Below are positions 1-28,902 of a stretch of 28,902 nt of DNA, piece after piece. Location of the stretch: positions 1 through 28,902 of the IMG/VR virus record IMGVR_UViG_3300021963_000508, one strand, 5' to 3'. The stretch's first letter is position 1, and every line of letters begins with the position of its first letter. This stretch comes from a virus. The translations under genes were made by a program, and so were the position numbers. The notes beneath the pieces are model-generated. The model was given only the letters and a program-made list of their open reading frames with translations, was not told the origin of the DNA and ran no database searches.

Positions 1-1
1 C

Positions 2-142
2 CGTGCTGCCAGTGGCAAGCCGGATGACTGGCACTACCTGCCCGCGATTGCCGCCGCCCTGCGAGCTGCTGCGGATCAACTCGATCATCCCACTTCAGCC
101 CATACGCTTTACGCTTTTGCTGATGAGCTTGAAGCCCAGTAG
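2..142 (+). CDS. 3' end of a hypothetical gene (partial)
   Basis: An open frame enters from the left edge and stops at TAG 140-142, leaving 46 residues. The visible part is helical and alanine-rich (DDWHYLPAIAAALRAAADQL, then a second helix ending DELEAQ). No function is recognised. It converges on the small minus-strand gene ending at 152, only 9 bases away, with no terminator between them. It could be a phage gene or, if the left prophage border lies here, a host gene. Confidence 0.55.
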   Translation, partial: RAASGKPDDWHYLPAIAAALRAAADQLDHPTSAHTLYAFADELEAQ

Positions 143-151
143 TCATTACCT

Positions 152-352
152 CTAGTCCATGTATTTTTCTACACTTTCAGAAAAAGCCCACATTTCATCT
201 GCGTAACCAGACCTTGCTACTGGCGTTCCTTCTGGAACGTAATCACGAATGGCCCGAGCAAAAGCAATAAGATTGGCCTCGCTGAACTGAACGCAGCTAC
301 TAAATGCGTCTGCGTATTCGTACATCAGATTGATAATTTCTTGGTCAGTCAT
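152..352 (-). CDS. hypothetical small protein downstream of integrase
   Basis: This 66-residue acidic protein is not recognised. It has a helical middle (NLMYEYADAF, then NLIAFARAIRDYV) and no membrane segment. The ATG at 352 shares a base with the integrase stop (TGA 354-352, giving TGATG), so translation is probably coupled to int. A GTG one codon upstream is the only other start. The position just after int would suit an excision or integration accessory protein, but no helix-turn-helix is visible, so that is a guess. Confidence 0.6.
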   Translation of the reverse strand: MTDQEIINLMYEYADAFSSCVQFSEANLIAFARAIRDYVPEGTPVARSGYADEMWAFSESVEKYMD

Positions 353-1266
353 CACAGCACCGGCATCTCATATTCCTTCGTCACATTGACGTAGTGCTTC
401 CAGATCACTTCTGAACTGTTGCCTGCCCACTTGGCCGCCTGAGCCACGGGGATTCCACCCTCGATCCACCGGCTGATTGCTGTGTGGCGCAGGTCATAAG
501 GGCGATAACGGTGGGCGGTCAGCTCCGCCATGTGCAGCTCTTTAGCGCGGTCATAAAAGAACGACTGGAACGCATAGCGGTTGTAGGGGAAGACGTATTC
601 ACCCTGCTGGGGCGCGGCGTCCAAGATTTCCAAACATCGAGCGTTCAGCGGCACACTGCGTTTCTTGTTTGTCTTGGTGCTGTTCTTTAGGCCGTGGGTC
701 AGCGTGAAATTCGAGTGGACGAGCACACGGCTGTCTTTGATGTCATCCCAGCGCATCGCCCGCACCTCGCCGGTCCGCATGGCGGTCTGCAGCATGAACT
801 CGGCATAGAGCGACCATTTCTGCTTCAGCTCCCGTGCCTCAAACGCGGCCAACAGCAGTGCCACCTCGTTGCGTGGGATGACGATGATCTCCTCATCGGC
901 TTGGGGTGGCTTGGGCATCCGAAACGTACTGATCGGATTGCGCGGCAGGTAGGCAATGTCCTCACTCGACGCCCACCTGTACAGCGATTTGACGTACATG
1001 GCCACACGGCGACTGGCCTTCACCGGCTGCTGGGTCAACACCCACGTCATGATCTGGCGCCCCTCGTTCAAATCTGTGATCGGGCACCGCTGGATCCACT
1101 TGCTGACCTGCCTGTAATCAGCGGCCATGGTGGTCGGGTGGACGGTGGTGCTGCGCTCCAGACGGAACTCGGCCCATGTTTCCTGAAGTGTCTTGGGCAC
1201 GGTAGTCTTTGGCAAAGGGCTGGGTAGGATACACCAAGATCCATACCGCTGGCGTATCGTGTTCAT
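352..1266 (-). CDS. int: tyrosine recombinase / phage integrase
   Basis: Site-specific recombinase that would insert and excise the phage genome. From the ATG at 1266 it has 304 residues. An N-terminal arm-binding segment (MNTIRQRYGSW) is followed by a core-binding helical domain (about residues 30-120, including RRVAMYVKSLYRWASSED) and a catalytic domain. Visible catalytic residues are Arg169 in RTGEVR, lysines in KTNKKR, Arg260 in PYDLRHTA, and the Tyr292 nucleophile in WKHYVN. The usual HxxR histidine is Tyr (YDLR), and the second His/Trp position appears to be Asn (WAGN). The frame is open back to 1377 but the region 1267-1377 looks like the antisense of the next gene, so the internal ATG is preferred. 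The style resembles integrases of marine and freshwater cyanobacterial prophages (recalled, not searched). Confidence 0.9.
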   Translation of the reverse strand: MNTIRQRYGSWCILPSPLPKTTVPKTLQETWAEFRLERSTTVHPTTMAADYRQVSKWIQRCPITDLNEGRQIMTWVLTQQPVKASRRVAMYVKSLYRWASSEDIAYLPRNPISTFRMPKPPQADEEIIVIPRNEVALLLAAFEARELKQKWSLYAEFMLQTAMRTGEVRAMRWDDIKDSRVLVHSNFTLTHGLKNSTKTNKKRSVPLNARCLEILDAAPQQGEYVFPYNRYAFQSFFYDRAKELHMAELTAHRYRPYDLRHTAISRWIEGGIPVAQAAKWAGNSSEVIWKHYVNVTKEYEMPVL

Positions 1267-1789
1267 CCTCGACGGCAGGCCGCTTGCCCCAGACGTGGCG
1301 TTCACGGACCCCAAGACGGGCGTGCGGTACCCGGCAAATTTTTTGCGCTTGAGCACGCCTGCAGAACGCGCCGCCATCGGGATCGAAGAAGTGCCCGACC
1401 CTCCGGTTTACGACCAGCGGTTCTACTGGGGCTATGACGACAAAGGCAAGCTGATTCCAAAAGATCACGCACAGCTCGTTGACCAGTGGGTCGCCCAGAC
1501 CCGCACGACTGCCAACACGCTGCTGGCTCCTACCGACTGGATCATCATCCGCGAGGCCGACAACGGCAAACCGGCTGATCCGATGCTGAAGGCTTGGCGC
1601 GAAGAGATCCGACTGGCAACCGGCCAGAAAAACGCAGAAATCAACGCAACGCTGGACACGCCGGCTTTGGCCGCATACATTACGGGCGCTGACTATCCCG
1701 TGTGGCCAGTTGACCCTTACGCTCCTATTCCTCCTCAGCCTGTACCTGCTGATGATGTGGAGCCTGCTGGCGATGGCGAAGAAGGCTGA
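1259..1789 (+). CDS. tail fibre / tail fibre assembly-like protein
   Basis: A 176-residue protein starting at GTG 1259 (FILDGRPLAPDVAF). It contains the recurrent phage block YDQRFYWGYDDKGKLIPK followed by a helical part (DHAQLVDQWVAQTRTTANTL, then TDWIIIREADNG). The tail is proline-rich (PVWPVDPYAPIPPQPVP) and ends acidic. Phage proteins with this LxPTDWxxxRxxDxGxP block are usually annotated as tail fibre, tail fibre assembly or DUF4376-like proteins; that link is from memory. The frame is open upstream to a TTG at 1193, but that stretch is antisense to int, and the family normally begins close to FILDG. There is no clear ribosome-binding site. It heads a plus-strand run leading into the lysis genes. 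Confidence 0.7.
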   Translation: MFILDGRPLAPDVAFTDPKTGVRYPANFLRLSTPAERAAIGIEEVPDPPVYDQRFYWGYDDKGKLIPKDHAQLVDQWVAQTRTTANTLLAPTDWIIIREADNGKPADPMLKAWREEIRLATGQKNAEINATLDTPALAAYITGADYPVWPVDPYAPIPPQPVPADDVEPAGDGEEG

Positions 1790-1929
1790 TGGCGGTTAAA
1801 AGCAAGGTTGGTACAGCCAAGGTTGAGTTCAAGTCTGGACCGCCTAAAACCACGCGCCAAGGGTATGGGCAACAATCACGCCCACGTCGTCGCGGCAAAA
1901 AGCCAATGCGCGGTCAAGGTCAAGGTTGA
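1789..1929 (+). CDS. 46-residue basic hypothetical protein
   Basis: A very basic 46-residue protein (MAVKSKVGTAKVEFKSGPPK ... RPRRRGKKPMRGQGQG). It is predicted to be disordered and rich in Lys, Arg, Gly and Gln. Its ATG overlaps the stop of the tail-fibre-like gene (TGATG at 1787-1791), and its own stop overlaps the next ATG in the same way. Similar tiny basic proteins occur next to tail and lysis genes in cyanophages (recalled). Function is unknown; nucleic-acid or envelope binding would fit the charge. Confidence 0.65.
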   Translation: MAVKSKVGTAKVEFKSGPPKTTRQGYGQQSRPRRRGKKPMRGQGQG

Positions 1930-2093
1930 TGGACGAGCGGACCCGAGAGAACTGGCAAAAAGTCAAGTCAACTCTTGAGGCCGCAGGCAAAACAAACAGT
2001 ATTTTTTATATCCGTGCTGTCGCAATATGTAAGGGTGGTTCAGATCCATTTGAGTCTGATCAGTCCAACTTGTCGTCAAGGTTGACCGAATAG
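1929..2093 (+). CDS. 54-residue hypothetical protein
   Basis: A 54-residue protein whose ATG overlaps the preceding stop (TGATG at 1927-1931). An amphipathic helix (RENWQKVKSTLEAAGK) is followed by a short segment, NSIFYIRAVAICKGGSDP, and a polar end. It looks like a soluble three-helix miniprotein. No family is recognised. The translational coupling on its 5' side supports it being a real gene. Confidence 0.55.
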   Translation: MDERTRENWQKVKSTLEAAGKTNSIFYIRAVAICKGGSDPFESDQSNLSSRLTE

Positions 2094-2124
2094 GATGTAA
2101 TGAGATTCAGGTTGACGCCCTGCA

Positions 2125-2367
2125 ATGGAGCACCACGAAGAGGTAACGGCGTCAGCTCCTAACCCATGGAATCAAGCTGTGCCGGCGTTGTTGACGGCTG
2201 CTGTTATTGGATTGGGCGGGTTATTTATGCAAGTTGCGAAGTTGGATCAATCTGTTAATACCGTTGCTGCTGATATTCAGGAACTTAAGAACGATTCAAA
2301 AGAGCGGTTGGCTGATCTTGAAGGTCGGGTTAGGCAAATTGAAATGACTATTGGCAGGCGTCAGTAA
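2125..2367 (+). CDS. holin-like small membrane protein
   Basis: An 80-residue protein with one clear membrane segment (about residues 18-36: VPALLTAAVIGLGGLFMQVA). A short polar N-terminus precedes it, and a charged coiled-coil tail follows (LDQSVNTVAADIQELKNDSK to the end). One hydrophobic span plus a cytoplasmic coiled coil is typical of many phage holins or haemolysin XhlA-like proteins. It sits a few hundred bases before the endolysin, where a holin is expected. No diagnostic holin motif is visible, so the assignment rests on topology and position. Confidence 0.6.
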   Translation: MEHHEEVTASAPNPWNQAVPALLTAAVIGLGGLFMQVAKLDQSVNTVAADIQELKNDSKERLADLEGRVRQIEMTIGRRQ

Positions 2368-2400
2368 TCCTCATACACTTGGGTTATCCGCTGATCTTTC

Positions 2401-2538
2401 ATGGATCCAACCACTGCTGCCGTTATTGCCATTGCGATTGCCGCAGGCTCTGAAATTATTGCTTTGCTGCCCGTCCGTGAAAACTCTTGGGTGCAGCTTC
2501 TGATGAAAGTGCTGAAGATGCTTTTCCCAAAGCGTTAA
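2401..2538 (+). CDS. 45-residue membrane protein, possible second holin or antiholin
   Basis: A 45-residue protein. The hydrophobic N-terminal helix (TTAAVIAIAIAAGSEIIALL) is followed by an amphipathic helix with a basic end (WVQLLMKVLKMLFPKR). Small proteins with the pattern SEIIxxxPxxxNSxVQ are recalled from many cyanophages, generally unannotated. Next to the holin-like gene, it may act in lysis. Its last 52 bases overlap the next open frame, and the heptamer TTTCCCA at 2523-2529 is in phase for a -1 slip into that frame. Confidence 0.6.
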   Translation: MDPTTAAVIAIAIAAGSEIIALLPVRENSWVQLLMKVLKMLFPKR

Positions 2539-2816
2539 GCGGGGAGACGGTATGGTTAGCGCGGTTTGGCCATAAGGATTGGCGTGCTTACCTGCGTAAG
2601 GCGGCACGGGACTATAAGTTTGAAAAAACGCTTGGTCCGAGGCTAGATCGCGCTGAAGCCGATTGGCACGCCAGTCAACCTGAAGCACCACTGCCAGTTG
2701 TCATCCACCACGAAATTGATGATGACCTGCAGACTGGTGATAGCCGCTTGTTGGGCGGCGCCATGAGTATTCACGCCCCTTGGACCGATGACGCAAAACA
2801 ACATCAGGCTGATTGA
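2487..2816 (+). CDS. hypothetical protein in the lysis cassette
   Basis: An open frame of up to 109 residues. The only start codon near its beginning is TTG at 2487, inside the preceding gene; the convincing part begins around 2540 (GETVWLARFGHKDWRAYLRK). The C-terminal half is acidic (HHEIDDDLQTGDSRLLGG). No family is recognised. The missing good start, plus a slippery heptamer in the upstream gene, raises the possibility that it is made as a -1 frameshift extension of the small membrane protein. Its end overlaps the endolysin start by 29 bases. Confidence 0.5.
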   Translation: MGAASDESAEDAFPKALSGETVWLARFGHKDWRAYLRKAARDYKFEKTLGPRLDRAEADWHASQPEAPLPVVIHHEIDDDLQTGDSRLLGGAMSIHAPWTDDAKQHQAD

Positions 2817-3837
2817 TCTGTTTCGGTTTTACAAGGGCTTGCCGCACCAGATGGCAGCGGTGACTGAACTAGAAGCTGTGATTGATAAGGCTAATCCGCA
2901 TATTCTTGGCCGTGACCAGCAGTGGTTTAAGACATGGAGCCAAGCCGGCTTTCAACAGGAGCATGATTTACAGCCAGCCCTTGATTTGATTAAACAGTGG
3001 GAGGGTTGCAGGCTAGAGGCGTATTTATGTCCGGCTGGTGTCTGGACGATTGGTTATGGCCATACAGGCTCTAGTGTGACGGAAGGATTGAAGATCACCC
3101 AAGCCGATGCTGACGCTTTGCTGCTGTCTGATGTTGAACGCTTTGCACGTGCCGTTGACAATCAAATCAGAATCAAGCTCAGCAACAATCAGCGTTGTGC
3201 GTTGATCAGCTTTGTTTTTAATGTTGGTGTTGGGGCGCTGCATGAAAGTACATTGCGTCGTCGGCTGAACAACGGTGAAGATCCGGTCAAAGTGGCCGTT
3301 GAAGAATTGCCGAGGTGGAACAAAGGTGACGGCAAAATCCTTGAGGGTTTGGTGCGCCGGCGTAAGGCTGAGGTGGATTTGTTCTGCCATGGCGTAAAGC
3401 CTTTGACGGATGACGTGAAGTTGACGCCTGACAAGCCGTTTACTTTTAACGTGACGCCAAACATTAAATACGGTGAGCTGGCATTAAACGAAGAGGCCAG
3501 ACGGTTTAACAAGCAATATCAATGTGATACGGCAATTTTGCTATGCAATTTTTTAGAAAAGGTGCGTACTGCTTTTAGCGGTAGACCCATTGTGATTACG
3601 AGCGGTTATCGGCCAGCCAAGATCAATGCTGCCGTTGGTGGTGCTTCTAAGTCGGAACATCTTTTTGATGCACCTGATACGGGCGCTGTTGATTTTTACG
3701 TTGATGGCGCCAGCATTTTTGCTGTACAGGATTGGGTGGATGGTCACTGGCCGTATAGCGTCGGATATGGTGCGGCAAAAGGTTTCGTACACCTCGGAAT
3801 CCGCCCCGGAAGACCTAGTGTCAAGTGGAATTATTAG
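2788..3837 (+). CDS. bifunctional endolysin: GH24 lysozyme plus M15 peptidase
   Basis: A 349-residue cell-wall hydrolase. Residues 1-65 form an N-terminal segment (LFRFYKGLPHQMAAV, QQWFKTWSQ) recalled from other cyanobacterial phage lysins. Residues about 66-200 are a phage lysozyme (GH24): Glu72 in QWEGCRLEAY, Cys81 and Thr87 in GVWTIGYGHT have exactly the E-8-D/C-5-T spacing of the T4 family, with Cys in the second position as in P1 Lyz. Residues about 215-349 look like an M15 D,D/L,D-peptidase: ITSGYRP, His291 in SKSEHLFD, Asp302 in AVDFYV, His335 in GFVHLGI, probably binding zinc. It should cut both glycan and peptide bonds of peptidoglycan. No signal peptide is seen, so release would need the upstream holin. 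ATG 2788 is the natural start. Confidence 0.9.
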   Translation: MTQNNIRLIDLFRFYKGLPHQMAAVTELEAVIDKANPHILGRDQQWFKTWSQAGFQQEHDLQPALDLIKQWEGCRLEAYLCPAGVWTIGYGHTGSSVTEGLKITQADADALLLSDVERFARAVDNQIRIKLSNNQRCALISFVFNVGVGALHESTLRRRLNNGEDPVKVAVEELPRWNKGDGKILEGLVRRRKAEVDLFCHGVKPLTDDVKLTPDKPFTFNVTPNIKYGELALNEEARRFNKQYQCDTAILLCNFLEKVRTAFSGRPIVITSGYRPAKINAAVGGASKSEHLFDAPDTGAVDFYVDGASIFAVQDWVDGHWPYSVGYGAAKGFVHLGIRPGRPSVKWNY

Positions 3838-3843
3838 GCTTCT

Positions 3844-4377
3844 GTGCTGCTTCCTGATTCAGAGATCCGTTCGCTGTGCCGTGAACACGCCCTGATCGTT
3901 CCGTTTATTGAAGATCGTTTGAACCCAGCCAGTTATGACGTGGCTTTGGGCGACAACATCATGATTGAAGTGGCGGAAACGTCCGAAATGATTCGGCACA
4001 GCATTAAGACGCACACGAAAGATGATCCGTACTGGCTGCAGCCCGGAGAGTTCATTCTTGCTGAAACGCAGGAGATGTTTAATTTGCCTGATAGCCCAGC
4101 GATTGCGGCGCAGTTTGTATTGAAATCAAGCCGTGCGAGGAGCGGTATTCAGCACATGCTTGCAGGCTTTTGTGATCCGGGATGGCACGGTAGCCGTTTG
4201 ACGCTTGAGCTTAAAAATGTACGGCAGAAGCATCGGATAGGTATTTGGCCTGATCTGTTAATTGGGCAAATGGTGTTCATGCCACTTTCCGATGATCCAG
4301 AACGGTCCTATGCCGAAGTTGGTCATTACAACAGGCATGAAACCGTGATGCCTTCTTGGGAAACTTTTAAGGCTTAG
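3844..4377 (+). CDS. dcd: dCTP deaminase (Dcd-like)
   Basis: A 177-residue enzyme of the dCTP deaminase/dUTPase superfamily, expected to convert dCTP to dUTP for thymidylate supply. Visible motifs are NPASYDVALGD (about 27-37), WLQPGEFILAET (64-75), LKSSRARSGI (93-102) and CDPGWHGSRLTLEL (about 109-122), where the Glu of LTLEL is the likely catalytic base. The start is GTG at 3844, six bases after the endolysin stop. The length is slightly below the usual 185-195, mainly at the C-terminus. It is odd to find a nucleotide-metabolism gene at the end of the lysis cassette; it is followed by a terminator and is probably co-transcribed with the lysin. Confidence 0.85.
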   Translation: MLLPDSEIRSLCREHALIVPFIEDRLNPASYDVALGDNIMIEVAETSEMIRHSIKTHTKDDPYWLQPGEFILAETQEMFNLPDSPAIAAQFVLKSSRARSGIQHMLAGFCDPGWHGSRLTLELKNVRQKHRIGIWPDLLIGQMVFMPLSDDPERSYAEVGHYNRHETVMPSWETFKA

Positions 4378-4412
4378 TCCGGTTAGTCCACTTAGCCTTG
4401 GTGGGGACGACG

Positions 4413-4442
4413 GGGCCGCTCGGTGGGTGGGCGGCTTTTTTC
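4413..4442 (+). terminator. rho-independent terminator after dcd
   Basis: Stem GCCGC (4415-4419) pairs with GCGGC (4431-4435), followed directly by a run of six T (4436-4441). It lies about 40 bases after the dcd stop and would end the plus-strand lysis transcript. No T-run is present for the opposite direction. Confidence 0.7.
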
Positions 4443-4446
4443 TTGT

Positions 4447-4617
4447 CTAGTGATCTGGCCCCTGTTCATGCCGCATGAAACAAGGAACGTGAGGGTCTTG
4501 CAGCAGGTGCAATGAAAATTCGCTCACGTAACGTTCTTCACACCATTGATGCGCTGATGCGGTGGTGCGGAACGGTCCGACCCGTGTACCGTCTGGCAGC
4601 TTGACGTAGTAAGTCAT
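4447..4617 (-). CDS. 56-residue hypothetical protein
   Basis: A short minus-strand frame with ATG at 4617 and TAG at 4449-4447. It encodes MTYYVKLPDGTRVGPFRTTA, then a helix (SAHQWCEERYVSEFSLHLLQ), and ends HEQGPDH. The beta-hairpin plus helix pattern (YVKLPDGTRxGPF) looks like a genuine phage miniprotein and explains a stretch that otherwise seems empty. No family is recognised. It converges on dcd, with the terminator between them. Confidence 0.55.
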   Translation of the reverse strand: MTYYVKLPDGTRVGPFRTTASAHQWCEERYVSEFSLHLLQDPHVPCFMRHEQGPDH

Positions 4618-4659
4618 TTGGTTTCAGTCGCTACTGTTTAAGTAACCAAGCGGTCGCTT

Positions 4660-4977
4660 GTGGTTGAGCACATTGACGGTTCAGAGCTTGTACCCAAACA
4701 CGAAGCAAAACGAAGGTTCCGCGATGCTGTTTTAGGTCATTTCAATTACCACTGTGCTTATTGTTTTGAACCGCTAGGACGGTCGCCAACGTTGGATCAT
4801 GTTGTGCCTAAGGCAAAAGGTGGCAACAGTGAACTAAATAATCTTGTTGCATGTTGTTTTGGGTGCAATATGTCCAAGGGGCATAAAGATTGGAGGGTTT
4901 GGTATAGGAGTTTGCCGTTTTGGTCAGAAATAGGTGAAGCCAGAATTATGGATTGGATTACACAAGATGATCATTAA
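4660..4977 (+). CDS. HNH endonuclease
   Basis: A 105-residue nuclease of the zinc-binding HNH type. It has a CxxC pair (Cys32, Cys35 in HCAYCFEPLG), the metal-binding DH (Asp46-His47 in TLDHVVPKAKGG), the Asn of LNNLVACC, and a second CxxC (Cys66, Cys69 in CFGCNMSKG). The start is GTG 4660. It could be a free-standing homing endonuclease or a packaging-associated HNH protein. It sits alone, away from the terminase, between a minus-strand small gene and the early operon, and its stop overlaps the stop of the converging gene (4974-4977). That isolation favours a mobile homing-type gene, with moderate confidence. Confidence 0.85.
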   Translation: MVEHIDGSELVPKHEAKRRFRDAVLGHFNYHCAYCFEPLGRSPTLDHVVPKAKGGNSELNNLVACCFGCNMSKGHKDWRVWYRSLPFWSEIGEARIMDWITQDDH

Positions 4978-5147
4978 GCGGCAGTCATTTGGTGTTGATA
5001 AACCTGTGCCTGCCAAAGATCACTGGAATAACGACACATACCCTTGTAACAAGTTCGGTAGTACATTTCACCACCGTCAGCAGGTTCTAAGGTTTCAATA
5101 AAACTGCCGTCGTCAAATTCAATTCGGCTCAGCACAATCGGTTCCAT
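4974..5147 (-). CDS. 57-residue hypothetical protein, last gene of the early run
   Basis: From ATG 5147 it encodes MEPIVLSRIEFDDGSFIETL, then EPADGGEMYYRTCYKGMCRY and a helical end. The beta-rich pattern (FDDGSxIxTxEPAxGGExYYR) resembles a recurring cyanophage miniprotein (recalled). The frame is open upstream to 5234, but that part is inside the preceding gene, so the internal ATG is preferred, leaving a 29-base overlap. Function is unknown. Its stop codon overlaps the HNH gene stop tail to tail, with no terminator visible. Confidence 0.55.
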   Translation of the reverse strand: MEPIVLSRIEFDDGSFIETLEPADGGEMYYRTCYKGMCRYSSDLWQAQVYQHQMTAA

Positions 5148-5499
5148 CGCTATACAAGCTGCAGAGGTTGGCGAAACGACCGTTCGGATAACTTTTGGCT
5201 TCTGGGAAACCAAGTGAACAGGCGTTACCTCCATTGTGGGCTAATAACGGTGCCCATTGGATGCAATCCCAGCAACGACGACCTGTAGGTTCAGGATCTT
5301 CTAAGGGTTCAAGCTTTTTACCTGCCCTGAAGGCTTGATAGATGTTGTTGGATCGGATAAAAGCTGTACGCAGGTCTGGTGTATGAAGGTCCACCTCTAT
5401 TTGTTGTTCCGGGTTAGGCCCGATACGCACACGACAACGCCAATTTTCAGCGAGGCTACGTCGCTCAAGAATCAGTCTGCCGTTTAAGAGGTGGATCAC
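5119..5499 (-). CDS. hypothetical protein with C-terminal cysteine domain
   Basis: A 126-residue protein. Residues 1-60 are a beta-rich basic segment (GRLILERRSLAENWRCRVRI, then QQIEVDLHTPDLRTAF). The C-terminal domain carries CWDC, GGNACSLGFPEA and RFANLCSLYS: four cysteines in a layout shared with the HTH protein at 6313-6648. This suggests a small zinc-binding fold. The start is GTG 5499, two bases after the upstream TGA (TGAGGTG). Function is unknown; DNA or protein binding is plausible. Confidence 0.6.
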   Translation of the reverse strand: MIHLLNGRLILERRSLAENWRCRVRIGPNPEQQIEVDLHTPDLRTAFIRSNNIYQAFRAGKKLEPLEDPEPTGRRCWDCIQWAPLLAHNGGNACSLGFPEAKSYPNGRFANLCSLYSDGTDCAEPN

Positions 5500-5500
5500 C

Positions 5501-5734
5501 TCATTCTTCCTCCCCGTATGCAGGTTCGTGGAACAGGCGCTCTAGGTCAAATGCATCTGGCATCATTTCAGCGTCTGAACGGCCTTCACAGCATGGATCG
5601 TTGTAATCCCTGACGATGTAAGTCAGTGGTGTACCACGCATCCGAACTTGCAAAGTACCGACACGAGGGCTATGGGCAAGGATGGCTAGGGCTTTGTTTT
5701 CCAGCCAGTTTAAAAATGGTGCTTGAACCTTCAT
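5501..5734 (-). CDS. 77-residue hypothetical protein
   Basis: A 77-residue protein with a helical start (FLNWLENKALAILAHSPRVG), a beta-rich middle (TLQVRMRGTPLTYIVRDY) and an acidic end (DAFDLERLFHEPAYGEEE). No family is recognised. The start ATG 5734 overlaps the stop of the previous gene (ATGA), indicating coupled translation within the leftward operon. Confidence 0.55.
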   Translation of the reverse strand: MKVQAPFLNWLENKALAILAHSPRVGTLQVRMRGTPLTYIVRDYNDPCCEGRSDAEMMPDAFDLERLFHEPAYGEEE

Positions 5735-6003
5735 TGCTCGCGCCAGCCTTCCATCAGGTGTTTAATCATTAGGGTAATGGCAATATCAGCGTTACGCTTA
5801 GCCACGCCACTGTCAAGGCTGTGAGTAGCCCGAACAATGTCATTGTGCAAAGCCTTGTAATCAAGATCACGGAAGTTTGTTGCCAAAAATTGCCTGAACT
5901 CATCCCATAAGCCGGTGTACAGGTTGTCGTTGCGTCCTTTTTCTTGATAGATGTTTTCAAGGAAATCAGCGCGGCGCTGGTCAAGTTGAACGGGATTCAG
6001 CAT
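5731..6003 (-). CDS. 90-residue helical hypothetical protein
   Basis: From ATG 6003 it encodes an all-helical, charged 90-residue protein (LDQRRADFLENIYQEKGR, GLWDEFRQFLATNFRDLDY, and DIAITLMIKHLMEGWREQ at the end). A GTG at 6042 would add 13 residues. No family is recognised. It overlaps both neighbours in the leftward run. A soluble helical early phage protein of this type could bind a host target, but nothing specific supports a role. Confidence 0.5.
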   Translation of the reverse strand: MLNPVQLDQRRADFLENIYQEKGRNDNLYTGLWDEFRQFLATNFRDLDYKALHNDIVRATHSLDSGVAKRNADIAITLMIKHLMEGWREQ

Positions 6004-6181
6004 GTTGTTGAGCAAGGGTGAAGGCTTCGGAATAGGTGTCACAGAATGGTCCCCACCAAACGGCTAGGCCATCCCAACACCATGGGCGATAACCAGACCA
6101 CAAACCGTAGCCAGTCCAGTCAGCTCCATAGCAGGGGTGCTTAGGGCTGTCGTAACGCGGTTGGGTCGCTTTGATCATCAT
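5981..6181 (-). CDS. 66-residue tryptophan-rich hypothetical protein
   Basis: From ATG 6181 (or the next ATG at 6178) it encodes 66 residues unusually rich in Trp, Tyr, Gly and Pro: HPCYGADWTGYGLWSGYRPW, then CWDGLAVWWGPFCDTYSEAF, and a short helix. Six tryptophans in about 25 residues suggest a compact sandwich-like or lipid-interacting segment. No family is recognised. A longer frame to 6256 runs into the neighbouring gene and is not preferred. Confidence 0.5.
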   Translation of the reverse strand: MMIKATQPRYDSPKHPCYGADWTGYGLWSGYRPWCWDGLAVWWGPFCDTYSEAFTLAQQHAESRST

Positions 6182-6362
6182 TCGCCAGTGGGCAATGACT
6201 GCTTTGGTAGCGAATAAATGGTTGCAGTGCAGCGTACATACGAGCTGGGCTGTCAATGGTTAATTCATTGAAACGATCTGCCCAGTATTCGTCTAAGCAG
6301 TCTTGCAAGACCTCAGCGATTTCCGTGATACAGATCACAGATGGCTGCGAAGGATGGCTCAT
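6141..6362 (-). CDS. 73-residue hypothetical protein
   Basis: From ATG 6362 it encodes 73 residues, mainly helical (ITEIAEVLQDCLDEYWADRF, SPARMYAALQPFIRYQ) with a polar tail. The upstream part of the frame (to 6521) lies inside the HTH gene and lacks protein-like character. It overlaps the HTH gene by about 50 bases and the next gene by about 40. No family is recognised. Confidence 0.5.
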   Translation of the reverse strand: MSHPSQPSVICITEIAEVLQDCLDEYWADRFNELTIDSPARMYAALQPFIRYQSSHCPLANDDQSDPTALRQP

Positions 6363-6648
6363 GTATTGCTTCAGGGAAACCAAAGGAGCATTCGCCGCCC
6401 TGAAATTCAAGGCAGTTGGAGCAGTGTTTGACCATTTGCCGGTATTTGAAAGGCACTGATTCCTTAATGCGTATAGGAACCCGTGGAATTTCCGGCGCAA
6501 CATCTTTCCAAGCTTTGCCATTGCGGATCAAGGAAATAGCCTGCCGTGTTACTCCAAATTGTGCAGCAAGAGCAATGTTGGACTCTTGGGAGTGCAGGAT
6601 CTGGAGGACGACAGCAGGCGTCAGTTTGTTGCTGTTGGTGCGTGCCAT
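6313..6648 (-). CDS. HTH protein with C-terminal cysteine domain
   Basis: A 111-residue, probably DNA-binding protein. Residues about 5-50 form a helix-turn-helix of the kind found in phage and homing-endonuclease proteins (VVLQILHSQESNIALAAQFG, VTRQAISLIRNGKAWKDV). The C-terminus has HCSNCLEFQGGECSFGFPEA and FAAICDLYHG, the same four-cysteine domain as the gene at 5119-5499. The ATG at 6648 overlaps the previous stop (TGATG), which decides the start against the codon before it. It is a candidate early regulator. The HTH plus zinc-like domain combination is not one I can name. Confidence 0.65.
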   Translation of the reverse strand: MARTNSNKLTPAVVLQILHSQESNIALAAQFGVTRQAISLIRNGKAWKDVAPEIPRVPIRIKESVPFKYRQMVKHCSNCLEFQGGECSFGFPEAIHEPSFAAICDLYHGNR

Positions 6649-6827
6649 CAAAAGGATGGAAGTTTGACCTCACTATGGCGATCAGGCGTTAGCCATTGCA
6701 GGTCGTGCCAATACTGACCCCAAGTTTCAAAGGCCAGTTGCTTGGCTTCTGTAAAACCCGATGCCACTACCCAGTCGTAGATGTTGGCGGTGGGGATCTG
6801 AAAGTAAAAACGGCGTGGTTCGTTCAT
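6648..6827 (-). CDS. 59-residue hypothetical protein
   Basis: ATG at 6827, TGA at 6650-6648. It encodes MNEPRRFYFQIPTANIYDWV, a helix (SGFTEAKQLAFETWGQYWHD), then LQWLTPDRHSEVKLPSF. The hydrophobic and aromatic pattern is protein-like, and the stop is fused to the next start. It sits 3 bases after the stop of the upstream gene. It fills what would otherwise be a gap in the operon. Function is unknown. Confidence 0.6.
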   Translation of the reverse strand: MNEPRRFYFQIPTANIYDWVVASGFTEAKQLAFETWGQYWHDLQWLTPDRHSEVKLPSF

Positions 6828-6829
6828 GA

Positions 6830-7126
6830 TTAGCGGGTTTCGATGGGACGTTTGGAGAGGTAAAGCTGTGAAATCAGATAGCGGGTGCCATCCATGTTTT
6901 CAACGATGTAGGTAGGCCATGAGCAGTCACGAGCGCGTTCAACCACGGTTGCTTCGTATTGAGGCCAGCCACGGACATAACAGGGCATACCAGCATTGAA
7001 ACGCCATAGGGTGCGTTCTGCGCGGACGCCCATTCTGTTAGGCGACATTTTGTAGACCTGTTGGCTGGGTTTGATGACTGGCGCAACCATGCCAGAGCAT
7101 TGGGCAGTTAAGGCGATGAGGCTCAT
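6830..7126 (-). CDS. 98-residue hypothetical protein with SH3-like pattern
   Basis: The second half (GMPCYVRGWPQYEATVVE, WPTYIVENMDGTRYLISQLY) alternates beta strands and turns like a small SH3-type barrel. The first 35 residues are less ordered. The start ATG 7126 overlaps the stop of the upstream mini-gene (ATGA). An internal ATG at residue 27 or 32 would give a shorter barrel-only protein. The xxCYVRGxPxxxGTVV pattern is recalled from short cyanophage proteins with no assigned role. Confidence 0.55.
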   Translation of the reverse strand: MSLIALTAQCSGMVAPVIKPSQQVYKMSPNRMGVRAERTLWRFNAGMPCYVRGWPQYEATVVERARDCSWPTYIVENMDGTRYLISQLYLSKRPIETR

Positions 7127-7254
7127 TGGGGACGAACGTAGGTTTGGGTGCCGCTGTGTTGTGCGGTTTGTAGGGTGAGGCCGTCAGTGAGAATGGCAGC
7201 AAATACGAGCGTTGGGAGCAGAAACGCAAAGATGCTGCAGATACGGTCTTTCAT
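7123..7254 (-). CDS. 43-residue membrane or secreted peptide
   Basis: ATG 7254 starts a 43-residue peptide with a basic tip (MKDR), a hydrophobic stretch (ICSIFAFLLPTLVFAAIL) and a polar C-terminus (TLQTAQHSGTQTYVRPQ). This looks like a single membrane anchor or a signal-like segment. Function is unknown; tiny membrane peptides in phage early operons sometimes act in exclusion or membrane modulation. It is the first leftward gene after the 7255-7402 gap. Confidence 0.5.
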   Translation of the reverse strand: MKDRICSIFAFLLPTLVFAAILTDGLTLQTAQHSGTQTYVRPQ

Positions 7255-7402
7255 GGCTGTTGTGTGGTGATCGGTGTTGTCCGGGTCGCCCCGGCGCGTC
7301 AAAGATAACGGATGTGCAAGGGGTTGCAAGGGTGAAATTCCGCTTGTCGCAATTTTTGACCTTGGCGCAACGTCTAGCGTGATTGTGCTATGCGCCCGAC
7401 CA
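7255..7402. promoter_or_regulatory. divergent intergenic region with TGCAAG direct repeats
   Basis: 148 bases between a leftward and a rightward gene. It holds a 5-bp hairpin CCGGG/CCCGG (7279-7292) and two direct copies of TGCAAG exactly 10 bases apart (7315-7320 and 7325-7330). For the leftward gene, TTGCAA with TATCTT 16 bases away is a possible promoter overlapping those repeats. A TTGACC lies near 7356 for the rightward gene without a good -10. The TGCAAG word recurs as an inverted repeat at 14279-14314. Confidence 0.35.
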
Positions 7403-7633
7403 ATGGACGACAACGCTTGGGAGTGGATGCTGGTGAAACGCGATCCATCCGATTCGTTTCAGATAGAAAAACAGGCCAGACAGCTAGAGATCACCCCTAA
7501 CGCTGGCCCGATTGCCGCTCAGTTGTATCGCGCTTGGAATATGCAGCAGACGCTGCTACAGCAAGCCACCAACCGTATTGCAGCCCTTGAACTGCAACTC
7601 ATGGATTACCAACGTGATCAGGCTGGCACCTGA
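7403..7633 (+). CDS. 76-residue coiled-coil protein, lone rightward gene
   Basis: From ATG 7403 it encodes MDDNAWEWMLVKRDPSDSF, then QARQLEITPNAGPIAAQLYR and a strong coiled coil (LLQQATNRIAALELQLMDYQ). The frame is open to 7274, but the upstream part does not look like protein. It is the only plus-strand gene between 4977 and 14457 and converges on the HTH gene, overlapping it by 16 bases. The heptad pattern supports a real protein, perhaps a dimeric regulator read against the early operon. Function is unknown. Confidence 0.5.
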   Translation: MDDNAWEWMLVKRDPSDSFQIEKQARQLEITPNAGPIAAQLYRAWNMQQTLLQQATNRIAALELQLMDYQRDQAGT

Positions 7634-7956
7634 ACGGTTTTCCATATCTTGTTGTTTTTGATGGCGTTAACCGTGGTGACGTGCACGCCGTAATCATTGG
7701 CGATCTTTTGGCAGGATTCCCCGCCAGCGGCAAGACGCTGTTTGATTTCAATCACCTGATGCTCACGTAGCCCAACACGACGAGCACGCATCCGACGAGC
7801 TTTGCGGGCAACAACTGGTTTGGGCGTAGCAGCTTCGGTGACGGCTTTGGGTTGAGCGGTGCCACCTTTGATGACCTGAGCTGATTCAATCAGGCGTTGA
7901 ATTTGCCCGATGCGGTTATTCAGCTCAAGAACTTGGGAATCAGTAAGGATGATCAT
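7618..7956 (-). CDS. HTH DNA-binding protein
   Basis: From ATG 7956, 112 residues. The N-terminal helix is a short coiled coil (DSQVLELNNRIGQIQRLIES), then a basic Ala/Pro/Arg-rich linker (ARKARRMRARRVGL), then a C-terminal helix-turn-helix (VIEIKQRLAAGGESCQKIAN, DYGVHVTTVNAIKNNKIWKT). The ending IKNNKIWKTV parallels IRNGKAWKDV in the HTH protein at 6313-6648. This HTH type is common as a DNA-binding tail in phage and homing-endonuclease proteins. It is a probable early regulator. The upstream extension to 8022 overlaps the previous gene and is not favoured. Confidence 0.65.
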   Translation of the reverse strand: MIILTDSQVLELNNRIGQIQRLIESAQVIKGGTAQPKAVTEAATPKPVVARKARRMRARRVGLREHQVIEIKQRLAAGGESCQKIANDYGVHVTTVNAIKNNKIWKTVQVPA

Positions 7957-7960
7957 GGTG

Positions 7961-8239
7961 TCAAAAAAGGTCGGTTTCAGCTTTGGGGCGTTGCTCGCTG
8001 ATTGCAAGCTTGAGGTATTCACGGCCAGTTTTGGCGGTGCGTGGCATCAGATTGGCGCGGAGTTTGACGCAAGGTTCACCACGTTCGTTTTCAACGGGTT
8101 GTTGAGTCAGCGCCCAGTTGTACAACTTTTCGATTTGATCAACAGGCACGTCAGTTGACGCCCAGAAGTTGCCCTCCTTTTTTTGATCGGGCATACAGTT
8201 GAACCAAAGCGTGAAAGCGTTTTCGGGATAGTCAACCAT
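7961..8239 (-). CDS. hypothetical early phage protein
   Basis: 92 residues. Visible blocks are AFTLWFNCMPDQKKEGNFWA, VPVDQIEKLYNWALTQQP and CVKLRANLMPRTAKTGREYL. The alternation of beta strands with one helix looks like a small OB- or beta-grasp-like protein, and similar sequences are recalled as unannotated cyanophage early proteins. Since it sits next to the annealing protein, a single-stranded DNA binding role is possible but unproven. It overlaps the preceding gene by 8 bases. Confidence 0.55.
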   Translation of the reverse strand: MVDYPENAFTLWFNCMPDQKKEGNFWASTDVPVDQIEKLYNWALTQQPVENERGEPCVKLRANLMPRTAKTGREYLKLAISEQRPKAETDLF

Positions 8240-8414
8240 TGGTGGTTAGGAAAGTAGTGATGATGTGCCGAAGGGCTTGGTTAATGTTCTGGCCTGATTT
8301 GGCGCAGTAAGCCCTGAGTTGCCTATGGAGATCATGTGGAAGTTTGGCCGCTACGACAAAGCGGTTTTTCTTCCTATTGATCTCTGCCTGTGTTTTGGGC
8401 TGGCGCCCTGTCAT
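8232..8414 (-). CDS. ribbon-helix-helix DNA-binding protein
   Basis: 60 residues. A basic N-terminus (TGRQPKTQAEINRKKNR) is followed by a strand (FVVAAKLP) and two helices (HDLHRQLRAYCAKSGQNINQ, ALRHIITTFLT). This is the arrangement of Arc/MetJ/CopG ribbon-helix-helix repressors, which bind DNA as dimers. The start overlaps the upstream stop (ATGA at 8414-8411). As a single-domain RHH protein it is a good candidate autoregulator of the early operon and a possible ligand for the shared operator motif; that last link is inference only. Confidence 0.65.
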   Translation of the reverse strand: MTGRQPKTQAEINRKKNRFVVAAKLPHDLHRQLRAYCAKSGQNINQALRHIITTFLTTNG

Positions 8415-9136
8415 ACCGGATTTTTAGCAATGTAATCAGAAATGAACTGTTTGTGTTCAGGGAATTGAATGCGATCGGCAATACGTGGTGCCATGATCTT
8501 GAACTGCTTTTTGAAGGCAGCAATTAGGTCATCACGTTTGTCGTATGCCTTAACCCAACCCTTGATCTCCTCAACCTCTTCATCGGTCAGGAACACAATC
8601 TTGGATTCTTTGGCGGAAGCTGCTGGGGTCAGCTTGATCTGACGTTTGGGCTGAGTGTCCCGCACTTGGGACGGTTCTTCCTTGGGAGTTTCTTGTTGTA
8701 AGGCGGGCTTGGCCTGTTCTTCCCGATGTGGGTTTTCTACTGGCTCTCGCGCCCAGAGCTGCCATGCAAGTCCGAATTGGGCTGCAGCAGCAGTGCAGAG
8801 GCAACGCCGATGAGCATCAGTGAGATCACGGGCAGTGACTTTTTCAAACGCGATGGCGTTATTACGGTTGTCCATGATCGCCTGCGGGAAGGGTGGCGTA
8901 TCGGATCCGTTGATGTGTTCAAAGCACCCGACCACATAAGCGGTTCCGTCGGGAGATTTCCAAACGTGGCCGGTTTCTGGGTGAGCTTTAAGAGCAAATT
9001 GCCATCCGGGAGCATGATCTTGAAGCAGGTGTGCAACACGGCACCAGTTGACGTAATCAGCGGCATAAGAGCCGGTTCCTTTGGTTGATACGTCAGCCTG
9101 CGTGATGACGCCCCCGAGATTGGGGTAATCAGTCAT
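8411..9136 (-). CDS. single-strand annealing protein, DUF1071/Erf-like (Sak family)
   Basis: A 241-residue recombination protein expected to anneal complementary single strands during phage recombination. Residues about 25-135 match the DUF1071 pattern: YVNWCRVAHLLQDHAPGW, FPQAIMDNRNNAIAF and VTARDLTDAHRRCLCTAAAA followed by QFGLAWQLWA. A Pro/Glu-rich linker (135-170) and a conserved-looking C-terminal tail (IVFLTDEEVEEIKGW onward) follow. It is transcribed from a recognisable promoter at 9188-9215, and is followed by the RHH gene (ATGA overlap). RusA and a RecB-like nuclease upstream fit a complete recombination set. Confidence 0.75.
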   Translation of the reverse strand: MTDYPNLGGVITQADVSTKGTGSYAADYVNWCRVAHLLQDHAPGWQFALKAHPETGHVWKSPDGTAYVVGCFEHINGSDTPPFPQAIMDNRNNAIAFEKVTARDLTDAHRRCLCTAAAAQFGLAWQLWAREPVENPHREEQAKPALQQETPKEEPSQVRDTQPKRQIKLTPAASAKESKIVFLTDEEVEEIKGWVKAYDKRDDLIAAFKKQFKIMAPRIADRIQFPEHKQFISDYIAKNPV

Positions 9137-9187
9137 AGGGTTTGTGTGCGGTAGTCGGATTGAGGACGGGGCTTCGGACCCACACGG

Positions 9188-9215
9188 AGTATACCCCAGA
9201 TTTAGCGTAGTGCAA
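9188..9215 (-). promoter_or_regulatory. early promoter for the annealing-protein operon
   Basis: On the minus strand TTGCAC (9215-9210) is followed after 16 bases by TATACT (9193-9188), about 50 bases before the ATG at 9136. The -10 lies within GGGGTATACTCC, a word shared with the promoter at 11018-11046 and nearly identical to the palindrome at 16364-16375. The -35 overlaps the end of the upstream gene. Confidence 0.7.
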
Positions 9216-9942
9216 CCCAGTGATACCCAGCAACCCGATGCCCCCTTTTCGCGGCTCCATGAATCGCTGAAGGATCAACAAAAAACATCCTTGCCGCTGC
9301 ACGACAACTTGGATATACATTCCCCGTTTCAACGCACTTAACCCTTGTCGGGTTGTACCGATTCGGTTTGCGTTGTAATGGTTGCTGCATGATCAGATCA
9401 ACCAACCCTTCATCTTCCAGCACAACAAACAAACCATCACGGTCAAATTCCCTGTATAAATCTGGCCGCTTACGCGCAAATCGCCTTAACTCAATACGAC
9501 TTACAAAATAAGGCTGGTTTCGATGGTTTGATTCTTTCTTTGCTTTCAGCCCATGCTTGATCATCCTGAAAACAGAATGCCGCGTTGCCTTAAATAGCCT
9601 TGACAACTCAAGCAATGTATACCAATCAATTTGTGGCATCAGTGGAATGCCAAGCGCCTGCATCTTTGCCCGTAAAGCCGGTTCACTTCTTTTGGGTAAT
9701 CCAGCCTTTGCCGCCATGTTGCAATAAGTCATATACAACATCTTTGGCGGGAGGGAAAGGCTCAAGTGCTCAATAATTTCAATTTCCTCTTTTGTCCATT
9801 TCTTGCCGCGTCTACTAGCCAGTGTCCTATGACATCTAACACCGCAAGTTATGCGTGGGCTTTTGTCACCATTGTGCAGGACTGGAATCTTGAAAACCGT
9901 TTGACAGATGACGCACTCGCGTAAATACTTTGATCCTTTCAC
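9202..9942 (-). CDS. zinc-finger / NUMOD1 DNA-binding protein
   Basis: A 246-residue protein that looks built from several DNA-binding parts. Residues 10-37 hold a zinc ribbon (CVIC, Cys10/Cys13, and CGVRC, Cys33/Cys37). At 49-100 there is a Myb-like region (WTKEEIEIIEHLSLSLP). At about 105-165 there is a HTH (YTLLELSRLFKATRHSVFRM) with basic flank. At about 200-243 there is a NUMOD1-type repeat (CVETGNVYPSCRAAARMF, then DPSAIHGAAKRG). NUMOD1 domains normally accompany homing endonucleases, yet no HNH or GIY-YIG catalytic motif is present. The start is GTG 9942, overlapping the RusA stop (GTGA). It may be a regulator or a homing-endonuclease remnant. Confidence 0.65.
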   Translation of the reverse strand: MKGSKYLRECVICQTVFKIPVLHNGDKSPRITCGVRCHRTLASRRGKKWTKEEIEIIEHLSLSLPPKMLYMTYCNMAAKAGLPKRSEPALRAKMQALGIPLMPQIDWYTLLELSRLFKATRHSVFRMIKHGLKAKKESNHRNQPYFVSRIELRRFARKRPDLYREFDRDGLFVVLEDEGLVDLIMQQPLQRKPNRYNPTRVKCVETGNVYPSCRAAARMFFVDPSAIHGAAKRGHRVAGYHWVALR

Positions 9943-10349
9943 AGTGGGTTGATGGTAATCAGTGCTCCGGGTAGCTCCCCTTCGTTGGCGTAAACCTTAC
10001 AACAGATCAAGTTGACGACCTGTGAATCATCCTTCAGCAAAACATTGGTGATTCCGTCAAGGGTTGAACGGCATAGCTTATCCAGATCAGGCTTGGTGTT
10101 TTTGTAAAACGGTGCTGTCTGTTTCAAAACACCCTTGCTGTTGTAGTGCGACTTAGGGCGACTGAACATAAACGTGATCTGCACCATGACAGGTCGATCC
10201 GTCATCGGTTCTTTCGTGTCAAGTGCTGCCTGACTAACAGCAAACCGCCACGGCTTGACCTTTTTAGAAGCTTCAACCATGCGGCCATTGCCGACATGTC
10301 GCTTACTACCTTGCGGGGCTGGTTCAATACCTTGAACGGCAAACTTCAT
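9939..10349 (-). CDS. rusA: RusA-type Holliday junction resolvase
   Basis: 136 residues from ATG 10349. RusA cuts four-way junctions, resolving recombination intermediates before packaging. Family marks are the N-terminal PAPQGSKRHVGNGRMVEAS, then KPDLDKLCRSTLDGITNVL and LKDDSQVV, containing the conserved acidic residues (Asp of PDLD and of KDDS). The ATG overlaps the stop of the previous mini-gene (ATGA at 10349-10346), which decides against the start six codons upstream. Length is close to the usual 120-140. Confidence 0.85.
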   Translation of the reverse strand: MKFAVQGIEPAPQGSKRHVGNGRMVEASKKVKPWRFAVSQAALDTKEPMTDRPVMVQITFMFSRPKSHYNSKGVLKQTAPFYKNTKPDLDKLCRSTLDGITNVLLKDDSQVVNLICCKVYANEGELPGALITINPL

Positions 10350-10483
10350 CGTGTCTGCATCATGCAACGGTTGAGGTGATCGACTGGTGTTGTCAAATTG
10401 ATGCCAGCTACATCAGGTCGTGTGCTCAGCAACCAAAACAACAGGCGAGTAAACAACGTCAGGTTATGAGGGTTGTGGTTCAT
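10346..10483 (-). CDS. 45-residue hypothetical protein before rusA
   Basis: ATG 10483 to TGA 10348-10346. It encodes MNHNPHNLTLFTRLLFWLLS, then TRPDVAGINLTTPVDHL and NRCMMQTR. It begins with a hydrophobic helix that could be a short membrane anchor. Its start lies within the end of the previous gene (20-base overlap) and its stop is fused to the rusA start, so it may mainly serve to couple rusA translation. No family is recognised. Confidence 0.45.
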   Translation of the reverse strand: MNHNPHNLTLFTRLLFWLLSTRPDVAGINLTTPVDHLNRCMMQTR

Positions 10484-10685
10484 CGGGTGAGTTCTTCAAA
10501 CAGCGTTCAAGATGGATTTTGTCGTTCATGCGTTGGTAATACAGGCTGTTTACCGTGTCGCGTCTTCTGAGTGTGATCAAGTAACTGGTCAGTTCGGCAA
10601 CGGCGTTTCTGTATTGCGTCTTATCCCGTAGGTCGTATTTGGCAAGGATGGCGTCAATCCTCTGATCTACGGGATGGTCAGCCAT
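10464..10685 (-). CDS. 73-residue hypothetical protein
   Basis: A helical, charged 73-residue protein (VDQRIDAILAKYDLRDKTQY, VAELTSYLITLRRRDTVN, YYQRMNDKIHLERCLKN). The ATG at 10685 directly abuts the preceding TAA. No family is recognised. Its place in the promoter-driven run with rusA points to an accessory role in DNA metabolism at most. Confidence 0.5.
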   Translation of the reverse strand: MADHPVDQRIDAILAKYDLRDKTQYRNAVAELTSYLITLRRRDTVNSLYYQRMNDKIHLERCLKNSPDEPQPS

Positions 10686-10994
10686 TTAGAACTCTGCTTT
10701 TGGCAGCGTAACCCTCCAGTATTCTGTTTCCCGCTTCGTGGCCACGCCTTCAAACTGCTCTAGCTGCTGTAGTTCCTTTACGGCTTTGCTGTAGGTCCAG
10801 CTTGTGCGCGTGCAACGTGTGGCCTTGATGCCGTCGCTGGCAATGTTGCCGTCATCGTCTTTGAGGTCGTCCAGATCACCGGCTGTGTACATGTCAGCCA
10901 GTTGATCCATCAGGCGTTGAAGCGCCTCTTCGTGTCGGGCGATTTCAGCCCTGACGTGGCTGATGGTGTTGAGCAGAAGCTTGGGGTCGGCCAT
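10686..10994 (-). CDS. coiled-coil phage protein, first gene of the rusA operon
   Basis: 102 residues. The N-terminal coiled coil (HVRAEIARHEEALQRLMDQL) resembles Gp157-like phage proteins. The second half carries TRTSWTYSKAVKELQQLEQF and GVATKRETEYWRV, a block recalled from many unannotated phage early genes. It is the first gene after the strong promoter at 11018-11046, with a short leader of about 20 bases. Function is unknown; its position suggests high early expression. Confidence 0.6.
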   Translation of the reverse strand: MADPKLLLNTISHVRAEIARHEEALQRLMDQLADMYTAGDLDDLKDDDGNIASDGIKATRCTRTSWTYSKAVKELQQLEQFEGVATKRETEYWRVTLPKAEF

Positions 10995-11017
10995 GTGGTG
11001 GGCATCGCTGCAAATGG

Positions 11018-11046
11018 AGTATACCCCTAAGCGTAAGGGCTGTCAA
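11018..11046 (-). promoter_or_regulatory. strong sigma70-type early promoter
   Basis: On the minus strand a perfect TTGACA (11046-11041) is followed after 17 bases by TATACT (11023-11018), 24 bases before the ATG at 10994. The -10 is embedded in GGGGTATACTCC. The preceding spacer TTACGCTTAG resembles TACGCTAAAT in the promoter at 9188-9215, suggesting a shared regulator site as well as sigma contact. The 85 bases from 11047 to 11131 hold nothing else recognisable. Confidence 0.8.
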
Positions 11047-11131
11047 TCCTGCGTACCAACCCACGCCAGAAGCACCATTACGCCCAGCAACCCAACGGCC
11101 AACAGCACCCCAACAGACCAGACAGGCTCCG

Positions 11132-11878
11132 TCATTTCAACGACTCCAGCTCCAAAACCCGTCGCAACGGCACTGCTGCCACCTGTGGCACAACTGAATT
11201 TCCTAGTGCTCTAATGCGGTCCACCCGATTGGATAACCCATCATCTCCTCTAAAAAGAAGGGGTTTAGATACGTAGCTCCGCCAGTCTGGGCTGAGCATT
11301 GGGTTACCAGGATCCCAGCGAGGCGGCTTTTCTGTGCCAGTTTTTCGTAATTCACCCGCTCCCCCGAATCCTTGTGGTCCCGAGCTGTTGGGGTAGGCAA
11401 CAAGCCACCATCGGTCTCGGCGGTGACAGGCTCCCAAATCCGAAGCGCGTATGCATGACCATTCAGCGTCATACCCTGCCTCGGCCAATTCTCCGAGTAC
11501 GACTCCAAGTCCGTTAGTAACGATTGCTGCGACGTTTTCCAAGACGACGTATCTGGGTCGTACCAAGCGAATGACACGGATGAGTTCATAAAAAAGTCCT
11601 GAGCGAGTTCCTTGTTTGATTCCGGCTTGTTTGCCGGCAACGCTGATGTCTTGGCACGGAAAACCGCCGCAAATAACATCGGCGCTAAAAGCGGGTGGGT
11701 TGAAATTTTGAATGTCCGAATGGATTGGCACGGCTGGCCAGTGTTGATTCAAGATGCGTTGGCAGTACGGTTCCCATTCAATAAATTGAATCGTTTCAAA
11801 TCCGCCAACAATTCTTTCGGCGGCGTAAGAAAATCCTCCAATGCCGGAAAAGGTATCAAGTAGTTTTAATTTCGTCAT
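11132..11878 (-). CDS. dcm: C5 cytosine DNA methyltransferase
   Basis: A 248-residue enzyme that methylates cytosine at C5 using S-adenosylmethionine. Motifs in order: I LLDTFSGIGGFSYA (6-19), II-like QFIEWEPYCQ, IV GGFPCQDISVAG with catalytic Cys75, VI VVLENV (112-116), VIII ASDLGACHRRDRWW (145-158), and X RIRALGNSVVPQVA (221-234). The target-recognition region between VIII and X is only about 55 residues, so the enzyme is compact but looks complete. Its ATG overlaps the stop of the PD-(D/E)XK gene (ATGA, 11878-11875). It likely protects phage DNA or forms a modification half of a restriction pair. A second reading frame inside it is also open. Confidence 0.9.
   Translation of the reverse strand: MTKLKLLDTFSGIGGFSYAAERIVGGFETIQFIEWEPYCQRILNQHWPAVPIHSDIQNFNPPAFSADVICGGFPCQDISVAGKQAGIKQGTRSGLFYELIRVIRLVRPRYVVLENVAAIVTNGLGVVLGELAEAGYDAEWSCIRASDLGACHRRDRWWLVAYPNSSGPQGFGGAGELRKTGTEKPPRWDPGNPMLSPDWRSYVSKPLLFRGDDGLSNRVDRIRALGNSVVPQVAAVPLRRVLELESLK
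11203..11679 (-). CDS. overlapping +1-frame ORF inside the methyltransferase
   Basis: A 158-codon frame entirely within the methyltransferase gene on the same strand. Its product is not random in look: YDPDTSSWKTSQQSLLTDLE, SENWPRQGMTLNGHAY, GGLLPTPTARDHKDSG, then YLNPFFLEEMMGYPIGWTAL and a stop. These words (WPRxGMxxNGxAY, LPTPTAxD, LNPxFxExMMGxPIGWTxLE) match, from memory, phage proteins often found with cytosine methylases. Base by base, LLPTPTA is the +1 reading of WLVAYPN in methyltransferase motif VIII. Possible starts are ATG 11679 or ATG 11589. Either it is a genuine overprinted gene or it arises from constraint on the host frame; sequence alone cannot decide. Confidence 0.35.
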   Translation of the reverse strand: MLFAAVFRAKTSALPANKPESNKELAQDFFMNSSVSFAWYDPDTSSWKTSQQSLLTDLESYSENWPRQGMTLNGHAYALRIWEPVTAETDGGLLPTPTARDHKDSGERVNYEKLAQKSRLAGILVTQCSAQTGGATYLNPFFLEEMMGYPIGWTALEH

Positions 11879-12474
11879 GCCGCCAACGCGTTAGAAGCGT
11901 ATCGCCACGGGGTATCAACTGAACCAGCCCTTATTTCACGAATAAACGGATTGTTGCGCGGAACCAAATACACAGCCTCTTTACCATTGTTTTTCTTTTC
12001 TTTGACTGAGTAACCCAAGCCGCCAATTTCGTAATCGCAAAGCCAAACCTTGGCCTCTTGAATGTTGATGTAATAAAAACCGTCGTTAAAACCCCAGCAG
12101 TAATACAGGTTTGTTATCAAAGATTTGTTTTGTTCTTTTCTCAGGTGAATGCCGTAATAAACAAGTGCGTCTAGTTTTTCGCACGGCACCCACCATCCTC
12201 TTCTGTATTGCGGATCGTTGTGTTTACCGCCGCGTTTCTTGAACTCAAACAATGCTGTAATTTCGCCGTTGGGTGATTTGGCGGCAAAATCAATTTTGCA
12301 GTGTGGATCATCGCTGTAAGCCTCAATTTTTGACCTGAACTCCTGCGACAGCAAATACATTGCCCGTCGTTCGTTTTCAGCATCAATTTGCGTCTTCGTT
12401 GTCCGCTTCCCGTTGACTAACGGATGTTTGCGCGTTTGGTAATCAATCATTTCCGTGGACAAGAAAAAAGTCAT
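11875..12474 (-). CDS. PD-(D/E)XK superfamily protein, putative nuclease
   Basis: 199 residues from ATG 12474. A core typical of PD-(D/E)XK enzymes is visible: Asp62 in CKIDFAAKSPNGEI, then Glu77-Phe-Lys79 in TALFEFKKRGG, followed by WWVPCEKLDALVYYG and a beta-rich part ending GFYYINI. Phage proteins with the pattern xAxxExKxR...K.....A are recalled as uncharacterised members of this fold. Its start overlaps the upstream exonuclease stop (TGATG) and its own stop overlaps the methyltransferase ATG, so a nuclease-like and a methyltransferase gene are co-translated. It could be a restriction-type nuclease or a recombination nuclease. Confidence 0.6.
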   Translation of the reverse strand: MTFFLSTEMIDYQTRKHPLVNGKRTTKTQIDAENERRAMYLLSQEFRSKIEAYSDDPHCKIDFAAKSPNGEITALFEFKKRGGKHNDPQYRRGWWVPCEKLDALVYYGIHLRKEQNKSLITNLYYCWGFNDGFYYINIQEAKVWLCDYEIGGLGYSVKEKKNNGKEAVYLVPRNNPFIREIRAGSVDTPWRYASNALAA

Positions 12475-13154
12475 CAGAACTCCGGCTGATTCAGCATCAG
12501 GAAGGCATCGCGGGCGCCTTGCCACTCGATCACAGCCTCATCAACGTCAACCTTTTGCAGGGTTGTGTTTCCAGGGCGGGCCCAGAGCACCCCAGCCTTC
12601 TGTACGTACAGGTTTGGCCAGTGCAGGCTCAGCATTGCCAAATAACCGCCCAACTGGGTGCTTACGTCGTATGGACTGGCATCGGACTTGCCTTGGGTCT
12701 TTAGGTCCACCAGCACCAACTGTGTGTGATCATCCTTGCGCCGCAGCAGGCAATCAAAGCTTCCAGCAATGCTGCGCTCTACATCGCACAACCTGTATTC
12801 ACAGGCAATGGCCTCGTAGGTCTGCCAAACGGAATGATCCAGCAACGGTTCAATCCATTCGCTGTATTCCGCCGGATATTCGCCAGCGTCACCAGTCGTC
12901 AGAAAATCCTCCAACGCCTTGTGTACCGTCTTCCCCCGAGGCTCCCAAATATGCTTCGTCTCCATAATCCGTTTCATCGCCCAAGTGTCCTTCTTGCTTT
13001 TGCAAACTTGGGTCACCGAATGGTTCAGCCACATCCCTGTCGGTTCGTGGTAGTAGCGGTGCGCTTCCTCGTTGAACAGGATCGGCAACGGCTTCAACCA
13101 CCGCGAAGTCTCTGGGGCTGACGATTTCAACGCGTTCTGTTGGTGTGGGCTCAT
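12474..13154 (-). CDS. RecB/Cas4-like PD-(D/E)XK exonuclease
   Basis: 226 residues from ATG 13154 (TTG 13196 would add 14). From the longer frame the motifs are: His in EPRGKTVHKALEDFL, Glu in AIACEYRLCDVE, Asp in IAGSFDCLLRRKD, the Asp-x-Lys pair in LVLVDLKTQGK, and Gln/Tyr in DVSTQLGGYLAML. This is the classic RecB-family nuclease signature. In phages such proteins act with a single-strand annealing protein, and a DUF1071-type one lies downstream, so a two-component recombinase is likely. Its first 265 bases overlap the preceding frame, which is unusually long. Confidence 0.8.
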   Translation of the reverse strand: MSPHQQNALKSSAPETSRWLKPLPILFNEEAHRYYHEPTGMWLNHSVTQVCKSKKDTWAMKRIMETKHIWEPRGKTVHKALEDFLTTGDAGEYPAEYSEWIEPLLDHSVWQTYEAIACEYRLCDVERSIAGSFDCLLRRKDDHTQLVLVDLKTQGKSDASPYDVSTQLGGYLAMLSLHWPNLYVQKAGVLWARPGNTTLQKVDVDEAVIEWQGARDAFLMLNQPEF

Positions 13155-13329
13155 CTCTGAGAAGGTTGCGGTATGTGGGTGGTGTAAAACCGGCAATGCG
13201 TTTGGCGTCTTCCATTGTGATCAGCCAGCCCGGAGAAGGGTTGTCAAGATCCTGAAGAGTCCAGTGCTTTGCATCAATGCCACGCCTAAGCAGGCGGCGG
13301 ACTTCAGTTAGATCAAAGGCGAGTTTCAT
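12889..13329 (-). CDS. hypothetical protein overlapping the exonuclease gene
   Basis: From ATG 13329 (TAATG overlap with the upstream stop) the frame encodes 146 residues. The first 80 look genuine: FDLTEVRRLLRRGIDAKHWT, LQDLDNPSPGWLITMEDA, PTYRNLLRDEPTPTERV; such RGIxxxxWTxxDLDxPxPGW proteins are recalled from cyanobacterial phages. The last 60 residues are Gly/Asp-rich and lie fully over the exonuclease gene, so they may be mere read-through of the other frame, for instance after loss of an earlier stop. No function is known. Confidence 0.5.
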   Translation of the reverse strand: MKLAFDLTEVRRLLRRGIDAKHWTLQDLDNPSPGWLITMEDAKRIAGFTPPTYRNLLRDEPTPTERVEIVSPRDFAVVEAVADPVQRGSAPLLPRTDRDVAEPFGDPSLQKQEGHLGDETDYGDEAYLGASGEDGTQGVGGFSDDW

Positions 13330-13616
13330 TAAATCTCCCGCCACAACCGGTCACGGTCAGCACGGTCACGTTCGGCGCCGGCCATCGGGTGCAGCACGTA
13401 GCGGGCCGCCTGCGGGCTCTTCGGGTCGTCAGCGCCGACGTTCGGGCAGAAGGTCATGTACAGGCCAGTGTCGTCGTATTTGCCCATGGGGTGTCCATAA
13501 CAGGCATCGGCGGGCGGCGTGCGGCTGCTGGTGACGGAATAGGACACGGCACGGGTTTTGGCGTCGGCGGTCTGCCAGACGTATTTGCCCTTGTTCTCGG
13601 GTGCGTACAGCTTCAT
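13329..13616 (-). CDS. 95-residue hypothetical protein, GC-rich
   Basis: 95 residues (YVWQTADAKTRAVSYSVTSS, ACYGHPMGKYDDTGLYMTFC, then an Arg/Asp/Ala-rich end RDRADRDRLWREI). No family is recognised. It is clearly richer in G and C than the genes at 11.9-12.4 kb and 14.0 kb, which hints at separate acquisition. The stop is fused to the next start. A 33-base gap separates it from the upstream gene. Confidence 0.5.
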   Translation of the reverse strand: MKLYAPENKGKYVWQTADAKTRAVSYSVTSSRTPPADACYGHPMGKYDDTGLYMTFCPNVGADDPKSPQAARYVLHPMAGAERDRADRDRLWREI

Positions 13617-13649
13617 GGTTGGTTGATGGTGGTTGACGGTAGGGCGTGA

Positions 13650-14246
13650 TCAGTCGTCATAGACCCAGCAGCGGTTTTCCTCGTCCCAATACTTCCCGCC
13701 GTTCTGGCGCTTGTGTTCCTCCAGATACACCTCGTACTTGCCGTCGCGGAGCCACCGGAAAAGGTCAGGAAGGCTGCCCACGAACTCGCCGGCGGTCATC
13801 TTCCGCTTCTGCTCTTCAATCGCCCTTGTAGCGGCTTTCAGGAGGGTCTCCGGTCCTTCCAGCGCCACGATGGCTTTCCACTCGTCGTACGCCTTGGGCT
13901 TCGTTTGAGATGAGACGCGATCAGGGGCAGATTGATACAGCCTCCAGAACTCGTTGAACTCACCGGAATATTCCGGTTTTTTACGGGACTTGGACTTTTT
14001 TGGTTTTTCGTTATCGGAATTAACAGCCGTACTAATAATATTAGAAGATAAATCTTCTTTAATAGAAGAAAAATAAGAAGAAGAGGCTTCGCTTCCCTTC
14101 GGTCGCTCCGCCAGCGTAACATCCCTGTCAACCCCCAGCTCGATTAAATAGGCACAAAAACCAGTCAGGGACATGGTTCTGGGTTTGTAACGCTCCAAGT
14201 CATAAACCAAATCGTCGGGAAGACGGAGGAAAATGGGCTTTGCCAT
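13650..14246 (-). CDS. putative phage replication protein with RHH-like N-terminus
   Basis: 198 residues from ATG 14246. The N-terminus (IFLRLPDDLVYDLERYKPRT, SLTGFCAYLIELGV) has the strand-helix-helix look of a ribbon-helix-helix domain. A polar Ser/Asn/Lys-rich linker follows. The C-terminal half (EFNEFWRLYQSAPDRVSSQT, KAYDEWKAIVALEGPETLLK, GEFVGSLPDLFRWLRDGKYE) resembles the FxEFWxxYP...A...W module of phage O-like replication/helicase-loader proteins. It is the first leftward gene after the divergent region, which suits a replication initiator. An ATG at 14285 would add 13 residues. The function is a moderate-confidence inference. Confidence 0.6.
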   Translation of the reverse strand: MAKPIFLRLPDDLVYDLERYKPRTMSLTGFCAYLIELGVDRDVTLAERPKGSEASSSYFSSIKEDLSSNIISTAVNSDNEKPKKSKSRKKPEYSGEFNEFWRLYQSAPDRVSSQTKPKAYDEWKAIVALEGPETLLKAATRAIEEQKRKMTAGEFVGSLPDLFRWLRDGKYEVYLEEHKRQNGGKYWDEENRCWVYDD

Positions 14247-14456
14247 TGTTTGCGAAAAATTGCTCCTTGCTTTGAATGCTTGCAAAAGCTAGCGGTTTTT
14301 AGCAATACTGCAAGTACCCTGCGCCACAGTCCATAAACTCTTCCGATTTCGCCGCTAATCCGCAAAAACCGTCTCAAACGTCACGAACTGAGACACCCCA
14401 CCTTCCATTCTTTTCAGTTTGGGTTTATCCTGTCGTTATTACTTTTTTGTTCAACC
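14247..14456. promoter_or_regulatory. main divergent control region between early and late genes
   Basis: 210 bases between the leftward replication gene and the rightward terminase. It holds two inverted repeats: CTTGCA (14279-14284) with TGCAAG (14309-14314), 30 bases apart, and GTCTCA (14371-14376) with TGAGAC (14389-14394). On the minus strand TTGCAG and TAGCTT, 16 bases apart, overlap the first repeat and may be the early promoter. For terminase a weak TTCAGT...TTATTA pair lies near 14417-14445. These repeats are good operator candidates. Confidence 0.5.
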
Positions 14457-14774
14457 TTGGCACGCTCAACTGCTGCCGAAGTCAATTTCCGCATTGACAC
14501 TATTTACGGTCTTTTGACCGAAGGACAATCACGTGGTCAAATTGTTCAATTCGGATCGAAACAATGGAATATCACTCATCGTCAAGTTGATGAATACATT
14601 CAACGCGCAAGAATCCGCCTAGAAGAAGACGCCGCCATGACTCGACCCTCATGGATTGCTGAAGCCCTTGGCCGTGCTCGTACCTACGAACAGTCCGCTT
14701 ACAAGCGTGGTCAAACCCAAGTCGCCCTTAATGCCATTCAGCTTCAAGCCAAACTGATCGGCCTTGAAATTTGA
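14457..14774 (+). CDS. terS: terminase small subunit
   Basis: 105 residues from TTG 14457. It should recognise phage DNA and load it to the large subunit. The N-terminal helices form a HTH-like unit (FRIDTIYGLLTEGQSRGQIV, NITHRQVDEYIQRARIRLEE). The C-terminal oligomerisation part ends QVALNAIQLQAKLIGLEI, a recurrent small-terminase ending. It lies directly before the large subunit, with the stop overlapping the next TTG start (TTGA). The use of TTG starts for both subunits may keep their expression low. Confidence 0.8.
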   Translation: MARSTAAEVNFRIDTIYGLLTEGQSRGQIVQFGSKQWNITHRQVDEYIQRARIRLEEDAAMTRPSWIAEALGRARTYEQSAYKRGQTQVALNAIQLQAKLIGLEI

Positions 14775-16111
14775 GCCTCCTCGCCAACGCTCCGGGTGGT
14801 TTTCTCCTTGATCCACCATCGTCACAACAAGCGGGACCGACCACGCAGCAAGCCCTAGACCGCATTCGGCAAACACTGCTGCCGCATCAACTGGCTTTCT
14901 GCGATGACACCGAGCACCGCAAACTCGCCTTGGTCTGTGGGTTTGGTGCTGGCAAGACACATGGCCTCGTGGCTAAGGCTGTTCACATGGCAGCTCTGAA
15001 CATTGGCCACGTCAGCGCCCTGTTTGAGCCTGTCGCCCCGATGCTGCGTGACATCTTGCAGCGCACCATGGACGACCTGCTGGAAGAGTGGGAGATCCCG
15101 TTTGACTTCCGCGTCAGCCCGTTGCCGGAATACACCCTGCACTTCGCTGAGGGCAGCCACACCATCCTTCTGCGGACGATGGAAACGTGGAATCGGATAC
15201 GTGGTCAGAACCTCTGCGCCATAGGCTTTGACGAAGCCGACACCGCCAACAAACGGGTAGCAGAGCAGGCAACACGCATGGCCTTAGCTCGTCTCCGTTC
15301 TGGCAATGTGCAGCAGTTTTACGCCGCCACCACGCCTGAGGGTTACGGCTGGGCATTCGATACGTTCGACCGCAACGCCGGTGAAGATACCGCCCTGATC
15401 CGTGCTCGCACCATGGATAACCCATTTCTGCCTGATGGGTTTGTGGACAGCCTGATGGCTAACTATCCGCCACAACTAATCAAGTCGTACCTTGAAGGCC
15501 AATGGGTCAATCTCAATACGGGTCAGGTTTACGACAGGTTTGACAGGGCGAAGCATGTGGTGGCTAGCCTGCCGGACATCAGCCGTGAACCGCTCCGCGT
15601 GGGGGTGGACTTCAACGTGGCCAATATGTCCGCCGTCATTGGCGTGAGGCTTGCCAGCAGCTTGCTGGTGATTGACGAAATCAGCGGGGCGCACGATACC
15701 GACGCACTGGCCGTTGAAATCAAACGCCGCCACCCGGACAGACGTATATATGTGTACCCCGATGCTTCCGGCGGTAACCGCAGCACCAACGCCAGCCGCA
15801 CCGATATTCAGATTCTGGAAAGCCACGGGTTCAGCAACCAGTCCGGCAAGGCCAACCCACCTGTCCGTGATCGGGTGCTGGCGGTGCAGAGCCTGCTGGA
15901 AAATGCCAAGGGTGACGTGCGACTGCAGGTATTTGAGGGTTGCCGGCGGTTGATCGAGTGCTTAGAGCTGCAGAGCTGGACCGAAAAGGGTGACCCTGAC
16001 AAAGAAGCTGGGCATGACCACATGAATGATGCGCTGGGGTATCTGGTGTGGCGTGAGTTCAACCCGTTGCATCAGGGCGCTGGGCGGGGGACTGGCATCA
16101 GGCTGTACTGA
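14771..16111 (+). CDS. terL: terminase large subunit
   Basis: A 446-residue packaging motor. Walker A is CGFGAGKTHGL (56-66, Lys62), and Walker B is AIGFDEADT with Asp154-Glu155. A coupling-like segment QQFYAATTPEGYGW follows at 181-194. The nuclease domain has VGVDFN (Asp280), YVYPDASGG (Asp331) and GHDHMNDALGYL (Asp416, Asp420), the expected RNase H-fold acidic set. ATP hydrolysis drives DNA into the prohead and the nuclease cuts concatemers. The start is TTG 14771, overlapping the small subunit stop. Confidence 0.95.
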   Translation: MSLLANAPGGFLLDPPSSQQAGPTTQQALDRIRQTLLPHQLAFCDDTEHRKLALVCGFGAGKTHGLVAKAVHMAALNIGHVSALFEPVAPMLRDILQRTMDDLLEEWEIPFDFRVSPLPEYTLHFAEGSHTILLRTMETWNRIRGQNLCAIGFDEADTANKRVAEQATRMALARLRSGNVQQFYAATTPEGYGWAFDTFDRNAGEDTALIRARTMDNPFLPDGFVDSLMANYPPQLIKSYLEGQWVNLNTGQVYDRFDRAKHVVASLPDISREPLRVGVDFNVANMSAVIGVRLASSLLVIDEISGAHDTDALAVEIKRRHPDRRIYVYPDASGGNRSTNASRTDIQILESHGFSNQSGKANPPVRDRVLAVQSLLENAKGDVRLQVFEGCRRLIECLELQSWTEKGDPDKEAGHDHMNDALGYLVWREFNPLHQGAGRGTGIRLY

Positions 16112-16113
16112 TC

Positions 16114-16125
16114 GGGTATATTCCC
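16114..16125 (+). promoter_or_regulatory. GGGTATATTCCC box upstream of a small gene
   Basis: The near-palindrome GGGTATATTCCC follows the terL stop and precedes the GTG start at 16145 by about 20 bases. TATATT would serve as a -10, but no good -35 is seen. It resembles the GGGGTATACYCC motif at three other sites in this window. Confidence 0.35.
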
Positions 16126-16144
16126 GCCGTTTCGCCGGTGTCTG

Positions 16145-16333
16145 GTGCGCGTCTTCAAGTTCCGTACGGTTAAGGCTGTTCGCTCGGTGCTGCTGCACAA
16201 CGGTGGCTGGCTTGACGTAATCCGCGATGACCGGCAACTGCAGTATGCGCCGCGCCTGTCTGCTGATCAGGCTGAGCCGTATGGTCCATGGGATCGACGG
16301 GGCTTGCTGGAATGGGCGCACGACAATTTGTGA
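16145..16333 (+). CDS. 62-residue hypothetical protein
   Basis: 62 residues from GTG 16145 (VFKFRTVKAVRSVLLHNGGW, LDVIRDDRQLQYAPRLSADQ, ending WDRRGLLEWAHDNL). It is beta-alpha in look, with a basic start and an acidic end. No family is recognised. It sits between terL and the operator-like palindrome at 16364. Confidence 0.5.
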   Translation: MRVFKFRTVKAVRSVLLHNGGWLDVIRDDRQLQYAPRLSADQAEPYGPWDRRGLLEWAHDNL

Positions 16334-16350
16334 ACTGACCACTGGGGTGC

Positions 16351-16380
16351 TTGCCAAACCCAAGGGGTATACCCCATAAT
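16351..16380 (+). promoter_or_regulatory. promoter with perfect 12-bp palindrome in the spacer
   Basis: TTGCCA (16351-16356) and CATAAT (16375-16380) are 18 bases apart, and the spacer contains the perfect palindrome GGGGTATACCCC (16364-16375). A repressor bound there would block RNA polymerase. The gene at 16417 follows about 37 bases later. The palindrome is the best copy of the motif also seen at 9187 and 11017. Confidence 0.6.
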
Positions 16381-16416
16381 TAAGGGACAGGGGGCGACCC
16401 CACCACACACAAGACC

Positions 16417-16689
16417 ATGACCACCGCAACTCACGCTCTGACCAACGGCGAAAGCAACTTCATCTTCACCGTCAACGGTTCTGAAGGCATCCTGACCACC
16501 GTCAATCAGTTCGGCGCCGAAGTTGAAAAAGAGATCATGACCATTGAAGAGCTGCGCCAGTGGTGGAAGGCAGCCCTTAAGCATGGTTGCAAGCGCGGTT
16601 GGACCAACCCCATCCGTATCGAGCCCAGCGCCTTTGAGCAAATTGATGACAACCACTGGGAACACGAACTGGCGTTAGCCCAAGGCTGA
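16417..16689 (+). CDS. 90-residue hypothetical protein with its own promoter and terminator
   Basis: 90 residues: ESNFIFTVNGSEGILTTVNQ, FGAEVEKEIMTIEELRQWWK, then AALKHGCKRGWTNPIRIEPS and an acidic helix. The beta-rich start plus a Trp-rich basic middle suggests a compact soluble protein. It forms a single-gene unit, flanked by a promoter with an operator-like palindrome and a strong terminator, inside the packaging module. Such independently controlled single genes in phages are often lysogenic-conversion or defence genes (morons); that is inference. No family is recognised. Confidence 0.6.
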   Translation: MTTATHALTNGESNFIFTVNGSEGILTTVNQFGAEVEKEIMTIEELRQWWKAALKHGCKRGWTNPIRIEPSAFEQIDDNHWEHELALAQG

Positions 16690-16695
16690 TCACTC

Positions 16696-16715
16696 AGCCC
16701 CTTCGGGGGCTTTTT
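16696..16715 (+). terminator. strong rho-independent terminator
   Basis: A perfect stem AGCCCC (16696-16701) / GGGGCT (16706-16711) with a stable TTCG loop and five T directly after, 6 bases past the stop at 16689. Confidence 0.9.
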
Positions 16716-16751
16716 CTTTTGCCGCTACCCTGAAGCCGCCGCACTATCACA

Positions 16752-16940
16752 ATGTCCGCACCCCTCTGGCACGACCTTGAAGCCGCCTTTGACTCGACCA
16801 TTGACGACGCTTGTTACGAGTTCAACGAATCGGCTTCCGCCATGCTCACCGCCATTCAACAGTGGCTTTACGACGAAGGCTTTGACGAAGCTGCCGACGC
16901 CCTAGAAGAAGAAATCAGCCGCGCTGACCAAGCCGAATAA
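16752..16940 (+). CDS. 62-residue acidic hypothetical protein
   Basis: A very acidic all-helical protein (HDLEAAFDSTIDDACYEFNE, ASAMLTAIQQWLYDEGFDEA, ADALEEEISRADQAE). A DNA-mimic or protein-binding role would suit the charge, but nothing specific is seen. It follows the terminator and precedes the TTGACA-containing region before the portal gene. Confidence 0.5.
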   Translation: MSAPLWHDLEAAFDSTIDDACYEFNESASAMLTAIQQWLYDEGFDEAADALEEEISRADQAE

Positions 16941-17014
16941 ACTACCCCCGCTGGGTCGGTTCTGTCCGTAAGGCTGGACGCCGTGTGTGGCGGTATCGGA
17001 GGCCCAGTACCCTT

Positions 17015-17041
17015 TTGACAATTAACCTAAGGCCATAGAAT
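17015..17041 (+). promoter_or_regulatory. probable promoter for the structural operon
   Basis: TTGACA at 17015-17020 is followed by TAGAAT (17036-17041) after 15 bases, or GAATTT after 17. A six-codon mini-frame MAKREK starts at 17048 and its stop overlaps the portal ATG (ATGA at 17065-17068). The rest of 16941-17064 holds nothing recognisable. Confidence 0.5.
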
Positions 17042-17064
17042 TTGTGTATGGCTAAGCGCGAAAA

Positions 17065-18555
17065 ATGACTTACTCCGGCTTCCGCCACTATGACCGGAAT
17101 CTGACGCGCAAGGCAACGCAGGTTCAAGATGCAAACGGTGCTTGGGCTGCACAGGAACCGCATTGGATCCTTATCGAAGACTTGCTACAAGGCACATACG
17201 GTATGCGGCGTAAACATCGCCGTTACTTGCCGCAGGAACCACGCGAACAAGACGAGTCATACGACAACCGCCTAGCCCGTAGTGTTTGCCCGCCGTATTA
17301 CCAGCGCCTTGAGCGGATGCTGGCTGGCATGTTGACTCGTAAGCCGGTGCGTCTGGACGATGTGCCTGATGTAATCCGCGAGCAACTGTTTGACGTAGAC
17401 CTGCAGGGCAATGACCTGAATATTTTTACTTATGAATTAGCTCGCAAAATCATCCGTTACGGCCACGCCGGCGTATTGGTTGACTTCCCCAGCGAAACCG
17501 AAGACGAACTGCAAAACATTACTGACGTTGCTTCCTTACGTCCTTACTGGTGTGCTTACGTCCCGCGTGACATCCTCGGCTGGCGTTCTGAAATCGTTAA
17601 CGGCGCACAAAAACTGACCATGCTGCGCCTACTGGAGCGCATCGTTGTTCCTGATGGTGAGTTTGGTGAAAAATACCTAGAGCAGGTGCGCGTGCTGCGT
17701 CCGGGTTCCTACGAGCTGCACCGTCAATCAGACACCAAAGGTCAATACGACAAAGTGGCGGAAGGCACCACCAGCCTTGATTACATTCCTTTTGCCATTG
17801 CCTATTCCAACCGTGTCGGCTTGCTTGAATCCCGCCCGCCGTTGGAAGATATTGCCGAGCTGAACCTAAAGACCTATCAGATCCAAAGTGATCTGGACAA
17901 CATGCTGCACATCAGCGGCGTGCCAATGCTGGCCTTTTATGGCTTCCCGTCATCTGCCGAGGAAGTGTCAGCCGGTCCCGGAGAAGCTATTGCATTCCCC
18001 GCTGAAGGCCGTGCTGAATACATTGAACCCGAAGGCAAGAGTTACGAAGCTCAGTTCCGTCGTCTTGAACAACTTGCCGGTCAGATCAATGAACTCGGCC
18101 TGTCTGCTGTGCTTGGCCAAAAATTAAGCGCCGAAACCGCCGAGGCTAAACGCATTGATCGCAGCCAAGGCGACAGCACCATGATGGTTGTTGCTCAGCA
18201 GGTACAGGATCTGATTGATAACTGCCTGCGGTATCACGCCGATTATCTTGGTCAACAACAATCAGGTAGCAGCTTTGTCAACAGGGATTTTGTGGGCGCA
18301 CGCCTTGAACCACAAGAAATCCTTGCCCTGCTGCAGCTTTACACCGCTGGCACCATCACTCAGAAGACTTTGCTCGATCAACTGGCGCAAGGTGAAGTGT
18401 TGGGCGATGACTTTGATGTTGAGGAGGAGCTGGAAGCAACGCAAGCTGGCGGTTTGATTGAACTTGGCGGTCCTGAAAATCTTGGCGGCGAGGATATTTC
18501 AGGCGAAGAGCTGACAATGGAAGACAATGCAGAGCCCGTTACGCCGGTTGAATAA
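17065..18555 (+). CDS. portal protein (DUF4055 type)
   Basis: A 496-residue portal, the dodecameric ring at the capsid vertex through which DNA enters and leaves. The N-terminus has RRYLPQEPREQDESYDNRLA and RSVCPPYYQRLERMLAGMLT, the signature block of DUF4055 portal proteins. The middle is rich in beta strands and YEL repeats (DIAELNLKTYQIQSDLDNML, YYGFPSS-like turn). The C-terminal part is acidic and rich in Gly and Glu, probably the crown/barrel. The position between terminase and a Mu F-like head protein agrees. The stop overlaps the next ATG (TAATG). Confidence 0.85.
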   Translation: MTYSGFRHYDRNLTRKATQVQDANGAWAAQEPHWILIEDLLQGTYGMRRKHRRYLPQEPREQDESYDNRLARSVCPPYYQRLERMLAGMLTRKPVRLDDVPDVIREQLFDVDLQGNDLNIFTYELARKIIRYGHAGVLVDFPSETEDELQNITDVASLRPYWCAYVPRDILGWRSEIVNGAQKLTMLRLLERIVVPDGEFGEKYLEQVRVLRPGSYELHRQSDTKGQYDKVAEGTTSLDYIPFAIAYSNRVGLLESRPPLEDIAELNLKTYQIQSDLDNMLHISGVPMLAFYGFPSSAEEVSAGPGEAIAFPAEGRAEYIEPEGKSYEAQFRRLEQLAGQINELGLSAVLGQKLSAETAEAKRIDRSQGDSTMMVVAQQVQDLIDNCLRYHADYLGQQQSGSSFVNRDFVGARLEPQEILALLQLYTAGTITQKTLLDQLAQGEVLGDDFDVEEELEATQAGGLIELGGPENLGGEDISGEELTMEDNAEPVTPVE

Positions 18556-19877
18556 TGACCCAATCAGGCGTTACACCTCGCCTGCTCAACGTTGAGCAAT
18601 TTAAGCGGCGCATCAACCGCAAAGATCCTGTTGCCAATATTTACCGTAATGCCATTGACTTAAACCGTTTCAGCAATGCTGTCGCCGGTCAAATTGTTCG
18701 TGATTACAACAGCATCATTCTTAGTGCCGTTGATGACCTGAAGCGTATTGATTTTGGTGTACCTACGGCAGGTGGCGGTATCGTTAGCCCCGCATCAGTA
18801 CAAGCACAACGGCTGCGTGTCATCCTTGCTCAGCTCAAGGAATCGCTGGACAGTTGGGCGGAACGCAGCACGGCATACACAGCAACCGAATTGCAAGGTT
18901 TGGCCGAACTGCAAACTGATTTTGTAACGGAGCAACTTCGTCTTGCCGTAGCTGGTGGTCAAGCTGGCGCCCGTGGTATCGAACCTAGTGTTGTCGCTCA
19001 GCAGGCCGTTAACACTGTTGAAGTGGCACCGAACTTTGCCGCGACCGTCGCCACCGTTGACCCGACGGATATTAACTTTACGCTTCCGGGCACTGGCAGC
19101 TTCAACCTAACGGCAGGTCAAGGTGCAGCAATTACGTTGCCAAACGGTCAAGTTGTCGAAAAGGCATTTCGTGGTCTGGCCGAATCACAGGCGCAGCGAT
19201 TTAATGCCACGATCCGCACGGGTATTTTGGCCGGTGAACCCACGCCTCAGATTGCACGGCGTCTTATTGGCAGCCTTGATTTCGGGCAATTAGCCAAAAC
19301 AGCAAAACAACAAGCCTTAGCCGGCGGTGAACTAACCAAGCTGGCAGACAATCAGGTATTAACAGTTGTCCGCACAAGCGTTCAGCAAGTGGCCAACACA
19401 GCCAGCCAAAACGTTTACCAAGCTAATCAGGACGTAACCAAGAAATACCGTTACGTGGCCACGCTTGATAGCCGTACCTCAGCGATCTGCCGCAGTCTTG
19501 ACGGCAAAGAATACAAATATGGTGACGGTCCGCTGCCGCCTGTTCATTTCAACTGCAGGTCAACGACGATTCCGATTGTTGATTACCGCGCTCTTGGTTT
19601 GCGTCCACCAGAGGAAATTATTGGTGAGGGTAAGCGCGCTGCAGAAGGTGGTCAGGTTTCAGCCAGCACCAATTACGGCCAATGGCTACAAAAACAACCC
19701 AAGGCATATCAAGAGGAAGTATTAGGTAAATCTCGTGCCGCATACTTTGATCGGCTTAGTCAAAAGTTTGGACCGCAGCAAGCCTTAAGCCGTATGGTCC
19801 GCGAGGATGGCTCCGAAGTCCCGCTTAAAATTCTTCAGGAACGTTACGGCTCCGGTAATGGCCAAAAAACCGACTAA
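18555..19877 (+). CDS. head morphogenesis / minor capsid protein (Mu F-like)
   Basis: 440 residues. The first 230 are mainly helical. The C-terminal third holds the phage Mu F / SPP1 gp7 signature: VVRTSVQQVANTASQNVYQA, then RYVATLDSRTSAICRSLDGK and PPVHFNCRSTTIPIVDY, with the conserved Cys and His. These proteins sit at the portal vertex and are needed for infectious heads. The extreme C-terminus (YGQWLQKQPKAYQEEVLGK, then AYFDRLSQKFGPQQALSRMV) is also seen as a frequent extension in this family. Translation is coupled to the portal. Confidence 0.9.
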   Translation: MTQSGVTPRLLNVEQFKRRINRKDPVANIYRNAIDLNRFSNAVAGQIVRDYNSIILSAVDDLKRIDFGVPTAGGGIVSPASVQAQRLRVILAQLKESLDSWAERSTAYTATELQGLAELQTDFVTEQLRLAVAGGQAGARGIEPSVVAQQAVNTVEVAPNFAATVATVDPTDINFTLPGTGSFNLTAGQGAAITLPNGQVVEKAFRGLAESQAQRFNATIRTGILAGEPTPQIARRLIGSLDFGQLAKTAKQQALAGGELTKLADNQVLTVVRTSVQQVANTASQNVYQANQDVTKKYRYVATLDSRTSAICRSLDGKEYKYGDGPLPPVHFNCRSTTIPIVDYRALGLRPPEEIIGEGKRAAEGGQVSASTNYGQWLQKQPKAYQEEVLGKSRAAYFDRLSQKFGPQQALSRMVREDGSEVPLKILQERYGSGNGQKTD

Positions 19878-20043
19878 GGCTGAAAAGAAAATCGGCAAGG
19901 TCATGTCTGAATACAAAGCAGGCACCCTGAAGTCCGGCAAAGTTGGTCCGGGTAAAGGTCCTAAGGTGACCAGCCGTAAACAGGCGATTGCCATTGCCCT
20001 CAGCGAAGCTGGCAAGTCCCGTAAGCCCAAGGGTAAAAAGTGA
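19858..20043 (+). CDS. small basic protein, DUF6496-like
   Basis: 61 residues, very Lys-rich, starting at ATG 19858 inside the end of the previous gene. The pattern KKIGKVMSEYKAGTLKSGK, then VTSRKQAIAIALSEAG, is a widespread DUF6496-type phage and bacterial miniprotein of unknown role. The frame upstream to 19807 is not protein-like. It may bind DNA or help capsid filling. It is the first of four small overlapping genes. Confidence 0.65.
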   Translation: MAKKPTKAEKKIGKVMSEYKAGTLKSGKVGPGKGPKVTSRKQAIAIALSEAGKSRKPKGKK

Positions 20044-20210
20044 TGGCACCAAAGAAAGCTGGTCTTTATGCCAACATCGCCGCCAAACGCAAGCGGATTG
20101 AAGCTGGCGCCAAAGAACGCAAAGCGCGTCCCGGTGAAGCTGATTACCCTGACAAGGGCGCCTTCAAGGCTGCTGCCAAAACGGCTAAAAAACGCAAGCC
20201 CAAAAAATGA
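20043..20210 (+). CDS. 55-residue very basic protein
   Basis: Begins MAPKKAGLYANIAAKRKRIE, continues with KARPGEADYPDKGAFKAAAK and ends TAKKRKPKK. The YANIxAKRKRIxxG...PxxGAFK pattern is recalled from many phages next to the portal/head genes, with no assigned function. The ATG overlaps the preceding stop (TGATG) and the stop overlaps the next ATG. About a third of its residues are Lys or Arg, so nucleic-acid binding is likely. Confidence 0.65.
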   Translation: MAPKKAGLYANIAAKRKRIEAGAKERKARPGEADYPDKGAFKAAAKTAKKRKPKK

Positions 20211-20386
20211 ACGGCAGAATCTGGGAAGGTAATTGCACTTACCTCAAGTGCTCTGACGGCTTCATTGAAGGTCGATTTATCTTCCCGACGCCGAACAACC
20301 CCGAAGTTTTGGGCGCTTTGATGAGCAGGCTGGCTAGCGGTATTGAGGTCATCATTTGCACGGAGGACGAAGACGATGACGATTGA
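20207..20386 (+). CDS. 59-residue acidic-tailed hypothetical protein
   Basis: ATG 20207 (ATGA with the previous stop). It encodes MNGRIWEGNCTYLKCSDGFI, EGRFIFPTPNNPEVLGAL and MSRLASGIEVIICTEDEDDD. Beta-rich, with one helix and a terminal Asp/Glu run, it is a notable charge opposite of its basic neighbours. No family is recognised. Confidence 0.6.
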   Translation: MNGRIWEGNCTYLKCSDGFIEGRFIFPTPNNPEVLGALMSRLASGIEVIICTEDEDDDD

Positions 20387-20651
20387 ATTCCGTGGCGAAA
20401 AATTTGAGGGCTACAACAAGCCCAAGCGCACGCCGGATCATCCGACCAAATCGCACGCAGTCTTAGCCAAGGAAGGCGACAAGGTGAAACTGATTAGGTT
20501 CGGTCAGCAGGGTGTATCAGGCTCACCAGCGCGAAAAGGAGAAACAGCAGCAGACAAGGCCAGAAGGGCATCATTCAAGGCACGCCATGCGGCCAACATC
20601 GCCAAAGGCAAAATGTCAGCGGCATACTGGTCAGACAAGGAAAAATGGTGA
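20376..20651 (+). CDS. basic phage protein, DUF6321-like
   Basis: 91 residues from ATG 20376. The sequence KFEGYNKPKRTPDHPTKSHA, VLAKEGDKVKLIRFGQQGVS, then SFKARHAANIAKGKMSAAYW matches a highly conserved phage family (recalled as DUF6321). Near-constant sequence across distant phages implies an important but unknown function, perhaps DNA or capsid related. It overlaps the previous acidic gene by 11 bases in another frame. Confidence 0.75.
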   Translation: MTIEFRGEKFEGYNKPKRTPDHPTKSHAVLAKEGDKVKLIRFGQQGVSGSPARKGETAADKARRASFKARHAANIAKGKMSAAYWSDKEKW

Positions 20652-20652
20652 C

Positions 20653-20847
20653 CTACTGACGTTCTTGTTGGTGGATCCAGTCCTTCAATCCCATTACATA
20701 CGCACGCAACGCCTGTGCATTCCTTGCGTGCCACGGATCACCCGTCGCCAAATATTCCATCATGTGCAGGTCGATTGCCTTAAGGCAATGATGGATAATC
20801 GGATTCCACGGGCTACGAATCGGTGTATCCCACTCGCGCTTTGACAT
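20653..20847 (-). CDS. 64-residue minus-strand gene within the late module
   Basis: A 64-residue helical protein (WNPIIHHCLKAIDLHMMEYL, TGDPWHARNAQALRAYVMGL, KDWIHQQERQ). The TGDPWHAxxAxxLRxYVxxLKxWI pattern resembles small cyanophage proteins (recalled). It is the only minus-strand gene in the structural module and ends one base after the DUF6321-like stop. The divergent region at 20848-20904 has GTATAC 24 bases before its ATG, which may include its -10. Confidence 0.55.
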   Translation of the reverse strand: MSKREWDTPIRSPWNPIIHHCLKAIDLHMMEYLATGDPWHARNAQALRAYVMGLKDWIHQQERQ

Positions 20848-20904
20848 GACGTGACAAGGTGTAAACCTGCGTATACACTCTGATCGTTACCCTACGGGTC
20901 ATTC
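20848..20904. promoter_or_regulatory. divergent promoter region before the scaffold gene
   Basis: 57 bases between divergent genes. They contain GTGTA and TACAC arms around GTATAC (20871-20876). Rightward, GTGACA lies 15 bases before TATACA; leftward, TATACG could be a -10. TTGACATGACGTGACA precedes it inside the small minus gene. This supplies fresh transcription for scaffold and capsid. Confidence 0.45.
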
Positions 20905-21600
20905 ATGTCTGACGAGCAACTGCAGGAAGCTACGCCTACTGCATCCAATGATGAACTTGAGGCGCTGAAGCGTAGCGTTGAAGCCCTTGAGCGCAAAAAC
21001 TTTGAGCTGATTGGCAAGCTGAAAGACGCCAAAGAGAAGACACCGAATCTTCCTGATGGCTTAAACATTCAAGAGCTTGTTGAGTTCAAACGTAAAAAAG
21101 AACAAGAGGAGCTTGAGTCAAAAGGCAAATACGACGAAGCCCTCAAACAGTACGCTCAGCAATTTCAAGAGCGTGAAGACGGTTACAAAAAACGGATTGC
21201 CGAGCTGGAATCCCAGTTGACCGTCAATCAACTTGATAATCGCGTCGTTGCCATCCTTGCCGAACAGGGTGCCCATAACCCGCATGATGCACTTCGCCTT
21301 GTCCGCGATCAACTGAAGCTGGACGAAAACGGTAATCCCATCGCCGTAGATGGTTACAACGAAGTGCCGATGGATCAATGGGTCGAACGCCTTAAGGCTG
21401 AACGCGGCTACCTGTTCAAGGCTCCCAGTGTCAAGGGTTCTGGTGCTCCCGTCGGTGCCAAGATCAGCAGCACTGAAATCCCAATCGGCATCAAAAACCC
21501 CTTCCTGCCGGAGCATTTCAACTTGACTGAACAGTCACGGCTGTACCGCACGGACCGCGATATGTACGAAAAACTTAAAACTGCGGCTGCATCCGCTTAA
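20905..21600 (+). CDS. capsid scaffolding protein
   Basis: 231 residues. A long charged coiled coil (DELEALKRSVEALERKNFEL, then EFKRKKEQEELESKGKYDEA and EREDGYKKRIAELESQL) is typical of scaffolds. A C-terminal part (NPHDALRLVRDQLKLDENGN, NPFLPEHFNLTEQSRLYRTD) resembles conserved ends of phage scaffolds that bind the coat. It lies directly before the major capsid gene. No protease motif is seen. It should shape the prohead and then leave. Confidence 0.75.
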   Translation: MSDEQLQEATPTASNDELEALKRSVEALERKNFELIGKLKDAKEKTPNLPDGLNIQELVEFKRKKEQEELESKGKYDEALKQYAQQFQEREDGYKKRIAELESQLTVNQLDNRVVAILAEQGAHNPHDALRLVRDQLKLDENGNPIAVDGYNEVPMDQWVERLKAERGYLFKAPSVKGSGAPVGAKISSTEIPIGIKNPFLPEHFNLTEQSRLYRTDRDMYEKLKTAAASA

Positions 21601-21603
21601 GAT

Positions 21604-21649
21604 GTAACCGTTCGACGTAAATGGTTACGCCGTTTCGTCATTGGGTTAC
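21604..21649. repeat. GTAACC/GGTTAC inverted and direct repeats before capsid gene
   Basis: GTAACC (21604-21609) can pair with GGTTAC at 21623-21628 or with the second copy at 21644-21649; the word GGTTACGCC occurs twice. Two alternative hairpins are possible in the scaffold-capsid gap. No T-run follows, so it is not a simple terminator; RNA processing or stability is possible. Confidence 0.4.
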
Positions 21650-21685
21650 GCCCGCATCCTGTAAACCATTTTTGGAGATTTCACC

Positions 21686-22690
21686 GTGGCGACTCTTCGC
21701 TCCGATGTGATCATCCCTGAGGTTTTTACTCCGTATGTGATCGAGCAATCGACCCTGCGGAACCAGTTTCTTGCCAGCGGCGTTGTGCAGCCCATGGCGG
21801 AACTGAATGCAACCGAGGGTGGTGATTTCGTCAACGTGCCTTTCTGGAAGGCCAACCTGTCCGGCGATCTGGAAGTTCTTACCGACTCCACCAGCCTGAC
21901 TCCCGGCAAAATTCAAGCCGACAAGCAAATCGGTGTGATCCTGCACCGTGGTCGTGCCTTTGAGGCCCGCGATCTGGCTGCTCTGGCCGCCGGTTCTGAC
22001 CCCATGGCCGCCATTGGCGCCAAAGTTGGTGAGTATGTTGCTAACCAGCAGCAAGCTGACCTCTACAAGTGTCTGGAAGGTGTGTTCGGTAGCCTCACCG
22101 GCTCTGACTCCCCTGCCTTTGACGCTCTGCGTTTTGACACCAGCGGCGCCACTGCTCTCGGTCCCCGTCAGGTGGCTAAGGCTCGCGCAATTCTGGGCGA
22201 TCAAGGCGACAAGCTGACCGCTGTGGCCATGCACTCGGCTTGCTATTACGATCTCGTAGAACGCAAGGCCATCGATTACGTTTCGACGGCGGATGCCCGT
22301 GGTACCACCACCACCCAATCCGGTGGTTCGATGGCTGCCGCTTACGGTGGCGATGTGACCGTTCCGACCTACATGGGTCTGCGCGTGATCATCTCCGATG
22401 ACATCACCAACAGTGCCGGCAACTATGCCTGCTACTTCTTCACCAATGGTGCTATCGCCTCTGGTGAGCAAGCTGCTCTGCGTACTGAAACCGACCGCGA
22501 CATCCTCGCCAAGTCGGATGCCATGTCGCTTGACATGCACTACATCTACCACCCGGTAGGCGCCAAGTGGGGCGTTACTACTGTGAACCCCACCCGTGCT
22601 CAGCTCGCAACCGTGGGCAACTGGAGCAAGGTGTACGAAACCAAGAACATTGGCATCGTGCGCGCCACCATCACCTCCAACTTCGATTGA
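21686..22690 (+). CDS. major capsid protein
   Basis: 334 residues from GTG 21686, with GGAG at 21675-21678 as ribosome-binding site. The N-terminus (VIIPEVFTPYVIEQSTLRNQ) and the part GGDFVNVPFWKANLSGDLEV, ADKQIGVILHRGRAFEARDL are typical of HK97-fold coats of many siphoviruses. C-terminal half: GLRVIISDDITNSAGNYACY, then EQAALRTETDRDILAKSDAM. Codons are the most GC-biased and regular of the window, fitting very high expression. It follows the scaffold and precedes a decoration-like protein. Confidence 0.9.
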   Translation: MATLRSDVIIPEVFTPYVIEQSTLRNQFLASGVVQPMAELNATEGGDFVNVPFWKANLSGDLEVLTDSTSLTPGKIQADKQIGVILHRGRAFEARDLAALAAGSDPMAAIGAKVGEYVANQQQADLYKCLEGVFGSLTGSDSPAFDALRFDTSGATALGPRQVAKARAILGDQGDKLTAVAMHSACYYDLVERKAIDYVSTADARGTTTTQSGGSMAAAYGGDVTVPTYMGLRVIISDDITNSAGNYACYFFTNGAIASGEQAALRTETDRDILAKSDAMSLDMHYIYHPVGAKWGVTTVNPTRAQLATVGNWSKVYETKNIGIVRATITSNFD

Positions 22691-22705
22691 TAGGAGGAAC
22701 TAACC

Positions 22706-23077
22706 ATGGCATCCGTATTTGAAGCCACTGCTGGTAAAGCGATTGGTTACACCTCCGGTCTCGGCGGTGCCGTCACTCAAGCCACCAGTAAGTCCACTGG
22801 CGTCACGCTGAATAAGCCTTGTGGCGCTATTACCACCCATAACGCCGCTCTGGCCGATGCTGCTGTTGTGACCTTCACGGTTACCAATAGCGAAGTCGCT
22901 GCCACCGACGTTGTTGTGGCTTGCATCAAGTCTGGCGGTACTTCCGGCGCTTACCAACTCACGGTGGGTGCTGTTGCTGCTGGTTCTTTTGATCTGAGCC
23001 TGCAAAACGTGTCCGGCGGTTCTCTGAGCCAAGCTGTTGTGATCAACTTTGTGGTCGTCAAGGCCGCTGCTGCTTGA
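22706..23077 (+). CDS. capsid decoration / head fibre-like protein
   Basis: 123 residues, poor in charged residues and rich in Ala, Thr, Ser, Val and Gly. The sequence GGAVTQATSKSTGVTLNKPC, AALADAAVVTFTVTNSEVAA, then AYQLTVGAVAAGSFDLSLQN is an Ig-like beta sandwich pattern often found right after capsid genes. A perfect AGGAGG (22692-22697) lies 8 bases before the ATG, predicting very high translation. It is a probable capsid surface protein. Confidence 0.7.
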   Translation: MASVFEATAGKAIGYTSGLGGAVTQATSKSTGVTLNKPCGAITTHNAALADAAVVTFTVTNSEVAATDVVVACIKSGGTSGAYQLTVGAVAAGSFDLSLQNVSGGSLSQAVVINFVVVKAAAA

Positions 23078-23079
23078 TC

Positions 23080-23286
23080 ATGGGTCTGTTCGCCTTCCGG
23101 CGACTGCGTGAACTGGAGGCTCTGGCTTCGGCTGGGGCCTCTTCTTCTATTGCAGAGCCTACGCCTACACTTGAAGTAACAGAAGAACTGCCGCTGTCTA
23201 CCGATGGCAATAACAATCGACGCAACGGTGGGCGGCGCAAACGCCAACAGCTACCTGACGCTGGCAGCAGCGGAGCTGATTATTGA
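23080..23286 (+). CDS. 68-residue hypothetical protein
   Basis: From ATG 23080 it begins MGLFAFRRLRELEALASAGA; similar MGLFAFKRMRELE proteins with a basic Lys/Arg-rich tail are recalled after capsid genes in many phages. The tail (NNNRRNGGRRKRQQLPDAG) lies over the start of the next gene (83-base overlap), so part of it may be constrained by that frame. The start follows the previous stop by two bases (TGATCATG). Confidence 0.55.
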   Translation: MGLFAFRRLRELEALASAGASSSIAEPTPTLEVTEELPLSTDGNNNRRNGGRRKRQQLPDAGSSGADY

Positions 23287-23770
23287 AGGCTTTGTTCAGG
23301 ACGACGACGTAACCGCTTGGGCGTCGGCTACTACTGATCAGAAAAACAGGGCGCTGTTTACAGCCACACAACGGCTAGACCGTGAAAGGTTCCTTGGTGC
23401 TCGGTCCACTGATACTCAAGCATTGCAATGGCCACGTACCGGCGTCCGTAAACCTGACACGTACATCAATACTTACGCCGTCGGCTTCCCATTCCGTATC
23501 ACCACGGATTATTTCACCGATACCGAAATCCCAACGCAGGTCAAGTACGCCCAGTGTGTGCTGGCTGTTTACTTGAACAACAACAAGGATGGTTTGGCGC
23601 TGAGCGGCCTTGAGGATTACAAGAGTGTGGACATCGGCAGCTTGAGCGTCGTAGTGGCTGGCGCTAGTGGTGGTCCTACTGGTGCTGATCGCGTGCCGCC
23701 AATTTTTGAAAGATATTTGACTGGCCTTAGAATCAGTGGACCGGGTAACATCGCCATCCGCCGGAGCTGA
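23204..23770 (+). CDS. head-tail connector (DnaT-like / gp6-like)
   Basis: 188 residues. The N-terminus VGGANANSYLTLAAAELIIE and the helical block (TTDQKNRALFTATQRLDRER, QVKYAQCVLAVYLNN) match the family annotated in phages as putative DnaT-like ssDNA-binding protein, which in head-tail modules acts as the HK97 gp6-type adaptor on the portal. The context, after capsid genes and before stopper and gp10-like genes, supports the connector role. The C-terminal part (PPIFERYLTGLR) is common in this family. Confidence 0.75.
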   Translation: MAITIDATVGGANANSYLTLAAAELIIEGFVQDDDVTAWASATTDQKNRALFTATQRLDRERFLGARSTDTQALQWPRTGVRKPDTYINTYAVGFPFRITTDYFTDTEIPTQVKYAQCVLAVYLNNNKDGLALSGLEDYKSVDIGSLSVVVAGASGGPTGADRVPPIFERYLTGLRISGPGNIAIRRS

Positions 23771-23772
23771 TC

Positions 23773-24009
23773 ATGGCTGAGTCTGACTCCTACAACATTG
23801 GGTTTGAGTACATCAGCGATACGGCTGCCCATACGGGTCGGTTTTGGAAGCTGTATGCGTTGGCTGATGCAGTGATCAATACGGCAACGGTGCAAAACGC
23901 TAGTGGCAATACTTTTAGTGCTGTGCCGCTTGGCGCTGGTGATTCGATTGAAGGCGTATTTACCAGTGTGACGCTGACCAGCGGCAAAATCGTTGCTTAC
24001 AAAATCTGA
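23773..24009 (+). CDS. head surface / decoration-like protein, paralogue 1
   Basis: 78 residues. The part DTAAHTGRFWKLYALADAVI ... GVFTSVTLTSGKIVAYKI is a beta-rich capsomer or spike-like module. It is clearly paralogous to the next gene: DTAxHTGRF, SGNTFSAVPLGAGDSIEGVF and a shared ending IVAYKI. Proteins with this DTAxHTGxW...GxFTSIxLxSGxxxAY pattern occur in many phages, often unannotated. A role in head surface or head-tail joining is inferred. Confidence 0.65.
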   Translation: MAESDSYNIGFEYISDTAAHTGRFWKLYALADAVINTATVQNASGNTFSAVPLGAGDSIEGVFTSVTLTSGKIVAYKI

Positions 24010-24011
24010 TC

Positions 24012-24266
24012 ATGAGCTTTAAAGGACACCAAGGCAACGGTATTGACTACACCCTTGGCGGTGAGGTCATCCATGACACGGCTACGCATACTGGGCGTTT
24101 TCACCATATTGACTTTTACGAGAACACTCAGATTGACACGATCGTCAGCACCAATATGACGGGTAACAGTCTTAACGGTGAATCGTTTCCGGCTGGTTCT
24201 GAAATCCGTGGGGTATTTACCAGCATCAAACTTCAGAACGGCGCCTGCATTGCGTACAAAATCTGA
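24012..24266 (+). CDS. head surface / decoration-like protein, paralogue 2
   Basis: 84 residues, homologous to the preceding gene along its whole length (DTATHTGRFHHIDFYENTQI; SLNGESFPAGSEIRGVF; CIAYKI). It adds an N-terminal FKGHQGNGIDYTLGGEVI. The junction TGATCATG between the two genes is repeated upstream of the first. The stop overlaps the next ATG (TGATG). Tandem copies suggest duplication followed by division of labour. Confidence 0.65.
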   Translation: MSFKGHQGNGIDYTLGGEVIHDTATHTGRFHHIDFYENTQIDTIVSTNMTGNSLNGESFPAGSEIRGVFTSIKLQNGACIAYKI

Positions 24267-24622
24267 TGGCACTTGCAACTTCACTGCGTAAAACGGCCAG
24301 TAAGTTGATGGCCAAGTTTGGCGGTCAGGTGACTATTAGACGCATTACAACGGGCGCATATAACCCGACGACTGGTGTGGCTACACCGACTGCATCTGAA
24401 ACTGTTGTCCGTGGTGTGCTTGAAGCCGTTACCGAGCGTGAGTTGAATGATCTGATCAAAAGCACTGATAAAAAGCTGACGATTGCTGCTGCTGATCTGG
24501 CATTTGAGCCTGCCATTTCGGATCAGGTGACTGTAGCCAGCCGGATACTGCAGACTGTGCAGGTTAATAAGATTGAGCAGGACAATATATCCATTGCATT
24601 TGAGTTGTTTCTGAGGGAATGA
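24266..24622 (+). CDS. head completion / stopper protein
   Basis: 118 residues, with the pattern LRKTASKLMAKFGGQVTIRR, then a beta barrel (NPTTGVATPTASETVVRGVL; VTVASRILQTVQVNKIEQDN). This is typical of the small SPP1 gp16 / HK97-type stopper or head-closure family. It lies between connector and gp10-like genes as expected in long-tailed phages. It should close the portal channel and dock the tail. Confidence 0.65.
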   Translation: MALATSLRKTASKLMAKFGGQVTIRRITTGAYNPTTGVATPTASETVVRGVLEAVTERELNDLIKSTDKKLTIAAADLAFEPAISDQVTVASRILQTVQVNKIEQDNISIAFELFLRE

Positions 24623-24623
24623 T

Positions 24624-25037
24624 ATGGCGCGTCAAATCAAGATCGGTGAAATTGGCGATTATGCCGAAGGTCAACTGAATAAGTTGATTACTGCTGCTGT
24701 GTTAACGGCTGATGGCAGGCTGAAATTACAAAGTCCTGTGGACACTGGCCGATTCATGGGAAGTTGGGCGATTGGTCAAAACGCCGCACCATATGAAGGG
24801 TTACCAGAAGGCGAATATCAAAAAACACCGCCACCGCCAAATGCCGTGAACTATTCGCTTGGCAATGAACGCGTCGGCAACGTCTACAGCATTCACAACA
24901 ACCTGATCTACGCCGAACCGCTGGCAATCAAGGGCAGCCGTAAATCTGGTGTCCCCGGTGGCTGGGTTGATTCCATTGCCAAAGACATTCAAACTTATGT
25001 CAATGCAGAAGCCGATCGGATCGGTCGCCAATCATGA
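24624..25037 (+). CDS. HK97 gp10-like tail completion / neck protein
   Basis: 137 residues. The marks SPVDTGRFMGSWAIG and NVYSIHNNLIYAEPL are signature parts of the HK97 gp10 family, with the PVDTGR turn and the YxxxxE strand. It should form the neck where the head joins the tail. The stop overlaps the next ATG (ATGA at 25034-25037). Confidence 0.75.
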   Translation: MARQIKIGEIGDYAEGQLNKLITAAVLTADGRLKLQSPVDTGRFMGSWAIGQNAAPYEGLPEGEYQKTPPPPNAVNYSLGNERVGNVYSIHNNLIYAEPLAIKGSRKSGVPGGWVDSIAKDIQTYVNAEADRIGRQS

Positions 25038-25465
25038 GCCTAAACACCATCCGGTCTTACATCGAAAACCGTATTGCAACTGAGTTTGCAGCGTCACCAG
25101 CTCTGCAGGTTGCATACCAAAACGTACCGTTCACTCCGCCCAACAACGCAAGTTGGCTGCAGACCAGCATCATCTGGGGTGACTCGGCTTACATGACCAT
25201 CCTGACCACTTCATCACGCGGGACTGGCGCAGGCTTCGACCGTCGTAACGGCACGCTCGTCTTCAACATCTTCTGCCCCCGTGGCGGTGGTCCCGGAGCT
25301 GGTTTGACCATTGCCCAACGCTGCATCACTCTGTTTTCACGTTTGCAGCTTGAAAATATAAAATTTGATGCCGCAAATGGTCCGCGTACTATCGAACCGT
25401 CGTCACCGGAAGGGTTCTCGCAGACGCAAGTGGTCATAACTTTTGAGGCTTATGAGCAAAGCTAG
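25034..25465 (+). CDS. tail terminator protein
   Basis: 143 residues. The pattern IRSYIENRIATEFAASPALQ, VPFTPPNNASWLQTSIIWG, then an FNIFCPRGGGPGAGLTIAQR helix is typical of DUF4128/gpU-like tail terminators, which cap the tail tube and set its final length. Its position between the neck protein and the tail tube gene agrees. Confidence 0.75.
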   Translation: MSLNTIRSYIENRIATEFAASPALQVAYQNVPFTPPNNASWLQTSIIWGDSAYMTILTTSSRGTGAGFDRRNGTLVFNIFCPRGGGPGAGLTIAQRCITLFSRLQLENIKFDAANGPRTIEPSSPEGFSQTQVVITFEAYEQS

Positions 25466-25494
25466 AATCTGATCAGCCACTACCGCTCACAACA

Positions 25495-26253
25495 ATGGCT
25501 GTCACTGTTTTGTCCGGTACGTCCGGCGCCCTTTATTACAAGCCCGCTGGCACCACCGGTACTTTCGGTGAATCTGGCGTGAATACTTCGACCGAAACCA
25601 TCACGGTTGAAACCTACCTGAACTTCAAGATTGGCGATCCGGTCAAATTCCGCGTCGTCAATAGCCAAACCGGTGAAGCTGGCTCCGGTACTCTGCCCGC
25701 TGGTCTTTCCGCTGGCACCACCTATTACGTGATTGCTTACACCGCTAGTTCCGGTGCTCTGCAGGTTTCCGCCTCTGCTGGTGGTGCTGCTGTGAATATC
25801 ACCGACGACGGCACCGCCGCTGCTCCCAACGAGTTTGAGGTGTATTACGCCGATTACGCCGCTGTGGGTCAGGTTCGTTCGTGGTCCTTTGAGATCAACC
25901 GCGCTGAAATCGACGTGACCACCATTGGTCAAACCGCCGGCCAATACGCTCCTTTCCGCGCCTACATTCCGGGCTTTGCTGATGGCAGCGGCTCCGCCAG
26001 TGTGTATGTCACCAATGAAGACAGCGCCCTGTCTAACCGGATGGTGGAAGATGTGCTGCAGCGCCAGCAAGTTGGTTGCGCCTTCAAGCTCTACACCGAC
26101 AAGCAAAGCACTGAGGCACTGAGCCGCAGCATCTCCATGGATGCCGTGCTGCTGACCGCCAGCCTGAACATCAATCCCGATGACGCTCAGCAGGTTGATC
26201 TGACCTTCCGCCCGACCGGCGTGCCGACCTTCGATTTCAGCACCTCGGCCTGA
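25495..26253 (+). CDS. major tail tube protein
   Basis: 252 residues of a mainly beta protein. The core (GQVRSWSFEINRAEIDVTTI, SASVYVTNEDSALSNRMVED, DPDDA-like end with QQVDLTFRPTGVPTFDF) is typical of siphovirus tail tubes. Residues about 30-115 look like an inserted beta domain (DPVKFRVVNSQTGEAGSGTL, PAGLSAGTTYYVIAY), a module found in various phage structural proteins and probably exposed on the tail. It follows the tail terminator, and a terminator follows it, fitting high expression. The start ATG 25495 is preceded by no clear strong ribosome-binding site. Confidence 0.8.
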   Translation: MAVTVLSGTSGALYYKPAGTTGTFGESGVNTSTETITVETYLNFKIGDPVKFRVVNSQTGEAGSGTLPAGLSAGTTYYVIAYTASSGALQVSASAGGAAVNITDDGTAAAPNEFEVYYADYAAVGQVRSWSFEINRAEIDVTTIGQTAGQYAPFRAYIPGFADGSGSASVYVTNEDSALSNRMVEDVLQRQQVGCAFKLYTDKQSTEALSRSISMDAVLLTASLNINPDDAQQVDLTFRPTGVPTFDFSTSA

Positions 26254-26279
26254 TAGGCTGATCCGGTCGTACTTCTTAG

Positions 26280-26307
26280 GCCCTCAGGTTGCGCTGGGGG
26301 CTTTTTT
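26280..26307 (+). terminator. rho-independent terminator after tail tube gene
   Basis: GCCCTCAG (26280-26287) pairs with CTGGGGGC (26294-26301), with one G-T wobble, followed by six T. It would reduce read-through to the chaperone and tape-measure genes. Confidence 0.85.
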
Positions 26308-26339
26308 GTGCCTAAAGTAATAATGAACGACCAATTTTT

Positions 26340-26699
26340 ATGCCCGTACCTACTTCGTCCGCTCTGGCACGTCTAAAAAAAGCGGCGAATTTGACCCCGA
26401 TTAAGCGTGTGGTCAAGCTGAGTGACGGCAGCGAGTTTGAGTTTTACGCCACTGCGCTGACCATGGCGGAACGTGAGCGTGCGCAAAAGATGCCCGGAGG
26501 CGATGACCCCAACGGCTTTGCGCTGAACCTGTTGGTTACCAAGGCCATGGACGATGCTGGGCAGCGATTGTTCCAAGCTGGCGAGATCGCAGAGTTGAAA
26601 AACGATGTGATGGATGCCGACCTGCAGGCTCTGATGCTGGCGATCATCACCAATCCTGAGGAGGAGCAGGCCGTCGACATGAAAAGCACTAAAGGCTGA
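26340..26699 (+). CDS. tail assembly chaperone G-like protein
   Basis: 119 residues. The N-terminus (LARLKKAANLTPIKRVVKLS) and the helical body (GFALNLLVTKAMDDAGQRLF, VMDADLQALMLAIITNPEEE) resemble gpG-like chaperones that cover the tape measure before tail assembly. It lies between the tail tube and tape-measure genes. Its end MKSTKG-stop overlaps an open frame for the T-like domain, so a frameshift product is expected. Confidence 0.7.
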   Translation: MPVPTSSALARLKKAANLTPIKRVVKLSDGSEFEFYATALTMAERERAQKMPGGDDPNGFALNLLVTKAMDDAGQRLFQAGEIAELKNDVMDADLQALMLAIITNPEEEQAVDMKSTKG

Positions 26700-26868
26700 G
26701 CTGAAGAAGGACAACCTGTTGCTGCTGCAGCTTGGTGTCGCCAAAGAGTTGGGTTATACGCTGGCCAGATTGAATAATGAGGTGACGTTAGAAGAGTTGC
26801 TGTTGTGGAGCAGTTATTTTGACCTGCAAAACGAAGAGCAAGAACGTCAGATGAAGCGGCGCCGGTAG
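26683..26868 (+). CDS. T-like extension of the tail assembly chaperone (frameshift product)
   Basis: An open frame with no good start of its own, in the +1 frame relative to the G-like gene. It reads AELKKDNLLLLQLGVAKELG, YTLARLNNEVTLEELLLWSS, then YFDLQNEEQERQMKRRR. The TLEELxxWxxYFxLxNExQ pattern is that of lambda gpT-like domains. It is open only from 26683, so the switch must occur at 26683-26699. AAA at 26691-26693 can re-pair as AAG one base on, giving a Lys-to-Ala-Glu junction. A +1 (or -2) event is required, unlike lambda's -1. Confidence 0.55.
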   Translation, partial: KALKAELKKDNLLLLQLGVAKELGYTLARLNNEVTLEELLLWSSYFDLQNEEQERQMKRRR

Positions 26869-26894
26869 ACTGCTGTTAGCAAAAGGGTTGTGTC

Positions 26895-28902
26895 GTGTCG
26901 GTCGTCGCCAACGTTGCGCTAAACCTTGACACTCGTGGCGTACCGCAGAAGCTGCGCGAGGTACAGAATCAAGCGCAGCAGACTGAGCGCGCTGTTGGCA
27001 GCCTTGGTGGGGCGATTGGGCAACTTGCTGGCGCTTTTTCTGCATTTCAAACAGCAAGATTTATTTTTGTTAAAACAGCCGAAATTGAATCACAAGCCAG
27101 AAGCCTTCAGGTATTAACAAATAGCGCGGTTAAGGCAAAACAGATTATTTCTGAGCTACAGCAGCTTGGAGCCGTTACCCCTTTTACCAGCACTGAACTA
27201 ATTGATGCCGCTAAACGTCTACAGGCATTTGGTGTTGCTACCGATAATGTTGTTGAAACCACCCGTCGCCTTGCCGATGTAAGTGGCGCAACTGGCGCGG
27301 AATTGCAAGGGCTTGTTACGGCCTATGGTCAAGTTCAAGCCAAAGGAAGACTGCAAGGTGAAGAACTGCTGCAATTCCAAGAGCGTGGCGTCGCGCTGCA
27401 AAAAATTCTCAAAGAAGAATACAAGTTAAGTGGGGATCAATTCCAAAAGGCTCTTGAGCAGGGTCGCATTGGCGCCGAATCAGTTGAATACGCAATTAAA
27501 AAACTGACGGACGCTGGCGGTAAGTATGCCAATGGTGCCATTGCTCAAAGCGACACGTTGCAAGGTAAATTCAGCACATTGCAGGACGCCGTTGAGAATC
27601 TGGCGCGGACAGTCGGCACGATTTTTACCCCAGTTTTCAAGTATTTAATTGACGAAGCCACAAAGGTTATTTCGGTTCTTACCGACATGATCAATATGGC
27701 GGCAATGGGGCCGCAGAAGGCAAAAGTATTAGCGGAGGCGAGAGCAGGCAAACTGCCAACGTCGTCCATGAATCCGCTTGATTTTTTTACTGGTAATACC
27801 AGCCAGAAAAAATTATTTGAACTATTGGGAAAGGGCAATGCACAGGCCGGCGAAAAAATCTTCAGAAAATTGGCAGAACAATCTAGGGAGGGTGGCGCCT
27901 TCCTGCCTAACCTGACAAAACTTGGTCAACTTGTATCGCAACAACCGGGCATTAAGGCCGCGCCACCACCAAAAACACCACAAACAAGGCCCCCCGCGTT
28001 ACTTGATCCCCGATCCGCTGGAGCTGGCGCAGATAAGGCGGCGCGTGATGCCAAACGCTTAGCGGAAGAGCTGAAGCGTTCACTAGAGACAGGCGATCAG
28101 CTTGGGCGTCAATTTTCAAATCAAGTTATACAGTTAAGCGCCACTTCCGAAATAGAAAAGAAGCGTAATGAAATTCAATTTAAGTATGAAGACCGCGCTC
28201 GTCAGATTGGTGAACTGAGAAACCAAGAGCAAAAAATAAACCTAACTGCTCTTAACAATGAGATTCGCAGGCTTGAAATAATTCAACTCCAACGTGATGA
28301 GTTGAAAGGTCAAATTAGCGATTTTTATGATCGCGTTGGCTTGCAGGCCAAGCAATTTGGCGGTGGACAGGGTGCATTCCGCACAGATATAAATTTGGAC
28401 CCCAGTGTGCAGGCATCGGAAGCCGAAAAAATGAAGCAGAAGTTGGATGAATTGGTTAAAGCTGAAAATCAAGTCAAGGTTGGCGCCGAGGCTATAGGCA
28501 GCGCCTTTGGGACCGCGTTTAGGGATTTGATTTCTGGTGCAACAAGTGCTGAGCAAGCGTTTGCAAATTTGATGCAAAGCATTGCGGATCACTTCTTAGA
28601 TATGGCGGCTCAAATTATTACGCAGCAAATAACAATGATTATTTATGGCACCATCATGAAAGCCTTGGGCATTGGCGGTGGCGGTGGTTTGTTCAGTGGT
28701 GCTGGACCTGTTTCCGGTGCTCAGGCATTTGGTGCCGGTGGGCCGTCGTTTAATCCTGCGGCCTTTGGTGGTGCTCAACTGTTTGCTGAGGGTGGTTTTG
28801 TTACCGGTCCAACCCGTGCCGTCGTTGGTGAAGCTGGCAATGAGTACGTGATCCCCGCCAGCAAAATGCGTGGCGCCATGAATCGCTATGCCGCCGGTGC
28901 CC
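26895..28902 (+). CDS. tail tape measure protein (partial, runs off the right edge)
   Basis: At least 669 residues from GTG 26895, open to the window end. Residues about 55-240 match the N-terminal TMP domain (AVTPFTSTELIDAAKRLQAF, RLADVSGATGAELQGLVTAY, SDTLQGKFSTLQDAVENLAR). A Pro/Lys-rich stretch follows, then a long coiled coil (TSEIEKKRNEIQFKYEDRAR onward) and a Gly-rich hydrophobic part (IITQQITMIIYGTIMKALGI). The end, LFAEGGFVTGPTRAVVGEAG, then NEYVIPASK, is typical of tape-measure C-termini. It sets tail length and is ejected with DNA. It confirms a long-tailed phage. Confidence 0.9.
   Translation, partial: MSVVANVALNLDTRGVPQKLREVQNQAQQTERAVGSLGGAIGQLAGAFSAFQTARFIFVKTAEIESQARSLQVLTNSAVKAKQIISELQQLGAVTPFTSTELIDAAKRLQAFGVATDNVVETTRRLADVSGATGAELQGLVTAYGQVQAKGRLQGEELLQFQERGVALQKILKEEYKLSGDQFQKALEQGRIGAESVEYAIKKLTDAGGKYANGAIAQSDTLQGKFSTLQDAVENLARTVGTIFTPVFKYLIDEATKVISVLTDMINMAAMGPQKAKVLAEARAGKLPTSSMNPLDFFTGNTSQKKLFELLGKGNAQAGEKIFRKLAEQSREGGAFLPNLTKLGQLVSQQPGIKAAPPPKTPQTRPPALLDPRSAGAGADKAARDAKRLAEELKRSLETGDQLGRQFSNQVIQLSATSEIEKKRNEIQFKYEDRARQIGELRNQEQKINLTALNNEIRRLEIIQLQRDELKGQISDFYDRVGLQAKQFGGGQGAFRTDINLDPSVQASEAEKMKQKLDELVKAENQVKVGAEAIGSAFGTAFRDLISGATSAEQAFANLMQSIADHFLDMAAQIITQQITMIIYGTIMKALGIGGGGGLFSGAGPVSGAQAFGAGGPSFNPAAFGGAQLFAEGGFVTGPTRAVVGEAGNEYVIPASKMRGAMNRYAAGA

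Follow-up and report, generated by a model that had tools for sequence, protein, structure and literature searches.

A C5 cytosine methyltransferase gene in the phage record IMGVR_UViG_3300021963_000508 very probably encodes a split enzyme from two reading frames of the same DNA: a catalytic α chain read in frame 0, and a small subunit, β, read in the +1 frame and overprinted on α. The window (the whole stretch of DNA analyzed, 28,902 bases) is a phage genome, with genes for an integrase, RusA, an exonuclease, a terminase, a portal protein and a major head protein. The frame 0 product matched PF00145 (5.4e-41, profile 2-167/324) and phrog_363 (4.6e-69), and the α and β reading frames overlap on the same strand for about 480 nt (Table 1). 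A sequence-only reading of this DNA had drawn attention to the +1 ORF of 158 codons inside the methyltransferase gene, which is indeed present and is open for 181 codons from stop to stop (11203..11748, minus strand). The words it had quoted from that frame were also found to be shifted readings of frame 0: SSWKTSQQSLL is the +1 reading of VVLENVAAIV, GLLPTPTA that of WLVAYPNS, and YLNPFFLEEMMGYPIGWT that of YVSKPLLFRGDDGLSNRVD.

Table 1. Positions in the window of the α and β reading frames and of their conserved motifs.
Feature	Position	Strand	Basis or remarks
α, C5 cytosine methyltransferase, 248 aa	11132..11878	-	Motifs I-VIII and X, without motif IX; PF00145, phrog_363
β, overlapping +1 frame of α, 158 aa from ATG	11203..11679	-	ORF, phrog_1008, selection tests in homologues
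α motif I (DTFSGIGG)	11834..11857	-	Alignment and sequence
α motif IV (GGFPCQDIS), catalytic cysteine	11642..11668	-	Alignment
α motif VI (ENV); +1 reading ..SWKTS..	11531..11539	-	Alignment and sequence
α motif VIII region (RRDRWWLVA); continuation in +1 reads LLPTPTA	11396..11422	-	Alignment and sequence
β conserved block YDPDTSSWKTSQQSLL..SENWPRQGMTLNG	11458..11562	-	Alignments
β LLPTPTARD block	11377..11403	-	Alignments; TL consensus from PMC2413257
β motif-IX-like block LNPFFLEEMMGYPIGWT	11218..11268	-	Alignments; weak profile match to canonical motif IX
α motif X (GNSVVPQ)	11183..11203	-	Alignment, profile match

The ATG at 11679 is the sole ATG, GTG or TTG codon between the upstream stop (the frame is open from 11748) and the conserved part of β, and the β stop codon (11203-11205) ends at the start of α motif X. 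β matched phrog_1008 (1.8e-20, β residues 30-135), a family named “DNA methyltransferase”, so this protein family is in part already in the phage library; the name was taken from the methyltransferase and is silent on a separate overlapping frame. Overlaps were also seen upstream of α on the same strand. The stop codon of its upstream neighbor (11875-12525, 216 aa, without a PHROG match) overlaps the α start codon, and α may therefore be translationally coupled to that ORF. Two further ORFs on the minus strand, 12474-13196 (240 aa, exonuclease-like) and 12889-13344 (151 aa), overlap by ~300 nt in different frames.

The window gene has no +1 stop codon from motif IV to motif X, compared to a mean of 4.7 in synonymous shuffles of the gene. 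This openness is more than chance, as none of 300 such shuffles was free of stops. The window is one of 334 loci recovered by searching phages, viral contigs and genomes. The best β-profile match lay in the +1 frame of a methyltransferase in all 332 loci that had a match (332/332), with an overlapping methyltransferase in 331. For stop counts, the genes were reduced to <60% identity and expectations were taken from synonymous-codon shuffles. From motif IV to motif X, the +1 stops numbered 6 versus 90.1 expected in 23 genes seeded by β, and 38 versus 174.8 in 37 genes from cellular genomes. They numbered 30 versus 228.7 in 49 genes seeded by an α alignment that was itself built from loci first found via β, and 4 versus 39.8 in a set seeded by the window’s α, which is free of that dependence but small (6 genes). 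Overall, +1 stops in this region of the related genes were depleted about 5-14-fold, while stops in the +2 frame stood at 0.82 to 1.00 of expectation. In 34 canonical single-chain C5 methyltransferases from the same genomes, which served as a negative control, there were 391 +1 stops versus 408.7 expected and no gene was fully open.

The depletion was confined to α-profile columns 61-220, where homologues carried 32 +1 stops versus 415 expected, so that stops in this frame are not common among them. There was no depletion in columns 1-60 (231 versus 213 expected), and stops were in excess in columns 221-250 (162 versus 118). Counted per codon, the onset in homologues was ~10 codons upstream of the FPC of motif IV, and canonical genes had no such step along the profile. 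Such borders are what one would see for a coding region beginning shortly ahead of motif IV and closing shortly ahead of motif X.

Two further analyses indicated that the +1 product is constrained beyond the demands of frame 0. Of 81 distant loci, each with <50% α identity to any sequence used for training, 79 had a +1 translation that outscored all 40 synonymous shuffles (mean z 6.9), and the two halves of β taken separately scored above all 60 shuffles in 50/81 and 77/81 loci. Only one of 38 canonical genes exceeded all of its shuffles in the same score test. A +2 “shadow” profile also beat shuffles, less strongly (z 3.2), which is expected because third positions that are fixed for the +1 frame are fixed for the +2 frame too. 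Four-fold-degenerate sites of α differed at 0.293 inside the overlap versus 0.460 and 0.499 outside it (Fisher 2e-53). Among 90 independent gene pairs, of which 83 were informative, the values were lower inside the overlap in 63 and higher in 20. Collectively, the comparisons show that both frames are protein-coding and under selection, and that the +1 frame is genuine coding sequence and no shadow of frame 0. They support the earlier suggestion that a second family, if real, was overprinted on a methyltransferase.

What the +1 protein might do is suggested by what α lacks. The methyltransferase frame had been described as intact with all catalytic motifs. It is a methyltransferase and its motif X is present (E 2e-6 against the canonical C-terminal profile), but motif IX is missing: the Pfam match stops after motif VIII (167/324), only about 60 residues lie between motif VIII and motif X, and a pattern search of window frame 0 found no motif-IX core. 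Canonical single-chain enzymes have motif IX between the target recognition domain (TRD) and motif X in the same chain, and α does not. In an AlphaFold model of α (pLDDT 84.8), ~170 residues matched the large domain of M.HhaI at 1.8 Å; the resemblance was to that domain only, and a low-confidence stretch occupied the expected position of the small domain. In this model α has the large-domain fold of M.HhaI and M.HaeIII, canonical enzymes in which, unlike in window α, a single chain holds both the TRD and motif IX.

In β, on the other hand, the terminal segment YLNPFFLEEMMGYPIGWT aligned without gaps to canonical motif IX (e.g., LTPLECSRLMGFP in the control gene L336), and the motif-IX pattern was found in the window β as LNPFFLEEMMGYP. 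Of 93 split genes, 58 had the motif-IX core in the +1 frame and 7 had it in frame 0, at least two of these seven being motif X itself; in canonical genes it was found in their own frame in 21/32 and in the +1 frame in 2/32. The profile match of the β end to canonical motif IX was weak (hhalign E 0.007, probability 2.4%). β modeled alone was predicted poorly by AlphaFold (pLDDT 64.7); a fold search of the PDB with this model and a sequence search of the PDB gave no match, and Pfam and NCBIfam gave no family. The TRDs of C5 methyltransferases have a “TL” motif, P(STCA)PT.., 10-50 residues before motif IX (PMC2413257). In β, some 40 residues separate LLPTPTA from the motif-IX-like block that follows it, and the resemblance of LLPTPTARD to the PTPT core of the TL motif is suggestive only.

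Relatives in other phages have the missing motif in a second ORF. Mycobacterium phage Palestino has two products annotated as DNA methylase, gp78 and gp77; α ends after motif VIII and an overlapping +1 ORF carries motifs IX and X, with the end of gp77 matching the canonical C-terminal profile (18.6 bits). Streptomyces phages have the same layout, with α extending to motif VIII and an overlapping +1 ORF bearing motifs IX and X. Since motif IX is missing from α, with a motif-IX-like block at the end of β in the window and motif IX in the second ORF of Palestino and the Streptomyces phages, the +1 product is best read as the missing small-domain part of the enzyme. Palestino gp77 (L385, 1832-2566) also has three PTP-type blocks before motif IX, LLPTPVATDAKG, LFPTPAARDGKG and LLPTPLTTDSQG, which are perhaps target-recognition modules. 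Annotation of such loci varied: the record for phiBT1 gp9.1 (L003) says “DNA methylase may be inactive” and the +1 ORF beyond it, with motifs IX and X, is unannotated, while in Mycobacterium phage DosHalletts (gp71, L386) and in L004 and L012 only the +1 β ORF is annotated, as a hypothetical protein, and the methyltransferase frame is omitted.

The two-polypeptide split type of C5 methyltransferase is itself already known. According to PMC3404938, M.EcoHK31I consists of a larger polypeptide with motifs I-VIII, X and a predicted TRD and a smaller one with motif IX only, and that source gives M.AquI with motifs I-VIII in one chain and IX-X in the other. Compared by this description, the window gene is like M.EcoHK31I (YGGCCR) in that its larger chain has motifs I-VIII and X without IX. 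It differs in being a phage gene with a short α, while M.EcoHK31I is a bacterial restriction-modification enzyme whose α is said to hold the TRD. M.AquI (CYCGRG) is likewise a C5 methyltransferase in two chains, but motif X of the window is in α and not in the second chain; phiBT1, Samora and Palestino share the M.AquI division. The genes for the small and large subunits overlap in different frames in the window, and Lee, Kam and Shaw are said to have reported in 1995 that the β gene of M.EcoHK31I lies inside the α gene in another frame. The sequence-only reading overlooked that the +1 protein is probably a subunit of the same enzyme, bearing the motif IX that frame 0 lacks, and it overlooked the biochemical precedent of M.EcoHK31I.

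A different out-of-frame protein within a phage methylase gene, the hidden HNH endonuclease of the ShiLan domain, has been described (PMC11855218). This element is an inserted homing element in ShiLan gp65, another methylase, while the ShiLan relative of the window gene is gp70, and we rejected it as an explanation for β.

The sequence-only reading had itself raised the possibility of a database artefact. In that case, the +1 frame would go untranslated and owe its conservation to frame 0 and codon bias. The feared artefact does exist as a weak background: the best +1 words all lie on methyltransferase motifs, synonymous shuffles still reached ~37 bits against the β profile, and a few canonical methyltransferases gave weak partial matches to that profile of up to 34 bits (L403, L419-L421). 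It was rejected as the main explanation, and we regard it as highly improbable, given the sharply bordered depletion of stops that is lacking in canonical methyltransferases and in the +2 frame, the +1 scores in excess of shuffles and the slower four-fold sites.

Programmed ribosomal frameshifting into the +1 frame, which would give an α-β trans-frame protein and no free β, is unlikely in our judgment. A shift at motif IV, from where the +1 frame is under selection, would yield a product that loses catalytic motifs, and a late shift would leave the upstream part of the +1 frame unprotected; moreover, the window gene has its motif X in frame 0. These points are set against the homologous loci showing neither a clear Shine-Dalgarno signal for β nor one start codon that is conserved among them, and against the second ORF with motifs IX and X in phiBT1, Samora and Palestino, where changing frame late in α would rejoin the enzyme into one chain. 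An ATG, GTG or TTG does precede the conserved part of β in 116 of 119 loci, though chance gives nearly as many. Because +1 selection is already present from motif IV onward and the window's motif X sits in frame 0, production of free β by internal initiation appears favored over frameshifting. Less likely again is that β is real but an independent phage protein (e.g., a regulator or anti-restriction factor) that shares DNA with the methyltransferase and is no subunit of it. Although β alone is without a fold match or a Pfam or NCBIfam family, no stand-alone β away from a methyltransferase was found among the 332 loci or the matches from 598 genomes, α lacks exactly the motif that β resembles, the second ORF of some phages carries motifs IX and X, and M.EcoHK31I provides a precedent for a subunit.

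In the split enzyme that we propose, frame 0 would supply the catalytic large domain, with AdoMet binding, the motif IV cysteine, motifs VI and VIII and, from motif X, the closing helix, but without the motif-IX part of the small domain. The +1 frame would supply β as a separate polypeptide of ~158 aa whose C-terminal end has the motif-IX-like block, and the two would assemble into an active enzyme as in M.EcoHK31I. Its likely role would be methylation of the phage’s own DNA. We infer that β is a subunit and a polypeptide of its own, and likewise what the enzyme methylates. The N-terminal half of β was presumably overprinted on an old methyltransferase frame; toward the 3' end, β may be the more ancient of the two frames.

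The arrangement is not confined to phages. Searches with the β profile of 299 genomes from the phylum of a Pseudomonas genome and 299 from that of a Peptostreptococcus genome gave matches in 17 and 7 genomes, respectively. Every matching locus among these 598 genomes had a methyltransferase in the frame before that of β, four of them being weak matches on canonical genes. Locus record titles mention cyanobacteria, Pseudomonadota, Bacillota, Bacteroidota and Actinomycetota, among others. In the cellular genomes L394 (α 638-1880, β 468-1893) and L396, the overlap of α and β is near-complete and exceeds 1,200 nt. A tree built from the catalytic part had one branch, with an SH-aLRT of 99, between 35 canonical genes and 53 split genes, the latter found by a profile search that favors relatives, and a single origin of the split genes is thus not contradicted by this tree. 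We think it fairly likely that an entire clade of C5 methyltransferases from prokaryotes and phages, annotated as single proteins, consists of two-frame heterodimers, that the clade occurs in a few percent of Pseudomonadota genomes as well as in several further phyla, and that it derives from one ancient overprinting event kept across phyla. We found no description of this breadth in the literature searched, of which coverage was partial, so an earlier description may exist; the main text of a survey of frame transitions (PMC3711429) does not mention the family.

Long same-strand overlaps between prokaryotic genes are often doubted, and here sequence comparison by itself, with negative controls drawn from the same genomes, is enough to show one. 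Annotations usually show one of the two proteins only, in phages and bacteria alike, and a second, usually unlabeled subunit from the same DNA may be needed by many C5 methyltransferases that have been cloned or annotated as a single ORF. Such a hidden subunit could explain “inactive” annotations, for example that of phiBT1 gp9.1, and would confuse recoding or codon-optimized expression. The origin of a protein by overprinting also becomes testable across a deep family.
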